A stretch of DNA of 64,000 bases from positions 259,105-323,104 of the forward strand of contig JAAXKQ010000003.1 in NCBI GenBank assembly GCA_025612245.1. Reading direction: 5' to 3'. Source of the DNA: Ignavibacteria bacterium. GTDB lineage: Bacteria > Bacteroidota > Ignavibacteria > Ignavibacteriales > SURF-24. Positions 1 through 64,000 of the stretch are shown here, in pieces. A model generated the notes under the pieces. It saw only the letters and a list, made by a program, of their open reading frames with translations, was not told where the DNA came from and did not search any database. Every line of letters begins with the position of its first letter. The first letter of the stretch is position 1. The position numbers and the translations under genes are program-made.

Positions 1-38
1 TTTTTGCTGCCAGGAGCATGATTCAACAACTTGGACAT
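1..38 (-). CDS. Partial CDS, N-terminus only, downstream of SLBB export gene
   Basis: An ATG at 36-38 opens a minus-strand frame that runs off the window after twelve codons (MSKLLNHAPGSK). A GGAG sits eight bases upstream of the ATG, so initiation here is plausible. It follows the Wza-like export gene by 75 bp in the same direction. In such clusters the next gene is often a Wzc-type chain-length determinant/tyrosine kinase, but twelve residues cannot establish that, so identity is left open. Confidence 0.45.
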   Translation of the reverse strand, partial: MSKLLNHAPGSK

Positions 39-113
39 TTTATATTCTCCACATCTTAAGATTAAAGGACAGAAAAATCAGTTCAGCCATATAAGTCCTT
101 TTATTTAATTGCC

Positions 114-722
114 TTACTTCCTTACAAACAGTGCAACCAGTGTAACCAGTATGCCTGCCCCCGAGACTATCATGGCAATATTTCTTGCCCCCACCCACCA
201 TTTTCTTGGCACATAAAGCCTGTCACCCGAAGTCAGGTTCAGGTCGTCTTTATTGTCACCCTCTTCAATTATCCTGGCGGCATCAACCTTAATTTCCCTG
301 TCATTGCGAATGATGTACATGTCGCCTAAATCCGCATCACTGGTTTCCCCTCCTGCCAGGGCCAGGAGGTCGGAGATTTTCTCCACACCGGTAGAATAAT
401 AGGAGCCCGGGGTTTTTACTTCTCCCAGTACGTTGATTCTATAGAGAGGGCGCACTGAAACTTCAGGCTTCCTGTATAGGGAATCGTATTTTGTGATTAT
501 TTCATTTTTCAAGCTCTCAAAACTCCTGTTTTCGGTCTTGAGCGTTCCTATAAAGGGCAGCTGCAGTAGGCGGTCCTGCTGAATAAAATAATCGCCCGAG
601 ATCTTATCGGTTATGTTAAAGAAAGCCAGCCTTACCCCGTCGCCGGGGTTAAGCGACTGTGCCCACAAGCTCTCAAGAGCGGCAAAAAAGAGAAGAATAA
701 AAACTGCCGGATATCTTTTCAT
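114..722 (-). CDS. Polysaccharide export protein (Wza-like, SLBB domain)
   Basis: The 202-residue protein has an N-terminal signal peptide ending near Ala-Gln, a Poly_export (Wza-type) domain at about residues 25-90 and one SLBB domain at about 93-170 (RINVLGEVKTPG motif). A C-terminal hydrophobic segment plus basic tail looks membrane-anchoring. The family forms the periplasmic/outer-membrane conduit for capsule or exopolysaccharide. The open frame extends to a TTG at 728, but the ATG at 722 has AGGA at proper spacing and is preferred. It lies 51 bp after the sugar-modifying genes, consistent with one polysaccharide operon. It is short compared with full Wza, as is usual for the BexD/GumB-like minimal forms. 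Confidence 0.85.
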   Translation of the reverse strand: MKRYPAVFILLFFAALESLWAQSLNPGDGVRLAFFNITDKISGDYFIQQDRLLQLPFIGTLKTENRSFESLKNEIITKYDSLYRKPEVSVRPLYRINVLGEVKTPGSYYSTGVEKISDLLALAGGETSDADLGDMYIIRNDREIKVDAARIIEEGDNKDDLNLTSGDRLYVPRKWWVGARNIAMIVSGAGILVTLVALFVRK

Positions 723-773
723 GATCAAATCCTGTTTGATAAAACCTACCTTTTAATTACTACTTTCTTAAAA

Positions 774-1286
774 TTACTTAATGATGGAAGTAATGAGCGA
801 AGAAGGTTCCGAGGGTTCGTTCCTGACTTTTATAATGCGTGCCGGAACCCCGGCAACAATTGCGTTAGGCGGAACGTCCTTTGTTACTACGGCCCCGGCC
901 CCTACGATTGCATTCTCGCCAATGGTCAGTCCGCAGAGTATTGTAGCCGAGGAGCCGATGGAGGCTCCCTTTTTTACAAACGTCTCAATTACTTTCCAGT
1001 CATTCTCAGCCTGCATGCTGCCGTCCTCGTTGGTCGAATGTGGGTACTTATCGTTAATGAAAGTGACATTGTGACCTACAAAGACGTCATCTTCTATGTG
1101 GACTCCCTCACAGATAAAAGTGTGAGTGGAAATTTTGCAGTTTCTGCCTATGGTTGCATTTTTCTGGATCTCTACAAAAGTGCCCACTTTTGTATTGTCG
1201 CCTATTGAGCAGCCGTAAAGATTCACAAAATCAAATATCTTTACGTTTTGGCCGAGCTTTACGTCTTTAATATTTTTATAGTCCAT
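774..1286 (-). CDS. Hexapeptide-repeat sugar N-acetyltransferase (WbpD/WlbB-like)
   Basis: A left-handed beta-helix acyltransferase of 170 residues. Repeated hexapeptides (for example [13 protein letters not shown] and [27 protein letters not shown]) fill most of the protein, and the C-terminal AGVPARII signature is typical of sugar O/N-acetyltransferases. The closest recognised type is the acetyl-CoA-dependent N-acetyltransferase acting on UDP-2-acetamido-3-amino-2,3-dideoxyglucuronate (WbpD/WlbB) or on dTDP-3-amino sugars (FdtC). The start overlaps the end of the upstream dehydrogenase gene by 11 bp, indicating translational coupling. With the dehydrogenase and aminotransferase upstream this completes a dehydrogenation, transamination and acetylation series; the exact nucleotide sugar is inferred, not shown. 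Confidence 0.85.
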
Positions 1287-2367
1287 TGCTCATAATCCTG
1301 ATTTTCTTTATGAAATCCTCTCTTTCGAATGTCTTTACCGCGGGCTTTATTATCTCTTTCTCCTCCAGCTCGATAAGGCATCCCCTGTTCTTAATGGACT
1401 TGTCCGAAGCCTCAAGTATCCTTACCACCTCCAGGCCGTCATGGCCGTTTGTAAGGGGCTGGCGTCCTTCCTTTATGGCTGAGACGAATTCCTTCACTCC
1501 CAGGGCCAGAGCTTCGGTCTGAATTACCTTCGGAGAATACATGTCGCCAATTCTGTACTGCACGAGCGCCTTGCGGATCTTTTCTTTTGAGGAAAGCATT
1601 TCAATTCCGCAGTCGTACACCTTAATTTTTTCTGAATTTTCCATGTCGTCATAGACAAGCATTTTTTTCGTGCCCACGAGTATCATCCTCCTGATCTTTA
1701 CCGGAGAGGTCCAGTTTACGTGGAAGTGAGCAAAACAGTCCTCGCTTTTGAAGTGGATTGAGATGTGGGCTATGTTTTCCTGGTCGTAGTAATTTGCAAT
1801 TCCGTTTGCCGTTACTGCAACGGGAGTTTTATCCTTTAACACATAATTCATTATTGCCAGGTCATGAGGAACAAGGTCCCAGATTACATTCACGTCGTGC
1901 TGAAAAAGCCCAAGGTTAATTCTGACGGAATCGAAATAAATGATATCCCCCAGCTCACCACTTTCAACAATCTCTTTTATCTTTTTTACCGCCCCCGCAT
2001 AAAGGAACGTATGGTCGACAAAAACCTTCAGGTCCTTTTTCCCTGCAAGTTCTATGAGGTCCCTGGCCTGCGCCGAGTTGGAAGTAAAGGGTTTTTCAAC
2101 CCAGACGTGCTTACCCGCCTCTAAAACCCTTTTGGCAAACTTGTAATGAGTATTTACAGGTGTGGCAATTGCAACTGCATCCACGTCGCTCAATAGGAGG
2201 TTATCAAAACTATCCATGAGTTCCACGTTCGGGAACCGGAGTTTTATGTAATTAAGCCTTTCCGGTTCTTTATCGCATCCGATTACTTTTTCAATTTCAT
2301 TATCCGCCTGGAAATTCCTGACCAGATTTGGCCCCCAGTATCCTAAACCAACAATTCCTACCTTCAT
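1276..2367 (-). CDS. Gfo/Idh/MocA-family nucleotide-sugar dehydrogenase (WbpB/WlbA-like)
   Basis: The 363-residue NAD(P)-dependent oxidoreductase has a Rossmann start ([17 protein letters not shown]), the family's EKP motif (VWVEKPF) near residue 92 and a catalytic-type His in [10 protein letters not shown]. In the WbpB/WlbA subgroup the enzyme oxidises C3 of a UDP-N-acetylhexosaminuronate before transamination. The frame extends to a TTG at 2388, but the ATG at 2367 is preceded by GGAGG at seven bases and fits the Rossmann fold start. It overlaps the acetyltransferase gene by 11 bp and lies downstream of a sugar transferase and a DegT aminotransferase. Substrate assignment is by context. Confidence 0.87.
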
Positions 2368-2447
2368 ATAATTTCCTCCAAATTTCAATTGATATATACC
2401 ATTTATCTGAAAGCTTCAAAAAACAGCTTTTACCGGTATACAATAAT

Positions 2448-3587
2448 TCACCTTCCTCCTTTTGAAAGGAGCATTACAGGTATTGTCTTAAATAAAATTT
2501 TCAGATCCAGAAAGACAGACATCCTGTGCACATAGTACAGATCCAGAACTACTGAATCATCAAAGGAAACTGAACTTCTTCCCGAGACCTGCCAGACCCC
2601 CGTGCATCCTGGAAGCACTTTAACCCTTCTTTTCTGCCAGCTTTCATAGTTCTCAAATTCATAAGGCACGCAGGGGCGCGGCCCAACTAGGCTCATTTCC
2701 CCTTTAAGAACGTTGATGAGCTGCGGCAGCTCGTCAAGCGAGGTCCTTCTCAAAATTCTGCCGACTTTAGTCACCCGGCTTTCATCAACAATCTTTTTAT
2801 CCTCTCCCGTGCTTTTGTTTTTTTTCATAAATTCAAGCATCATTTTCTTTCTTTTTTCATCATCCATGCCTGTAGAAGAGTACATAGTCCTGAATTTGTA
2901 CATTTTGAAATGACTGCCGTTTTTCCCAACTCTTAGCTGCCGGAAGAAAATCTCTCCCCGGGAAGTCGTTTTTACAAGCAAGGCGATAATGATCATGAGA
3001 GGAAGGAAGGCAATGAACGCAGCTGAACCGATAATTATATCCTCTGCCCTTTTTAATGCCGTAGTAAACCTGTAGCCCACCGGCGCTGAAAGGTCGATGC
3101 AGTGATTGTCAAAATAGCTCCCGAATTTAATTTTCTCACGGATTATTTCCATTTTTCCCGAGGCTACCCTGACCCGTTTACCGGCTTTTATGCATCGTTC
3201 GACAAGACTGAATATGTGGTTCAGGTCTTCTTCATCTTCTGCAATTATAACTTCATTTATTTCGTAAGCATTCAGAATCTCTTCAAGATCTTCCGGTCTG
3301 CCGAGCGGTTTCAGGGAGCCATTCAGGCTGCCATCGCCACTTTTGCTTATGAATCCTGCAACACGCGTGCCTGACTGATGCTGCTTTAATACGTCTTCTA
3401 AAAAGTGTATTGCTGAAATTTCCCTGCCGATTATAAGCACGTTTTTTTCTTCACTGCTGCCTCCTGGCCGGCTCCGGGGGCCCGTGCTGATAAATTTCAT
3501 TAAAACCGGCGGAATGCCTATTAAAAGAAAAACAGACAACGCCACAAAAGAAATAAACAACCCTCCGATATATGCAAGAATTACCAA
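2448..3587 (-). CDS. Polyprenyl-phosphate sugar-1-phosphate transferase (initiating glycosyltransferase)
   Basis: The C-terminal half (about 175-379) is a bacterial sugar transferase domain: a membrane hairpin, KMYKFRTM, the [23 protein letters not shown] block containing the catalytic Asp-Glu pair, and [12 protein letters not shown]. The N-terminal part has only one clear membrane span followed by a Rossmann-like CoA_binding_3-type domain ([10 protein letters not shown] onward), so it is shorter than classical WbaP proteins. It would start glycan assembly on undecaprenyl phosphate at the inner membrane. The start is TTG with GAGG five bases upstream. It sits between the aminotransferase and dehydrogenase genes of the same cluster. 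Confidence 0.87.
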
Positions 3588-3614
3588 TTAAGCCTCTTAC
3601 CTTTTACTGACTTT

Positions 3615-4778
3615 CTACTTAATGCTTTCTTCCACAGCGCTTCTTTTACTCTGGTTTTCGGACTTAAAGAAGTTCCGGATTTTTTTTGCTACGTATTCAA
3701 TCTGCTCTTCCTTTAGTTCGGGAAACATCGGAAGAGACAGGCCGCTCCGGGCAAGTTTTTCCGCAACCGGGAAATCTCCTGCTTTGTAGCCCAGGTAAGA
3801 AAAACATTTCTGCATGTGCAGAGGAATTGGATAGTGAAGCCCGGTGGAAATTCCGCTTTCTTTCAGGTATTCTGCCAGACGGTTTCTTTCATCTTCAAGG
3901 CCTCTAGTCAGCTGAATTACATAAAGATGATAAACGTGCTTTGCGTAAGGCATTTCAGAAGGGGTTTTAATCTCCTCGATGTCATTTAGGTACTGGCTGT
4001 AAAGCCTGGCGGCATTTCTTCTTTTTTCTGTCCAGTCCTCAATGTATTTCAATTTTACTTTCAGTACTGCACCCTGAATCCCTTCCATTCTGTAATTATG
4101 GCCGAATATTTCGTGCCTATACTTTTCAGATGACCCGTGTTCGCGGATCATTCTGATAGTTGCAGCAAGCGCGTCGTTGTTTGTTGTAGCAGCGCCTGCC
4201 TCCCCGTATGCCCCGAGGTTCTTTCCCGGATAAAAGCTGAATGATGCTGCCTCAGAAAGCCCCCCGACTTTCTTTCCCTTATATTCTGCCAGGTGTGCCT
4301 GCGCACAGTCCTCGACGAGGTAAATTTTATACCTGTCGGTAATTTTCCTTATCGGGTCCAGGTCGGCTGCCTGTCCGTAAAGATGCACGGCAACAACGGC
4401 GCGTGTTTTTGGGGTAATATGCTGCTCAATTTGCGGCACGGAAATATTGGCGCTCTCAGCGTCACAGTCAACAAAAACAGGCCTTGCACCGTTAAGGACG
4501 ACTCCCCATGCAGTAGCAATAAAAGTATTTACGGGCATTATTACCTCGTCCCCTACTTTAACCCCGAGCGCCCACAAAACTGAATGGTTTCCGTCAGTGC
4601 CGGAACTCAGGCCTATGCAGTGTTTTACTTCATGTACCCGGGCAAACTGCTCCTCAAACTCCTTTACAGATTTACCCAGTACGAACGCGCTGCTTTCGAG
4701 TACCTCCTGAATTGCCGGATTGATCTCCTCCTTGATTGCTTTGTACTGACTCTTTAAGTCCTGAAATGGTACTTCCAT
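3615..4778 (-). CDS. DegT/DnrJ/EryC1/StrS PLP-dependent sugar aminotransferase (WbpE-like)
   Basis: A 387-residue aspartate-aminotransferase-fold enzyme. The PLP-binding lysine lies in SFYPGKNLGAYGEAG near residue 186, the cofactor-stacking region is VVAVHLYGQAADLD, and the EDCAQAHLAEYKGKK block is typical of the family. Such enzymes transaminate a keto sugar nucleotide using glutamate. With the neighbouring WbpB-like dehydrogenase and WbpD-like acetyltransferase it suggests a 3-acetamido sugar. One oddity is SSGTDGNHSV where most relatives have GTDAL. Start is ATG with GGAG upstream. It is the first gene of the minus-strand polysaccharide run. Confidence 0.9.
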   Translation of the reverse strand: MEVPFQDLKSQYKAIKEEINPAIQEVLESSAFVLGKSVKEFEEQFARVHEVKHCIGLSSGTDGNHSVLWALGVKVGDEVIMPVNTFIATAWGVVLNGARPVFVDCDAESANISVPQIEQHITPKTRAVVAVHLYGQAADLDPIRKITDRYKIYLVEDCAQAHLAEYKGKKVGGLSEAASFSFYPGKNLGAYGEAGAATTNNDALAATIRMIREHGSSEKYRHEIFGHNYRMEGIQGAVLKVKLKYIEDWTEKRRNAARLYSQYLNDIEEIKTPSEMPYAKHVYHLYVIQLTRGLEDERNRLAEYLKESGISTGLHYPIPLHMQKCFSYLGYKAGDFPVAEKLARSGLSLPMFPELKEEQIEYVAKKIRNFFKSENQSKRSAVEESIK

Positions 4779-4821
4779 AGTTTTTCTCCTGTTATTTAGC
4801 TTTCCTACATAGCTCCGCAGC

Positions 4822-4863
4822 AGTGAGCCACATCTGCACTCTTAGAATGTCTATAGGCTCACT
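4822..4863. repeat. Inverted repeat upstream of aminotransferase gene
   Basis: AGTGAGCC (4822-4829) and GGCTCACT (4856-4863) form a perfect 8-bp inverted repeat around a 26-base loop, between the CheW-like gene and the aminotransferase. No T-tract follows on either strand, so it is not an obvious terminator. It could be a leader structure or an operator. Function is not established. Confidence 0.3.
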
Positions 4864-4913
4864 TAAACTTCCCTGGTCCCGGAAACTGCTTATTTTATGT
4901 GTATTTAATGCCA

Positions 4914-5471
4914 CTAAACTACATCTTTCCTGCTATGATCGGCAAAGCAGGTGGATAGCTTGGCCTGTAACTCGGAAGATATTTTTATGTAATCCGGAAA
5001 CAGCCAGGCTTTATCCTCATAATGTATAATTCCTTTTATATAAGAATCCCCCTCAAGGGGTGTAAACTCAAGGCAGCTTTCCCCGTTTTTCCTGTTTACC
5101 GTAATAATTTCTATTACCTTTTCGGCACAAAGCGCAAAGATCAGGTTATCGCAGTTGATCAGGAGAATTCTTGAATCGGGTGTAGGCCTTCCAGCTGCGT
5201 ACCTGAATAAAGTAGTTGAATCTATAACGGGAAAACTGCTGCCATATTGTTTTAGGTTTTTGTTTCCCTTGTTATAAAGATTGAAGTATTTCTTCAATTC
5301 CTCCGGCTTTATAATTGCCGGGACTTCGGCAATATTGGCACACAGTTCATGATTATCCATCATGAATATAACCAGACCCTTAAGGGTATTTATAAATGCG
5401 AAGTCGTTGTTCATATTTTTAACTTTACTAATAGAGTAATGGGGCAAGATACGTGCCGATTGAGTTTTCAT
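4914..5471 (-). CDS. CheW-like domain protein
   Basis: The 185-residue soluble protein resembles a single CheW domain: a hydrophobic first strand (LVIFMMDNHELCANIAEVPAI), a central strand ending in FPVIDSTTLFRYA, the SRILLINCDNLIFALCAEKVIEII stretch matching the second CheW subdomain, and a final IIHYEDKAWLFPD strand resembling the CheW closing motif. CheW domains link chemoreceptors to CheA-type kinases, but no receptor, CheA or CheY gene is in the window. ATG at 5471 with AGAAGG seven bases upstream is preferred over an upstream TTG at 5489. It may report to the NtrC-type regulator divergently encoded across a 553-bp gap or to a distant kinase; both are inference. Confidence 0.6.
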   Translation of the reverse strand: MKTQSARILPHYSISKVKNMNNDFAFINTLKGLVIFMMDNHELCANIAEVPAIIKPEELKKYFNLYNKGNKNLKQYGSSFPVIDSTTLFRYAAGRPTPDSRILLINCDNLIFALCAEKVIEIITVNRKNGESCLEFTPLEGDSYIKGIIHYEDKAWLFPDYIKISSELQAKLSTCFADHSRKDVV

Positions 5472-6024
5472 TGAAATACCTTCTTTCAAGCAGGATTTCG
5501 AAAGGGGTAATTTCGCCCCCGAAAATTATTTTTTATGAGACGTAAAAATTTTTTACGGTAGAACCTTATACATCCCGTTAAAATGCGGGACAGATGGCCT
5601 GTAAGCTCTGCGGCATAAAAAATTTTTCAGGTATCTCCCTTTCTGCCAGAAAGAATTTTCCACTGGGACGATAATACACCTTGATTTTCTATGTGCAATG
5701 TTTAACATTAAATATTATAGCTTATTTCGGAAATTCAGGCTACAGGGGTGCAGATATAGTAAGCTGGAGGCAACAGTTAAAATTCTTTTGCGAAAAACAA
5801 TATGGCCCAATTTCATAAGTCAGTGTAGTTGTATTAAAGGTTCGTTGTATTGTAGGATTTTTAAGGATAGCGAAATATCTATCCGGCCTGTCTGCATTTT
5901 TTTCTGCTTTTTCCGGCTGTGACTGTGTGTTGGCGTGTGTGCATATCAGATTTGCATTAAGTGATAATGTTCTGAATGTATTGAGCTAATCTGCATGTGT
6001 ATGTAATTGTGGGAAAGGGAGGAA
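5472..6024. other. Intergenic region between CheW-like gene and sigma-54 regulator
   Basis: This 553-bp divergent region has no convincing gene. A 74-codon plus-strand frame at 5698 has no ribosome-binding site and low-complexity composition. Two small symmetric elements are visible: CGTAAAAA-T-TTTTTACG at 5541-5557 and a TCCCG/CGGGA hairpin with an eight-base loop at about 5573-5590. Promoters for both flanking genes should lie here, but no sigma-54 -24/-12 element with correct spacing was found. Confidence 0.5.
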
Positions 6025-7398
6025 ATGGAAACTATATTAGTCATCGAAGACAACGAAATGATGAGGGCAACACTCAGGATCTTTCTAAGTGAGCTCAACT
6101 GCAGGCTGGTATTTGCTGAAAACGGGGAAAGAGGCCTGGAACTGCTTGAGAATGAGTATCCTGACCTTGTAATTACCGATCTCATGATGCCCGGTATTAA
6201 CGGCATTGAGGTTTTAGAAAAAGTAAAAAAATTTGACAGGAACATACAAATTCTGATTGTAACTGCTTTTGAAGACTTCCAGTCCACAATTAAAGCAATG
6301 CAGATGGGGGCTTACGACTATATAAAGAAACCCCTGGAATTGGACCAGTTCATTACAACCGTAAAAAGAGCACTTGAATGCAGAGTCTTAAGCGAAAGGG
6401 TGGCAATTGCGATTTCCGAGGATTCTAACGATTTTCGCATCGATAACAGCATCATAGGCAACCATCCATCCATGCACGAGCTCTACAAGAAAGTCGGCAA
6501 GGTGTCCGTCAACAGGGTAAACATTCTTATTCAGGGTGAAAGCGGCACCGGAAAGGAACTAATTACAAAAGTAATTCATTATTCAGGCGTTACAAAAGAC
6601 AGCCCTTTTGTTGCTGTTAACTGCTCCGCCTTATCGGAATCACTGCTCGAAAGTGAACTCTTCGGCCACGTTAAAGGCGCCTTTACAGGCGCTATAAAAG
6701 ACAAGAAGGGCAAATTCGAACTCGCCGGCGACGGAACGATCTTCCTGGACGAGATCTCGGAAATCTCCCCTAACCTCCAGGTTAAACTCCTGCGCGTCCT
6801 TCAGGAAAAGGAATTTGAAAAAGTAGGCGGTGAGACTACAATTCCCATGAGAGCAAGGGTTGTGGCTGCTACGAACAAAAATCTTTCTGAACTGGTCTCT
6901 AAGGGGCTCTTTAGAAGCGACCTTTTCTACAGGCTCCAGGTCTTTACAATTGATGTTCCCCCGCTAAGGGAAAGAAAAGACGACATACCGAACCTTGTAG
7001 TGCATTTTCTCATGAAAATAAACAAAGAGCTCCATAAGAACATTAGCAAAGTACCATACAACGTTATGGAAATGCTGAGTAACTATGAATGGGTCGGCAA
7101 CGTCAGGGAACTGGAAAATACTCTCCTTCAGGCGGTGGTGCTTGCAAAAGGCGATGTTCTGGAAAAAGAATATATTCTCCTGCAGAATACCCCCCAGAGG
7201 ACGCCCTCGGAATATTACGGCAAGGCAAATTTAAGCCTGGCAGAAATTGAAAAAGAACACATAAAGCTCGTCCTGGATTCCGTGAAATGGAATAAGGAAA
7301 AGGCCTGCAGGATCTTAGGAATTACGAGACCTACATTGAATGCCAGAATCGAACAGTACGCCCTTACTTATGTATGCAACAGCCAGTATGTGGCCTGA
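6025..7398 (+). CDS. NtrC-family sigma-54-dependent response regulator
   Basis: Three domains are seen in 457 residues. The receiver domain (1-120) has acidic E8-D9, the phospho-acceptor D52 in VITDLMMPG and K104 in YIKKPL. The AAA+ sigma-54 interaction domain (about 145-375) has Walker A GESGTGKE, the GAFTGA sigma-54 contact loop and Walker B TIFLDEI. A C-terminal Fis-type helix-turn-helix (KACRILGITRPTLNARI) binds enhancers. Such proteins activate RNA polymerase-sigma-54 after phosphorylation by a histidine kinase. No kinase is adjacent. The annotated ATG lies right after GGGAGGAA; an upstream TTG at 6007 is less likely. Position beside the polysaccharide cluster and the CheW-like gene suggests, but does not prove, a role in surface or motility control. 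Confidence 0.93.
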   Translation: METILVIEDNEMMRATLRIFLSELNCRLVFAENGERGLELLENEYPDLVITDLMMPGINGIEVLEKVKKFDRNIQILIVTAFEDFQSTIKAMQMGAYDYIKKPLELDQFITTVKRALECRVLSERVAIAISEDSNDFRIDNSIIGNHPSMHELYKKVGKVSVNRVNILIQGESGTGKELITKVIHYSGVTKDSPFVAVNCSALSESLLESELFGHVKGAFTGAIKDKKGKFELAGDGTIFLDEISEISPNLQVKLLRVLQEKEFEKVGGETTIPMRARVVAATNKNLSELVSKGLFRSDLFYRLQVFTIDVPPLRERKDDIPNLVVHFLMKINKELHKNISKVPYNVMEMLSNYEWVGNVRELENTLLQAVVLAKGDVLEKEYILLQNTPQRTPSEYYGKANLSLAEIEKEHIKLVLDSVKWNKEKACRILGITRPTLNARIEQYALTYVCNSQYVA

Positions 7399-7400
7399 AA

Positions 7401-7440
7401 GAAAAAAAATGGCTGACTTAAAAATAATTAAGACAGCCAT
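7401..7440 (-). terminator. Rho-independent terminator of lipoprotein gene
   Basis: ATGGCTG-A-CTTAA (7409-7421) pairs with TTAAG-A-CAGCCAT (7428-7440), and on the minus strand the stem is followed by eight T residues (7401-7408). It ends transcripts from the lipoprotein genes at 7481-8762 and may also stop the convergent regulator transcript. Confidence 0.8.
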
Positions 7441-7480
7441 GGGAAAATAACGAGCTGAAATCCAGAATAGATACGTGATC

Positions 7481-8260
7481 TTATAGACTGAGGCTTCCTT
7501 TTGTTACCGACTTGTAATAAACGTTCTCATTTCTATTGCCCCGATTTTGTTTACCGGTTGCAACCATGGAGAAATTGTCAACTTTTGCATCAACCAGCCC
7601 AATTCCTTTTGCCAGATATATAGCGCCCGATAATGCCCTGATCACTGTAATTTTAGAATAATAATTTATGGTGTTTTCTGTCGTTACCGAGTCATAAGAA
7701 GTGACTTCAAATCTTACCACGTTGTTATAAGTCTTTCCGGAAGTTGTAACATAGCTTGCCATTGCTTCTGCGGCTTTTACCTTAATTCTTGGAATATTAA
7801 TCTTTGCTGAACTGTTCACAATCCATTCCTGCCCGATTTTGAACTCTTTGGGCAGTAAAAGTCCATTTGCCTCCTGAGGATCCGGATTAATATTCATGCC
7901 CATCAGATCGCCATTGTTGTATAAATAGCCGACTACATCAAAGCGGCCTCTTTCCTGGTTGTATCCCAAAATTGGATTAGCATTCACGTTCTTATGTGTC
8001 GTTGAGGCTCCAATCTTTGCTTCTGCATCTATTCCCGTCCAGGACTCCGAATGTGTAACGGCACCCGAAGAGTCACTTTCTGTTATCGACCCATTTATCG
8101 TCCCCTTTAAGGACTGATTTGCAGTAACTGGCATATAATCACTTGCCAGGCCTATAAATGAACTTTGATCAATGGGATTTGTAGAATCATCATTTTTGCT
8201 GCAGCTGTAGAAAACTATTGAAAAGAAAGCAACGAACAATAAAGGTTTCCACGATTTCAT
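7481..8260 (-). CDS. Hypothetical lipoprotein
   Basis: The 259-residue protein begins with a lipoprotein signal peptide (lipobox FYSC, Cys near residue 20) followed by a Ser/Asn/Asp-rich linker. The rest is predicted beta-rich with no family I recognise; several segments (GKTYNNVVRFEVTSYDS, YYSKITVIRAL, IGLVDAKVDNFS) resemble Bacteroidota lipoproteins that measure or bind at the periplasmic face. GGAGG sits five bases before the ATG. It lies 28 bp downstream of a second lipoprotein gene on the same strand and ends at a good terminator, so the two probably form a transcription unit. Function unknown. Confidence 0.75.
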   Translation of the reverse strand: MKSWKPLLFVAFFSIVFYSCSKNDDSTNPIDQSSFIGLASDYMPVTANQSLKGTINGSITESDSSGAVTHSESWTGIDAEAKIGASTTHKNVNANPILGYNQERGRFDVVGYLYNNGDLMGMNINPDPQEANGLLLPKEFKIGQEWIVNSSAKINIPRIKVKAAEAMASYVTTSGKTYNNVVRFEVTSYDSVTTENTINYYSKITVIRALSGAIYLAKGIGLVDAKVDNFSMVATGKQNRGNRNENVYYKSVTKGSLSL

Positions 8261-8288
8261 TTTACCTCCGGAAAAGTAGTTTTATAGA

Positions 8289-8762
8289 TTAATTTTTCTC
8301 CCAGGCAATCAGCCAGGTAAGTCTGTCTTTACTGACAAATTCTGTGTAAAGTATTCTTTCCTTAAAGTAGTATTTATCTTGAGAGATTTCATTGTTGTGA
8401 GAATCATAAAGGATAAGCGAGCTGTCGCTGGCAATAAACTTTCCCTTCTGAAAGTTCTTGTAAACAGCTTTAATTAACGTTTTGGATACCGGGTTTCCAA
8501 GCACCTCTTTTTCCAAAACGACGTCACGGTTTATTTCCAACGTATAAGTAAAGCTGCTGTCGCTGTTTAGTTCAAATATTGCCGTTCCGTATTTCCGCAG
8601 CGGGAACGAAGATTTCAAACGGTTGGGAGCTGTTATATCTACCACTTTTCCCCTCCATTCACCTATAAGATCATGCTTGCTCTTAAATGGAGCCGGGGAC
8701 GTACAGCCATACTGCAGTATTATTGCACTCAGACATAAAAATATGAATATACTTTTGTGCAT
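8289..8762 (-). CDS. Hypothetical lipoprotein, possibly lipocalin-like
   Basis: A 157-residue protein with a lipoprotein signal peptide (LQYGC, Cys at 20). After it, DLIGEWRGK followed by beta strands with the pattern FELNSDSSFTYTLEI and KGKFIASDSSLILYD resembles small lipocalin-like or META-like Bacteroidota proteins, but the similarity is only by pattern. First gene of a probable two-gene unit with the 259-residue lipoprotein downstream. Function unknown. Confidence 0.7.
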   Translation of the reverse strand: MHKSIFIFLCLSAIILQYGCTSPAPFKSKHDLIGEWRGKVVDITAPNRLKSSFPLRKYGTAIFELNSDSSFTYTLEINRDVVLEKEVLGNPVSKTLIKAVYKNFQKGKFIASDSSLILYDSHNNEISQDKYYFKERILYTEFVSKDRLTWLIAWEKN

Positions 8763-8962
8763 ATTGTCTCAATTTAAGCTTGAAAAACTCAGATAAGCCA
8801 AGAGCTGGAAGGTAAAAATACTTTTTCTGCTTTTAACTTTCACGGCCTGACTTTGAAAAATTAGGAACGCCCAAAAAGTTCTTCCGGTATCTAAAGTATT
8901 ACTCTTAATGCAGAAAAGGTTTGCCCCGTTTTTAAGCAAACCTTTAAATAAATCATCGGATT

Positions 8963-9041
<79 letters not shown>

Positions 9042-9230
9042 AATAAGTCAGTAATTTTCAGTGTTTAAATATAAAGATTCTTCCCCATAATTTGAAAGAA
9101 AAAAGTGTCTGATTTGAAATATTCTTTTCGCCAGGATTCCCATATTATCGGATCAGTCCCCCTGTTTTGAAGTTTTGAAGAAAAAAGAGTATATTTTGAA
9201 CATATTATTCAATAACGTGGGTAGAGAAGA

Positions 9231-9728
9231 GTGGCACAGAATCATTCATTTGATGTAGTTTCGGAAATTGACTTTCAGGAAGTGGATAACGCAATCAACC
9301 AGGCCGAAAAAGAAATTCAGCAGAGATATGACATAAAGGATTCCAACACGACTCTTGAGTTAAATAAAAAGGACAAATATATTCAGATCAATTCCAAGGA
9401 CGACTATTCCCTCAAGGCCAGCGTTGACATACTCCAGTCTAAATTCATCAAAAGGGGCATTTCCTTGAAAGCCATGAAACTGGGGGAAGTTGAACCTGCC
9501 TCAGGCGGAAGGGTCAAACAGAAGATAGACCTTCAGAGCGGAATATCAAAGGAAAATGCAAAGCTCATAGTTAAGATGATAAAGGACTCCAAGGTCAAAG
9601 TTAACGCTCAGATTATGGATGAACAGGTAAGAGTAACCGGGCCTAAGCTAGACGACCTTCAGTCGGTAATAGCCATGGTCAAAAATGCCGATTTGGATTT
9701 CCCTACGCAGTTTACAAACTACAAATAA
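9231..9728 (+). CDS. yajQ: YajQ-family nucleotide-binding protein
   Basis: The 165-residue protein matches YajQ over its full length: it opens HSFDVVSEIDFQEVDNAIN and has the two ferredoxin-like halves expected of the family, with RVKQKIDLQSGISKENAKLI in the centre and the ending QFTNYK. YajQ proteins bind nucleotides; some bind cyclic di-GMP and affect transcription. The start is GTG at 9231 with a weak purine-rich ribosome-binding site. It is a single-gene unit closed by a strong terminator. Confidence 0.93.
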   Translation: MAQNHSFDVVSEIDFQEVDNAINQAEKEIQQRYDIKDSNTTLELNKKDKYIQINSKDDYSLKASVDILQSKFIKRGISLKAMKLGEVEPASGGRVKQKIDLQSGISKENAKLIVKMIKDSKVKVNAQIMDEQVRVTGPKLDDLQSVIAMVKNADLDFPTQFTNYK

Positions 9729-9744
9729 AATTTACCGCCAGGAC

Positions 9745-9781
9745 GGGCAGGAAAATGATTCCTGCCCTATTCTTCTTTTTT
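9745..9781 (+). terminator. Rho-independent terminator of yajQ
   Basis: A perfect 9-bp stem GGGCAGGAA/TTCCTGCCC with loop AATGA (9745-9767) is followed by a T-rich run (TATTCTTCTTTTTT). Confidence 0.88.
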
Positions 9782-9821
9782 AATTCTACCACTTTGCCTT
9801 TAGTTTTTCCTTTTAATTGAC

Positions 9822-11501
9822 TCACATGTATGCCTGCCTTAATCTTTCGTGCTCCTCGGCAGTAAATATTTCGAACTCTTCTGGCATTATCTTTTCCACG
9901 TCGCCAAAATAATCCCCTTCTGACCCCTCTTTCTGCGTTATGGATTTTATCCTGGCAGAGGTGGCCACCTCCAGGCGGTCTACAATTATGTTTCTGCCGT
10001 CGCCAGGGTCAATTTTTCCCTCAATCAGGTAAGGACCCATGGAAAGCGTGAGCTCGGCATAACGGTTATAAGTCTCTGGAAACAGGATAGCTTCAAATGT
10101 ACCCGTCAGGTCCTCAAGCGAAAGAAATTTCATTATCTCTCCTTTGCGCGTCCTTATGCGCTTTGAAGACATATACCAGCCGCCCATCTTAACCCTGCGT
10201 CCTTTTAAGTTATCCATGTCCTCCGCCCTGATGATCGAGGGCCCCCCGAGGAGCTCGCTGAAAAACTCCAGCGGATGGCGGCTTACCATATAGCCGAAGG
10301 TTTCATATTCTATTGCGCAAGCCTCCTCAACCGTGTAACTTACATCGGTTATTACTTCACTTTCGAGCTTGAGAGTCTCGCCGGCAAAAAGGCTGCTCAT
10401 GCTGAGAGTCTTTCTGTAGGACATATAGACGTCCAGAAGGCGCATGAGCGTGGGACGCGTCTTCTTAAAGCAGTCCATGGCTCCGCAGCGTATCAAAAGC
10501 GATGTTTCCTCATAGCCCACGCTTGTCCTTGACAGAAAGTCGGAAAGGCTCACGTACTCCCCGTTTCTGTTTCTTTCCTTTACTATCTCGCTCATCGTGG
10601 GCACTGAGAGGTTCTTAATTGCCATGAGGCCTATGCGGACCTCCTTATCCTTACCCGTGTAGTCGCGCTCGCTATTGTTCACACACGGAAGCAGCACCTT
10701 AAGCCCCATGCGCTTGCATTCCTGTATATACACGGCCGCCGAATAGAAGCCTCCCCCGTTGCTCAATACTGAAGCCATAAACTCGGCGGGGTAATACACC
10801 TTAAGAAAAGCCACCTGGAAGGAAAGCAGCGCAAAGGAGGCGCTGTGGGCCTTGCAGAAAGCATAGCCCGCAAAAGATTCAATCTGCCGCCAGAGCTCGC
10901 GCGCTGCCGCTTCACTGATCCCTTTGGATTTGCACGACGTGAAAAACTTCTCCTCGAGCTGTTCCATGGCACTGCGTGAACGCATCTTGCCGCTCATTGC
11001 ACGCCTGAGTATGTCGGCTTCCTCCAGTGAAAGCCCTGCTATGTGGTGGGCTACTTTTAAGACGTCTTCCTGATAGATCATTATGCCGTAGGTTTCGCTC
11101 AGGTATTCTTTCATCTGGGGCAATAAATACTTCCTTTTTGAGGGATCCTTGTGCCTCAGGATGAATTCCTGCATCATTCCGCTTTCGGCAACGCCGGGAC
11201 GTATGATGGAGCTTGCTGCCGTAAGCATTTCAAAGGTATCCACCGAGAGCTTTTTCAGGAGTGAGCGCATTCCGGGAGATTCTATGTAAAAACAGCCTAT
11301 GGTGTTGCCTTCCCTGATGAGTTTTTTTACCCCCTCATCGTTAAAGAGCATCTTATAGTCGTAAATATCAAATTTTACCCTTGCGGTCTTGCGCGGAACC
11401 GGGGTATATATCTGCCTGAGCTTTCCCCGGCTAAAGCGGGTTTCAGGCAGCGTATAGCTCTTCAGGTCTATATATGCTGTTTCGGAATTAGTAATTTTCA
11501 T
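9822..11501 (-). CDS. DnaE-like protein: C-terminal half of DNA polymerase III alpha, catalytic palm absent
   Basis: About 559 residues matching only the C-terminal half of bacterial DnaE. Recognisable similarity begins near residue 46 and is clear at NTIGCFYIESPGM (E. coli counterpart TTAVFQLES), then RPG, YQEDVLKVA, LRRAMSGK, FAGYAFCKAHSASFALLSFQ and YPAEFMA of the fingers. A helix-hairpin-helix region and an OB fold (GRRVKMGGWYMSSKRIRTR onward) follow. The PHP domain, thumb and palm with the three catalytic Asp are missing; a VKFD tetrapeptide at 42-45 resembles the third Asp site but the other two are gone. ATG at 11501 is chosen over a GTG at 11528, which lies inside a palindrome. Motifs match Bacteroidota error-prone DnaE rather than replicative DnaE. 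It cannot polymerise alone; it may be a remnant or an accessory protein. Confidence 0.82.
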   Translation of the reverse strand: MKITNSETAYIDLKSYTLPETRFSRGKLRQIYTPVPRKTARVKFDIYDYKMLFNDEGVKKLIREGNTIGCFYIESPGMRSLLKKLSVDTFEMLTAASSIIRPGVAESGMMQEFILRHKDPSKRKYLLPQMKEYLSETYGIMIYQEDVLKVAHHIAGLSLEEADILRRAMSGKMRSRSAMEQLEEKFFTSCKSKGISEAAARELWRQIESFAGYAFCKAHSASFALLSFQVAFLKVYYPAEFMASVLSNGGGFYSAAVYIQECKRMGLKVLLPCVNNSERDYTGKDKEVRIGLMAIKNLSVPTMSEIVKERNRNGEYVSLSDFLSRTSVGYEETSLLIRCGAMDCFKKTRPTLMRLLDVYMSYRKTLSMSSLFAGETLKLESEVITDVSYTVEEACAIEYETFGYMVSRHPLEFFSELLGGPSIIRAEDMDNLKGRRVKMGGWYMSSKRIRTRKGEIMKFLSLEDLTGTFEAILFPETYNRYAELTLSMGPYLIEGKIDPGDGRNIIVDRLEVATSARIKSITQKEGSEGDYFGDVEKIMPEEFEIFTAEEHERLRQAYM

Positions 11502-11504
11502 TGC

Positions 11505-11536
11505 TATAAATAGTGTACGTATGTACACTATTTATA
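11505..11536. promoter_or_regulatory. 32-bp palindromic operator at the start of the DnaE-like gene
   Basis: Two perfect 14-base arms, TATAAATAGTGTAC and GTACACTATTTATA, are separated by GTAT. The element ends four bases before the ATG of the DnaE-like gene. Its core GTAC-N4-GTAC resembles the core of cyanobacterial LexA boxes, and SOS control would suit an error-prone-type DnaE derivative, but the LexA site of this lineage is not known to me. A TATAAT hexamer lies at 11533-11538 on the plus strand. The octamer ATGTACAC of its right half recurs at 11718-11725. Confidence 0.6.
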
Positions 11537-11800
11537 ATTTTTCCCGCTAATATGCAACAGTTTTTAAGAAAGTTTTTTTCAGGAAGTAATGAAAATGACG
11601 GGGGTACTCTTACTAATACCGGGAAAGCACCCTTATGCTGCTGCTTACGAGGAGCAAAAAGAAGAGTCCTGGTGCATCGCTCCAGGCTTAAACCGGAACA
11701 CAGGCCACAGTTTTGCCATGTACACAAATCATATACTGATTATAATGCTTCCAGACAATAATTCTTCGATACCGCGTTCAGAAGCCATAGAAGCTGCTAT
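11537..11800. other. Gap between DnaE-like gene and dnaX
   Basis: No convincing gene. A 72-codon plus-strand frame (11589-11807) has AGGAAG five bases before its ATG and a TATAAT 50 bp upstream, but no recognisable protein features, and it ends just inside dnaX. It may be residue of a lost N-terminal polymerase region, though no polymerase similarity is visible in any frame. Confidence 0.4.
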
Positions 11801-13453
11801 TTACTGAATCTCATCTCCCCCGAGCTCGCTTTTAATTGCGTTAACCAGCGGATCGGCATCCGGCTCCTCTGGCTGCGGCTCAGGTGCAGCATTGCTGCCG
11901 ACTTCCATGAAATCATCCACATCTTCCGTTGCAGACTCGTCGGTAAAATTAAAAATGAGGCCTTTACCGAATACTGCCTCGGTCTTGGAGAGGAAGTAAT
12001 CCCTCAGCTGCAAAATCATCTTCCTGTCGTGCACGTCTTTCAGCTCCACGTCCAGTTTTGCGCCTTCCATGCCAAGGACCTTCATATTCTGAAGGACGCT
12101 GCCTACGATGAATTTTTCCTGATTCACCTCATCTACAAAGTGACTCCACCTGGAAAGTATCTCCTGAAAAGCCGGCTGGTCGCCTTCAGAGACCTTTGCC
12201 GTAACGGCTGCCCTTTCTGAAGCACCACCTCCATTTGAAGGCTGAGGCTCGCGGCTTACCGATTCCTGGGCTGCAGCAGGCCTTGGGGCTGCATCCCTGC
12301 GGACGGTTACAGGAGCAATCTTCTTTACCTCCTGCAGGTTGGCAATGGCCTCCCTGATCGAGGCCGACTTCTCAAGGCCAATGAGGTGGCAGAGCGCTAC
12401 TTCAATAAGAAGCTTATGGTTCTGCGTTATCCTTAATTCCTGCTGCGTCTTGTTCAGGTAGTTCATTATCCTTAAAAGGTCACCTTCTGAGAACTTTTCC
12501 TTGTAGCAAAGATACTTTTCCTTGTATATCTCGGCCGTCTCGATCAGCTTTGTCCTGCCGGTAAGAACAACGGTCATAATGTTACGGAAGTGTTCCACCA
12601 GGCCGTTCATGAAGTCTATAAAGTTCCACCCGTTCTCATACACTGTTTTAGATACCTCAAAGGCAGCAAGGAATCTCTTTTCAAGTATGGCATCCGAAAT
12701 CGTAAAGTAGACCTCATCGTCGATCAGGTTAAGCATTCTTGCAACCGCCTGTGCTTCCACCTTATTGCCGCTAAAGGAAATTATCTGGTCAAATATGCTT
12801 TCGGCATCCCTTAAGGCTCCGTCGGCCTTGCGGGCGATGATCGTAAGCGACTGGTCGTCGATCTCAATTTTTTCATTTTCGGCGATATTCTTGAGCAGTT
12901 TCTTTATTGTATCCAGTTCAATTCTTCTGAAATCAAACCTCTGGCAGCGTGAAATGATGGTAAGAGGAACCTTATGAACGTCTGTGGTTGCAAAAATGAA
13001 GATCGTATGTTCAGGCGGCTCTTCAAGAGTCTTCAGAAGCGCGTTGAAGGATTCGTTTGTGAGCATGTGAACTTCATCTATGATGTAGACTTTCGACTTG
13101 CCCTTCGTTGGAGCATACTTTACAGACTCCCTGAGGACTCTTATCTCTTCAATCCTTCTGTTGGAGGCTCCGTCTATTTCAATTATGTCCAGAGACTGTG
13201 AAGTGTTAAAACTCTGGCACATCTCACACTCGTTGCAGGGCTCAAAATCGACCGGGTTCAGGCAGTTCAGCGTCTTGGCCAGAATACGGGCTGTCGTGGT
13301 TTTACCAACGCCGCGGGGGCCTGCAAAGAGGTAGGCATGAGCTATTCTGTTATTCTTAATAGCATTTTTCAGTGTTGTTGTAATGTGTTCCTGCCCCACA
13401 ACATCTTCAAACCTGTTGGGGCGCCATTTTCTTGCAGTTACTATATAGCTCAT
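11801..13453 (-). CDS. dnaX: DNA polymerase III subunit gamma/tau
   Basis: The clamp-loader ATPase is 550 residues long. The N-terminal AAA+ domain carries Walker A (GPRGVGKTTTARIL), the zinc-binding CNECEMC, Walker B (VYIIDEVHML) and the SRC sensor in IISRCQRF. The central DNA_pol3_gamma3 collar domain follows (about 225-360). A Pro/Ala-rich linker (380-430) leads to a short tau-like C-terminal domain. It loads the sliding clamp on primed DNA. I saw no slippery A-tract that would clearly make a separate gamma form. It is on the same strand upstream of the DnaE-like gene but separated by 300 bp, and downstream of the fRMsr gene. Confidence 0.95.
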   Translation of the reverse strand: MSYIVTARKWRPNRFEDVVGQEHITTTLKNAIKNNRIAHAYLFAGPRGVGKTTTARILAKTLNCLNPVDFEPCNECEMCQSFNTSQSLDIIEIDGASNRRIEEIRVLRESVKYAPTKGKSKVYIIDEVHMLTNESFNALLKTLEEPPEHTIFIFATTDVHKVPLTIISRCQRFDFRRIELDTIKKLLKNIAENEKIEIDDQSLTIIARKADGALRDAESIFDQIISFSGNKVEAQAVARMLNLIDDEVYFTISDAILEKRFLAAFEVSKTVYENGWNFIDFMNGLVEHFRNIMTVVLTGRTKLIETAEIYKEKYLCYKEKFSEGDLLRIMNYLNKTQQELRITQNHKLLIEVALCHLIGLEKSASIREAIANLQEVKKIAPVTVRRDAAPRPAAAQESVSREPQPSNGGGASERAAVTAKVSEGDQPAFQEILSRWSHFVDEVNQEKFIVGSVLQNMKVLGMEGAKLDVELKDVHDRKMILQLRDYFLSKTEAVFGKGLIFNFTDESATEDVDDFMEVGSNAAPEPQPEEPDADPLVNAIKSELGGDEIQ

Positions 13454-13497
13454 ATAAACTTCTTAATGTGAAATATTAATGGTAAAATTTTGACGTA

Positions 13498-14004
13498 TTA
13501 AATTACTGAGCGGGCACAATCAATTTTTTCAAGCACCAGCTGCCCGAGCCTTTCAAGGTACTTTTTGTCAGTCTCATTAAATGAACTGTAAGAAGTGCTG
13601 TCGAGGTCGAGCACTCCGTAAAGTTCATCGTTTTTCACGAGTGGGACTACAATTTCGGACCTGGAGAAGGAATCGCAAGCAATGTGGCCCGGGAATTTAT
13701 CCACGTCCGGAACAATCAGTGTCACTTTCTTAAATGCCGAAGTCCCGCAGACCCCCTGCCCGATCTTAATCCTTGTACAGGCAACTTTACCCTGAAAAGG
13801 GCCGAGATAAAGATAATCCCCCTTTTTCAAATAAAACCCCGCCCAGCTGACTTTTGAAAAAGTCTGCTTTAATGCGGCAGCAAAATTCGAAAGGGTTGTA
13901 ACCGTGAAGTCATCCTCAGAAAGGAGCGTCTCCATCTGCGGGATGAGTTCACGGTATTTTTCCTCATCCGTAAACTTGTCGTTAATTTCAATTGTTTCAG
14001 ACAT
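13498..14004 (-). CDS. msrC: Free methionine-(R)-sulfoxide reductase (GAF domain)
   Basis: The 168-residue single-GAF protein has the fRMsr signature: WAGFYL, LGPFQGKVACTRI, GQGVCGTSA, VPDVDKFPGHIACDS and SEIVVPL. The three conserved cysteines are at 76, 86 and 110; Cys110 is the expected catalytic residue and the others act in disulfide resolution. It reduces free Met-R-sulfoxide using thioredoxin. It begins 19 bp after lon on the same strand, so oxidative/protein-damage functions are probably co-transcribed. Confidence 0.92.
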   Translation of the reverse strand: MSETIEINDKFTDEEKYRELIPQMETLLSEDDFTVTTLSNFAAALKQTFSKVSWAGFYLKKGDYLYLGPFQGKVACTRIKIGQGVCGTSAFKKVTLIVPDVDKFPGHIACDSFSRSEIVVPLVKNDELYGVLDLDSTSYSSFNETDKKYLERLGQLVLEKIDCARSVI

Positions 14005-14023
14005 ACCGTTCTTTTCCGTTTCC

Positions 14024-16501
14024 CTATTTATTCCGCTTTGCCCTGCCCGGCTTTGTTTTATCCGGCTTAGATTTACTCGTCCTTGCCTTTTTCAGGCTTA
14101 CGGCTTTGTCTTTCCCGAAAACAAAAGGTATTGCCTCAAATATTTTTCCGATTGAAACTATGCTTAATCCTTCCTTGACTTCCGGCAGAATTTCAAGCAG
14201 GTCCTTTTCGTTGTCCTTCGGTATTAGCACAGTCTTAATGCCGCTTCTTTGTGCTGCAAGGAGCTTTTCATTCAATCCTCCGATTGGAAGCACATTGCCA
14301 CGGAGCGTAATTTCGCCGGTCATTGCGACGTCACTCCTGGCTGGCTTGCCGCTGAAGGCCGAATAGAGCGCCATAGTCATTGTAATTCCTGCTGAAGGTC
14401 CGTCCTTAGGAATTGCACCTTCGGGAAGGTGGATGTGAACCTCCTTACCCTTCTGGAAATTAGTCGGCAGCCCCAGAGACTTGGCGTTTGACCTGATGAA
14501 GCTCAATGCGGCCTGTGCGGATTCTTTCATCACGTCACCCAGCTGTCCGGTTAAGGTCAGCTTTTCGGCGCCGCTCATGACAGTGGCGTCAACGCTCAGA
14601 ATTTCACCTCCAACGCTTGTCCAGGCCAGCCCTGTCACGCTTCCAACCCTTGGTTCGTCGCTTGCCTTCTGGCGCCTGAATTTCTCGACACCCAGAAATT
14701 CAACGACCTTCTCTGGAGTAATTACGTGCTGCTCAGCGGTTTCTTTCTGCTTACTGCCGTTAGCGGATCTTTTCAGTACAATCTCCCTGGCAGTTTTTCT
14801 GCAGACGTTAGCCAGTTCCCTTTCCAGGTTTCTTACACCTGCCTCACGCGTATAGTCCGTAATTACCTTGCTTACGGCATCATCCTCAAAACTAACGGCC
14901 TTATCATTAAGTCCGTGCATTGAAAGCTGCTTTGGAATTATGTGCCGCCTTGCAATCTGCAGCTTCTCGTGCTCAAGATAGCCTGGCAGCTCAATTATTT
15001 CCATCCTGTCCTGTAAAGGAAGGGGTATATTATATTTTACGTTTGCCGTAGTAATAAACATAACCTGCGAAAGGTCATAATCCAGGTCCAGGTAATGGTC
15101 GTTAAAGGTATGGTTCTGCTCCGGATCCAGCACTTCCAGCATTGCCGAAGAAGGATCGCCCCTGAAATCCATACTCATCTTATCGATTTCATCCAGAAGT
15201 ATGACCGGGTTTACAGTGCCGGCTTTTTTCATGGACTGAATAATTTTTCCCGGCATCGAACCTATGTATGTCCTCCTGTGACCCCTGATTTCAGCCTCAT
15301 CGCGCACGCCGCCCAGGCTGATGCGCACGAATGAGCGCCCGATTGCCCTGGCAATGGACTTTCCAAGCGAGGTCTTGCCTACTCCCGGAGGTCCCACAAA
15401 GCAGAGTATCTGTCCCCTGATCTGCTGAACCAGGTTAAGAACCGCGATTTGTTCAACTATCCTTTCTTTCGGCTTTTCAAGGCCATAATGGTCCTCGTCT
15501 AAAATCTGGCGGACGTACTTTATGTCCAGATTATCTTTTGTCTTTTTATTCCACGGCACGTCAATGAGCCATTCCAGGTAATTGCGTATCACGGTTGACT
15601 CGGGTGACATGGGAGGAGTCTTCTTAAGCTTGTTTAATTCCTCGTTTGCCTTTTCCTCGGCATACTTGGGCATTTTGGCCTTCTTCACCTTGTTGCGCAG
15701 GCGCACAAATTCAGGCGTGGCTTCGTCCTCCTCACCCAGCTCATCCTGAAGGATTCTGATCTGCTCTTGAATGATGAACTTGCGCTGCGTCTTGGCTATA
15801 TTTTCCTGGACCTTGTTTTCAATCTCTTTCTCGACCTTAAGTATGTCAATTTCGGAATTCAGTATCTTTATTACTTCGTAAAGCTGCTCCTTGATGGTGA
15901 AGTTCTGCAGTATTTTCTGTTTTACTTCTATATTCTGCGTTATGTTTGCCGCCACGTAGAACAGCTTCCTGTCCGGTTCGTCTATATTCTCATAAGCGCT
16001 GATTGCCTCGGTTGGAATTGTGCGGTTGATCTTAACATAATCCTTAAAAAGATGAGTCATCTGCCTTATGAGGGCGTTCATTTCAATTGGGTTTTCCTCT
16101 TTCGGCATGATGATCTCCACCTTTGCCTCAAAGAATTCCTTGTTATCCGTAAACTGCAGGATCCTGCCTTGAATCAGTCCGTCCACCAGTATCTTCATCA
16201 GTCCATTCGGCAGCTTTAAGATCTGAATGATCTTTGCCACTGTACCTTCGGTATATATATCCTCTTCCTTGGGTTCTTCTATATTTGCCTTCTTCTGAGC
16301 CGACAGGAATATGAATTTTGAATTCTCCAGTGCATAATTTGCGGCCTTAATGGATTGTTCCCTGCCAACCAGCACCGGAAAAATCATATAAGGAAATATT
16401 ACGTTATCTCTGAGAGGTAATATAGGCAAGATCTTGGGCACTTCATTCAAAATGGAATTATCATTCTCTTCTTTAGCTTTTGCTTTGTCTTTAAGACTCA
16501 A
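14024..16501 (-). CDS. lon: ATP-dependent protease La (Lon)
   Basis: A full-length LonA of 825 residues. The N-terminal LON substrate-binding domain (PILPLRDNVIFPYM) and coiled region are followed by AAA+ with Walker A GPPGVGKTS and Walker B VILLDEIDKM. The serine protease domain has catalytic Ser703 in PKDGPSAG and Lys746 in GGLNEKLLAA, 43 residues apart as in E. coli. The C-terminus is a Lys-rich tail. It degrades misfolded and regulatory proteins in the cytoplasm. The start is TTG with AGGAG nine bases upstream. No CIRCE or other heat-shock element was seen in front. The msrC gene follows closely. Confidence 0.96.
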   Translation of the reverse strand: MSLKDKAKAKEENDNSILNEVPKILPILPLRDNVIFPYMIFPVLVGREQSIKAANYALENSKFIFLSAQKKANIEEPKEEDIYTEGTVAKIIQILKLPNGLMKILVDGLIQGRILQFTDNKEFFEAKVEIIMPKEENPIEMNALIRQMTHLFKDYVKINRTIPTEAISAYENIDEPDRKLFYVAANITQNIEVKQKILQNFTIKEQLYEVIKILNSEIDILKVEKEIENKVQENIAKTQRKFIIQEQIRILQDELGEEDEATPEFVRLRNKVKKAKMPKYAEEKANEELNKLKKTPPMSPESTVIRNYLEWLIDVPWNKKTKDNLDIKYVRQILDEDHYGLEKPKERIVEQIAVLNLVQQIRGQILCFVGPPGVGKTSLGKSIARAIGRSFVRISLGGVRDEAEIRGHRRTYIGSMPGKIIQSMKKAGTVNPVILLDEIDKMSMDFRGDPSSAMLEVLDPEQNHTFNDHYLDLDYDLSQVMFITTANVKYNIPLPLQDRMEIIELPGYLEHEKLQIARRHIIPKQLSMHGLNDKAVSFEDDAVSKVITDYTREAGVRNLERELANVCRKTAREIVLKRSANGSKQKETAEQHVITPEKVVEFLGVEKFRRQKASDEPRVGSVTGLAWTSVGGEILSVDATVMSGAEKLTLTGQLGDVMKESAQAALSFIRSNAKSLGLPTNFQKGKEVHIHLPEGAIPKDGPSAGITMTMALYSAFSGKPARSDVAMTGEITLRGNVLPIGGLNEKLLAAQRSGIKTVLIPKDNEKDLLEILPEVKEGLSIVSIGKIFEAIPFVFGKDKAVSLKKARTSKSKPDKTKPGRAKRNK

Positions 16502-16744
16502 AACTTTTGACTCCTGCGTATGTTTTTAATTTCTGTGTAAATATACCAAATTTCAATTCGGCTATCAAGGAATGAAACGCCCACTAATTCTCAGGCCTTA
16601 GGGCGAAGGAAGGCCAGCATTTCCTGTCCCGGGCCATATATACCCGGAATTAGCAACTATTCTCGCCACCCAATGGAATTTCCTCCAAAAGATCAGGAAT
16701 TTTTCTTAAATTATAATTTATTGCTGAATTATTAAGAAGAGACT

Positions 16745-18022
16745 ATGAATGACCTGTTAAAAATAAATTACGAAAAGTACACGCTCGATAACGGCCTTGA
16801 AGTCATACTTTACCCCGACAAAAGCCTTCCCATTCTGTCTGCAAATATCTGGTACCGGGTCGGCTCGGCAAATGAGACTAAGGGGAAGACCGGCTTTGCA
16901 CATCTTTTTGAACACATGATGTTCCAGGGCTCCAAGCACGTGCCCAAACAGATGCATTTCAAGTACATCCAGGAAGCCGGGGGCAACCTGAACGGTACGA
17001 CCAGCTCCGACAGGACGAACTATTACCAGAGCCTTCCTTCAAACTACCTTGAGATGGTGCTCTGGCTGGAGAGCGACCGGATGGGATTCCTTATTCCGGC
17101 ACTCGGGCAGGATAAACTGGATAACCAGATAGACGTGGTTAAAAACGAAAGAAGACAGCGCTACGACAATGCCCCTTACGGACTTGCCTGGGAGATCATT
17201 TTCTCACGCCTTTATCCCGAAAACCACCCTTATCACTGGCCCACAATAGGCTACATGCAGGATATCTCAAATATCACGCTTTCCGACGTAAAGGAGTTCT
17301 TTCATACCTACTATGTACCCAACAACGCAAGCCTTGTTATCGGTGGGGATATTAATGTCCCTAAAACAAAAGAACTCATTGAAAGGTATTTCGGTCCAAT
17401 TTCAAGGGGCCTCGACGTTAAGGAAGTTTACGTTCCCAAGACAGAATTAACTGAAAATATAAGCCTCGTACACGAGGATAACGTGCAGCTTCCGAGAATT
17501 TATTTTGTCTGGCATTCAACCAAAGCTTACACGGAGGAGGATGCAGCGCTCGATATACTCTCATATATCCTTTCAAGCTCCAAGAATTCCAGGCTTTATA
17601 AAAGCCTGATATTCGAAGCGGAAATTGCACAGGACATATCGGCTTTCCAGCATTCAGCCAAATACGGCGGATCTTTTGTTGTTGTAGCAACCGCACGCCC
17701 AGGGATATCCCTGGACCAGATTAAGGAAGAAATCTTCAGAGAGCTGAAGCTCGTAATTGAAAACGGCATAAGACAGGAAGAGCTGGACAAGGCTAAAAAC
17801 AACATCAAGGCTTCTTTCATTTTTTCAATGCAGAACCTTAATTCACTGGTCAATCACCTGAATGAATACAATTTTTACTTTGAGAATCCGGATTCCTTTA
17901 ATTTCGATCTTGAGCGTTACCAGAAAATAGACACTGCAGCACTAAGGAGTGCGGCGGAAAAATTTCTTCGGAAGCCCTGCCTTGAACTCAGAATTATACC
18001 CAAAAGCATTACCCAAGGATAG
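16745..18022 (+). CDS. M16 family zinc peptidase, catalytic subunit
   Basis: The 425-residue processing-peptidase-like protein has the inverted zinc motif HxxEH (H53-L-F-E56-H57) and the third ligand Glu135 in VVKNERRQR. NLNGTTSSDRTNYY is the substrate-binding edge strand. There is no signal peptide, so a cytoplasmic location is likely unless export is non-classical. M16B enzymes of this type work as heterodimers with a second, non-catalytic M16 chain, which is exactly the next gene, three bases downstream. AGAAGAG precedes the ATG. Confidence 0.92.
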   Translation: MNDLLKINYEKYTLDNGLEVILYPDKSLPILSANIWYRVGSANETKGKTGFAHLFEHMMFQGSKHVPKQMHFKYIQEAGGNLNGTTSSDRTNYYQSLPSNYLEMVLWLESDRMGFLIPALGQDKLDNQIDVVKNERRQRYDNAPYGLAWEIIFSRLYPENHPYHWPTIGYMQDISNITLSDVKEFFHTYYVPNNASLVIGGDINVPKTKELIERYFGPISRGLDVKEVYVPKTELTENISLVHEDNVQLPRIYFVWHSTKAYTEEDAALDILSYILSSSKNSRLYKSLIFEAEIAQDISAFQHSAKYGGSFVVVATARPGISLDQIKEEIFRELKLVIENGIRQEELDKAKNNIKASFIFSMQNLNSLVNHLNEYNFYFENPDSFNFDLERYQKIDTAALRSAAEKFLRKPCLELRIIPKSITQG

Positions 18023-18025
18023 CAA

Positions 18026-19399
18026 ATGGAATTAAATAGAACAAAGAAACCACAGCCTAAAGGAAAGATCAGTTTTACACTCCCGGAAGTTGAAAAGTTC
18101 AGCCTGGATAACGGCCTGGAAGTCCTCTTCGTGCACAAGGAAAGACTGCCCATAGTACAGATGAGCCTTATTATCGATGCCGGCAGCCGCTTCGATCCCA
18201 ATGAGAAGAAAGGGCTTTCAAACCTCGTTGCCGCGTTGCTCGATGAGGGCGCAGGCGGCCTGAATTCTCTCGAATTAAGCAACGCCATAGAATCCCTGGG
18301 TTCGGTAATGTCCGTTTCAACTGACCCTGACGCCATGTTTATTTCACTTTTGACGCTTTCTGAGAATTTCAGCCAGTCCCTTGACCTTTACGCAAAGGTC
18401 ATAACTAAGCCTCATCTGAAGGAGGAAGATCTGCAGAGGGAAAAAAGAAAACAGATCAACCGCATCATACAGGCCAAGGATGACGCAGGCTATATAGCTT
18501 CTGTTGTATTTGAAAGGCTCGTCTACAGTCAGCATAGCCCGTACGGGCTTCCCGAAATGGGAATGATTGAAACCATCGAAAGAATTACCGAAAATGACGT
18601 ACGCCTTTTCTATGAAACGCTTATTACCCCTCAGAATTCCACGATGATCGTAGTTGGCAGCATAGATAAAGAAACGCTGCGCCACAAGCTCAACATTGCC
18701 CTCTTAGGCTGGCACACTCACCTGAAACCAATTATAAGCGTACATACTCAGCCAAGGGAAAAAACGAAAATTTACTTTGTAAACAAGGAGGATGCAGCTC
18801 AGAGCGAAATCCGCATCGGGCACATTACAGAAGGAAGAAATGCACCCGACTTCTTTGCGAAATCCATCATGAACTCGATCCTTGGAGGACAGTTCTCAAG
18901 CAGAATAAACCTGAACCTGCGAGAGGATAAGGGCTATACGTATGGGGCCCATTCGGGCTTCAACTATAACAAGGTAAACGGTTATTTTTATGTCTCGGCT
19001 CCCGTAAAAAATGAAAATACGGCAGATTCTATAGTTGAGATCATAAAGGAATTAAAAGGAATCCTGGTATATATTTCGGAAAAGGAATTAAAGTTTGCCA
19101 AAAGCGCGCAGGTAAGGAAGTTCCCCGCCCTTTTTGAGACCTATGGGCAGATCGGAAGAAGCCTTGCAAACATGATCATCTATTGCCTGCCGGACGATTA
19201 TTTCAATACTTTCCTGGATAATATCAAAAAAGTGACGCTTGAGGAAGCCTATGGGGCGGCCAGGGATAATATCTTTCCGGATGAACTGGTTATACTTGTA
19301 GTTGGCGACAGGGAAAGCCTGAGCCCGCAGCTGGAGAAGTTAAACCTGGGCAAAATAACCGAACTCGACCGGGACGGTAATGTAATTGGAATAATTTAA
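18026..19399 (+). CDS. M16 family peptidase-like protein, non-catalytic partner
   Basis: The 457-residue M16 protein has LVAALLDEG where the HxxEH zinc site should be, so it cannot hydrolyse peptides itself. It retains the C-terminal R/Y-type substrate motif (REDKGYTYGAHSGF, followed by YFYVSAPV) that in M16B heterodimers completes the active site of the partner. It begins three bases after the catalytic subunit gene, implying coupled translation and complex formation. No signal peptide is visible. Confidence 0.9.
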   Translation: MELNRTKKPQPKGKISFTLPEVEKFSLDNGLEVLFVHKERLPIVQMSLIIDAGSRFDPNEKKGLSNLVAALLDEGAGGLNSLELSNAIESLGSVMSVSTDPDAMFISLLTLSENFSQSLDLYAKVITKPHLKEEDLQREKRKQINRIIQAKDDAGYIASVVFERLVYSQHSPYGLPEMGMIETIERITENDVRLFYETLITPQNSTMIVVGSIDKETLRHKLNIALLGWHTHLKPIISVHTQPREKTKIYFVNKEDAAQSEIRIGHITEGRNAPDFFAKSIMNSILGGQFSSRINLNLREDKGYTYGAHSGFNYNKVNGYFYVSAPVKNENTADSIVEIIKELKGILVYISEKELKFAKSAQVRKFPALFETYGQIGRSLANMIIYCLPDDYFNTFLDNIKKVTLEEAYGAARDNIFPDELVILVVGDRESLSPQLEKLNLGKITELDRDGNVIGII

Positions 19400-19759
19400 T
19401 TTCTTTAGCTCTCATAGAAAAATTCTTTTCCTGAAGCCGTAAATCCAACATTCTCCCTTACGCTTTTCAGCGCTTCTTAAGCTCTTCCTGAATTCCGGAA
19501 TCGATGCAATATCAATTCCGGAATTACTATATCCCCAGTTCAGCCAGCCCCGCAGGAGGAGAAGGAGGGGCCTTAGGAGGCAAAACGCTTCTCCTGTATG
19601 GATTTACAGGCAGAGTTGCAGATTTAACTTGCCAATCGTTTTTCTAACCATTAAGTTATGGGACAGCTTCAAAAAACTGGTGCCCGACGTGCTTTTTTAG
19701 GATGGATATCCTGATTGGGATTGTAATTTTTCCTAGTCCATGAAACTTACACAGAGGCA
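19400..19759. other. Intergenic region downstream of M16 pair
   Basis: A 360-bp gap without a convincing gene. It has no clear hairpin-plus-T-tract terminator after the peptidases. The main structure is a pair of identical palindromes near 19492-19524, listed separately. Purine-rich GGAGG-like stretches at about 19555-19580 have no start codon with an open frame behind them. The promoter of the secreted-protein gene at 19760 should lie here. Confidence 0.45.
19492..19524. promoter_or_regulatory. Two tandem copies of palindrome ATTCCGGAAT
   Basis: ATTCCGGAAT occurs at 19492-19501 and again at 19515-19524, 23 bp centre to centre, about two helical turns. Each copy is self-complementary, and the pair also forms a larger inverted repeat. 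The arrangement looks like cooperative binding sites for a dimeric regulator of the downstream gene, but no family is assigned. Confidence 0.35.
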
Positions 19760-20557
19760 ATGATGAAAAAACTACTAATTTTATTATTGGTATTGTCCGT
19801 AAAAGTTTACTCCCAGGAACAGCTTTCAAGTAGTGAGAAAGTTGAAAGTTTCCTCAGCTTTCTAAAGCCTTATATGGAAAATAAAGACAGGTTGCTTGAA
19901 ATACCAGGCCTAAGCGAAAACGAAATTAAGCACTACATTAAGTTAAAGTATGAAGCCTGCGAGGATAATTTTAAGCTCCTCAGGACTAAAATTGCAGGAC
20001 AGGAAAATGAGGTAAAAAAAACAGGAAAAAGGCTTTCATACTCTGAGGTAAATGCCTGCTTTACGAACTTTCTAAAGGAAAAATACTCCGGCAATTTTGT
20101 GGAATTCCTAGGCATCCCCTGCCTCGTCAAAGCCAGAATAATCTCCAAAAGGGATTCAAGCTTCACTTTCAAAGGGCATTTTTCTTCACCCATAAAAATC
20201 AGGGTTAAGGTAGTCGCCTTCGACGCTATGGAGGTGCTGAAAGGAAATCGGGAATTTCAGGCCGGAAAGACTTACAGGTTTTATTACGGCAATAACTGGA
20301 GGCATGTCAATAATGAAAGCTTTCAGGAAGGGAGCATCTACCTTCTTCCTTTGGAGCCGAGACTTAGCAGTGAAGATTCCAGCTGGGATAGCGCGCTGAT
20401 TACTTATTTTGATGACAGCTGCGGACTTTATAAAATAGAGAACGACAGCCTGATCGACAAATATGATTTCTTTTCATTTGGCAACCTCGTCCCGTGGAAA
20501 GAATTTCTCACAGGATTTAACCTGAAAGCCGGGGCGATCAAAAATGGCGATTTCTAA
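19760..20557 (+). CDS. Hypothetical secreted protein
   Basis: The 265-residue protein has an N-terminal signal peptide (about 1-18, ending YSQ). The mature part begins alpha-helical and charged, then turns beta-rich; it contains four Cys, with GIPCLVKARI and DSCGLYKI notable. A segment KVVAFDAMEVLKGNREFQAGKTYRFYYGNNW resembles the tissue-inhibitor/OB-like pattern where VLKG precedes a metal-binding strand, but I do not claim membership. No neighbour suggests a role. Start: the first ATG of two, after AGAGGC. Function unknown. Confidence 0.65.
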   Translation: MMKKLLILLLVLSVKVYSQEQLSSSEKVESFLSFLKPYMENKDRLLEIPGLSENEIKHYIKLKYEACEDNFKLLRTKIAGQENEVKKTGKRLSYSEVNACFTNFLKEKYSGNFVEFLGIPCLVKARIISKRDSSFTFKGHFSSPIKIRVKVVAFDAMEVLKGNREFQAGKTYRFYYGNNWRHVNNESFQEGSIYLLPLEPRLSSEDSSWDSALITYFDDSCGLYKIENDSLIDKYDFFSFGNLVPWKEFLTGFNLKAGAIKNGDF

Positions 20558-20592
20558 AGGAAATCCACCCCAAAAATTATACCAAGGCAAGC

Positions 20593-21858
20593 TCAGCGGC
20601 CTTTGGACTGCACGGACTTTTTTGCCGGATTTTTCGCCTGGCTACCCTTTACAGATTTTAGCTGCTGATTACCCCTGGATGAATTTTTACCCGCCGGACT
20701 TTTACCTGACGGACTTTTGCCCGATGAACTTTTACCCGTTGTAGCTTTTGTTGCTGAACCTTTGCCTGATGAGTTTTTGCCTGAGTTCCCGTTAGATGAA
20801 GATTGATTCTGAATAGCCTGCTCCTCTTCGGGCTTTGGGGCCATGCCGAAATTAAGCTGCGAGGGGAAAACAAACCTGTAGCCCTTTTTCCTGTAAAGAT
20901 CAACCAGGTCCTTTAGCTCAAGAAAGTTTTTTGCCGTAATGGTATAAACCCTTTGCCCTGACGCGCTGCTTTGGCAGCAGTAGCTGAACATCGATTCGAG
21001 GTCCTGGTCAGCCCTGCTCTTGATTTCCGTAAAGTTGCTTAAAGGGTTAAGGCTTAATTTTCTCTTCTCAAAAGCAGTTTTTACCGTAACGTAAAGAGGC
21101 GACTTATAGAGATCCGACTCGTCGTCAATGAGGTAGAGTTTTGCGCCGCCAAAAGTCCCGAGTATCGTTCTGACGGAAGTGTTAAGGCGCTTTTCACTGT
21201 AGTCCTCGTCGAACTTGAACCTTACCTCGTCAATGTTGTCACCCAGAATAATAATGTATTCCTTATTAAGCGCCAGTATCTGTTTGACTGCCTTTTCAGC
21301 TTTCTCCGAAGGGCTTAATGCCAGCGTAAAATACTCCGGAAGCGACAAAAACTCGGTTAATTCCCTGTCGTTCAGCTTCTCTATGTCTTTTATGATAAAG
21401 CCTATGGTAGCTGTGCTTCTTACCACCGAGGGGTCCGTTACAAGGTCCGCCTGAAGCATTATATTCTTGACGTGAAGTATCTGAAGCTTAGTTGTCTTTT
21501 CTTTCCGCAGCTCTTTCGCTGAAATGCTAAGGCCGTGTTCTAAAAGCCTGCTGTTCAGTTCATTCAGTATCAGAGTAACCGGAAGGTCAGTTGGCACTTT
21601 GACGGTGTAGTTATAGGTTGCCTCACCGGACTGATCCGTATGAAGCACTTTTCTTTGTATCCAGCTCTTATCAATGCCAAACTCGCATACTGCATCCTCA
21701 AAAATACTGTTTACATCCTCTGCCGTAAGATTGCTCTGGCCGGGATCCGGCATGCCTGGCTTGACCTTGTGGAAACGGTCCACCAGAATGTTGCCTAATA
21801 ATAGAATAAATGAAATTCCTAATAAGTATGCTATTATCTTTTGCTTGTTTTTACCCAT
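20593..21858 (-). CDS. Divergent polysaccharide deacetylase (YibQ-like) with basic SGK-rich tail
   Basis: About 421 residues: one N-terminal membrane anchor (ILLGISFILLLGNIL region), a periplasmic region, then a segment (GFIIKDIEKLNDRELTEF, ALSPSEKAEKAVKQIL) patterned like the YibQ/DUF610 divergent deacetylases. The usual metal-binding Asp-Asp is IKD here and the LPMEP-type motif is absent, so activity is doubtful. The last 70 residues are a low-complexity tail of repeated Ser-Gly-Lys units, strongly basic. ATG at 21858 is preferred over a TTG at 21909 because the anchor then begins near the N-terminus. It converges with the secreted-protein gene, 35 bp apart. Confidence 0.55.
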   Translation of the reverse strand: MGKNKQKIIAYLLGISFILLLGNILVDRFHKVKPGMPDPGQSNLTAEDVNSIFEDAVCEFGIDKSWIQRKVLHTDQSGEATYNYTVKVPTDLPVTLILNELNSRLLEHGLSISAKELRKEKTTKLQILHVKNIMLQADLVTDPSVVRSTATIGFIIKDIEKLNDRELTEFLSLPEYFTLALSPSEKAEKAVKQILALNKEYIIILGDNIDEVRFKFDEDYSEKRLNTSVRTILGTFGGAKLYLIDDESDLYKSPLYVTVKTAFEKRKLSLNPLSNFTEIKSRADQDLESMFSYCCQSSASGQRVYTITAKNFLELKDLVDLYRKKGYRFVFPSQLNFGMAPKPEEEQAIQNQSSSNGNSGKNSSGKGSATKATTGKSSSGKSPSGKSPAGKNSSRGNQQLKSVKGSQAKNPAKKSVQSKGR

Positions 21859-22030
21859 TTGGACATTGAAATAATTAAGCCGAAATAAAATTGCACGTAA
21901 ATATATCAATTCCGGATTTCATATAACAGTAATTTTACCGGATGAGTAAAGTTTTAATAAGAATAAATTATTTTACGTCCGGTTTCCTTTGGATATAAAG
22001 GAGAAAGTGTGCAGGCGTTTGTCGGGTAAA

Positions 22031-22062
22031 AAGTAAAGGCCGGAGGCTGATCTTCCGGCCTT
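22031..22062 (-). terminator. Rho-independent terminator of enoyl-CoA hydratase gene
   Basis: AAGGCCGGA (22036-22044) pairs with TCCGGCCTT (22054-22062). On the minus strand the stem is followed by TTACTTTTT. It lies 28 bp past the hydratase stop codon. Confidence 0.75.
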
Positions 22063-22089
22063 AATCATAAGCAGCAGGTGAAAAAAGAA

Positions 22090-22869
22090 TCATTTCCCAG
22101 TAAATGTGGGTTTTCTTTTCTCAATGAAGGCTGAAGTTCCTTCCTTAAAATCCTCCGAAGAGCAGCATTCGCTAAAAAGCTTTGCCTCTTCTTCAAACCC
22201 TTCTTTTTGTGAATGATCAAGCATAGAGTTTACGGCCTTAATTGCTGCCCTTACGGCAACCTGCCCTTTGGACGCAATTTTTACGGCCAATTCCATCGAC
22301 TTGTCCAGAAGTTCACCATTCGGCACCACCTTGTTTACAAGTCCTATCCTATATGCTTCCTGTGCATCAATCGGTTCTCCGGTCAGTATATACTCCATAG
22401 CCCTTCCGGGATTTATCAGCCGTGCAAGCCTCTGTGTCCCGCCAAAGCCTGGAATTAAGCCTAGGTTTATCTCGGGCTGCCCGAACTTTGCATTTTCAGA
22501 TGCAATGCGCATATGGCAGGATAAAGCCAATTCGCAGCCACCGCCAAAAGCATAGCCATTTACGGCAGCAATAACGGGTTTCTCGAAATTCTCTATGTAG
22601 TTGAAAATATCCTGTCCCCTTTCTGAAAACAGGCGCCCAGTCTCCTCGTCCAGCCTGTTTATCTCCGTAATATCGGCTCCGGCAACAAAGGCTTTCTGCC
22701 CCATGCCGGTAATAATTACGGCAGCCACGTCGTTATGCTTCAGAAGTGAAAATACCTGCCTCAACTCATTCATAGTCTGAATATTAAGCGCGTTCAGCTT
22801 GTCGGGCCTGTTAATTCTTACAATTGCTACGTTATCGTTTACCTCAAAAACAACATTGTCAAAATCCAT
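22090..22869 (-). CDS. Enoyl-CoA hydratase/isomerase family protein
   Basis: The crotonase-fold enzyme is 259 residues. The CoA-binding and oxyanion segments are AFVAGADITEI (near 65) and GYAFGGGCELALSCHMRIA (near 108). Both catalytic Glu of true hydratases are visible in context: Glu in GGCELALSC and Glu in FGQPEINLGLIPGFGGTQ. It would hydrate trans-2-enoyl-CoA in beta-oxidation or a related pathway. GGAG lies upstream of the ATG. No other beta-oxidation gene is adjacent; the nearby SDR may be a partner only by guess. Confidence 0.9.
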   Translation of the reverse strand: MDFDNVVFEVNDNVAIVRINRPDKLNALNIQTMNELRQVFSLLKHNDVAAVIITGMGQKAFVAGADITEINRLDEETGRLFSERGQDIFNYIENFEKPVIAAVNGYAFGGGCELALSCHMRIASENAKFGQPEINLGLIPGFGGTQRLARLINPGRAMEYILTGEPIDAQEAYRIGLVNKVVPNGELLDKSMELAVKIASKGQVAVRAAIKAVNSMLDHSQKEGFEEEAKLFSECCSSEDFKEGTSAFIEKRKPTFTGK

Positions 22870-22894
22870 TTCATCTCCGGCAAAGATTTAACAT

Positions 22895-23497
22895 TTATAA
22901 TCCTATAAAAATCGGAATTCTTACCCTGATCTCAGCAGCAAGGTATTCGTTGTTGGGGAAATAGTTGTATGAGCCCATTACCTCCAGAAGAAACATTGAT
23001 AAACCGGCCCCAACGTGAAAGCCTGCCTTCGTGGAACTCTCAAGGAAATCGCTTCTGCCTGAATCTATCTTAAATTGATGAGATTTTTCGAAAAATGCAA
23101 TCGATCCGCCCAATTCGGCCGTGGGAATAAGAAGAACTATGTCTTTTACCACGGGCGGGAAAAATATTCTGGCACCCAGGTTTACCGGTACCACGTTTGT
23201 TGTAAATGATGAGTGATCGCTCCTGCGGTAATAGTCCACAGAGCCCGGGAAGTGCTCAAAGCCTACTTTTGCATAGACGAACAGCGGAAGGTATTCATTA
23301 TCCGTATATGAAAGTCCGAAGTTGATTCCTGCGCCGACTGCCTGGTATTTTGCCATATCGGCTACCGGCACCCTGGGCCCAACGGCAAAGGACATAAATA
23401 GCCCGCGAGCCCTGCCTGAAGTCACGTTCTGTGCAAAAAGGGCGGAAGAAAATGCCAGCATAAAAATTAAATGCAGCAGAATATTTATTTTTTTCAT
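22895..23497 (-). CDS. Predicted outer-membrane beta-barrel protein
   Basis: A 200-residue protein with a signal peptide (cleavage after ALFAQ). Alternating hydrophobic/polar strands such as GAGINFGLSYTD, LFVYAKVGFEHF, VVPVNLGARIFF and IRVRIPIFIGL suggest a small eight-stranded barrel, ending in a hydrophobic C-terminal residue. It overlaps the upstream membrane-protein gene by four bases (ATGA), so the two are translationally coupled. Specific function unknown. Confidence 0.7.
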   Translation of the reverse strand: MKKINILLHLIFMLAFSSALFAQNVTSGRARGLFMSFAVGPRVPVADMAKYQAVGAGINFGLSYTDNEYLPLFVYAKVGFEHFPGSVDYYRRSDHSSFTTNVVPVNLGARIFFPPVVKDIVLLIPTAELGGSIAFFEKSHQFKIDSGRSDFLESSTKAGFHVGAGLSMFLLEVMGSYNYFPNNEYLAAEIRVRIPIFIGL

Positions 23498-24321
23498 TTC
23501 TCAGGTATTCCCATTTTATTTGTTTCCGCTGCCTGGAAATTATCTTTTTCTGAAGTCGGTACAATCATAAATAACAATAAAATCAGACTAATTCCAGCAT
23601 GCAGAAGAAAAGTGTACTTCGAAAGTGATTTTATGCTTACAAGAAAAAATCCCTCCCAAGTGTTGTAGTTTTTGGCTAAGAGCATGTTAACCAAGGCCTC
23701 AGTCTTGCTCCCGAATAAAAGGACGTGGCTCCAGAGGACCGTAAAAGCATAAACCGCCAGGTAATAAACATTGTTTACCCGGGAGAAGAAAACTGAGAAC
23801 AATACTGCAGAGGCTGCAAAGTCAAGCAGCAGAGATACGTTAAAGCCTTCCTTTCCTTCTGGCATCAGCTCAAATGCAAAGAGTGAAACTAAAATAAGCA
23901 TTATCAAGGGAAATCTGTAACTTTTCCCGTAGGTCAATAAATTCAGAAAAAGTCCGGCAATAAGAATCTGCGGAAGGTTCCAAATTAAGTAAACCGGATA
24001 GTCAAAAATTGAAGAAAGCCCCAGCTCATAGAAGTAATCCGGGTCGGTCAGCTCAGCTCCGTTTATAAGAAAAAGACCTCCCGTCAGAAGCAGGGCAGGC
24101 AGAATGGCAATGAAAAATACTCCCCAAGCTTTTCCTGCCTTAAAGGACGAAAGACTACTCTTTACTTTTTCAAAAGCGTTCTTCCTGAAAAGCATCACGC
24201 AGGGAACAAGAAGCGAAATATGAAATCTGAAACCCAGCAGAATTATATGGCGTTCCAGGCCATAGGACTTGAGCAGAATACCGCAAAGGTTTATAAATAT
24301 GATCAGAATCACTGCCAGCAA
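23494..24321 (-). CDS. Multi-pass membrane protein of unknown function
   Basis: The 275-residue integral membrane protein has about seven to eight hydrophobic spans. Features such as LIWNLPQILIAGLFLNLLTYGKS recall CPBP-like membrane proteins, but the hallmark Glu-Glu motif is absent. The start is TTG at 24321, with AAGAGA upstream. It lies 13 bp after the DUF2231 gene and overlaps the barrel-protein gene by four bases, forming a three-gene envelope unit. Confidence 0.65.
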   Translation of the reverse strand: MLAVILIIFINLCGILLKSYGLERHIILLGFRFHISLLVPCVMLFRKNAFEKVKSSLSSFKAGKAWGVFFIAILPALLLTGGLFLINGAELTDPDYFYELGLSSIFDYPVYLIWNLPQILIAGLFLNLLTYGKSYRFPLIMLILVSLFAFELMPEGKEGFNVSLLLDFAASAVLFSVFFSRVNNVYYLAVYAFTVLWSHVLLFGSKTEALVNMLLAKNYNTWEGFFLVSIKSLSKYTFLLHAGISLILLLFMIVPTSEKDNFQAAETNKMGIPEK

Positions 24322-24334
24322 TAGTTTTCTCTTT

Positions 24335-24817
24335 TTACTTTTCTATAGAGTTGTTACCATGTTTAATTACTTCAGTACCTACGCCGTACTGATAGACCAG
24401 CTTTCCTCCCAGCAAGGCGGCCTCATAAATTAGGAAGCTTCCAAGGAGTGAAAAGACAATAAATGAATATTTGAGCCATCCGTTAAACTTTTTCTTTACC
24501 ATAAGGTATGTACGGAAAGCAGCCAGTATGAACATGTACCAGAGGGCATAAGTGGCATAGGTCTCATGCTTTGAAATGGCGCCCAGGGGAATCGCGACGT
24601 CAAGGTCCGAGAGCTTTTCAGCAATACCGCCTGCCTGATTGCCCGTCAGCACTGCCGCTACAGCCCCCAGAATTGAGAGCAAAAGCAGCATATATGCAGC
24701 CCTGGCAAGAAAATCCTTTTTAATTACAATGCCTGCGATTTCAAAGAGCGTATAGGCTAAAAACAAAGCTATCGGGAAATGAACAGACTTCGGATGGAGT
24801 CCTGCAAGAAAATCCAT
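24335..24817 (-). CDS. DUF2231 membrane protein
   Basis: A 160-residue inner-membrane protein with four predicted spans. The N-terminal LHPKSVHFPIALFLAYTLFEI and C-terminal GGKLVYQYGVG are the DUF2231 signatures; the conserved His of HP..VHFPIA and an internal His (ISKHETYATYAL) fit a family suspected to bind haem or a metal, though the function is undetermined. ATG at 24817 has GGAG at six bases and is preferred to GTG at 24820. Confidence 0.8.
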   Translation of the reverse strand: MDFLAGLHPKSVHFPIALFLAYTLFEIAGIVIKKDFLARAAYMLLLLSILGAVAAVLTGNQAGGIAEKLSDLDVAIPLGAISKHETYATYALWYMFILAAFRTYLMVKKKFNGWLKYSFIVFSLLGSFLIYEAALLGGKLVYQYGVGTEVIKHGNNSIEK

Positions 24818-24852
24818 CACCTTCTCCTTTCTTGAAGCTTTAAGAGTTATAA

Positions 24853-25614
24853 TTAACCACAGAGAATGCTTCCGCCGTTTACATTCAGTATCTCGCCATT
24901 GATGTGGCGAGCAAGCCCTGAGGCAAGAAAAACTACAGGACCCGCAATATCAACCGGATCGGCAATCCTCCCTACGGGTATATCTTGTTCCACAGACTCC
25001 TTATACTTCTTGTCCGAGAACACCTCCTGGCTCAGGTCGGTAATAACCCAGCCCGGGGCAACACAGTTTGTCGTAATGTTAAACCTTGCCAGTTCCGAGG
25101 CAAGTGACTTTGTATATGAAATCAGTGCCCCCTTTGATGCCGCATAATGCGAATGAAAGGCCTCACCCCTCTGCCCCGCGGTAGATGATATGTTAATGAT
25201 CCTTCCAAAGCCGTTCTTCTTCATTTCCGGAATCACTGCCTTTGTAATGATAAAAGTGCCTGTCAGGTTGATGCTGATGGTCTCTTCCCAGTCCTTCAGG
25301 CTCATTTCGTCCGCAGCGCCGTACTTCCAGATGCCCGCGTTGTTAACAAGGATGTCAATTCTGCCAAAGTCCGAAATTACTTGTCTTACCTTTTCATGAA
25401 TATCTTTTTCAGACTCCATATCCATGCTGTAGGCACGAAGAGGCCTGCTACCCTCTTTATCCAGCCTTCCAATAAGCTCATCTGCGGCAGCTTTATTGGA
25501 CTTATAGGTAAATGCCACGCCGGCGCCTGCTTCAACGAACAACTCCACGCACGAGGCCCCGATGCCGCGAGAACCACCTGTAATGAGTGCCACCTTATTT
25601 TCAAGACTGATCAT
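24853..25614 (-). CDS. Short-chain dehydrogenase/reductase (FabG-like)
   Basis: The 253-residue classical SDR has cofactor motif TGGSRGIGASC (near 13-23), NNAG at about 91, the catalytic Ser in IINISSTAGQ, and YAASK (catalytic Tyr and Lys near 157-161). The family reduces 3-ketoacyl-ACP or related carbonyls with NAD(P)H. The C-terminal HINGEILNVNGGSILCG is the usual FabG ending. It stands alone between the envelope genes and truA, so substrate cannot be assigned from context. Confidence 0.9.
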   Translation of the reverse strand: MISLENKVALITGGSRGIGASCVELFVEAGAGVAFTYKSNKAAADELIGRLDKEGSRPLRAYSMDMESEKDIHEKVRQVISDFGRIDILVNNAGIWKYGAADEMSLKDWEETISINLTGTFIITKAVIPEMKKNGFGRIINISSTAGQRGEAFHSHYAASKGALISYTKSLASELARFNITTNCVAPGWVITDLSQEVFSDKKYKESVEQDIPVGRIADPVDIAGPVVFLASGLARHINGEILNVNGGSILCG

Positions 25615-25653
25615 TTTGAGCCTTCTTCCGGTTAACTTTTAATTCCTGTTTTT

Positions 25654-26382
25654 TCAATATTTTACTTTGTAGAGAAACAAACCCTTTGCCGGAGCCGCCT
25701 CGCCTGCCGACTCCCTGTCGCGCTTTTCGAGGACTTCCAGCATATATTCACCGCCAAGCTTATTCCTCACGGCCCTAAGTACGGTTCCAGTAATGGTTCT
25801 TACCATTCCGTGCAAAAACCTGTTAGCTTCGATGTAAAAAATAATAAATCCGTTTGTCTCTTTCCAATGCGCGTCATATATAATGCATCTTTTATGGTTT
25901 ACCTCGCTGTTTTTTCTGGCAAATGAGGTAAAGTCGTGCTCCCCGATCATGTGCTTTGAAAGGCTGTTTAGCTCTTTTAGATCAAGCTGTCCCCTGTAGA
26001 GGTAAGAAAATCTGTTGTAGAATGGGGACTTGTCTTTTGTAATAAAGTAGAGATAGCTCCTTTTTTTTGCGTCAAAACGGGCGTGAAAGCTTTCTTCTGC
26101 TTCAGCCATTTCATTAACGGCAATATCCGGAGGCAGAATGGCATTAAGCGAGTGCCTGAACCTGTAGATATCCAGCTCCTTTTCACACCTGAAGTTTGCC
26201 GCCTGCCCCAGTGCATGCACACCCGTATCAGTCCTGCCCGAACCGATCAGGTTAATTTTTTCTTTTGCAAGAATCTCTATTGCATCAAGAACCTTCTGCT
26301 GTACAGTAGAGGCGTTTTCCTGCACCTGCCAGCCCGCATAGCCGGTTCCGTCGTACTGAATGTTGAGCTTGTAGTTTTTCAC
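25654..26382 (-). CDS. truA: tRNA pseudouridine(38-40) synthase
   Basis: TruA of 242 residues: YDGTGYAGWQVQ at the N-terminus, catalytic Asp52 in GSGRTDTGVHALGQ, the RFRHSLNAILPPDI and FHARFDAKKRSYLYFI blocks, and FLHGMVRTITGTVL near the C-terminus. It isomerises uridines 38-40 in the tRNA anticodon stem-loop. ATG start. It is 40 bp upstream of the SDR on the same strand. Confidence 0.95.
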   Translation of the reverse strand: MKNYKLNIQYDGTGYAGWQVQENASTVQQKVLDAIEILAKEKINLIGSGRTDTGVHALGQAANFRCEKELDIYRFRHSLNAILPPDIAVNEMAEAEESFHARFDAKKRSYLYFITKDKSPFYNRFSYLYRGQLDLKELNSLSKHMIGEHDFTSFARKNSEVNHKRCIIYDAHWKETNGFIIFYIEANRFLHGMVRTITGTVLRAVRNKLGGEYMLEVLEKRDRESAGEAAPAKGLFLYKVKY

Positions 26383-26437
26383 TGGAATTTATCTTGTTAA
26401 AAGCTTGTCAAAAAATTAAGGAAGCATTTTGTGAAGG

Positions 26438-26475
26438 CAAAAAACAAAGGCGGAACCAAAAAAGAGGCCCGCCTT
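26438..26475 (-). terminator. Rho-independent terminator of DUF5683 gene
   Basis: AAGGCGG (26447-26453) pairs with CCGCCTT (26469-26475); on the minus strand TGTTTTTTG follows the stem. It lies 26 bp beyond the stop codon. Confidence 0.65.
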
Positions 26476-26500
26476 AAAATTAAGAAAACAAAAGCAATCA

Positions 26501-27229
26501 CTAAAACGTCGTCTGGAAGTTAAGGTTCAGTGTAGATGGCATAACGTTCATTCGCGGCGTAAGGCTCATCGAGAGGTTCCAGCTTGTCTGTGTGTCTATG
26601 TTCTTGTTGTAATTCCGTACAATCCTTGCGGCATTAAAGGCGCTGATGATCCTGTTAACAATGAGTGCGCCTACGGCAAACCTTACGTCGTTAAATGCCT
26701 GCTCGCTCGATTCCCACATGCCGCGGTATTCCTGTCTCTGGCTCTGGCTTGCCCAGTTCCAGTAGTACTGCTCGCCGTTGTACATTCCGCTGAAATTTGC
26801 ATCCAGCCCCTGCCTGCGGTTATATTCCTCCTGGCTTATGTAATCGCCCAGGTTGGCATAATAGGTGGCATCTTTTCCAGCAGGGCTAACGCCCCCGTTT
26901 GACTGGGCAAAAGCCTTATAGTTATTTCTCTGCCAGTTGCCGTATATATTATAGCCCGCAAACACTCCCCAGATGACTCCGTCGGCAATCGTAAAATATT
27001 TTCCGCTTGAATAATTTCCGCCGTATAGCTCTCCCATTCCGGGGAGTATCAATGAATACAAAACCGCAAGCATTCCGCTCTTTTTTTCAGGCTTATCAGG
27101 TAAAATCTGCGGCAATTTTTCAGCCTTTTCCGTGGTAATCTCATTTTTCTGAAATAAAAGGCTTTCTGTGGCGCTGTTTTGTGCCAAAACAGGCATAGTG
27201 AGAAATAAAAGAGCTATGATGTATTTCAT
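26501..27229 (-). CDS. DUF5683-domain secreted/membrane protein
   Basis: The 242-residue protein has a signal peptide (about 1-17). The DUF5683 hallmark follows a charged linker: SGMLAVLYSLILPGMGELYGG then a GKYFTIADGVIWGVF span. The remainder is Tyr/Asn/Gln-rich with YNRRQGLDANFSGMYNG and ends in short strands. DUF5683 proteins are widespread in the Bacteroidota/Chlorobiota group and probably sit in the envelope; their role is not established. It is transcribed after mtaB on the same strand. Confidence 0.8.
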   Translation of the reverse strand: MKYIIALLFLTMPVLAQNSATESLLFQKNEITTEKAEKLPQILPDKPEKKSGMLAVLYSLILPGMGELYGGNYSSGKYFTIADGVIWGVFAGYNIYGNWQRNNYKAFAQSNGGVSPAGKDATYYANLGDYISQEEYNRRQGLDANFSGMYNGEQYYWNWASQSQRQEYRGMWESSEQAFNDVRFAVGALIVNRIISAFNAARIVRNYNKNIDTQTSWNLSMSLTPRMNVMPSTLNLNFQTTF

Positions 27230-27299
27230 GTTATTTTCTGCAATGTGAATAAGACATGCCCAATTTTACTGTTAAATTATATATTATTCAAGTAAGATT

Positions 27300-28601
27300 T
27301 TATTCCTTTATCACTTTTCCGTAACAGATCTCACCATCGACCTCCCCGATTCCGACCCTTGAGAATATATTTACAAGTGCGGGATCGTACTGGTGCTGAA
27401 CGCGGACGTAATTGGAGGCAAAACCCTTCATAAAGCCGTCGTGGTTTTCATGTTCAAAAAGTATCTCAAGCTCCCGTCCGGTCATTTTCCTGTAAAACTC
27501 GTTTCTTTTCTTTTCGCTCAGTATACGGAGCATGTTGTTCCTTCTTTTTCTTTCCGTGTGGTCAACAACGCCCTCAAAGTCAATTGCCTTTGTATTGGGC
27601 CTCTCGGAATAGGTAAATACGTGCAGGTATGAAATCGGGAGCTCTTTCAGGAAATTATACGTATCCATGAAATCCTCTTCGGTTTCACCCGGAAACCCTA
27701 CAATTACGTCGACACCTATTCCTGCATCCGGAATTTTTTCTGCTATCTTCAAAACGAGCCTTCTATAGTCTTCCTGCTTATAGCGCCTTTGCATGAGCCT
27801 TAGCACCTTGGGTGAACCGCTTTGAAGCGGAATATGGAAGTGGCGGCACATTTTTTTATTGTTCAGCGTCAGCTCCAGAATTTCGTCTGTAAGTAGATTT
27901 GGTTCAATTGAGCTCACCCTGAGCCTGAAATCCCCCGGCACAGCGGTCATTTTAAGCAGCAGGTCATAGAACTTCATGCTGAAGGCCCTGCCATAATCTC
28001 CAACGTTTACGCCCGTAATGATGATTTCCTTGTAGCCCTCGTCCAGAAGGCACCTGAAGTTTTCCATTACCTCCTCAGGATCGAGGCTGCGGCTTTTCCC
28101 CCTTGCAAGCGGTATTGTGCAGTAAGAGCACTTATAGTCGCACCCGTCCTGAACTTTTAGAAAAGCCCTCGTCCTGCCCGAAGCCTCGGAAGAAAATGCG
28201 CCGTTAATTTCATTAAGCTCATTTGTAGGTGAAACGTAGATGCAGGAGAGCTCCCGCTTCTCAAAATTGTCAATATAGTTGAAGAGCTTGAATTTTTCAT
28301 TGCTACCCAGCACAACGTCAACGCCGTCTATTCCGGCAATTTCCTCTGGCCTGAGCTGCGCGTAGCAGCCCGTAACTGCAATAAAAGCATTGGGGTTATT
28401 TCTGAGTGCCCGCCGTACAACCTGGCGGCACTCCTTGTCGGCATTGTCTGTAACCGAGCAAGTATTGATCACATAAACATCCGCCTCGTCTTTGAAATCC
28501 ACAACCTGGAAGCCATGCTTTACGAACTGGGTTCCTATCGTTGAAGTCTCGGAGAAGTTAAGTTTACATCCTAACGTATAAAAAGCAACTCTGCCTTGCA
28601 C
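27300..28601 (-). CDS. mtaB: tRNA (N6-threonylcarbamoyladenosine37-C2)-methylthiotransferase
   Basis: Radical-SAM methylthiotransferase of about 433 residues. The N-terminal UPF0004 domain has three Fe-S cysteines (TLGCKLN, NTCSVTDNAD, VTGCYAQ). The radical-SAM cluster motif is CDYKCSYC, and a TRAM-like C-terminus follows. LGCKLN and the absence of a DxxxNKRH pattern put it with MtaB rather than MiaB or RimO. It adds a methylthio group to t6A37. The frame extends to TTG at 28607, but GTG at 28601 lies seven bases from AGGA and is preferred. Confidence 0.92.
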   Translation of the reverse strand: MQGRVAFYTLGCKLNFSETSTIGTQFVKHGFQVVDFKDEADVYVINTCSVTDNADKECRQVVRRALRNNPNAFIAVTGCYAQLRPEEIAGIDGVDVVLGSNEKFKLFNYIDNFEKRELSCIYVSPTNELNEINGAFSSEASGRTRAFLKVQDGCDYKCSYCTIPLARGKSRSLDPEEVMENFRCLLDEGYKEIIITGVNVGDYGRAFSMKFYDLLLKMTAVPGDFRLRVSSIEPNLLTDEILELTLNNKKMCRHFHIPLQSGSPKVLRLMQRRYKQEDYRRLVLKIAEKIPDAGIGVDVIVGFPGETEEDFMDTYNFLKELPISYLHVFTYSERPNTKAIDFEGVVDHTERKRRNNMLRILSEKKRNEFYRKMTGRELEILFEHENHDGFMKGFASNYVRVQHQYDPALVNIFSRVGIGEVDGEICYGKVIKE

Positions 28602-28659
28602 ACACAAATCCTTTCAAAGGGAAATTATAACACGTCTAAAAACTTCAAAAAATATTGTA

Positions 28660-28723
28660 TAAAAAAAAAGGCTGTGGCAATACCCGGGAAAAGGTTTTTC
28701 TCCGGATAAAGCGCCACAGCCTT
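28660..28723 (-). terminator. Rho-independent terminator of rpsA
   Basis: An 11-bp perfect stem, AAGGCTGTGGC (28668-28678) with GCCACAGCCTT (28713-28723), encloses a 34-base loop containing further pairing. Nine T residues follow on the minus strand. It separates rpsA from mtaB. Confidence 0.9.
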
Positions 28724-28735
28724 AGAATAGATCAA

Positions 28736-30598
28736 TTATGCCTTATTGTCGGCCGGTTTTTCCGTAGCTTTCTCAGCAGCTTTTTCTGCTGTCTGTGCAG
28801 CGGCAGCCGGTTCTTCAGGACCTTCAAGGTTAGGAATGTCTGAAGGATCAACAGTATCGGCATTAGCGTTCTTTATATCCTCGGCTGCAACTTTTTCAAG
28901 TTTGTGTCTTGTGATATATTCCTGGATTTCAGCATCTGACTTTTCTTTCAGAGCACCAAGTGCGCTAAGAACGATCTTCTTGTTTTCCTTGTCGAATTCC
29001 ACGACCTTAAGCGGAAGCACTGTTTCAACCGGGAAACAGAAAGCTATGTTCTTCAGCTTTGCAGTTGAAAGCTGTGTTGCAGGAACAAAGCCGTCCACTT
29101 TTGCAGGAAGTTCTGCAATAAGGCCTTTTTCGATGATTCTGACTACTTTACCTTCAGTAATTGTACCGATGGCATAGTTCTTTTCGAAAGTATCCCAGGG
29201 GTTATCCTGGACCTGTTTGTGGCCTAAGGATATCTTTCTCTGTTCAGTATCAACGCCTAAAACAATAACGTCAATCTTTTCGCCTTTTTTAACGACTTCC
29301 CCGGGATGGCGGATTTTCTTTGTCCATGACAGGTCTGAAATGTGTACCAGACCGTCGACACCCGGTTCGAGTTCAACGAATACACCAAAGTTGGTAAGAT
29401 TGCGTGCAATACCTGTGTGCTTTGAGCCAACAGGATATTTCTGCATGAGTTCTGTCCATGGATCCGGAACCAGCTGTTTCATGCCGAGAGAGATCTTCTT
29501 CTCGTCTTTATCCAGGCTCAGGATAACAGCTTCAACAACCTGTCCCATTGAGACAAACTGTGAAGGATGTTTAATATGGAGTGTCCAGCTCATTTCAGAA
29601 ATGTGTATAAGGCCTTCGATGCCCTTTTCAATTTCAATGAATGCGCCGTAATCGGTAAGGGAAACGACTCTGCCGGATACCTTATCGCCGACTTTATATT
29701 TATTTTCGATGTTATCCCATGGATGCGGCAGAAGCTGCTTGAGAGAAAGAGAAATTCTCTTCTTTTCCATGTCGAAATCGGTTACAACAACCTTAATCTT
29801 TTCATCAAGTTTAACAACTTCGCTCGGGTGGTTGATTCTGCCCCAGCTTAAGTCTGTAATATGGATAAGACCGTCTACGCCGCCCAGATCCACGAACACA
29901 CCGAAGTCTGTAATTGCTTTAACGATACCTTCAAGAATCTGTCCTTTTTCAAGGCTGTCGAGTATAGCTTTCCTCTGGTCGGAGATTTCTTCCTCGATGA
30001 GGACCTTGTGTGAAACGACAACGTTTTCAGTAGGAACGTTAACTTTAACTACCTTAAAGTCCATTGTCTGGCCGACGAAAGCGTCAAAATCTCTTACAGG
30101 TCTAATATCAATCTGAGAGCCGGGAAGGAAGGCTTCTATGCCCATGAGGTCAACAACCATTCCACCTTTAATTCTTTTTAATATCTTGCCCTGAATAATT
30201 TCGCCTGTTTCGTAAGCGTTCAGTATCTTGTTCCAGATCCTAAGGAAGTCTGCTCTCTTCTTGCTGAGGACCAGATTGCCTTCCTGATCTTCAACGCTTT
30301 CAATAACGATCTCAACTTCTTCACCAATCTTAATTTCATCACCGGCATTAAATTCCTGCTTAGGGATTGTACCTTCAGACTTAAAGCCGACATCAAGAAT
30401 AATGCTGTCGCCCTGAATGCTTACAATTTTACCCTTAATTATCTCACCCTCTTTTACATCCTTAAATGATTGAGAGTAGAGTTTGGCCAGTGTCTCCATT
30501 TCCTCTTTTGAATACTCATCGGAATTAAAGAACCTGACTTTCCCTTTGACGTCCTTAGGTCTCGCAGTGTCAACTTTCTCTTTTGTCTCTTCAGACAT
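28736..30598 (-). CDS. rpsA: 30S ribosomal protein S1
   Basis: S1 of 620 residues with six S1/OB repeats, recognisable at EGEIIKGKIVSI, TGEIIQGKILKR, KGQILEGIVKAI, VGDKVSGRVVSL, VGSKHTGIARNL and IGTITEGKVVRI. Repeats 3-5 carry the GLIHI/GLVHIS...SW consensus. The C-terminal tail is Ala/Glu/Lys-rich. It unwinds and recruits mRNA to the 30S subunit. The ATG at 30598 has GGAGG at four bases and is preferred over an upstream in-frame codon at 30649. The order cmk-ispH-rpsA is a known bacterial arrangement. A strong terminator follows. Confidence 0.96.
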   Translation of the reverse strand: MSEETKEKVDTARPKDVKGKVRFFNSDEYSKEEMETLAKLYSQSFKDVKEGEIIKGKIVSIQGDSIILDVGFKSEGTIPKQEFNAGDEIKIGEEVEIVIESVEDQEGNLVLSKKRADFLRIWNKILNAYETGEIIQGKILKRIKGGMVVDLMGIEAFLPGSQIDIRPVRDFDAFVGQTMDFKVVKVNVPTENVVVSHKVLIEEEISDQRKAILDSLEKGQILEGIVKAITDFGVFVDLGGVDGLIHITDLSWGRINHPSEVVKLDEKIKVVVTDFDMEKKRISLSLKQLLPHPWDNIENKYKVGDKVSGRVVSLTDYGAFIEIEKGIEGLIHISEMSWTLHIKHPSQFVSMGQVVEAVILSLDKDEKKISLGMKQLVPDPWTELMQKYPVGSKHTGIARNLTNFGVFVELEPGVDGLVHISDLSWTKKIRHPGEVVKKGEKIDVIVLGVDTEQRKISLGHKQVQDNPWDTFEKNYAIGTITEGKVVRIIEKGLIAELPAKVDGFVPATQLSTAKLKNIAFCFPVETVLPLKVVEFDKENKKIVLSALGALKEKSDAEIQEYITRHKLEKVAAEDIKNANADTVDPSDIPNLEGPEEPAAAAQTAEKAAEKATEKPADNKA

Positions 30599-30795
30599 TA
30601 GACCTCCAAAAAATAAGTAACTACCCGCATTTAACTCCAAAGTCATCAAAAAAAGCTAAAGCAAGTAATATTTAATTTAACATAAACAATTAGGATGACT
30701 TTCATGCCCTTGGGCAAGTTCTCAGATTTTCGATTTTCGGAATCTTAAAAATACTAAATTATTTAATAATAAGCAGTTTCTTTAGAAATATCTTG

Positions 30796-31683
30796 CTAAG
30801 AAAAATTATTTTCAATGTACGTCTTTATCATCTGCATCTGCCATTTGGGAGTGGACGTGGCACCCGTAATGCCTATGGATTCTGCTTTTTCAAACCATTC
30901 GGGGCTGATCTCATGCGCGTCTTCAACAAAATAAACTCTTTGGTTTTCTTCACGTGCTATGTTGAAAAGCACCTTCCCATTGCTGCTTTTCTTGCCGGCC
31001 GCAAAAATTATGACGTCATTCGAACGCGCAAACTCCCTCAGTTTTTTATCCCTTCCCGAGACCTGTCCGCAGATGGTATTCTTTGCGTGGAACTCAATTG
31101 CCGCCTCTTCTTCAATTGAGCCAATATAAAGCTGGCTGATTCTTTCCCTTAAGGCCTCGGCAATCCTGGCAAATGTCTCGCGGTCCATGGTGGTCTGGGA
31201 GAAAAGCACGGTTTTCCTGGAGAAATCCACCTTTAGAAGTGCTTCCTCCGGGCTTAATACCAGTATGGCCCTGTCCTCAGTAACTCCCCTCAGGCCGATT
31301 ACCTCGGCATGATCCTTTTTACCGAAAATCACCACCTGGAATTCCTCATCGGAGAATTTCCTGATCCTTTCCTGTACTTTTGCCACCACGGGACACGTGG
31401 CATCAATTATCTCAATTCCGTATTTAATTGCTTTCTGATAGGTCGAGGGGGGTTCACCGTGAGCACGGATGAGGACTTTGCTTCCAGGTTCCAGCCTGGG
31501 GAAATCCTCAACCGTAATGGTTTCCATTCCGAGGTCATTTAACCTTTTAACTTCAGCAGCATTGTGAATTATGTCACCCAGGCTATAGATCCTTCCTGCA
31601 TCTTTAAGTTCGTTTTCTGCAAAATCTATAGCCCTGACAACTCCCCAGCAAAATCCGGCGCTGGTGTCTATGTTTACCTTCAT
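30796..31683 (-). CDS. ispH: 4-hydroxy-3-methylbut-2-enyl diphosphate reductase
   Basis: IspH (LytB), 295 residues. The three Fe-S cysteines are C12 (GFCWGV), C97 (DATCPVV) and C205 (NTICGQ). Substrate-binding His residues appear in IIHNAAEV and IRAHGEPP. The enzyme makes IPP and DMAPP in the last step of the MEP isoprenoid pathway. It lies 18 bp after cmk and 197 bp before rpsA. The motif GQVSGR after the third Cys differs from the more usual ATxxRQ, a form also found in Bacteroidota. Confidence 0.95.
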   Translation of the reverse strand: MKVNIDTSAGFCWGVVRAIDFAENELKDAGRIYSLGDIIHNAAEVKRLNDLGMETITVEDFPRLEPGSKVLIRAHGEPPSTYQKAIKYGIEIIDATCPVVAKVQERIRKFSDEEFQVVIFGKKDHAEVIGLRGVTEDRAILVLSPEEALLKVDFSRKTVLFSQTTMDRETFARIAEALRERISQLYIGSIEEEAAIEFHAKNTICGQVSGRDKKLREFARSNDVIIFAAGKKSSNGKVLFNIAREENQRVYFVEDAHEISPEWFEKAESIGITGATSTPKWQMQMIKTYIENNFS

Positions 31684-31701
31684 TAAATGGCTTTCTTTCT
31701 T

Positions 31702-32385
31702 TTAATTGCCTTTTTTATTAATGCTTTCTTTTACCTTGTTTAAGATCAGTTCGACTTCCTCTTCAATTGTTATGCTGGAAGTATCAATTTCCACGGCATC
31801 CTGCGCCTTTTTAAGAGGGCTCACCTCGCGGCTGGAATCGATCTGGTCTCTTTTCCTGATGTTGCCTTCAATTTCACCCAAAGACAAGTTTTCGCCTTTT
31901 TCCTGAAATTCCCTGAGCCTTCTCTGCGCTCTCTGGCTTATGGATGCAGTAAGAAATATCTTAACGTCTGCATCCGGAAAAACAACCGTTCCGGTATCCC
32001 TGCCTTCGGCAACTATACTCGTATTGCTTCCGATCTCCTGCTGCTTTCTGACCAGAGCAGTCCTTACGCCCGGTATCCTGCTGACTTCGCTGACGTTTGA
32101 ATTAACCTCATAGGAGCGGATGGCTTCAGTTACATCCTCCCCATTCAGGAAAACCTCAGTTTTTCCATCTACAAACTTCAGCTCCAGACGGGCTCTTTCT
32201 GCCAGTTCCACAACCGAAGGCTCGTCTTTTATTATATTCTGCTTAAGGGCCAGATAGGTAATCGCCCTGTACATCGCTCCCGTATCCAGATAAGTAAATC
32301 CGAGGCTTTTGGCCACGAGTTTTGCAGATGTACTTTTCCCTGAACCTGCCGGGCCGTCTATAGTAATAATAATGTTCTTTGCCAT
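31702..32385 (-). CDS. cmk: (d)CMP kinase
   Basis: Cytidylate kinase of 227 residues. The P-loop is IDGPAGSGKST at the N-terminus, and DTGAMYRAIT, GRDTGTVVFPDA and the lid REVSPL..AQDAVEIDTS complete the family signature. It phosphorylates CMP and dCMP. The open frame runs to 32442, but the ATG at 32385 puts the P-loop at the usual position. First gene of the cmk-ispH-rpsA group. Confidence 0.95.
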   Translation of the reverse strand: MAKNIIITIDGPAGSGKSTSAKLVAKSLGFTYLDTGAMYRAITYLALKQNIIKDEPSVVELAERARLELKFVDGKTEVFLNGEDVTEAIRSYEVNSNVSEVSRIPGVRTALVRKQQEIGSNTSIVAEGRDTGTVVFPDADVKIFLTASISQRAQRRLREFQEKGENLSLGEIEGNIRKRDQIDSSREVSPLKKAQDAVEIDTSSITIEEEVELILNKVKESINKKGN

Positions 32386-32402
32386 ATTTGACAAAAATAC
32401 AA

Positions 32403-32480
32403 AAATTCCCCTGAAATTAAAACTCAATTCCAGTGGCTTCATTAAGCTTGCGAGGTCCAGGAATTTTTCACAGGGGAATT
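32403..32480 (-). repeat. 10-bp inverted repeat, possible terminator of DUF5808 gene
   Basis: AATTCCCCTG (32403-32412) is perfectly inverted as CAGGGGAATT (32471-32480) across a 58-base loop. On the minus strand a T-rich run (TTTGTATTTTTG) follows the distal arm. The long loop makes classic termination less certain. Confidence 0.4.
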
Positions 32481-32519
32481 AAAACCCCTAAAACAGGCAC
32501 CAAAAGCAGGTCTTCCGGC

Positions 32520-32804
32520 TTAATTTAACGAGCTGAACCTTCTTATTGCAATTATTGCAGCTATCACAAGAACAGTTAATATAACGGCCATGGGATTACC
32601 AAAATTTATGGTAATACCCACTCCCAAGCGTTTGGGCAAGAACATCCTCGTATCTTTTGGGTTAAAATAAAATATTCCCAGCTTCCAGCTCTTTGACTCA
32701 TTTTCTACCTTATTACGCCATTTTTTCGTAATAATGGTGTTGTAAAAAACCGGAATTACCGCCAGTACGGCAACCGATAAAACAAACCAGGCTAAAGGCG
32801 ACAT
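32520..32804 (-). CDS. DUF5808 small membrane protein
   Basis: The 94-residue protein has two membrane spans flanking the DUF5808 core WKLGIFYFNPKDTRMFLPKR and GVGITINFGNP. The core lies on the side opposite to both termini. Its role is unknown; the domain is often fused to DUF1648-type membrane proteins. It follows the inositol monophosphatase gene by 25 bp. Confidence 0.8.
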   Translation of the reverse strand: MSPLAWFVLSVAVLAVIPVFYNTIITKKWRNKVENESKSWKLGIFYFNPKDTRMFLPKRLGVGITINFGNPMAVILTVLVIAAIIAIRRFSSLN

Positions 32805-32829
32805 AATTAAGGACCCCCTGTTGAATTTT

Positions 32830-33612
32830 CTACTTATTTCCTGCTTCTTTCAGTATCTCTACCATTTTATGGTGCACTTTCCCGTTTGTAGCAAGTATCT
32901 GCTTATGGAAAATATCCCTCTTTAGCCCATCAAAATCTGTCACCAAGCCGCCGGCTTCCTCTAGCACCAGCCTTCCGGCACATATGTCCCACGGATAGAG
33001 CGAGAGTTCCCAGAAGCCGTCAAAGATCCCGTCGGCAACGTAGCAGAAGTCTATTGCTGCTGAACCCAGGCGCCTTAAGGCACGGGCGTTATGGAGAAAT
33101 GCCGAAAAGTAGTTCATAACCTTACCCGGGTTTTCCTGCACGTCGTAGGGAAATCCCGTCACAAGAAGGCTGTACTGCAGGTTGTCGTTTTCGCTTACTT
33201 TAAGTTTTCTCGAGTTGCAGTAAGATCCGTTCCCCTTTTCCGCCGTATAAGCCATATCGCGCATAACGTCGTATACAATGCCGCAGATGGTCTCGCCGCG
33301 TTTCTGGACGCCAATGGAAACCGAGAAAATCGGCAGCCCGTGTGCAAAGTTTGTCGTTCCGTCCAGGGGATCTATTACCCAGACGTACTCGGCATTCTTG
33401 TTTATATTAATTGCTCCGCTTTCCTCGGCAATAATTCCGTGCTGCGGATACTTTTTTTTGATGAAAGAAATTATGGTCTGTTCACTTTTCTTGTCAATTT
33501 CAGTAACAAGGTTGGAGGAGTTCGTCTTAAACTCTACCGTAAAGTTCTTTCTGTATCCTTCCCTGATAATTTCGCCTGCCTCTTTGGCAATGGCAATCAC
33601 GTCTTCTAACAT
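32830..33612 (-). CDS. suhB: Inositol-1-monophosphatase family protein
   Basis: IMPase-fold phosphatase of 260 residues. Metal ligands are in GIIAEESGA (Glu pair), WVIDPLDGTTNFAHGLPIF (Asp, Asp) and the distal SLYPWDICAGRLVLEEAGG. The family hydrolyses inositol phosphates and related sugar phosphates with Mg2+; some members also act in rRNA maturation. The ATG has AGAAGA upstream. It starts a short unit with the DUF5808 gene. Precise substrate unknown; the symbol denotes the family. Confidence 0.88.
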   Translation of the reverse strand: MLEDVIAIAKEAGEIIREGYRKNFTVEFKTNSSNLVTEIDKKSEQTIISFIKKKYPQHGIIAEESGAININKNAEYVWVIDPLDGTTNFAHGLPIFSVSIGVQKRGETICGIVYDVMRDMAYTAEKGNGSYCNSRKLKVSENDNLQYSLLVTGFPYDVQENPGKVMNYFSAFLHNARALRRLGSAAIDFCYVADGIFDGFWELSLYPWDICAGRLVLEEAGGLVTDFDGLKRDIFHKQILATNGKVHHKMVEILKEAGNK

Positions 33613-33734
33613 TTTCTTCTGGAATTGTTATTTGATTTATACAATTTACGAAAAAGGGAGCCTATTTTCAGCCTGATCCCGTTTTTTAAGCCCCCGATGC
33701 TCTCAAAAGCACTTTTTATCCCGCCTTATTCAGC

Positions 33735-34958
33735 TTATTTCAGCAGGAACTCAATTCTTTCCAGGCTGCCGTCAATATTTTTCTTCGGCAGAATATCAAA
33801 TATCCTGCATAAAAGAGGGTAAACGTCTATGTTCCAGAGTGTGCCTGTCCTGTAGCCCTTCTTAAAGGCAGGTCCTTCGGCATAAAAGATACCGTGCATA
33901 TCCATAAAATTGTTGTCGTAGCCGTGGTTACCCCTCGACTTACCCTTCGTGTAGTAAGCCCTGGTCTTGTTGTCCACAAGCGACCAGCCCGGCTCTGCAA
34001 CCACAATAAGGGGATAAATAAAGGGGTTATCGTCAAAATGAAAGTATCCCGGCATATTATCACGCTTATAGACCTTAAAGTGCTCTTCATTTTTCTTAAG
34101 CTTATCATAAACCGCCTCAAGCTCCCCTGCCCCGGGCTCAATCATCATTACAGGACCGTCGCCGTCGAGCCTATTGCCTTTGCCAAGGATTTCCTCAACG
34201 TTTATGAGTCTTTCACTGCTGATGGAGGTCATGCCGTGGTCTGAAAGGAAAATGACGTTCACGCTGTCGTACATCTTAATGTCTTTTAGCCTCTTAAGCA
34301 GGAGCCCCGAGAGCGAATCCAGCTGCTTAATGGCAAGGTTGACCTGCGGGGAGTTAGGCCCGAATTTGTGCCCCTGGTCGTCAGTCTCGTGCATATAAAG
34401 CGTAATAAAGTGGGGTCTATCCTTATAAGGCATCTTAAGCCAGTTAATAACCCCTTCAATTCTTTTGCCGTAGGGCCTTTTGTGCTCGTAGAGCTCGTAG
34501 TACTTTGGATTTCTCTCTGCCAGGTTCAGCGGTGTGCTGGGCCAGAAATAGCTGGCAGTTCTAATTCCCTGCCGTTCGGCTGTCTGCCAGAAGGCCTCGC
34601 CCAGGTACCACCTGCTGTCGGTAACCTCGGCTGTATCCCTGATGCTGTAGACGCGTTCCGAATAAGGATCCCTGAACTCATTATGGATGATGCCGTGGTG
34701 TTCCGGGTACATGCCGGTTATGATTGAAAGGTGGTTTGGGAATGTTTTTGAAGGGAACGCCGGCCTCAGCGAAAGAGCCGAGACTCCGCCTGAGGCTACA
34801 GAATCCAGGTTTGGTGTAAGCCCACGGGAGGTATAATCCCAGCGGAAAGCATCGTATGAGACCAGAATTACGTAAGGTTTCCCCTGTGGAAGAATATTTC
34901 CTGAAAGGACAAAAATGGCTGATAAGACCCAAAGTGACAAAATTTTTCTGATTTTCAT
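33735..34958 (-). CDS. Type I phosphodiesterase/nucleotide pyrophosphatase (ENPP-like), secreted
   Basis: The 407-residue alkaline-phosphatase superfamily enzyme has a signal peptide (about 1-24). Metal ligand Asp36 lies in VSYDAFRWDY, nucleophile Thr72 in PSKTFPNH, and further ligands in HETDDQGHKFGP and FLSDHGM. YFWPSTPLN and NHGYDN also match ENPP proteins, which cleave phosphodiesters or pyrophosphates of nucleotides outside the cytoplasm. The start has AAGGGG six bases upstream. It is divergent from the TonB receptor gene. Confidence 0.93.
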   Translation of the reverse strand: MKIRKILSLWVLSAIFVLSGNILPQGKPYVILVSYDAFRWDYTSRGLTPNLDSVASGGVSALSLRPAFPSKTFPNHLSIITGMYPEHHGIIHNEFRDPYSERVYSIRDTAEVTDSRWYLGEAFWQTAERQGIRTASYFWPSTPLNLAERNPKYYELYEHKRPYGKRIEGVINWLKMPYKDRPHFITLYMHETDDQGHKFGPNSPQVNLAIKQLDSLSGLLLKRLKDIKMYDSVNVIFLSDHGMTSISSERLINVEEILGKGNRLDGDGPVMMIEPGAGELEAVYDKLKKNEEHFKVYKRDNMPGYFHFDDNPFIYPLIVVAEPGWSLVDNKTRAYYTKGKSRGNHGYDNNFMDMHGIFYAEGPAFKKGYRTGTLWNIDVYPLLCRIFDILPKKNIDGSLERIEFLLK

Positions 34959-35274
34959 GATTAACCCCTTTAAGCTTTTTCTGACGCGCAGGTCACTTTT
35001 ATTTTTATCTGAGACCTACATCTTTCATTAATTCCCGAATATTTCCCTTTACTTTTCGGATTATTGGCCATAATTTTACATGGCACATCTGGAACTTTTA
35101 TAAAGCTCCTTTGAAATATAACAATTTTTATAATGTCAGATAATTGTTAATACCTAAATTTCTAAGGATTTCATCACTTGCCAACTTAGATAGTTAATTT
35201 TTGTTTTTACGAAAAAAAGTTAATTCATCTTTGAATATTCGTTCTTTTAATATCAACCTAAATGGGAGAAATCA
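34959..35274. other. Divergent promoter region, ENPP and TonB receptor genes
   Basis: A 316-bp AT-rich gap with no gene. It must contain promoters for both outward genes. A short GCCAT/ATGGC hairpin sits at 35067-35084, and TTGAATATTC-like AT stretches lie 30-50 bp before the receptor's GGGAGAA ribosome-binding site. No defined operator was recognised. Confidence 0.5.
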
Positions 35275-38200
35275 ATGAGATTAGTCAAACGACAATTTCT
35301 TTTATTTGTTCTTCTCGTTTTGTTTGGCGCCTCAGCGGCCTTTGCGCAGGGCGTTACAACAGCAGCAATGAATGGAACAGTCGTTGACAACGAAGGACAG
35401 CCCCTTCCGGGTGCAACCATTGTTGCTATACACGTTCCAACCGGCACACAATTTGGAACCACTTCACGTGTAGATGGTAAATTCAATATCAGCAATATGC
35501 GTGTTGGTGGCCCTTATACAGTAAAAGCTTCATTTATAGGATATACAACACAGGTTAAGGAAGGAATTTCTCTTAGCCTGGGCCAAAATTTTACAATTAA
35601 CTTTAAATTAACGTCTGAAAGCATACAGACAGGTACTGTCAACGTAGTTTCCGACAGGAATGCTGTCATCAGCGGCAGCCGCACCGGCGCTTCAACAAAC
35701 GTTGGCATCAAAGAAATTCAAGCCTTCCCGACCGTTACAAGAAACTTTCAGGACTTCGCAAAACTGACCCCGCAATTCGACGGACGCTCAAGCTCTGCGG
35801 CCGGAAGAAACAACCGCTTTAACAACATTCAGATTGACGGTACACAGTACAACGACCTTTTCGGTCTGGGCTCAACCGGCACCCCGGGTGGACAGGCATC
35901 AACAACTCCTATAAGCCTCGACGCCATTCAGGAATTCCAGGTCGTTATAGCTCCTTACGACGTACGCCAGGGCGGCTTTACAGGCGGCGGTATCAACGCC
36001 ATTACACGCAGCGGTACCAACAACTTTACGGGTTCTGTTTATGGCTACTTCAGAAACCAGAACTTCATAGGCTACAGCCCAGACGACAAGAAAACCAAGA
36101 TTACAGAGTTCAAGGAATATCAGACAGGCCTTCGCTTGGGCGGTCCGATAATAAAGGATAAACTCTTCTTCTTTGCAAACGGCGAATTTGTACGCCGTAC
36201 TGATCCCGCAGACAACCTTGCTCTTTCTCAGGGAGGTAACCTTGGGATAAAGGACAGCCTTGCAACCTTAATGCAGAATACACTGATAAATCAGTATGGT
36301 TACAACCCGGGCGGCTTCGGTTCATTTTCAACCAAACGCCCTGCCACCAAATTCTTTGTCCGCTTCGACTATAACCTTTCAGATGAACACAAATTAACTT
36401 TAAGACACAATTTTGTGGATGGAAGCGACCAGAAAACAGGACGCAACCTTAATACTCTTGAATTTGCGGACAGAATGTATCAGTTCTACACAAATACAAA
36501 CTCCACAGTATTACAGCTTAGCAGCACATTCAGTAATACAATGTCTAACGAACTGATAATGGGTTATACCAGAATCCGCGATACGCGCGACCCATCGGGG
36601 AACCCTTTCCCGACAATTATTGTCAACAAAGATCCTTCTCTTCCTTCCGGCTTTTTTTTTAAGGCAGGAACTGAAGAATACTCTCAGGCAAACCAGCTCG
36701 ACCAGGATATATTTGAACTTACCGACAATTTCTCATACTACACAGGAAGCCACGTTATTACTGTCGGCACACACAATGAATTCTACAAATTCAGAAATCT
36801 TTATATTCGTAACCTTTACGGATACTATGAATTCAACAGCGTTAACGACCTGATTGCCAACAAGCCTTCAGCTTATCAGTTAAGCTACTCAAAGACAGCT
36901 GATCCTATGCAGGCAGCTAAGTTCAACGCTTTCCAGCTGGGGCTTTATGCACAGGACGAATGGACAGTTACTCCGGACTTAAAATTAACTCTGGGCTTAA
37001 GAGTTGACGCTCCTTTCTTCCCGGATGACCCGGCATATAATGTAACAGTTGATACAGTATTCAGCAAACTCGGTTACGGCTTTGAAACCAACAAGGTACC
37101 CAGCGGAAAGCTTCTTTTTGCCCCAAGGTTAGGCTTTAACTGGGACGTAAACGGCGACCGTACAACACAGCTGCGCGGCGGCGTTGGCATCTTTACCGGG
37201 AGAATTCCTTACGTATGGATCTCAAACCAGTACGGAAACACGGGTGTTGAGTTCGGAAGAATCGAATCAGATAGTCTTCCGGCTGGTTTCCAGATGATTA
37301 CTGATCCATATAAACAGAGTAGGGATCTCGCAGAATCGTCTACTGAAGTTGACGTAACTGATCCGAATTTCAAGATGCCACAGGTTATGCGCTTAAATGC
37401 CGCCGTTGACCGTCAGCTGCCTTTCGGTCTGACAGGTACTTTGGAAGGCATTTATACAAAATCCATTAACGATATCAGCTACGCAGACGTAAACATTATT
37501 CCACAGGCAGCAAGATTCATGTCCGGAGCTGGCGATCCCGGCAGGATGACTTTCACTTCCGGGGCCAAAACAACCGGCGGCGGATATGGAAAAAGTGCTT
37601 TTACAAACGTCATTCTTATGAAAAACACCAGCCTGGGTTACCAGTATAATATTACCGCCCAGGTACAGGGTACACTTCCCTTTGGATTGTATACCAATGC
37701 TGCTTATACATACACCAGGGCAAAGGATGTAAACAGCACTACTTCGAGCCAGGCTTTCTCACAGTGGAAATATAACCCGGTAGCAAGCGATCCCAATAAT
37801 CCTGATCTTACTACTTCAAACTTCGAGATCCGCAACCGTATTCTCGTGGCTCTTTCGTACACAGCTGAACTGTTCACAAACTACAAGAGCACATTTACTC
37901 TTTTCTACAATGGCCAGTCAGGTCTGCCCTTCTCCTATACTTATTTCGGAGACGTAAACGGAGACGGACAGAAAAGCAACGATCTGATCTATATTCCAAA
38001 GAATGCAACAGATCCTGCTGAAATTCAGCTCGGTTCAATAGACAAGAATACAAAGGCTTTCGTAGCAGACCCTGCTATGGCCCAGGCTCTTGAGAACTAC
38101 ATTAACAGGGACAAATACCTGAAAGAGCACCGCGGAGAGATCATGGAACGCAACGGTGCTAATGTTCCATGGTCGCATCAGGTTGACTTCAGATTCGTTC

Positions 38201-38451
38201 AGAGCATTCCGGTTGTTTCCGGCCACGAATTTGAAATATCACTCGACATTTTGAACGTCACCAACCTGATCAGCTCAAAATGGGGATGGGTAAAATCAGT
38301 TCCGAACCAGAACGACAGTGTAATATCCTACCTCGGCAAAGATAACGGTGGCAAGCCAGTATTCAGCTTCAAGGATAAACCAGATCCGTTCCAGAATGAC
38401 AACCTGAACTCACGCTGGCAGATGCAGCTGGGTGCACGCTACTCCTTCTAA
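35275..38451 (+). CDS. TonB-dependent receptor with N-terminal carboxypeptidase-regulatory-like domain (Oar-like)
   Basis: Outer-membrane receptor of 1058 residues. A signal peptide ends near AFAQ. A CarboxypepD_reg domain (about 25-110; GTVVDNEGQPLPGATIVA) precedes the plug (about 125-240, with NRFNNIQIDGTQYNDLFG). The 22-strand barrel contains FDYNLSDEHKLTLRHNF and RVDAPFFPDDPAY and ends in an aromatic C-terminus (ARYSF). No separate SusD-like gene is adjacent, so it is closer to Oar-type receptors than to SusCD pairs. Substrate unknown. It is a single-gene unit with its own terminator. Confidence 0.93.
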   Translation: MRLVKRQFLLFVLLVLFGASAAFAQGVTTAAMNGTVVDNEGQPLPGATIVAIHVPTGTQFGTTSRVDGKFNISNMRVGGPYTVKASFIGYTTQVKEGISLSLGQNFTINFKLTSESIQTGTVNVVSDRNAVISGSRTGASTNVGIKEIQAFPTVTRNFQDFAKLTPQFDGRSSSAAGRNNRFNNIQIDGTQYNDLFGLGSTGTPGGQASTTPISLDAIQEFQVVIAPYDVRQGGFTGGGINAITRSGTNNFTGSVYGYFRNQNFIGYSPDDKKTKITEFKEYQTGLRLGGPIIKDKLFFFANGEFVRRTDPADNLALSQGGNLGIKDSLATLMQNTLINQYGYNPGGFGSFSTKRPATKFFVRFDYNLSDEHKLTLRHNFVDGSDQKTGRNLNTLEFADRMYQFYTNTNSTVLQLSSTFSNTMSNELIMGYTRIRDTRDPSGNPFPTIIVNKDPSLPSGFFFKAGTEEYSQANQLDQDIFELTDNFSYYTGSHVITVGTHNEFYKFRNLYIRNLYGYYEFNSVNDLIANKPSAYQLSYSKTADPMQAAKFNAFQLGLYAQDEWTVTPDLKLTLGLRVDAPFFPDDPAYNVTVDTVFSKLGYGFETNKVPSGKLLFAPRLGFNWDVNGDRTTQLRGGVGIFTGRIPYVWISNQYGNTGVEFGRIESDSLPAGFQMITDPYKQSRDLAESSTEVDVTDPNFKMPQVMRLNAAVDRQLPFGLTGTLEGIYTKSINDISYADVNIIPQAARFMSGAGDPGRMTFTSGAKTTGGGYGKSAFTNVILMKNTSLGYQYNITAQVQGTLPFGLYTNAAYTYTRAKDVNSTTSSQAFSQWKYNPVASDPNNPDLTTSNFEIRNRILVALSYTAELFTNYKSTFTLFYNGQSGLPFSYTYFGDVNGDGQKSNDLIYIPKNATDPAEIQLGSIDKNTKAFVADPAMAQALENYINRDKYLKEHRGEIMERNGANVPWSHQVDFRFVQSIPVVSGHEFEISLDILNVTNLISSKWGWVKSVPNQNDSVISYLGKDNGGKPVFSFKDKPDPFQNDNLNSRWQMQLGARYSF

Positions 38452-38483
38452 TAACGCCGTTTTGTACTGAATTATTGCTTCTA

Positions 38484-38518
38484 AAAAGCCTCCGGAGAAA
38501 ACCTCCGGGGGCTTTTTT
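38484..38518 (+). terminator. Rho-independent terminator of TonB receptor gene
   Basis: AAGCCTCCGGAG and CTCCGGGGGCTT pair across loop AAAAC (38486-38515), followed by TTTTTT. It lies about 35 bp after the stop codon. Confidence 0.88.
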
Positions 38519-38647
38519 ATGCCCATGGTAACATAGGAATTTCAAGTATGAGGAATTATTGAAAATAACGGAATGCAACGAAGAAAAGAATATCGCGGCA
38601 TAAAAGAGACTTTTAATCCGCAGAAAAAAAGGGAATCCCTGGGAGGC

Positions 38648-39637
38648 TTATTTTTCGCCTGGCCTTAATTTCTCCAGAAGAAGGCGGAAATCTTCAGGCA
38701 AAGGAGAATCGAACCTTACAAACTCACCTGTGTGGGGATGATAAAAGCCCAGCGTTTTTGCGTGCAGAGCCTGCCTTGGCATGATTTCCAGAAGGTTATC
38801 AATTCTTGATTTCATCTTGGGCAGCGCATAGCCGTAGACAATTTTATTTCCCCCGTAGGTAACGTCGCCAAATATGGGATGATTAATGGAGGACATGTGA
38901 ACCCTGATCTGGTGCGTGCGGCCTGTCTTGAGGTTCAGCTTGATTAAGGAGGCAAACTCAAATTCCTCTAGCACCGTGTAATAAGTAATTGCCGTCTTAC
39001 CCTCCGTTTCACTTACAGCATACTTTTTCCTGTCGCTTTTGCTTCGGGCAATATTCTTTTCAATTACCCCCTGCTTTTCCTTCAGAATGCCCCATACAAC
39101 GGCCCAGTACTCTCTTTCAATCGTGTGTTTTGAGAACTGTGCAGCAAGTTTTGCATGCGTTACGTCGTCCTTTGCAACAACCAGAATTCCGCTTGTATCC
39201 TTGTCAATCCTGTGCACAATTCCCGGGCGTCCGGGTTCGTTCAGATTGCTCAACGTCCTGGAATGGTGCAAAAGGGCATTCACAAGCGTTCCCGTATAGT
39301 TTGCGTAAGCCGGATGAGCCACCATCCCGGCGGGCTTGTTTACAATTAGCAGGTATTCGTCCTCATAGACAATATCAAGCGGTATTTCCTCGGGCATTGC
39401 ATTTTCAGGGCGCGGGGAAATGGGGATTCTTACGTCCACTACGTCCTGCGGGGAGACCTTGTAGTTTGCCCTGACGGCCGAGCCATTGACCAAAACCAGC
39501 CCGGCTTCAAGCAGTTTCTGGATTTTCGAACGCGTGGCGTTTTCGATCAGGTTCGTAAGGTATACGTCAACTCTTTCTTTCTTTTTTCCCGGGGGTACCT
39601 CAAACCTGATTTTTTTTTCTGATATCAGGTTTGTCAT
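38648..39637 (-). CDS. rluD: 23S rRNA pseudouridine synthase, RluD family
   Basis: RluA/RluD-type enzyme of about 329 residues: N-terminal S4 domain (about 10-75), then catalytic Asp145 in GIVHRIDKDTSG, LNLKTGRTHQIRVH and QALHAKTLGFYHP. RluD modifies helix 69 of 23S rRNA; other family members differ, so site is inferred. ATG at 39637 with GAAGAAG upstream is preferred over TTG at 39655. It is the last gene of the yggS-to-rluD cluster, matching ylyB after lspA in Bacillus. Confidence 0.9.
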   Translation of the reverse strand: MTNLISEKKIRFEVPPGKKKERVDVYLTNLIENATRSKIQKLLEAGLVLVNGSAVRANYKVSPQDVVDVRIPISPRPENAMPEEIPLDIVYEDEYLLIVNKPAGMVAHPAYANYTGTLVNALLHHSRTLSNLNEPGRPGIVHRIDKDTSGILVVAKDDVTHAKLAAQFSKHTIEREYWAVVWGILKEKQGVIEKNIARSKSDRKKYAVSETEGKTAITYYTVLEEFEFASLIKLNLKTGRTHQIRVHMSSINHPIFGDVTYGGNKIVYGYALPKMKSRIDNLLEIMPRQALHAKTLGFYHPHTGEFVRFDSPLPEDFRLLLEKLRPGEK

Positions 39638-39720
39638 TTCTTCTTCACCCGGCAAATGTTAAAATATGAGGTTATTAGTTGCTTGCGCATATTGAATACC
39701 GGTTCGGAATGAGAAACAGC

Positions 39721-40311
39721 TTAATTGCTGTTTTCCGATTTGGCCTCAACTTTACCGGCCTGCTCTTCTGCGGGCTTTGTCTTAAAGCTGAAGATGACCA
39801 GCAGCAATACGCCAATTGAAACGGCCATATCGGCTACATTGAAAATCGGCCAGCGGTCGTAAGTATATCCGAAGAAGTTCACGTCAAAAAAGTCCACGTC
39901 AATAAAATCCACCACCTTGCCATAGAACAAAGGGGCATAACCGTAGAAAAGTCCGTAGAAAACCCTATCTATAAGGTTCCCAACGGCACCGCCTAAGATC
40001 ATTGCGAGAGCAAAGCGGACGATGAACTTCTCGTGCCTTACCTTGTAAAGGTAGTATATTATGCCTATACTGGCAACAATGGAGAAAAGTGATAAAAGCA
40101 GTTTGGAAGTAATTCCAAGGTCGATACCGAAGGCAATTCCCGGATTCTCGACAAAAGTGACCCTGAGAAAGTTTCCCAGTATATTGCGGTGGTCGCCATA
40201 GATCATCCCGTCGTGGTGCAAATTCAGAACGGGAATAGAAAAGCCTTTTATGTACAGCTTGGTAATCTGGTCAACAATAACTATAAACAGTGATACGAAT
40301 AGTGCTCTCAA
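39721..40311 (-). CDS. lspA: Signal peptidase II, copy 1 of a tandem pair
   Basis: Lipoprotein signal peptidase of 196 residues with four membrane spans. Catalytic aspartates are D115 in GNLIDRVFYG and D161 in PIFNVADMAVS, and ENPGIAFG is conserved. It cleaves the signal peptide of diacylglyceryl-modified prolipoproteins at the inner membrane. The Lys/Glu-rich C-terminal tail extends past the usual LspA end. It is clearly paralogous to the next upstream gene, 33 bp away; both open with MR-LFVSL from TTG codons. An insertion with VDFFDVNFFGYTYDRW precedes the second Asp. Confidence 0.93.
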   Translation of the reverse strand: MRALFVSLFIVIVDQITKLYIKGFSIPVLNLHHDGMIYGDHRNILGNFLRVTFVENPGIAFGIDLGITSKLLLSLFSIVASIGIIYYLYKVRHEKFIVRFALAMILGGAVGNLIDRVFYGLFYGYAPLFYGKVVDFIDVDFFDVNFFGYTYDRWPIFNVADMAVSIGVLLLVIFSFKTKPAEEQAGKVEAKSENSN

Positions 40312-40344
40312 AATTTGCGCCTTAAATGGTTAGCTTCCAAAAAA

Positions 40345-40962
40345 TTAGCTTAACGGTTTATCGCCGAGGTTGTTTTCTGCGGCCTTTGCCTCTTCAGCAG
40401 TTTGATCTTCCATGCCTTCTTCCTGGCGTGTTCTTCGGCTGAAGATGATCAGAAGAACGACGCCTGCAGTAACTGAAATATCGGCGACATTAAAAATGGG
40501 CAGGTTATCCAGATTGTACCCCAGAAGGTTTATGCCTGCGATCTTAACCTGAAAAAAATCCACCACTTTACCATAAAACAAAGGACCGTATCCGTAAAAA
40601 ACCCCATAGAAAACACGGTCCACAAGATTTCCCGCCGCCCCGCCGAGTATGAAGGCAAGGGCAACTCTTATTTTTAATCCTTCCTTTCTTATTCTGTAAA
40701 GATAAAGAATAATGCCTGCACTGGCAACGATCGAGAACAGGGAGAGTAATAGTTTGGCAGCAGGCCCCAGGTCGATCCCAAATGCCATTCCAGGGTTTTC
40801 AATAAGCGTTATTTTCAGGAAAGACCCCAGAAATTCATGCGGTTCAGCGTACGAAATTCCGGGATAATTAATATTAAATAAAGGTATCGAAAACCCCTTA
40901 ACGAACAGTTTTGAAACTTGATCGATTATTACTATTGCAAGCGATACAAATAATACTCTCAA
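40345..40962 (-). CDS. lspA: Signal peptidase II, copy 2 of a tandem pair
   Basis: A second LspA of 205 residues, aligned without gaps with copy 1 through the second catalytic site: D115 in GNLVDRVFYG and D161 in PIFNVADISVT. ENPGMAFG is kept. The two proteins differ mainly in the periplasmic loops (residues 30-50 and 136-155) and the charged tail. Both catalytic dyads are intact, so both should be active. TTG start, weak AAGGA upstream. It follows the dksA-like gene by 36 bp. Confidence 0.93.
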   Translation of the reverse strand: MRVLFVSLAIVIIDQVSKLFVKGFSIPLFNINYPGISYAEPHEFLGSFLKITLIENPGMAFGIDLGPAAKLLLSLFSIVASAGIILYLYRIRKEGLKIRVALAFILGGAAGNLVDRVFYGVFYGYGPLFYGKVVDFFQVKIAGINLLGYNLDNLPIFNVADISVTAGVVLLIIFSRRTRQEEGMEDQTAEEAKAAENNLGDKPLS

Positions 40963-40998
40963 GTTGTGCTCTTTCCTTAGGTTTTATGACTTTTAGGA

Positions 40999-41796
40999 TT
41001 ATTTCTTTTCCTGTCTCTGCTTTACCGGCAGGCACAGCTGGCTGTGCGGAACGGCTGCCAGTCTTTCCTTTGAAATCAACGGGCATGTCGGACACAGATT
41101 CTGCGGCTCATCAATGCATTCAATACAGATGCCGTATGTGCCGTTTTCAATTCTGTGAAGAGCATCATCCAGGTAACCCAGGAACTTGTTTTCCCTTTGT
41201 GCCCAGAGGAATATTTTTTCCCTTTCCATTGCGTCCGTTCCCTGCTCGGCCATATGAAGCGAGTATGGTGAGTTCTCGTTTACATACTGTCCGGTTGTCG
41301 GGTCCATCATCTGCTCGCGCAGGTTCTGAAGCTGCACTATGATTTCATCTCGTTTGTCAAGAATAATCTTCTTGAAATACTCAAGGTCCTCTTTGCCGTA
41401 GCCCTTTATCTTGCGCACGTTTTTCTTGGGCGAAGTAACCATGATTTCGGTAGAGTCGTTATCCTGATTAGCAGGGACCGGTTCATTTACCGTAATCTGG
41501 CCTTCCTTAACCGCAAGCTTGTTAGCCTTAAGTGTATCCTTTTCCTTCGCCGTATCCTTCTTCTTTTCCTTTTTCATAACATCCTTAACTTTAGTTTGAA
41601 CTGCTTTTTTCTTTGGCTGTTCTTTTTCTCTAACAGTAGCCTTTCCTGCCTTTTTAGCTGCAGCAGAAGCTGTCCTGGCCGTAGTAGTAGTACCGTTGCT
41701 CTTCCCGGTGCTGCTGCTCTTTGCGGCAGTCTTTGATGCCTTTGGCTTATCCGCTGCAGTATTCTTTAGCTTCTTGGGGTCAGATTTAGTTGCCAT
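40999..41796 (-). CDS. DksA/TraR-family protein with long basic N-terminal extension
   Basis: The 265-residue protein has a Lys/Ala/Thr-rich disordered region (1-130), then the DksA coiled-coil (about 135-215, DLEYFKKIILDKRDEI, EQGTDAMEREK) and a zinc-finger segment. The cysteines are C224 and C227 (CIEC), C235 and C238 (CPTC, in an insertion) and C255. The usual last Cys after C255 is Val258. Zinc could be held by C224/C227 with C235/C238, a rearranged finger. DksA binds the RNA polymerase secondary channel and works with ppGpp. AGGAGG lies seven bases before the ATG. It sits between ileS and lspA, as in Firmicute clusters. Confidence 0.85.
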   Translation of the reverse strand: MATKSDPKKLKNTAADKPKASKTAAKSSSTGKSNGTTTTARTASAAAKKAGKATVREKEQPKKKAVQTKVKDVMKKEKKKDTAKEKDTLKANKLAVKEGQITVNEPVPANQDNDSTEIMVTSPKKNVRKIKGYGKEDLEYFKKIILDKRDEIIVQLQNLREQMMDPTTGQYVNENSPYSLHMAEQGTDAMEREKIFLWAQRENKFLGYLDDALHRIENGTYGICIECIDEPQNLCPTCPLISKERLAAVPHSQLCLPVKQRQEKK

Positions 41797-41821
41797 ATTT
41801 GGGCCTCCTGGTTCTATAAAG

Positions 41822-44800
41822 TTAAGCTTCCATTTTCTTAATGCTTATGGAACATTTATAATCTCCTACTTCCCAATCCTGAGAGTAGCCGTCCTTTAAC
41901 TCAGACTCGGAATTCAGACCTCCGGCAAGGGTTTCACTGACAATATAGGAGCTAAAGGAGAGGACTGCCTTCTTAAGGCCTTCGTCACTCTTAAAGCCTA
42001 TTGTTATTCTGTCAGTTACCTCAAGCCCCATATCCTTTCTCATGTTCTGAACCCTGTTGACAAATTCACGGGCCAGTCCTTCGTCTAAAAGCTCATCTGT
42101 AAGCTCGGTATCGAGTGCAACCGTAACACCTTCTTCGGATTCAACAAGCCAGCCTTTGATCTCGGTGCTGACTATTTCCACGTCGGTCACGGTAATTGCA
42201 ATTTCCTCACCATCCAGCACTACCGTAACACTTCCGCCCTTTTCTATTTTTGCTATCTCTTCTTTACCAAAGCCCCTGATTGCATTAGCCACGGGGTTGG
42301 CTTTCTTTCCGAATTTGGGTCCAATGGACTTGAAGTTTGGCTTGGCCGATTTATTTACGATTTCTGAATCATCTTCAAGGACAACTAAATCTTTTACGTT
42401 AATCTCTTCTAATATAACATCCTTCATCTTCATAACAGCATCCCTGCTGGCCTTATCCACCGCTACCATAATCTTCAAAAGAGGCTGCCTGATCTTCAGA
42501 TTTGACTTTGCTCTCATTGAACGGGCAATAAACACCACCTTCTGTGCGATATCCATCTTCTCTTCCAGCTCTTTCTCATAATAAGTGGAAACCGGAAATT
42601 CTGAAAGGTGTACCGACTCAAACTTATCCCTGCCTGTAGCCTCGTTCAGGTTTCTGTAAATTTCCTCTGATATAAAGGGGGCAAACGGGGATACAAGCTT
42701 TGCCACGGTATTCAGGCATTCATAAAGTGTCTGGTATGCCGAAAGCTTGTTCTTATTCATATCAGACTTCCAGAATCTTCTGCGGCTTCTTCTGACGTAC
42801 CAGTTAGAAAGCTGGTCAATTGTAAATGATGCTACCAGCCTTGCCGCCTTAGTGACATCATAAGCATCCATAAGCTCCCTGTATTCGGAAACCACGCTGC
42901 TGAGCTTACTGATGATCCACCTGTCTATTTCGGGCCTTTCCTGGTAGGGAATAAGGTCCTCCTTAAACTCAAAGTTATCAATATTAGCATATAATGCAAA
43001 GAAAGAATATGTATTTATTAATGTACCAAAAAATTTCCTTTGCACTTCAACAATTCCTTCTTCGTCGAAGAGTGTCGGCTTCCATGGCGGGCTCGTTGTA
43101 ACAAGATACCACCTGGTTGCATCGGCTCCGTATTTGTCGAAGAGCGCAAAAGGATCGACCGTGTTGCCCTTGGATTTAGACATTTTAAGTCCGTTTTTAT
43201 CCAAAATGAGCTCGTTTACGATCAGGTTCTTGTACGCCACGCTGTCAAAAAGCATGGTTGAAATTGCGTGCAGCGTATAGAACCAGCCTCTTGTCTGGTC
43301 AATTCCCTCGCAAATAAAGTCTGCCGGGAAGTTTTCCTTAAAGAGCTTCTGGTTTTCAAACGGGTAATGATACTGTGCAAAAGGCATTGAACCGGAATCA
43401 AACCATACGTCTATGAGTTCCGGAGTCCTCTTGTAAAGCTTTCCGTTCCTCTCGAAAAAGATATCATCCACGTAGGGCTTGTGCAGGTCTATATTTTCCA
43501 GGTCGCGCACCTGAACTCTTTTCCCGTCTTTTTCAACAAAGCCTTCCTTGAGCTCTTCAATGCTGCCAACGGCAAACATGTCGCCGTCTTCGCTAATCCA
43601 GATCGGAAGCGGGGTAGCCCAGAAACGGTCGCGCGACAAGGCCCAGTCCTTATTCTCCTCGAGCCAGTTGCCGAATCTTCCCGAACCAACCTCAGGCGGA
43701 AACCAGTTGATCTCCTTATTGAGTGCAACCATCTTGTCTGCAATGGAAGTAGTCCTGATGAACCAGGATTCCCTTGCGTAATAGATGATCGGAACATCCT
43801 GGTGACGCCAGCTGAAAGGATAGGAGTGCGTGATGGTTTCTTTCTTGAAGAGAGATCCCATCTGCTTTAACATCGCAATTATATCCTTGTCGGCTTCCTT
43901 GACAAAGCGCCCGGCAAAGTCGGTTACCTGCTCTGTAAAAAGTCCGCTTCTGGTTACGGGCTGAAGCATCGGGAGGTCATATTTTTTTGAGACTTCATAG
44001 TCATCCGCACCAAATGCCGGTGCAATGTGAACGATGCCTGAACCGTCCTCGGTACTGACAAAGTCAGCTTCAATTACAAAGAAAGCCTTCTTGTTCGGCT
44101 TTACATAGTGGAAGAGCTGCTCGTATTCCTGTCCTGCAAGATCGGAGCCCTTGTATTCTCCCACAATTTCGTATTCCCCTTCAATTACAGAAAGGCGGCT
44201 CTTTGCCAGTATAAGGTATTCATCCTTAAGCCTGATCTTGACGTAATCTATGTCTGAGCCGACAGCAAGTGCAACGTTGGAAATAAGCGTCCACGGTGTT
44301 GTGGTCCAAACGAGGAAGTAAGTTGTCCCTTCCTTTGTCAGTTCGGAATCCTTCAGCTTCATTACAACATAAACCGAAGGATCCTTGGTCTCCCTGTAGC
44401 CGAGGGCCAGTTCGTGTGAAGACAGGACTGTCTCCGACTTCGGGTCCTGCGGAACGACCTTATAATCCTTATAGATCAGGCCCTTATCGAACAAGGTTTT
44501 TAATGCCCACCAGACCGACTCAATATACTCATTTGTGCAGGTTACGTATGCGTCCTCGAGGCGTATCCAGTACCCCATGCGCTTGGTCATTTTCTCCCAC
44601 AGGTCGGTATATGTAAAGACGGAATCGCGGCATGCCTTGTTGTATTTTTCAACGCCGTAGTCTTTAATTTCGCTTTTGTTTTTGATCCCGAGCTGCTTTT
44701 CAACTTCAATTTCAACCGGGAGGCCGTGTGTGTCCCAGCCGGCTTTACGGTGAACCTGATAGCCCTGAAGCGTTTTATAACGGCAGACCAGGTCCTTTAG

Positions 44801-44989
44801 TGTTCTTGCCATTACGTGGTGAATGCCGGGCTTTCCGTTTGCAGTGGGAGGCCCCTCATAAAATGTAAAAGGCTTATTGTCGCTTCTTGAACTTACACTC
44901 TTCTCAAAGATATCATTATCCTGCCAGAATTTTAAGATTCTCTCTTCTATCTCAGAATAATTTATTTTTTCAGGATTCTGCTTAAACAT
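41822..44989 (-). CDS. ileS: Isoleucyl-tRNA synthetase
   Basis: A class Ia synthetase of 1055 residues. The HIGH-equivalent is GKPGIHHVMART, the form usual in Bacteroidota, and KMSKSKGN is present. The editing domain (about 190-390) contains TTTPWTLISN and AFGADDYEV. The anticodon-binding domain and a long C-terminal extension follow. It charges tRNA-Ile and edits valine. ATG start. It lies in the yggS-divIVA-punA-membrane protein-ileS-dksA-lspA order, 25 bp from the dksA-like gene. Confidence 0.96.
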   Translation of the reverse strand: MFKQNPEKINYSEIEERILKFWQDNDIFEKSVSSRSDNKPFTFYEGPPTANGKPGIHHVMARTLKDLVCRYKTLQGYQVHRKAGWDTHGLPVEIEVEKQLGIKNKSEIKDYGVEKYNKACRDSVFTYTDLWEKMTKRMGYWIRLEDAYVTCTNEYIESVWWALKTLFDKGLIYKDYKVVPQDPKSETVLSSHELALGYRETKDPSVYVVMKLKDSELTKEGTTYFLVWTTTPWTLISNVALAVGSDIDYVKIRLKDEYLILAKSRLSVIEGEYEIVGEYKGSDLAGQEYEQLFHYVKPNKKAFFVIEADFVSTEDGSGIVHIAPAFGADDYEVSKKYDLPMLQPVTRSGLFTEQVTDFAGRFVKEADKDIIAMLKQMGSLFKKETITHSYPFSWRHQDVPIIYYARESWFIRTTSIADKMVALNKEINWFPPEVGSGRFGNWLEENKDWALSRDRFWATPLPIWISEDGDMFAVGSIEELKEGFVEKDGKRVQVRDLENIDLHKPYVDDIFFERNGKLYKRTPELIDVWFDSGSMPFAQYHYPFENQKLFKENFPADFICEGIDQTRGWFYTLHAISTMLFDSVAYKNLIVNELILDKNGLKMSKSKGNTVDPFALFDKYGADATRWYLVTTSPPWKPTLFDEEGIVEVQRKFFGTLINTYSFFALYANIDNFEFKEDLIPYQERPEIDRWIISKLSSVVSEYRELMDAYDVTKAARLVASFTIDQLSNWYVRRSRRRFWKSDMNKNKLSAYQTLYECLNTVAKLVSPFAPFISEEIYRNLNEATGRDKFESVHLSEFPVSTYYEKELEEKMDIAQKVVFIARSMRAKSNLKIRQPLLKIMVAVDKASRDAVMKMKDVILEEINVKDLVVLEDDSEIVNKSAKPNFKSIGPKFGKKANPVANAIRGFGKEEIAKIEKGGSVTVVLDGEEIAITVTDVEIVSTEIKGWLVESEEGVTVALDTELTDELLDEGLAREFVNRVQNMRKDMGLEVTDRITIGFKSDEGLKKAVLSFSSYIVSETLAGGLNSESELKDGYSQDWEVGDYKCSISIKKMEA

Positions 44990-45067
44990 GGTTTTATTTT
45001 TGTGTTAAATATTAATTATGATAAATCTATTGCTAAATTTCAATTATTTCTTTTAAGTTTTTATTTC

Positions 45068-45685
45068 TTACTCATTTTCCTCGTATTTGCGGATGAGCTC
45101 TCTTTCCACCTGAATAAACTCTTTCAGATCCTTTTCAATTTTGTTCTTCTTCTCCTGGTGCTGCCTTGCTTCAAGCTCGGCTTCCTTTACGATCATCTGT
45201 GCATTCAGCTGTGCTTCCTTCAGCTTCAGGTCGGCTTCCTTCTGAGCGTTGCTTACCATGTTTTCATAGGCACCGATCTTGTTGTTCAGGTTCAGTATCT
45301 CCTTCTGAAGAACTATTACCTCGGCAACAGCCATGCCGAAAAATCCCATGCAGCCCAATACAACGTTGCGCAGGCTGTATAAAATAAGGTTTTCTACTAC
45401 AAGTTCATTTGTGCTGAAGTATTCCTTGAAGAAGGTGATCATAAGCACGCTGGTAATAGTTGTTGCAACGATTACGGCAAAGATTACTTTCCCGCCCGCC
45501 TTCCAGTACATCGTCTTATCGATCAGCCATCCGCAGGCAAATGAAAATACGGAAAGGACAAACCAGACTGAAAAGTTCAAGTCTCCAAAGGAAAAAAGCT
45601 TTGTGTTCAGGAAATTCGATCCGAACATAAAGGCCCCCAGTAGAAGGGGTGCCGCATAATAATATGGTTTTATTTTCCTGCTCAT
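45068..45685 (-). CDS. Membrane protein with C-terminal coiled coil, unknown function
   Basis: A 205-residue protein with three or four spans in the first 125 residues (LLLGAFMFGSNFL, FSVWFVLSVFSFACGWLI, VIFAVIVATTITSVLMI, VLGCMGFFGMAVAEVIVL). They are followed by a long charged coiled coil (about 125-200, ILNLNNKIGAYENMV...EKKNKIEKDLKEF). Its start overlaps the punA stop by four bases, so it is co-translated. Placement with divIVA and coiled-coil architecture suggest a scaffold or divisome-linked membrane protein, but I recognise no family. Confidence 0.75.
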   Translation of the reverse strand: MSRKIKPYYYAAPLLLGAFMFGSNFLNTKLFSFGDLNFSVWFVLSVFSFACGWLIDKTMYWKAGGKVIFAVIVATTITSVLMITFFKEYFSTNELVVENLILYSLRNVVLGCMGFFGMAVAEVIVLQKEILNLNNKIGAYENMVSNAQKEADLKLKEAQLNAQMIVKEAELEARQHQEKKNKIEKDLKEFIQVERELIRKYEENE

Positions 45686-46503
45686 AATTGCTTAATGACT
45701 TCTTTCATTATCAGCGTCATCTTAGGTTCGGCCCGATTTGCGGCTTCAATAATTTCCTTGATGTTTACGGGCTTCAGGGCATCCGGGAAGCACTCGTCTG
45801 TAATGATGCTGAAACCAAGCACTTTCAGCCCCATGTGGTTTGCCACTATGTCCTCGGGTACCGTAGACATTCCAACCACGTCGGCTCCCGTCTGACGGAG
45901 GAACCTGTACTCGGCCTTTGTTTCAAGGTTCGGACCAGGAACGGCAATATAGACACCCTTTTGAACCTTAATTTTATTTTCAATGGCAATCTTCTCAGCA
46001 AGCTCAATCAGTTCATGGTTATAGGGTTCACTCATGTCGGGAAAGCGCGGACCCAGGTCATCTTCATTTTTCCCGATGAGCGGATTGTCGCCCAAAAGGT
46101 TGATGTGGTCTGTCATGAGCATAATGTCGCCGCGCCTGAAAAGAGGGTTCATTCCTCCGCACGCGTTTGAAACAAGAAGCGTCTTAACGCCGAGGAACTT
46201 CATAACCCTCACGGGATAGGTAATCTGCTGCATTGTATAGCCTTCATAATAATGAAAGCGCCCCTGCATTGCAACTACCTTCTTGCCGTTAATCCTTCCG
46301 AAGATCAGCTTGCCGTGGTGCGATTCAACGGTCGAAAGAGGAAAGTGCGGCAGGTCGCCGTACTCGATCTCGGCTTCAATTGCAATTTCCTTTACCAGTC
46401 CGCCAAGGCCGGTTCCAAGTATAATTCCTACCTCGTAGTCTCCGGAAACTTTTTCCCGTATGACACTAAGAGTCTCATTGATTCTTTCGAAAAGTCCGCT
46501 CAT
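45682..46503 (-). CDS. punA: Purine nucleoside phosphorylase (trimeric type)
   Basis: The low-molecular-mass PNP is 273 residues. Phosphate-site motifs are LGTGLGG, VESHHGKL and MQGRFHYYEGY; ACGGMN and ETKAEYRFLRQTGADVVGMSTVPE follow. The base-recognition position equivalent to human Asn243 is Asp here (GFSIITDECFP). It phosphorolyses purine nucleosides in salvage. Four-base overlaps with both neighbours (divIVA upstream, membrane protein downstream) show tight coupling. Confidence 0.94.
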   Translation of the reverse strand: MSGLFERINETLSVIREKVSGDYEVGIILGTGLGGLVKEIAIEAEIEYGDLPHFPLSTVESHHGKLIFGRINGKKVVAMQGRFHYYEGYTMQQITYPVRVMKFLGVKTLLVSNACGGMNPLFRRGDIMLMTDHINLLGDNPLIGKNEDDLGPRFPDMSEPYNHELIELAEKIAIENKIKVQKGVYIAVPGPNLETKAEYRFLRQTGADVVGMSTVPEDIVANHMGLKVLGFSIITDECFPDALKPVNIKEIIEAANRAEPKMTLIMKEVIKQL

Positions 46504-47054
46504 AATAGTTTTTCCAGTATATCGTCTATATTTAGGTTTAAGTTTTCAGCAGCCTCCGGCGCTTTCTTTTCGGTGGCCATATCTTTTTCAGTTACTTCCC
46601 TGCCCGAATTTTCGAGCTTCATTTCCAGCAGGCTGGCCTGTGAGTTCAAAAGAGCCTTGAGTTTTGCAATTATCAGGTTTCTTTCCTCTCTTAAGGCAAG
46701 AACAGCATTACGGATCTTATCGGCGTCGCTTTTTGCCTTCTCCACTATCTGGGCTGCCTTTAACTCGGCTTCCTTCATTATAAGCGCCGTCTGTTTTTTT
46801 GCCGACTCAACCGCCTTGGAGGAAGATTCGTGCGCCTTGAGGAGTGTATCCTGCAGGTTTTTCTCAATTTTTCTGAATTCGCTAATTCTTGCATTGGCCT
46901 TTTCAAGGTCTTTTTTCAGCGTTTCATTTTCGCCCGAAAGCTTTTCAAATTCATCGGCAAGCCTGTCCAGGAAAACCTGAACTTCGTCTTTATCGAACCC
47001 GCGCACAACTTTCTTAAACTGCTGGCTTTTTATGCTAAGAGGAGTATATTTCAT
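46500..47054 (-). CDS. divIVA: DivIVA-domain protein
   Basis: A 184-residue protein opening with the DivIVA lipid-binding motif: LSIKSQQFKKVVRGFDKDEVQVFLDRLADEFEKL in contiguous form near residues 6-40 (given here only as landmarks: FDKDEV and FLDRLADEFE). A continuous coiled coil (about 30-150) and a short C-terminal helix follow. DivIVA proteins recognise curved membranes at poles and division sites. The gene overlaps yggS and punA by four bases each. In Firmicutes divIVA also sits between ylmE/yggS-type genes and ileS. Confidence 0.9.
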   Translation of the reverse strand: MKYTPLSIKSQQFKKVVRGFDKDEVQVFLDRLADEFEKLSGENETLKKDLEKANARISEFRKIEKNLQDTLLKAHESSSKAVESAKKQTALIMKEAELKAAQIVEKAKSDADKIRNAVLALREERNLIIAKLKALLNSQASLLEMKLENSGREVTEKDMATEKKAPEAAENLNLNIDDILEKLL

Positions 47055-47752
47055 TGCTCCCTCCAGCTTTTTGAATAATCGCGTTCTCCAAAAATTGCAG
47101 TCCCTATCCTCAGCATAGTCGCACCTTCCTCTATAGCTATTTCATAGTCATTTGTCATACCCATTGAAAGCTCATTCAGGTTAAATCCGCGCTCATTAAG
47201 CATGGTTTTTAAGTTACGCAATTTGGAAAAACTTTTCCTTATCAATTCCTTGTCATCGCTGTAAGGCGCTACTGTCATCAGTCCAAGCAGTTCCAGAGCC
47301 GGGGCACTCTTGCAGAATCGTGCAAGTTCCAGGAGTTCCGAGGGGTCGCTGATGCCGTATTTTGTAGCTTCCTCGGAGGTTTTTACTTCCAGAAGGATTT
47401 TCTGAACCTTACCGATCTTTTGGGCCTGCTGGTCAATTTCTCCGGCCAGGCGGATTGAGTCTACAGAATGGATTAAAAAAGCCACGGGCACTACATATTT
47501 AACCTTATTTCTTTGAAGATGCCCGAGGAAATGCCAGTTGACGGTCTTGTCAATCAGCGGCACTTTTTCCGAGAGTTCCTGCGCCTTGTTTTCGCCCAGG
47601 TCCTTAATTCCGGCCTCAAGAGCCCCGCAAATTGAAGCCAGGCCGGTATTCTTGGAAACTGCAATCAGCCTTATTTCATCGGGGTTCCGCCCAGATTTAA
47701 GGCATCTGCGGTTTATTTTATCTTTGACAATATTTATGTTTTCCGGTATCAT
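47051..47752 (-). CDS. yggS: YggS-family PLP homeostasis protein
   Basis: The 233-residue PLP-binding TIM-barrel protein has LIAVSKNTGLASI (PLP lysine), GENKAQELSEK, WHFLGHLQRNK, the LLEVKTSEEATKYG strand and LSMGMTNDYEIAIEEGATMLRIGTAIFG split over the final strands. It has no known catalytic reaction and keeps PLP and amino-acid pools balanced. First gene of the long minus-strand cluster ending at rluD. The equivalent of ylmE in Gram-positive division clusters. Confidence 0.93.
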   Translation of the reverse strand: MIPENINIVKDKINRRCLKSGRNPDEIRLIAVSKNTGLASICGALEAGIKDLGENKAQELSEKVPLIDKTVNWHFLGHLQRNKVKYVVPVAFLIHSVDSIRLAGEIDQQAQKIGKVQKILLEVKTSEEATKYGISDPSELLELARFCKSAPALELLGLMTVAPYSDDKELIRKSFSKLRNLKTMLNERGFNLNELSMGMTNDYEIAIEEGATMLRIGTAIFGERDYSKSWREQ

Positions 47753-47927
47753 AACTTAATTAAGAGTGTGAAGTTAGGGCTTTTAATGAAAAAAATCAAC
47801 GAAAAAACGAGTTTTTTTCGTCCAGGGCTATTCTTGGGGAAATACTCAGAAATATCTCAATATAACAAAGGAAATGATAAAAAAAAGCGCTCCCGGGCAT
47901 AAAGTTTGGAAGTTAAATTACGCCGGT

Positions 47928-47964
47928 CAAAAAAAACGGGCAGGAGGGTTTTCCTCCGGCCCGT
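47928..47964 (-). terminator. Rho-independent terminator of nrdJ
   Basis: ACGGGC-A-GGAGG and CCTCC-G-GCCCGT form a stem (47936-47964) around GTTTT; on the minus strand eight T residues follow. It lies 58 bp past the nrdJ stop. Confidence 0.9.
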
Positions 47965-48021
47965 AATTTCCAGACTAAGAGATCCAATGTGTAGGAAATC
48001 CAGAAAAATTACTTTTTCTTT

Positions 48022-51000
48022 TTAGCTGCAGCCCGAGGTGCTTCCGCAGGTCATGCACTTAAGGCAGGTACCGTTACGAACCATCGTTATGCTGCCGCAT
48101 TCAACACAAACATCACCGGTGTAGCCTTTTTCCCTGGCTTCCTTGATCTTGCTCGTTATGGGGTCATTCTTTGGCTGTGTTATTATCTTCAGCGTTGCAT
48201 CCGGCTTCATGCGCGGAAGCTTAATGTCGCCCGGGAGCTTAAGGTCGCTCCGGTTAAGCTCAACCAGCCTTTCGCTAATTACCTCTTCGCTTTCGAATTC
48301 CTCGGGTGCACTCTTGTGTCCCCTGTCTTCAGGTGCCACGTGCGCCAGGTCGTTACGTCCAAGGTAAGTAACTGCAAGCTCCCTGAAAATGTAATCGATA
48401 ACGCTTGTAGCCATCTTTATTTTGTCATTTCCCAGCACCATGCCGCTAGGCTCAAAGCGTGTAAAGACGAATGCATCCACAAACTCCTCAAGGGGCACGC
48501 CGTGCTGAAGCCCCAGGGAAATTGCAATTGCAAAGCAGTTAAGCAGGCTTCTGAAGGCTGCACCTTCGCGGTGCATATCGATAAAGATTTCGCCAAGCTG
48601 GCCGTTTTCGTACTCGCCCGTCCTGATATAGACCGACTGGCCGTTGATCTTGGCCTTCTGTGTATAGCCCGTTCTTCTGTCCGGAAGGCGCCTTCTCTTT
48701 GCAATATAGCGGTGAATGATCTTCTCTGCAATCTTTACTATATCGCTGTCTTCCTTGCTTTCCATGATGCTTTCATACTCCTCAACGGCAACCGTGTTCA
48801 GTGGCTGTGAGAGCTTGCTGCCGTCCCTGTAAAGGGCGTTAGCCTTGATGCCAAGCTTCCAGGAATCCATATATGCTACCTTAATATCTTCAATAGTCGC
48901 CTGGTTCGGGAGGTTAATTGTCTTTGAAATTGCGCCCGATATGAAAGGCTGAGCTGCAGCCATCATTTTAATGTGCGCTCCCGTCTTAATGAACCTTGTT
49001 CCCTTTTTGCCGCATTTGCTTGCGCAGTCGAATACCGGATAGTGCTCGTGCTTGAGGAAAGGAGCACCCTCGACGGTCATTGTTCCGCAGACGTAGTCGT
49101 TTGCCGTGGATATCTCCTGCTTTGAGAACCCGAGCGCCGAAAGCATGTCGAAATCCCATGCACCCAGATGCTCTTTTGTAAAGCCCAGGTTTTTCGTGCA
49201 GAACTCCTCACCCAGTATAAACTTATTGAATGCAAAGCCAATCTCGAAGACAGAAGGCAAAACGGCTTCCAGGCTTTCAAGAGACTCATCCGTAAAGCCC
49301 TTGCTCTTTAAGGCTTCATGGTTGATGTATGGGCAGTTCTTCAGGCTGCCCGCCCCCTTGGCATATTTTTCAATTTCATTTATCTGCTCCTGGTTGTAAC
49401 CCAGGCGCTTTAATGCAGGCGGAATTGACTGGTTCATGATCTTAAAGTAACCGCCGCCGGCAAGTTTCTTGAACTTAACGAGCGCAAAGTCGGGTTCTAT
49501 ACCCGTTGTATCGCAATCCATTACGAGTCCAATTGTTCCCGTAGGAGCAATGACTGTAACCTGAGCGTTCCTGAAGCCGTGTTTTGTACCAAGCTCCAGA
49601 GCCTTGTCCGCGTCCTCGCGGGCTGCTTTCAGGAGGTCCGATGGGCAGTTCTTCGGGTTAATTCCCATCGGGTATATGGTAAGTCCTTCATATTCCTCGT
49701 TTGGAACGTTATATGCTGCCCTTCTGTGGTTCCTTATTACGCGCAGCATATTGTCCTTATTCCTTTCATAAGCAGCAAACGTCCCGAGTTCTTTTGCCAT
49801 TTCAGCCGAAGTTGCATAGGCCGTCATGTGCATGATAGCCGTAAGGGCTCCGCAGATTGCGGCAGCCTGGTCGCTGTCGTAAGGAATACCCTGAAGCATG
49901 AGAAGCGAGCCCAGGTTTGCATAGCCTAGACCAAGAGTCCTGAATTCATAGCTCTTCTTTGCAATTTCACTACTCGGGAACTGAGCCATTAAAACGCTTA
50001 TTTCAAGCACAACCGTCCAGAGCTTTGAGGCGTGGCGGTATGCTTCGATATCAAATTTCTGTGCCCCGGCGTCGTAGAACCTCACGAGGTTAAGTGAAGC
50101 CAGGTTACAGGCCGTATCGTCCAGGAACAGGTACTCCGAGCAGGGGTTCGAGGCCCTGATCTCACCGTCTGCCGGGCAGGTATGCCATTCATTTATGGTC
50201 GAATGGAACTGGAGACCCGGGTCAGCTGAAGCCCATGCGGCATAGGCTATCTCGTCCCAGAGGTCCCTTGCCTTAAGGGTTTTGTACGGTTTCGGGTTTC
50301 TGTTCTCGTCTTTGGCCTTTTTCTTCTCGGTTCTCCAGTAAAGGTTCCAGCTGCCGTCTGTAATGACAGCACGCATAAACTGGTTTGTAATACGAATAGA
50401 GTTATTTGAATTCTGCCCTGAAACCGTGGCATAAGCCTCAGAATTCCAGTCAGTATTGTACTCCGGAAACTCAATTGAAGTAAAGCCCAGCTTTGCAAGC
50501 TGAATGACCCTTTCAATATAGTTATCGGGAATGAGCGACTTGCGTGCTTCCAGCACGGCAGCTTTAAGCTTCTGGTTCAGCTTCTTGTTGAACCTGTCGT
50601 TTTCAGGGTGCTCTTCGTAGCAGGCCCTCATAATCTTATTCAGATGCAGGTTGCAAAGTTTTGATCCGGTAACAAGTGAAGCAACTTTCTGCTCTTCAAT
50701 AACTTTCCAGTTAATGTATTCTTCAATATCCGGGTGGTCCATGTCTATGGTCACCATTTTTGCAGCACGGCGTGTCGTTCCGCCCGATTTGATTGCCCCG
50801 GCCGAACGGTCGCCTATCCTGAGAAAAGACATGAGTCCGGAGGATTTTCCGCCGCCGCTTAAAGGTTCGTTAACTCCCCTGATGTTTGAGAAGTTGGAAC
50901 CTGTACCAGAGCCGTACTTAAATAGGCGTGCTTCCCTGGTCCAGAGGTCCATAATTCCGCCTTCATTGACGAGGTCGTCATTTACAGACAGTATGAAGCA

Positions 51001-51594
51001 TGCATGCGGCTGCGGGTGGGTATAAGCATCCTGAGAGACCGTCAGCTTTCCGGTCTTGTAATCGACATAAAAGTGCCCCTGTGAAGGGCCTTCAATTCCA
51101 TATGCCCAGTGAATGCCGGTATTAAACCACTGTGGACTGTTTGGAGCTGCGATCTGGCCGGCCAGCATATAAAGCAGTTCGTCGTAAAAGGTTCTTGCGT
51201 CCTCCTCTTTATCGAAGTAACCTGCTTTCCACCCCCAGTACGTCCAGCACCCTGCAAGCCTGGTAAAGACCTGTCTTGCATCAGTCTCAGAGGTAAATCT
51301 TTCCTTTTCCGGCAGCTGGCTTAGTTTAGTCTCATCGGCCTTTGAAGGCTGAAGCCATGAAGGTACCCCTTTTTCATTGCACCTTACAAGAAGCTTCGGC
51401 ACCCCGGCCTTGCGGAAGTACTTTTGGGCAATGATGTCCGTTGCCACCTGGGACCAGTCCGCCGGAACAATAACATCTTCCATTCGGAAGACTACAGACC
51501 CGTCGGGGTTCTTTATCTCCGAGGTCCTCTTCTGGAACTCGAAATGAGATAAAGGGTCCTCCCCCTGTTTGGTAAATACTCTGTTAAATATCAT
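48022..51594 (-). CDS. nrdJ: Adenosylcobalamin-dependent (class II) ribonucleotide reductase
   Basis: Class II RNR of 1190 residues. It has the active-site cysteines in [10 protein letters not shown] and [20 protein letters not shown] (finger-loop N-C-E arrangement), ATP/dNTP site regions in the N-terminal half, and a C-terminal redox/zinc tail with CVECGS and [13 protein letters not shown]. It reduces ribonucleoside phosphates to deoxyribonucleotides using cobalamin and thioredoxin, with or without oxygen. ATG start. Its leader contains a hairpin (51626-51646) but no B12 box. It is divergent from malQ. Confidence 0.95.
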
Positions 51595-51625
51595 TGAAAA
51601 CTCCCAAAATTTGATTTATATGAAA

Positions 51626-51646
51626 GTTATTCTGCTAGAGAATAAC
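51626..51646 (-). promoter_or_regulatory. Hairpin in nrdJ leader
   Basis: GTTATTCT (51626-51633) and AGAATAAC (51639-51646) form a perfect 8-bp stem with a five-base loop, 31 bp upstream of the nrdJ start. There is no T-tract, so it is more likely an operator or mRNA leader stem than a terminator. Confidence 0.4.
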
Positions 51647-51951
51647 ATATCCCCTCAATTGTAAGTAGAACTTACTACTAAGATTCTTAATTTTCATTAA
51701 AATAACAACAAGTTAAAATAACTAGCTTTGTAAGCATCCCCTTAAGAATTTCCTTTGCTGAAACCATCTTAAGGTGTTTAAGGTTTTTATGAGCATTAGG
51801 CTTGGCAGGATTGTGCTAATGACTGATTACAAAATAATTATTTTTTTTCTTTATCAAAAACTTTTTAAAAACTTTTTCTCCCATTTATTTTCTCAAAATA
51901 TTTGCCTTTTAAATGATTTCTTTTATAGCTTATATCCCTAAAAGAAAACGA

Positions 51952-51963
51952 AATTGTACAATT
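51952..51963. promoter_or_regulatory. 12-bp palindrome upstream of malQ
   Basis: AATTGTACAATT is perfectly self-complementary and ends 37 bp before the malQ ATG, overlapping the probable promoter. It may be an operator; no regulator is assigned. Confidence 0.3.
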
Positions 51964-52000
51964 ATAAATTCCAAATAATAATTTCATAACGAGGATAAAA

Positions 52001-53542
52001 ATGATTGAACGTTCAGCCGGCATTTTGCTCCATCCGACTTCTCTTCCCGGCCGCTTCGGAATAGGCGACCTGGGTTACGAGGCTTATAATTTCATTAACT
52101 TCCTTGAGGCAGCCGGGCAGAAGATCTGGCAGGTGTTCCCCCTCGGCCCTACCGGCTACGGCGATAGCCCGTACCAGACATTCAGCGCCTTTGCAGGAAA
52201 CCCGCTACTTGTAAGCCCCGACCTGCTGGTTCAGGATGGCCTCCTGCAGGGCAAGGATCTGGAAGGAATCCCTGATTTCAGCCCCCGCGAGATCGACTAC
52301 GGCCGCGTGATTAACTATAAGTTCTCACTGCTCAGAAAAGCTTTTAAGAACTACTCTAAGACACGCCGCGAGGCGCTGGAAAAGGAGTTTGCACAGTTCT
52401 CAAAAGCACACAAAAACTGGCTGGACGATTATGCCCTCTTTATGGCGGTTAAGGATTTCCATAAGGGACGCGTATGGGCCGAGTGGCCCGAGGATATTGC
52501 ATTCAGAAAAAGAGCGGCAATCAAGGAATGGACGGAAAAACTCGAACAGGATGTGTCGTTCTATAAATTCATTCAGTTTTTCTTCTTCAGGCAGTGGATG
52601 GCACTCCGTGACTATGCACACGAAAGAGGAATTAAGATAATTGGCGACCTGCCGATCTTTATTGCATACGACAGTGTTGACCTCTGGGCAAATAAATCTC
52701 AGTTCTCAGTGGACAGAAAAGGCAAACTGCTTACAGTTGCCGGCGTTCCGCCCGACTACTTCAGCGAAACAGGACAGCTCTGGGGTAACCCACTCTATAA
52801 GTGGGACGAGATGGAGAAAGATGACTACGAATGGTGGCGTAAAAGGTTCTCAACCCTCCTGGAAATGGTGGATGTCATCAGAATAGACCACTTCAGGGGT
52901 TTTGACGCATACTGGGAAATTCCGGGCGATGCACCTACAGCTATAACCGGAAAATGGATTAAAGGTCCGGGAGCAAAATTCTTTAAGACCATTATAAAGT
53001 ACCTGGGCGAGCTGCCGATAATTGCCGAGGACCTGGGCGTAATTACAAAGTCGGTCGAAAAGTTGAGGGATCAATTCAACTTCCCCGGCATTAAAGTGCT
53101 CCAGTTTGCCTTCGGTACGGGCCAGGAAACAAGATTCCTTCCGCATAACATCGTAAAAAACTGCGTCGTGCATACAGGCTCACACGATAACGACACTACC
53201 AGGGGATTTTTCGAGAAAGCCTCTAAAGACAGGAGCAGCGATATATATGAATTCACGCAAAAGTACATAAACTACTATGGCAGCGTGGATTATATTACTC
53301 ATGCCCTCATTAAAGCTGCTTATGCCTCTGTAGCCGACATGGTTGTAATTCCAATGCAGGATATGCTGAACCTGGGAAGCGAGGCCAGGATGAACTATCC
53401 CGGACGCCTGGGTGGAAACTGGACGTGGCGCTTTACGTGGGACCAGGCGCCATATGAAGTGGCTCCTTTCTACAAGGACCTGACGGTACTTTATGAAAGA
53501 CCCCCAAAACCAAAGCAGGATGTGGAGATTGAAGTACACTAG
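52001..53542 (+). CDS. malQ: 4-alpha-glucanotransferase (GH77)
   Basis: Amylomaltase of 513 residues. It opens RSAGILLHPTSLPGRFGIGDLG, and the family motif YGDSPYQTFSAFAGNP follows. Catalytic residues are Asp in VIRIDHFRGFDAYW, Glu in IIAEDLGVIT and Asp in HTGSHDNDTTRGF. It transfers maltosyl and longer units between alpha-1,4-glucans, releasing glucose or maltose. It is convergent with treS/mak-glgE, so all three glucan genes are clustered though not in one operon. Ribosome-binding site: GAGGATAAAA before the ATG. Confidence 0.95.
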   Translation: MIERSAGILLHPTSLPGRFGIGDLGYEAYNFINFLEAAGQKIWQVFPLGPTGYGDSPYQTFSAFAGNPLLVSPDLLVQDGLLQGKDLEGIPDFSPREIDYGRVINYKFSLLRKAFKNYSKTRREALEKEFAQFSKAHKNWLDDYALFMAVKDFHKGRVWAEWPEDIAFRKRAAIKEWTEKLEQDVSFYKFIQFFFFRQWMALRDYAHERGIKIIGDLPIFIAYDSVDLWANKSQFSVDRKGKLLTVAGVPPDYFSETGQLWGNPLYKWDEMEKDDYEWWRKRFSTLLEMVDVIRIDHFRGFDAYWEIPGDAPTAITGKWIKGPGAKFFKTIIKYLGELPIIAEDLGVITKSVEKLRDQFNFPGIKVLQFAFGTGQETRFLPHNIVKNCVVHTGSHDNDTTRGFFEKASKDRSSDIYEFTQKYINYYGSVDYITHALIKAAYASVADMVVIPMQDMLNLGSEARMNYPGRLGGNWTWRFTWDQAPYEVAPFYKDLTVLYERPPKPKQDVEIEVH

Positions 53543-53564
53543 TTAGTTTGTGTGACATGTCTAC

Positions 53565-53597
53565 TAAAAAAGGCGCCTCAGGCGGGCGCCTTTGTCT
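53565..53597. terminator. Bidirectional terminator between malQ and treS/mak
   Basis: AAAGGCGCC (53569-53577) pairs with GGCGCCTTT (53585-53593). A-rich sequence on the left gives a T-tract for minus-strand transcripts (treS/mak), and TTTGTCTT follows on the plus strand for malQ. Confidence 0.8.
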
Positions 53598-53612
53598 TCC
53601 TCAGCCCTAATC

Positions 53613-56600
53613 TTAATCCGAAAAATCTTTCATGATCAGTTGAATTCCCTGCATGGGAATAATTACCCAGTCAGGCCGGTTATTCAGTTCGTATCCGATC
53701 TCATAAACCGATTTATCGATCAGGAATAGATTCAGGAGTATGCTTAATTCGTCTTTTTTCTCAGGCACTATATCATATCCCTTTATCGTTTCCAGGTATG
53801 AACTGAGAAAAGCACCTGTAATGTAGTAATACCAGGGCTCAATCCATGGCTGCATGAGTGAAACTTCTTCAGGGCGTATTTTTGAACGCTGAAAGAATAC
53901 GCTGTAGACCGCATAGTGAAGAGAACGAACCATGCCGGCAACGTCGCGCATTGCGGTATATTTCAACCTCCTTTCACCCGGAGACCGGACGGGTTCGCCT
54001 TCAAAATCAATTATCATAAAGTCGTCGCCCGTGTTTAATACCTGCCCAAGGTGGTAATCGCCGTGAATACGGATTTTTTTTGCTGATATTTTTTTCTTCA
54101 AAATCCCCTTACAAAATTCCAGAATTTTATCTTCCAGCAATAATATCTTTTCTGCTTCCTGTTTCATCTCAGGCGGAAGAGAGCTAAGGCTACTGCGCAG
54201 GAAATCCATTCCTCTGCGCGTGTTTGTCTGAAGTGTCTGATAGAGTGCCTTCTGATAATGCAGGGAAAATGGTTCCGGGGCAAAGACTGGATCCCGGGTA
54301 TCCGATAAAGCTGCGTGCATCTGTCCGGTTCGTTTTCCAAGCAGCCTTGCTTTTTCAAAGAAGCTTTCACCTATCAAGCTTTTTAACGTTTCCGGTAAAT
54401 CCTGGAAACTGACCCCAAAGATGTTCTCAAGCTTTAAGTCGAAGCTTCTGGGTTCGGGTTTTTGCCCGATCACCCTCTCAAAATAACGGCCTACGGCTTC
54501 GAGCGTAACTGTCCAGGCATCCCCCTGGTTATGAGTAAATTTCTGCAGCAATGCCAGAACGTGCGGTTCCGAACCGGGCTTTTGATACTCAAGGCTCCCG
54601 GCATAAGGAGGTACATTTTCGAAATTTTTAACCTCGCTTAAAAAACGGATCATTTCCGCGTCCGGGTTAATCCCCTCTTCTACGTGCCTGTAGAATTTCA
54701 AAAAGAAGGTCTCCCCGTATAAAACCGATGAATTGCTTTGCTCGGCCTTTAAGACACGCGAGTGCGAGGGAAGTTCTGTTCCGCCTGAAAGCTTATTGAA
54801 ATTCTTGCTTCTTTCTGCCGAGAGCACCCCATCCCCCCCTCTGACCTTCTTCCTTTTCTGTATCATTTGAAGGAACTGGTTCCTGATCTCTTCGCTGTAA
54901 ATTGCATCGTAAATAAAGCCACCTTCCTCCCCCATCCTTGCACGCGAGATAATGCTTTGCGGACAGTCTTTAATCAGTTTATCCGCTTCTTTCTCTCTTA
55001 TATAGGCAACAGTTAAAACATAGTTCTCAGGTGCGCCTGCGGCATAGTTAACCTGCAGAATTAAAAGGTATGCAGAAGTCCCGTTAACCGGTATTGCTAT
55101 ATTTTCTTTCACCGTAATATTTTGTAACTGCCTGGCTTTTCCGCCATACCACCTGCAAGTTTTAACATAAGCCGGAAGGATCTTCTTTTCAAAATATAGC
55201 TTTGCCTCTCCTTCAAATATTTCTTTCAACTGTCTTTTGACTCTTATTTCAGCAAGAGCCGTATCACTGGCTTCCTCGGCATATTCTTTTTGCTTTTCAA
55301 GCTGGAACCAATAATGATCGTAGCTTCCCAATGTTATCACATAAGGAGTTTCTTCAATAACGGGGAAGATATTCTGGCTGAAGATTTCCCGGGGAACGTA
55401 TTTTGCAAAATCAGAGAGTTTCAGTTTTATTACCTGTGCAAAACGGGATAAATTTATTACTGCAAGGACTACTTCTTCTTCATATTGCCGGGTAAAAGCT
55501 ATAACTTTGGGATTACCGGACTCTATAAACTTTAGTTTTCCGTGCTGCAATGCCTTGAATTGCTTTTTTACTGCAATTACTCTTTTCATCCACCAGAGCA
55601 GTGAAGATGAATTCTGTTCCTGCATTTGGACGTTAACAGACTGGTACATGTATTCCGAATCCATTATGACAGGAGTGAAAAGCCTTTGGGAATCGGCATT
55701 TGAAAATCCGGCATTCTTCTCCCCGCTCCACTGCATGGGAGTACGCATGCCTCTTCTGCCGCCGAGATAGTAATTATCGCCCATTCCGATTTCATCACCG
55801 TAATAGATGACCGGGGTCCCCTGAAGCGAAAAAAGCAGAATGTTGGAGACTTCAATTTTTCTTCTGTTATTGTTAAGAAGCGGTGCCAGGCGCCGCCTTA
55901 TTCCGAGGTTAAGCCTTGCTCTTGGATCCTGTGCATAAGTCCTGTACATGTAATCCCGCTCTTCATCCGTTACCATTTCCAGAGTCAATTCATCGTGGTT
56001 CCTGAGAAACATTACCCACTGGCAGATATCTGGAATTTCGGGCGTCTGCTGCAAAATGTTGATAAGGGGAAAATTGTCCTCCATCCTTTGCGCCATAAAA
56101 ATCCGCGGCATAACTGGTAAATGAAAGGCCATGTGGCACTCATCTCCGTTGCCGAAATATTCAGCAGCATCATCGGGCCACTGGTTTACTCCCGCCAGAA
56201 GCATTTTACTGCTGAACTTCCCATCCACGTGCTTTCTTAATTCTTTCAGGAACTGATGCGACTCCTGAAGGTTTTCACAGGAAGTCCCTTCCCGCTCGTA
56301 AAGGTATGAAATGCCGTCTAGGAGGATTCCGTCGACACCCATTTCAAACCAGTAATCCACTATGTCCAGCATTTCTTCACGGACTTTAGGATTATCATAG
56401 TTAAGGTCGGGCTGGAATGAATAAAAGCGGTGCCAGTAGTAAGCCCCCGCGGCAGAACTCCACGCCCAGTTTGATGTTTCAATATCCTTATAAATAACCC
56501 TTGCCTCGGTATACTTATCCGGATTATCGCTCCAGACGTAATATTTTCTCCACGGGCTTTCGGGACCCGATTCTCTTGCCTTCCGGAACCACTTATGCTC

Positions 56601-56945
56601 GTCAGACGTATGGTTTATTACCAGCTCAGTAATTATGCGCATCCCTCTTTGATGTGCTTCCTTCAGTAGTCGCTTAAAATCGCGGAGTGTTCCATAATCA
56701 GGATGGACATTACGGAAATCCGATATATCGTAGCCATCGTCGCGCAGAGGCGAAGGATAAAAAGGCAGGAGCCAGAGTGCTGTAATGCCAAGGTTTTCCA
56801 GGTAATTTAGTTTCTCTATAAGCCCGTTTATGTCACCGATGCCGTCGTTATTGCTGTCATAAAATGACCTGACATGAAGCTCATAAATGACAGCATCTTT
56901 ATACCACATGGGATTATCTGAAATTTTTGGATTATCGGCACTCAT
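53613..56945 (-). CDS. treS: Trehalose synthase-maltokinase fusion with degenerate TreS active site
   Basis: The 1110-residue protein combines a GH13 TreS domain (about 10-555) with a maltokinase (about 575-1110). TreS landmarks GYDISDFRNVHPDYGT, YEREGTSCEN, GNGDECHMAFHLPVMPR and RNHDELTLEMVTDEERDYMY are conserved. Region II reads GVDGILLD210, so the near-invariant Arg is Leu208. Region III reads LLAGVNQWP, so the acid/base Glu is Gly252. Both changes are present in the nucleotide sequence. H317-D318 of region IV remains. The kinase half has RWYGGKAR, FLKFYRH, catalytic Asp963 in HGDYHLGQ and metal Asp980 in IIDFEGEP, so it should phosphorylate maltose to maltose-1-phosphate for GlgE. It lies 17 bp after glgE; the ATG has GAGGAG. 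Confidence 0.93.
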   Translation of the reverse strand: MSADNPKISDNPMWYKDAVIYELHVRSFYDSNNDGIGDINGLIEKLNYLENLGITALWLLPFYPSPLRDDGYDISDFRNVHPDYGTLRDFKRLLKEAHQRGMRIITELVINHTSDEHKWFRKARESGPESPWRKYYVWSDNPDKYTEARVIYKDIETSNWAWSSAAGAYYWHRFYSFQPDLNYDNPKVREEMLDIVDYWFEMGVDGILLDGISYLYEREGTSCENLQESHQFLKELRKHVDGKFSSKMLLAGVNQWPDDAAEYFGNGDECHMAFHLPVMPRIFMAQRMEDNFPLINILQQTPEIPDICQWVMFLRNHDELTLEMVTDEERDYMYRTYAQDPRARLNLGIRRRLAPLLNNNRRKIEVSNILLFSLQGTPVIYYGDEIGMGDNYYLGGRRGMRTPMQWSGEKNAGFSNADSQRLFTPVIMDSEYMYQSVNVQMQEQNSSSLLWWMKRVIAVKKQFKALQHGKLKFIESGNPKVIAFTRQYEEEVVLAVINLSRFAQVIKLKLSDFAKYVPREIFSQNIFPVIEETPYVITLGSYDHYWFQLEKQKEYAEEASDTALAEIRVKRQLKEIFEGEAKLYFEKKILPAYVKTCRWYGGKARQLQNITVKENIAIPVNGTSAYLLILQVNYAAGAPENYVLTVAYIREKEADKLIKDCPQSIISRARMGEEGGFIYDAIYSEEIRNQFLQMIQKRKKVRGGDGVLSAERSKNFNKLSGGTELPSHSRVLKAEQSNSSVLYGETFFLKFYRHVEEGINPDAEMIRFLSEVKNFENVPPYAGSLEYQKPGSEPHVLALLQKFTHNQGDAWTVTLEAVGRYFERVIGQKPEPRSFDLKLENIFGVSFQDLPETLKSLIGESFFEKARLLGKRTGQMHAALSDTRDPVFAPEPFSLHYQKALYQTLQTNTRRGMDFLRSSLSSLPPEMKQEAEKILLLEDKILEFCKGILKKKISAKKIRIHGDYHLGQVLNTGDDFMIIDFEGEPVRSPGERRLKYTAMRDVAGMVRSLHYAVYSVFFQRSKIRPEEVSLMQPWIEPWYYYITGAFLSSYLETIKGYDIVPEKKDELSILLNLFLIDKSVYEIGYELNNRPDWVIIPMQGIQLIMKDFSD

Positions 56946-56962
56946 ATTCTCCTCACAAGTAT

Positions 56963-58933
56963 TTACATGAAATAATCAAAATCGTCTTCACGCTTTAATC
57001 TTTTATAAATCTTAAAAATACTTGCAGGAGAAGTTTCCGGGTCGAGTTCCACAAAATTTTCACTCCCCTGCCACATCAGCCTTTTATCTGAAAGCAATTC
57101 ATGAACCAGATACGACTGCTTTTCAGGAATACCAAGCTTTTTAATCGGAATTTTAACTGAGCCGGACTGCTTGTGGAAAAAGTTAAGGTTTACGACGACT
57201 ACTATGATGTTCGATTTATCTTCCGAAACCTTCCCATAGCAAAGCAGGTAGCGGTTATCGGAATCGTAGAATTCAATGTTAAACGTCGTCTGAAGTGCTG
57301 AATTCTCTTTTCTGATAATATTTACTTTTTTTATGATGTCTTTAATATTCCCGGACTTATTTCTGTCCCAGTGTTTAATTTCATATTTCTCCGAGTTCAG
57401 GTATTCTTCCTTATCTTCAATTCCGGTATTGTTGCAGATTTCGTATGAAGGTCCGTATATGCCGTAATTTGAGGAAAGAGTTGCGGCCAGGACAAAGCGC
57501 GATATAAAGGCTGCCCGTCCGCCGTACTGAAGATTTTCCGGGAGTATGTCTGGCGTATTGGTCCAGAAATTCGGGCGGTAGAACTCACGTGCATCACGCT
57601 TTGTCAGTTCGGTTAAATATTCCTTAAATTCATCTTTTGTATTCCGCCATGTAAAATAAGTGTAGGATTGTGTAAAACCCGCTTTTGCCAGCCGGTACAT
57701 TACTTTAGGCCGCGTGAAGGCTTCGGCCAGAAAAATTACTTCGGGATATTCTTTTTTTATGTCCTTAATTAGCCATTCCCAGAATCCAAAGGGTTTTGTG
57801 TGGGGGTTATCTACGCGGAATATTTTTACTCCATTATCTATCCAGAAAAGGATTACGCTTCTTAATTCATCCCATAGTTTTTTCCAGTTTTCCGTCTCAA
57901 AATTTATCGGAAGGACGTCCTGGTATTTTTTTGGGGGATTCTCCGCATACTGAACAGTTCCATCGGGGCGCCATTTGAACCACTCGGGGTGTTCTTTTAC
58001 ATACGGGTGATCGGGAGAACACTGGCACGCAATATCGAGTGCAATTTCAATTCCAAAGTCCCCGGCTTTTCTAATCAGCTCCTTGAAGTCATCCATTGAC
58101 CCAAGTTCAGGATGGATGGATTTATGCCCCCCTTCCTTTGAGCCGATGGCCCAGGGGCTTCCGGGGTCTTCAGGTCCCGCCTCGGTTGAATTGTTCTTTC
58201 CTTTTCTGTTTGTAATACCAATCGGGTGAATGGGAGGCAGGTATATCACATCAAAGCCCATTTCGGATATATCGGGAAGCAGCCTTTCAACGTCCTTAAA
58301 TGTACCGTGCCTGCCCGGGTTAGGGCTTGCCGAGCGGGGGAAGAGTTCATACCATGAACTGAACAGTGCGCGGTGTCTTTCCACCCAGACTTCATACTCC
58401 TGTTGAAAAACAGTCGCAGCCGACTTATCGGCATACAGCCCCATTAATAAAGAAAGCTCGTCATCAAAGGCCACCCCGGCATTTCCACTTCGGATTTTAT
58501 CAGAGAAATTCAGCAGCTTTTTCTGGTCGTCACCATTGGCATTCTTTGCATTCTTATCGATCATATCCGCGCCGATCATCAGTTCCACGCTTACATCCTG
58601 CCCGGCATCAATGCGCTTGACCAGATCCTTCTGCCATGTAGTAAAGTGGTCCACCCATCCTCTTATGGTAAAAAGGCAGGAGCCTTCCTCTTCAACCCTA
58701 AAAGATCCGTCCCAAAGGTCATTATCCACGAACTTCATGGGTGAAGTTTTCCAGGTATTATCTTTTGAATTGCGGTAAAGGATTTCTGCTGCAATGGTAT
58801 CGTGGCCGTCGGCAAAGACGTCCGCAGTTACAACAACTTTTTCCCCTGTTACTCTTTTGACCGGGTAGGCACCGCAGTTAATATTTGGTTTTACGTTTTC
58901 AATTACAACTCTCTGTCTGCCTTCTTGATCCAT
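56963..58933 (-). CDS. glgE: Alpha-1,4-glucan:maltose-1-phosphate maltosyltransferase (GlgE)
   Basis: GH13_3 enzyme of 656 residues. The N-terminal domains (1-150) lead to the barrel with WYELFPRSASPNPGRHGTF and DVIYLPPIHPIG. The catalytic nucleophile is Asp375 in VKIFRVDNPHTKPF (Arg373 kept) and the acid/base is Glu404 in IFLAEAFTRPK. It extends alpha-glucan with maltosyl units from maltose-1-phosphate, so it depends on the maltokinase encoded next. ATG has AAGGGG upstream. First gene of a two-gene unit. Confidence 0.95.
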   Translation of the reverse strand: MDQEGRQRVVIENVKPNINCGAYPVKRVTGEKVVVTADVFADGHDTIAAEILYRNSKDNTWKTSPMKFVDNDLWDGSFRVEEEGSCLFTIRGWVDHFTTWQKDLVKRIDAGQDVSVELMIGADMIDKNAKNANGDDQKKLLNFSDKIRSGNAGVAFDDELSLLMGLYADKSAATVFQQEYEVWVERHRALFSSWYELFPRSASPNPGRHGTFKDVERLLPDISEMGFDVIYLPPIHPIGITNRKGKNNSTEAGPEDPGSPWAIGSKEGGHKSIHPELGSMDDFKELIRKAGDFGIEIALDIACQCSPDHPYVKEHPEWFKWRPDGTVQYAENPPKKYQDVLPINFETENWKKLWDELRSVILFWIDNGVKIFRVDNPHTKPFGFWEWLIKDIKKEYPEVIFLAEAFTRPKVMYRLAKAGFTQSYTYFTWRNTKDEFKEYLTELTKRDAREFYRPNFWTNTPDILPENLQYGGRAAFISRFVLAATLSSNYGIYGPSYEICNNTGIEDKEEYLNSEKYEIKHWDRNKSGNIKDIIKKVNIIRKENSALQTTFNIEFYDSDNRYLLCYGKVSEDKSNIIVVVVNLNFFHKQSGSVKIPIKKLGIPEKQSYLVHELLSDKRLMWQGSENFVELDPETSPASIFKIYKRLKREDDFDYFM

Positions 58934-59031
58934 ATGTCCCCTTATTTTTGAGATTTACGGCACATATGGATATACAAAGAATTTTCAATCTAAAATGAAA
59001 TGATAAAATTTTGCAGGGCACAGTGAGGAAA

Positions 59032-59071
59032 TAAAAAAGTCCTTTCAAGCTTTGTGCTATCCAGGACTTTT
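59032..59071 (-). terminator. Rho-independent terminator of pta
   Basis: AAAAGTCCT (59035-59043) pairs with AGGACTTTT (59063-59071); six T residues continue on the minus strand. It lies 30 bp after the pta stop and before glgE's upstream region. Confidence 0.8.
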
Positions 59072-59100
59072 AATTAACTTTTTATGTTATTTTCCCTGTC

Positions 59101-60087
59101 TCAAGCCATGAGGCATGCAATTGAAGCTGTATTTACGATGTCATTAACACTGCATCCGCGGCTTAAATCAAAGAAAGGCTTCTGCAGACCCTGACTGATT
59201 GGCCCCATTGCCTCTGCACCGCCTAAGCGCTGCGCAATCTTGTAGCCGATGTTCCCAGCCTGAAGATCGGGGAAGACAAGGACATTTGCCCTTCCTGCAA
59301 CCTTGCTGCCCGGAGCTTTCTTCTGCCCTATGCCGCTGACAATTGCAGCGTCAAATTGAAGCTCACCATCTATGTTAAGGTCGGGGCGTTTTTCCTGTGC
59401 AATCTTTGTTGCTTCACGGACCTTGTCAACCAGCTCGTGATCGGCGCTGCCCTTGGTCGAAAATGAAAGCATTGCTACATAGGGTTCTTCACCCGTAATC
59501 TTTTTGTGGTTTTCAGCAGTTGAAATTGCAATGTCTGCCAGCTGCTGTGCATTTGGATTAGGATTTACGGCGCAGTCAGCAAAGCTGTACACCTTATCCG
59601 GGAAAGCCATGAGGAAGAAGCTTGAGACAATTGAAACTCCCTGCGGCATGCCAACTACCATAATCGATGCTCTCATTACATCGGCTGTAGTAGCGGTTGA
59701 ACCTGAAACAGAACCGTCTGCCAGGCCTTCTTTAACCATCATTGCGCCGAAGAAAATGTCCCTTTTTATCGTATCGCGGGCTTTTTCAATTGGAATCTCC
59801 TTTCCTCTCTGCTTGCGCATGTTGTAGAAGATATTGGCAAATTCGCTCAGTTTTTCGGATTTTTCAGGATCAATTATTCTTACTCCCTGAAGGCTTACGC
59901 CCAGCCTCTTTGCATCTTCCCTGATCTTGTCTTCGTTTCCCAGCGTAATTACACTTGCAATCTTTTCTTTTACCAGAACTTCCGCAGCCTGCAGCACACG
60001 GTCATCGTGCGATTCCGGAAGAACTATGGTCTTTTTCTTCTGGATGGCTTTCTGCCTGATCTGATTAATTAGTTCAATTTCTGCCAT
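59101..60087 (-). CDS. pta: Phosphate acetyltransferase
   Basis: A short-form Pta of 328 residues: VLPESHDDRVLQAA at the N-terminus, GLADGSVSGSTATTADVMRA, ADCAVNPNPNAQQLADIA and FPDLQAGNIGYKIAQRLGGA. It interconverts acetyl-CoA and acetyl phosphate. The long N-terminal regulatory domain of E. coli Pta is absent, as in Bacillus-type enzymes. No ackA is adjacent. ATG start; divergent from the AI-2E-family gene. Confidence 0.93.
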   Translation of the reverse strand: MAEIELINQIRQKAIQKKKTIVLPESHDDRVLQAAEVLVKEKIASVITLGNEDKIREDAKRLGVSLQGVRIIDPEKSEKLSEFANIFYNMRKQRGKEIPIEKARDTIKRDIFFGAMMVKEGLADGSVSGSTATTADVMRASIMVVGMPQGVSIVSSFFLMAFPDKVYSFADCAVNPNPNAQQLADIAISTAENHKKITGEEPYVAMLSFSTKGSADHELVDKVREATKIAQEKRPDLNIDGELQFDAAIVSGIGQKKAPGSKVAGRANVLVFPDLQAGNIGYKIAQRLGGAEAMGPISQGLQKPFFDLSRGCSVNDIVNTASIACLMA

Positions 60088-60244
60088 TTTGTTTTCCGTA
60101 AAATATTGTGAAAATGAGTTTGTAAATATACAAAATTCCCCGCCAATCTTATATTAAGTGGCGCCAAAACTATTAAAAGATTGTGAAATTGTGATAAAGA
60201 ATGCAAAGCCGATAACAAGTTGCCGATTTTTTTTGTATTTTGCT

Positions 60245-60260
60245 GTAAAAGCGCTTTTAC
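60245..60260. promoter_or_regulatory. 16-bp perfect palindrome in front of AI-2E-family transporter gene
   Basis: GTAAAAGCGCTTTTAC is perfectly self-complementary and ends ten bases before the transporter ATG, where no Shine-Dalgarno is visible. The AAAGCGCTTT core with central CG resembles LacI-family operators. It also lies 158 bp upstream of the divergent pta start, so it might affect both genes. Confidence 0.5.
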
Positions 60261-60270
60261 GAATTTATAT

Positions 60271-61323
60271 ATGTCAGACGTTACATTAAACAAAATCAAA
60301 AGAGTAGCACTCGCACTCCTCGGAATCGGCGCGGCCATTTACCTGGCCTACTATTTTATTGACATCCTCCTCATGCTCGCAATTTCCGTACTTCTGACTT
60401 TCATATTTCACCCGTTCGTCTGCGAGCTTGAGAAAAGAGGCTTTAGCCGTGGCTGGGCAATATTTACGCTCCTTTTGGCCGGAGGCCTTCTTATTTTTCT
60501 GGGTATATATTTCCTCATACCGGTGCTCTCCGAGCAGATGACGACGCTGACAGATTCCGTAAGGCACGCAAACCTTAAACAGACACTCATGAATTTCGAC
60601 AGAAGCGTAAGTAGGTATATTCCTTTCATACGCCCTGGAACAGTATACAGCAGAATTGAAAGCTTTGCAAGTACAATAATTATGGATCTTCTTAACAGCA
60701 TGTCTTTCTTCCTTTCCAGCCTGCTCTCGCTTGCAGCCGTACTGGTAATCGTGCCTTTTATGACCTTCTTTATACTGAGGGATAACAAGATTATTGTTAA
60801 GGGAATAATTAACATCGTACCGAACAGGTATTTCGAAATGTCTTATGCCGTCATCAGACAGATCAGCGTACAGCTGGGACGGTTCGTAAGGGGCTGGCTC
60901 TTTGACGCTTTTATGGTGGGACTCTTAAGCGGCATTGGGCTTTCACTGCTAGGCATCAATAATGCCATCCCGATAGGAATTGTTGCAGGCGTCGGCCACC
61001 TGATTCCTTACTTTGGACCCATTATAGGTGGAATTCCGGCAATCATAATTTCAGTGGCACAGTTCGGCGATTTTTCAATGCTGCCCAAAATCGTAATCAT
61101 GTTCCTGGGCGTTTACGCAATTGATAACGGCCTTATTCAGCCTAACGTTTTTTCCAAGAGCGTGGACATGCACCCGATTGTCATTATTGTGCTGATCATA
61201 GCAGGAAGCCAGATAATGGGGGTTTTAGGGATGCTGCTTGCCGTACCGACAGCAACTGTCTTAAGAACCGCTGCAAAAGAAATTTATAATGCTTATAAAA
61301 ACTACACTATAATCAGGACCTGA
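60271..61323 (+). CDS. AI-2E family (PerM/YdiK) transporter
   Basis: The 350-residue membrane protein has about eight spans: an N-terminal hairpin, a long extramembrane helical region (about 70-140) and a C-terminal block of spans with GVGHLIPYFGPIIGGIPA and LIQPNVFSKSVDMHPIVII, the family signature. Family members include exporters of AI-2 and Na+/H+ or amino-acid antiporters, so the substrate is unknown. ATG at 60271 is preferred over a TTG at 60220. A palindrome directly upstream may control it. Confidence 0.85.
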   Translation: MSDVTLNKIKRVALALLGIGAAIYLAYYFIDILLMLAISVLLTFIFHPFVCELEKRGFSRGWAIFTLLLAGGLLIFLGIYFLIPVLSEQMTTLTDSVRHANLKQTLMNFDRSVSRYIPFIRPGTVYSRIESFASTIIMDLLNSMSFFLSSLLSLAAVLVIVPFMTFFILRDNKIIVKGIINIVPNRYFEMSYAVIRQISVQLGRFVRGWLFDAFMVGLLSGIGLSLLGINNAIPIGIVAGVGHLIPYFGPIIGGIPAIIISVAQFGDFSMLPKIVIMFLGVYAIDNGLIQPNVFSKSVDMHPIVIIVLIIAGSQIMGVLGMLLAVPTATVLRTAAKEIYNAYKNYTIIRT

Positions 61324-61374
61324 GAGAAATAAAAAAAGCCCGTAGATGAAGCCTCCGGCGGCACATAAAGTAAG

Positions 61375-61406
61375 AAGTCCCGGGCTTTATATCAAAGCCG
61401 GGACTT
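61375..61406. terminator. Hairpin between AI-2E-family gene and moxR, probable terminator
   Basis: AAGTCCCGG (G bulge) CTTT pairs with AAAG-CCGGGACTT across ATATC (61375-61406). T-tracts are weak on both strands. Nearby AAAGCCCG at 61336-61343 can compete for the CGGGCTTT arm. Confidence 0.5.
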
Positions 61407-61434
61407 CCCTAAAAACATTACTTTTTTAGTTTAC

Positions 61435-62433
61435 TCACACCGTTTCCATGAGACGTTTTATTATGTCAACAGAGGTCACCCCGTCGGCCTCGGCATTGAA
61501 GTTTGCAATCAGCCTGTGCCTCAGAACCGGAATTACGGCATATTTCACGTCATCAATGTTCGGTGTAAACCTGCCTTCCATGACGGCCTTTGCCTTGGAA
61601 GCAAGTATCAGGTACTGAGAAGCACGCGGACCTGCACCCCAGTTAACCCAATCTTTAATAAACTTCTGGGCTTCATTGTGCTTTGGACGCGTCTTGTTGA
61701 CCAGTCTTACCGAATACTCAATTACGTTAGCAGCCACCGGCACCCTGCGCACCAGTTCCTGGAATCTTATCAGCTCTTCGGCAGTGACAACCTTGCTCAG
61801 CTCGGCCTTGTACTGGCTTGTTGTTGACCTGACAATTTCCAGCTCCTCCTCATACTTCGGGTAATCCAGCCAGAGGTTAAACATAAACCTGTCCAGCTGA
61901 GCCTCGGGCAGAGGGTATGTACCTTCCTGCTCAATCGGGTTCTGCGTAGCAAGGACAAAGAACGGTTCGGGAAGCGTGTATGTAACTCCTGCAGCCGTAA
62001 CCCTGTGCTCCTGCATTGCCTCAAGCAGTGCAGCCTGTGTCTTAGGGGGCGTTCTGTTAATTTCATCGGCAAGGATGATGTTTGAAAAAACCGGGCCCTC
62101 GATAAACCTGAAAGACCTTCTTTTTGAAGTAGGATCTTCCTCTATAATTTCTGTACCCGTAATGTCACTCGGCATCAGGTCAGGCGTAAACTGAATACGG
62201 CTGAACTTAAGATGCAGCACTTCGGCCAGCGTTTTAATCAGCAGCGTTTTTGCCAGACCCGGCACGCCTACAAGCAGACAGTGCCCTCTTGAAAGCAGGG
62301 ATATAAGGAGATTGTTTATGATCTCATCCTGGCCTATAATAACCTTGCCGATTTCTTGTTTAATTTTTCCTATAGATTCATTTAGCTGTTCGACCAGCTG
62401 AATATCCTCATTAGTCTGAACTTCAGATTTCAA
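61435..62433 (-). CDS. MoxR-family AAA+ ATPase
   Basis: MoxR-type ATPase of 332 residues. Walker A GVPGLAKT, Walker B IILADEINRTPPKTQAALLEAMQE and sensor 1 VLATQNPIEQEGTYPLPEAQLDRF identify the group. MoxR proteins act as chaperones that activate metal- or von Willebrand-domain proteins, usually with a DUF58 protein; none lies within the window. The start is TTG with AAGGA about nine bases upstream. It follows the SurA-like gene on the same strand. Confidence 0.92.
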   Translation of the reverse strand: MKSEVQTNEDIQLVEQLNESIGKIKQEIGKVIIGQDEIINNLLISLLSRGHCLLVGVPGLAKTLLIKTLAEVLHLKFSRIQFTPDLMPSDITGTEIIEEDPTSKRRSFRFIEGPVFSNIILADEINRTPPKTQAALLEAMQEHRVTAAGVTYTLPEPFFVLATQNPIEQEGTYPLPEAQLDRFMFNLWLDYPKYEEELEIVRSTTSQYKAELSKVVTAEELIRFQELVRRVPVAANVIEYSVRLVNKTRPKHNEAQKFIKDWVNWGAGPRASQYLILASKAKAVMEGRFTPNIDDVKYAVIPVLRHRLIANFNAEADGVTSVDIIKRLMETV

Positions 62434-62485
62434 ATTCTATATTCCTTTTATTAGTGTTGCCAGAGTATTCTCATCTAAACAAATC

Positions 62486-63757
62486 TCAGAGTCTTACTTC
62501 CCAGAAGATACTGCTCTTAAGCTCATCAATCCACTTGGCCTTCATTTTCTCCTGCTTTGTATAGTCGGCAATCTGCTTTATCTCTGCATAATCCTGGTTG
62601 ATGTCGGGCTTATGCTGTGGAGTTTTCTTAATAAGATAAACTATGTGGTATCCATAGATCGAGGGGCCCAGCTCCATTCTTTTCGGATAGCTGATTTCAC
62701 CGGATTTCATCGGGTTTACCACCTCAAGGAGGCTTTTGTCCAGCTGTCCTACGTCAAAACTGCCTAAAAGTCCGCCCAGTTTTGCTGTTTCCTTATCCTC
62801 GCTGTATTTTTTTGCAAAATCTTCAAACTTACCCTTACCTCTCATCACGCTATCCCTCAGGTCGCTTAAGAACTCGATGGTCTTAAGGTCGGCATCCTCA
62901 TCGCTTTTAACTTTGATGAGAATATGCCTTGCGTGTATGGTTTCGCCCCTTTTTTCAATGAGCTGTATAATATGGAAACCGAACGGGGATTCCACTACAC
63001 CTGAGATCTGGCCGTTTTCCAGTGCAAATGCTGCAGCTTCAAATTCCGGAACCAGGCGTCCTCTTTTCGAAAATCCCAGGTCACCCCCCTGCTTTGCCGA
63101 GCCGGGGTCCTCTGAATACTTTGTTGCCAGACTTGCAAAATCAGCTCCTGCTTTCAGTGAATCGAGCAAAGCCTCCGCAAGCTTCCTGGAGGATTCCTTT
63201 ACCTTTTCACTTGCCTTTGGAATCCTGAAAATGTGTGCTATTGTATATTTTTCGGGTATCAGCCCCAGTGAATCCCTGTACGTATTGAAGAAATCCACAA
63301 CCTCGCGCCTTGAGGACTCAACCTGCCCGAATTTCTTCTGAATCAGCAGCTGCGACATCAGGCCCTTTCTTGTATTGTCTCTTAAGACCGACTTTATCTT
63401 TGAAAGGCTCATGCCATAGGCCTGTTCGACTTTCTCCCTGGAACCGAATTGCTGCATAAACTGGTCGAGCTGGTAGTCGACACGCTTGTTTACGTCCTCA
63501 TCAGTCACGACAACGGAATCCAGCTGTGCCTGCGCATAAAGCAATTTTTCATTTATAATTGAATTTAGCACCTGCTTTGCCAGGTTCGGATCCGAAGGAT
63601 TCAGGTTATGCTGAGCTGCGAACTGGTTGGTCTGAAAATCGAGCTCGCTTTTCATAATTATTTCATTATCCACTACGGCAACCACCTTATCCAACACTTC
63701 CTGTGCGTAGAGGGAAGAACTAATTATAAGTATAACAAAAAGCACAAACTTTTTCAT
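62486..63757 (-). CDS. surA: Periplasmic peptidyl-prolyl isomerase/chaperone, SurA-like
   Basis: The 423-residue exported protein has a signal peptide (about 1-18), a SurA N-terminal chaperone domain (about 20-165) and two parvulin domains (about 175-275 and 280-380). KYTIAHIFRIP, YSEDPGSAKQGGDLGF and SPFGFHIIQLIEKR mark the first; HARHILIKVK and YSEDKETAKLGGLLG the second. It would assist outer-membrane protein folding. It is preceded by a second isomerase-like gene 9 bp upstream. Start ATG. Confidence 0.9.
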   Translation of the reverse strand: MKKFVLFVILIISSSLYAQEVLDKVVAVVDNEIIMKSELDFQTNQFAAQHNLNPSDPNLAKQVLNSIINEKLLYAQAQLDSVVVTDEDVNKRVDYQLDQFMQQFGSREKVEQAYGMSLSKIKSVLRDNTRKGLMSQLLIQKKFGQVESSRREVVDFFNTYRDSLGLIPEKYTIAHIFRIPKASEKVKESSRKLAEALLDSLKAGADFASLATKYSEDPGSAKQGGDLGFSKRGRLVPEFEAAAFALENGQISGVVESPFGFHIIQLIEKRGETIHARHILIKVKSDEDADLKTIEFLSDLRDSVMRGKGKFEDFAKKYSEDKETAKLGGLLGSFDVGQLDKSLLEVVNPMKSGEISYPKRMELGPSIYGYHIVYLIKKTPQHKPDINQDYAEIKQIADYTKQEKMKAKWIDELKSSIFWEVRL

Positions 63758-63766
63758 CTATTTCCT

Positions 63767-64000
63767 TTATTTGATTTCAACTTGATACTTGGAATATAAA
63801 CCTTTAATATGCTCACTGAGCAGTTTTTCTTTACGCCTTAAAAGAAGCCTTTGCCTGACCTCAGGCTTAAGAACCTGAAATTCAGGTATATCCCCAACGG
63901 AATACTTTCTTTTTAGTTGTACCACCGCGAACACAGAAGGTTCCGTATTTAAGACAATACTCGTTTCACCAGACATCAGTCCCTGAAGGCAGAACAGCAG
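63767..64000 (-). CDS. Partial CDS, C-terminus of a probable second SurA/parvulin-like protein
   Basis: The frame is open from the window edge (64000) to a stop at 63767, giving the last 77 residues. The end (FAVVQLKRKYSVGDIPEF and RLLLRRKEKLLSEHIKGLY) resembles the C-terminal segment of PpiC/SurA-family proteins. An internal ATG at 63976 lacks a ribosome-binding site and is likely not a start. It lies 9 bp before the surA-like gene and is probably co-transcribed with it. Confidence 0.6.
   Translation of the reverse strand: MLFCLQGLMSGETSIVLNTEPSVFAVVQLKRKYSVGDIPEFQVLKPEVRQRLLLRRKEKLLSEHIKGLYSKYQVEIK

What the first reader, a model, noticed from the sequence alone, without database searches (positions are those of the whole stretch)
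9822..11501. Stand-alone C-terminal half of DnaE without PHP, thumb or catalytic palm
Seen: similarity to DNA polymerase III alpha begins at the fingers and runs through the HhH and OB regions with conserved motifs intact and no internal stops across about 510 residues. The catalytic aspartates are not encoded. Its motifs look like the error-prone Bacteroidota DnaE. A remnant from recent deletion would usually not have an operator-like palindrome exactly at its start. Inference: either a recently 5'-truncated error-prone DnaE or a conserved accessory factor, such as a clamp- or template-binding competitor, or half of a split polymerase encoded elsewhere.
Basis: partly seen in the sequence, partly recalled or inferred. 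Interest (0 to 1): 0.62.

Follow-up and report, generated by a model that had tools for sequence, protein, structure and literature searches.

The report
Naturally split error-prone DNA polymerase
The gene is not a broken remnant: it encodes one half of a probably DNA-damage-inducible, error-prone DNA polymerase that bacteria of the order Ignavibacteriales encode as two separate proteins, the catalytic half from one gene and the DNA-gripping half from another that often lies far away in the genome.

Summary
ORF 9822-11501(-) is an intact 559-aa DnaE C-terminal half (fingers, HhH, OB) without the catalytic palm, and it has a 14-bp-arm palindrome at its start. The missing half exists. Another contig of the same genome encodes a 560-aa PHP + palm protein with all catalytic residues, in an operon lexA2-DUF72-dinB-dnaE(N). 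The two halves tile DnaE exactly: N ends near E. coli alpha residue 578 and C begins near 591. Of 116 genomes of the order, 73 have both halves, 5 only C, 5 only N and 33 neither. In some genomes both halves sit in one cassette with lexA2, DUF72 and dinB. Homologues in Bacteroidia are single ~1000-aa DnaE2 proteins, usually next to dinB. C-half dN/dS is about 0.07. The palindrome is conserved (TAGTG-N2-CA-N2-TG-N2-CACTA; 64 of 75 C-half promoters, 0.25 expected) and also occurs twice at lexA. Best explanation: a non-covalent two-subunit, SOS-induced error-prone DnaE2 polymerase, split between palm and fingers without an intein. Assembly and activity are inferred, not shown. Truncated relic, artefact and dominant-negative factor are disfavoured. 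New variant of a known kind (the Bacteroidetes PolY + DnaE2 mutasome); I found no published description of the split.

The parts
9822..11501 (-). dnaE2-C: C-terminal half (fingers, HhH, OB; 559 aa) of a split error-prone DnaE2-type polymerase
   Evidence: ORF, Pfam, 46-sequence ortholog alignment, profile match to PDB DnaE chains from E. coli residue 591 / Taq residue 642 onward, fold match
11379..11501 (-). N-terminal extension of about 41 aa, absent from intact DnaE2; variable, with recurring YxLP and IYxPIPR motifs; candidate contact region with the N-half (inference)
   Evidence: AlphaFold pLDDT about 39-56 for aa 1-30
10920..11351 (-). fingers domain (aa 51-194), with TIGCFYIESPGMR, YQEDVL and RRAMSGK motifs
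   Evidence: PF17657 E 1.5e-39; motifs match intact DnaE2 and DnaE1
10449..10706 (-). helix-hairpin-helix region (aa 266-351)
   Evidence: PF14579 E 8.5e-22
10386..10400 (-). MSSLF motif (aa 368-372; order-wide consensus YNDLF) about where DnaE carries its internal clamp-binding motif; function inferred
   Evidence: L371 and F372 nearly invariant or invariant
9966..10196 (-). OB-fold region (aa 436-512); no tau-binding CTD follows
   Evidence: weak PF01336 hit below cut-off; OB-fold matches in fold search
11505..11536 (.). SOS/LexA-type operator palindrome; core TAGTGTACATACGTACACTA at 11511-11530
   Evidence: same class twice upstream of lexA1

Best explanation
The gene encodes the fingers/HhH/OB subunit of a two-polypeptide, DNA-damage-induced, error-prone C-family polymerase (a split DnaE2/ImuC-type enzyme). 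The other subunit carries PHP, palm and thumb with all three catalytic aspartates; it is encoded on another contig at the end of the operon lexA2-DUF72-dinB-dnaE2-N. Shown by sequence: the halves are exactly complementary, split in the loop between the last palm helix and the fingers; no intein is present; they co-occur across the order Ignavibacteriales; both are under purifying selection; and C-half promoters carry a conserved LexA-type operator. Inferred: after damage, RecA-stimulated LexA cleavage derepresses both genes; the halves bind non-covalently, perhaps through the short N-half tail and the added 30-41 aa head of the C-half; and the heterodimer, working with the apparently active DinB and the clamp, carries out translesion (mutagenic) synthesis. 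The C-half supplies nucleotide- and DNA-binding fingers, the clamp motif and the OB fold; the N-half supplies catalysis.
For: Complementary half in the same genome, palm domain E 3.5e-80 (L009:721-2403) with invariant GRGS, PD-D-DF and K-D motifs. Exact tiling: N profile maps to E. coli alpha up to residue 578, C profile from 591; Taq 639 and 642. Junction alignment with 13 intact Bacteroidia DnaE2: no polymerase residues missing, only tails added. Co-occurrence 73/5/5/33 in 116 genomes, Fisher p 1.9e-18; most singletons lie at contig ends or in incomplete MAGs, and G033, which lacks C, has N decayed to 102 aa behind dinB. All five genes in one cassette in L056, L058, L061 and L142; C and N close together in many further genomes, in several orders and orientations. 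Operator in 64 of 75 C-half promoters; 7 of the 11 exceptions lie in lexA2/N cassettes or carry the lexA2-type box. dN/dS 0.067 (C) and 0.085 (N) in the closest pair. Intact relatives are ~1000 aa and 9 of 13 fetched ones have dinB beside them. Folds of both halves match DnaE crystal structures.
Against: No protein-protein or activity data. The interface cannot be modelled here because the tool folds one chain. G037 (99% complete) and G035 (98%) have N without C and G084 (93%) has C without N, perhaps real exceptions. In the window's genome the two halves have different operators (LexA1-type at C, LexA2-type at the N operon). The LexA1 assignment rests on the lexA1 promoter and on conservation; whether recA carries the box was not checked and it was not noticed among the hits. 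Fisher's p ignores phylogeny, although co-absence recurs within several genera. The mirror-tree correlation is only 0.60.
Confidence: 0.88

Rival explanations
1. A recently 5'-truncated or decaying dnaE2: the promoter and N-terminus were lost and the remaining ORF is a relic.
For: The gene lacks the catalytic half, and intact homologues exist in Bacteroidia.
Against: More than 60 Ignavibacterial contigs carry the same form at 57-73% identity; 46 aligned full-length orthologs keep the same start region and conserved motifs; dN/dS is 0.067; the operator is conserved.
Confidence: 0.01
2. A stand-alone accessory factor: the C-half binds clamp or template and competes with or modulates other polymerases, independent of the N-half.
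For: It retains fingers, HhH, a clamp-like motif and an OB fold; some genomes seem to have C without N; its operator in the window's genome differs from that of the N operon.
Against: Tight co-occurrence with N; shared cassettes; dNTP-site fingers motifs (RRAMSGK, YQEDV) conserved as in active polymerases. C-only cases are mostly at contig ends.
Confidence: 0.07
3. The halves are joined after translation by a split intein, as in cyanobacterial DnaE.
For: DnaE is the classic host of split inteins (split cyanobacterial polymerase sequences are noted in PMC3919608).
Against: Junction tails are short (N-half tails about 7-55 aa, C-half heads about 20-50 aa), variable and without intein blocks; the split site is the palm-fingers loop; no intein family hit in either half.
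Confidence: 0.02
4. An assembly or gene-calling artefact that broke one gene.
For: MAG-like, multi-contig source genome.
Against: Same split in single-contig genomes (G003, G020, G024, G026, G030, G065), in most of them with the halves far apart.
Confidence: 0.005

Closest known systems
Bacteroidetes PolY2 + DnaE2 system (PMC6511836), an imuA-imuB-dnaE2-like mutasome with an active Y-family polymerase
   Same: dinB next to a DnaE2-type polymerase, SOS-type regulation; 39-45% identity to intact Bacteroidia DnaE2 over the C-half and about 30-34% over the N-half.
   Different: Here DnaE2 is two proteins from two genes, often unlinked; canonical winged-helix LexA paralogs and a DUF72 gene accompany it.
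imuA-imuB-dnaE2 (ImuABC) mutagenesis cassette
   Same: LexA-controlled error-prone DnaE2 lacking the CTD, associated with a Y-family gene and, in some bacteria, lexA2.
   Different: The Y-family protein is DinB-like with the catalytic SIDE motif intact; no imuA or ImuB C-terminal extension was seen beside it; DnaE2 is split.
Cyanobacterial split DnaE with split intein
   Same: A DnaE divided between two genes.
   Different: That is replicative DnaE rejoined covalently by an intein; here there is no intein and it is an accessory polymerase.
Split family-B DNA polymerase of Methanothermobacter (recalled, not checked here)
   Same: A polymerase naturally divided into two polypeptides without intein, working as a complex.
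   Different: Unrelated polymerase family and domain of life.

Membership tests
DnaE2 (ImuC-type error-prone C-family polymerase) | C-family fold: PHP, palm with three catalytic Asp, fingers, HhH, OB | tested here: met
   Met only by the two halves together
DnaE2 (ImuC-type error-prone C-family polymerase) | Second copy beside an intact DnaE1 | tested here: met
   DnaE1 of 1156 aa at C44
DnaE2 (ImuC-type error-prone C-family polymerase) | No tau-binding CTD | tested here: met
   Protein ends about 50 aa after the OB region; low-confidence tail. CTD absence in DnaE2 per PMC3919608
DnaE2 (ImuC-type error-prone C-family polymerase) | Single polypeptide of about 1000-1100 aa | tested here: not met
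   Two polypeptides of about 560 aa each
DnaE2 (ImuC-type error-prone C-family polymerase) | LexA/SOS regulation | tested here: met
   Operator conservation, same box class at lexA1, N-half in a lexA2 operon; induction itself not measured
DnaE2 (ImuC-type error-prone C-family polymerase) | Error-prone polymerase activity | not testable with these tools
   Needs biochemistry
imuA-imuB-dnaE2 cassette | Catalytically dead Y-family ImuB with C-terminal extension, and ImuA | tested here: not met
   Y-family partner is a DinB-like 381-aa protein with SIDE motif, and no imuA lies in the operon; imuA was not searched genome-wide
Split-intein DnaE | Intein N and C fragments at the break | tested here: not met
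   Tails short and variable, no intein motifs seen; no intein HMM hit in either half

The most novel reading that the evidence does not exclude
Two-key control of mutagenesis. In the window's organism and its sister genome the C-half has a LexA1-type operator while the catalytic half sits in an operon with a LexA2-type operator, so the mutagenic polymerase would assemble only when both repressors are inactivated: splitting the enzyme turns it into an AND gate.
Probability: 0.2. Interest if true: 0.8.

Novelty: new variant of a known kind. Interest (0 to 1): 0.66.

Why it matters
Bacterial C-family polymerases are treated as single chains, apart from the intein-joined cyanobacterial DnaE. A stable, order-wide split between palm and fingers suggests that catalysis and DNA/nucleotide grip can be supplied by separately encoded and separately regulated proteins. 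It gives a natural system for asking how polymerase domains find each other and whether splitting is used to keep a mutator under control. It also corrects annotation: surveys that discard fragments would miss this enzyme or count half of it.

Tried and rejected
Searching the exact palindrome genome-wide gave one perfect site; the relaxed consensus derived from orthologs was needed. The apparent internal deletion in the sister genome G005 is a run of N in its assembly, not a deletion. The N-half tail motif [VIL][FYI]x[ILV] as a docking peptide is present in only 21 of 48 tails, so it is not a general explanation. LexA boxes upstream of unlinked, dinB-less N-halves were mostly not found. Complex modelling was not possible (single-chain folding only). 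A literature search for a split DnaE2 found none; subscription papers are not covered.

Full report
What is there. ORF 9822-11501 on the minus strand is a 559-aa protein with DnaE fingers, HhH and a weakly recognised OB domain, and no palm or PHP. NCBIfam models of full-length DnaE match only their second half, for example PRK05673 positions 585-1051 of 1146. The start codon follows a 14-bp-arm palindrome.

The other half. A palm-domain search of the whole genome found two loci only: replicative dnaE1 (C44, 1156 aa) and a 560-aa ORF on contig C15. That ORF has PHP and palm. Across 24 orthologs it keeps the catalytic core residues of GRGS, PD-D-DF and K-D without exception. It is the last gene of lexA2-DUF72-dinB-dnaE2(N). 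A profile of the N-halves aligns to E. coli alpha up to residue 578 (Taq 639) and a profile of the C-halves from 591 (Taq 642). Aligned with 13 intact Bacteroidia homologues, the break falls in the short loop between the last palm helix and the fingers; nothing essential is missing, and the halves carry variable tails, long in the C-half and short or long in the N-half. The PHP metal site looks partly degenerate (DxN where DnaE1 has DHG, the latter from recalled knowledge), as reported for most DnaE2.

Distribution. The C-half was found in more than 60 named Ignavibacterial contigs at 57-73% identity. In 116 genomes of the order, 73 have both halves, 5 only C, 5 only N and 33 neither (Fisher p 1.9e-18, not corrected for phylogeny; presence was called at E below 1e-80, one contig-edge fragment in G080 added by identity). 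Genomes without either half recur inside genera that otherwise have both. Four of five C-only cases end within about 650 bp of a contig end and two N-only cases are cut by contig ends; G033, without C, keeps only the first 102 residues of N behind dinB. Outside the order, the sampled genomes of the phylum with a close match have only intact ~1000-aa relatives, nine of 13 fetched ones beside dinB. The tree is compatible with one origin of the split, though its deepest forks are unresolved.

Gene order. lexA2, DUF72, dinB, N and C lie together in L056, L058, L061 and L142. In L058, L059, L061 and L062 the order is C then N; in L142 and L056 N then C; in L022, L052 and others N and C converge; in Melioribacter-type genomes C is divergent from dinB-N; in many others, including the window, C lies next to yajQ. 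The halves are therefore independently placed but retained together.

Regulation. The consensus TAGTG-NN-CA-NN-TG-NN-CACTA occurs with at most 3 mismatches in its fixed positions just upstream of 64 of 75 C-halves, 34 perfect; shuffles give 0.25. In the window's genome the same class occurs twice at lexA1, once at the C-half (window 11511-11530) and once upstream of an unnamed basic protein, beside a few probable chance sites. lexA2 has its own box TACCATACA-NN-TGTATGGTA, which also precedes the C-half in L054 and L143. Five of the eleven C-halves without box 1 lie inside lexA2/N cassettes. Direct binding and induction were not tested.

Selection and fold. For the closest pair (same genus) dN/dS is 0.067 for C and 0.085 for N, like dinB (0.097) and lexA2 (0.080); dS is near 1.2, so the ratios are approximate. 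AlphaFold gives mean pLDDT 77 for C and 74 for N (the N model is of the L022 ortholog); both match DnaE crystal structures. In the lone N-half the palm end (aa 465-559) is of low confidence; this may reflect the missing partner or the shallow alignment.

Mechanism. Shown by sequence: complementarity, co-inheritance, shared cassette, SOS-type operators, selection. Inferred: heterodimer formation, polymerase activity, error-prone translesion role. The nearest described system is the Bacteroidetes PolY2 + DnaE2 pair (PMC6511836), with SOS control in Bacteroidetes by other repressors and motifs (PMC8565304). The 2013 survey of C-family polymerases removed fragments without an intact active site and lists one Ignavibacteria genome as DnaE1 + DnaE2, without mention of a split in the passages read (PMC3919608).

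Verdict. Not a relic and not an artefact: a conserved half of a naturally split DnaE2. New variant of a known kind.

Noticed in passing
L141:6553-8080 (own genome C15): A second, divergent LexA and a DUF72 protein lead the dinB-dnaE2(N) operon; DUF72 is a recurrent member of the cassette across the order and may have a role in damage tolerance.
   Followed up: partly
L207:3904-4905 (own genome C17:69768 box): A LexA1-type box lies upstream of a 333-aa very lysine/alanine-rich protein without Pfam match.
   Followed up: partly
L224:2183-3640 (G033): dinB followed by a dnaE2-N remnant of 102 aa in a genome without the C-half: a decaying cassette.
   Followed up: yes
L070:417-3295: Planctomycetales MAG with an apparently unsplit relative, 50% identical to the C-half, with a possible frame break near its end; might be the closest unsplit relative, a transfer or contamination.
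   Followed up: partly
window 8966-9041: tRNA-Pro (cgg) on the minus strand near yajQ and the C-half; C has the same yajQ neighbour in many genomes.
   Followed up: no
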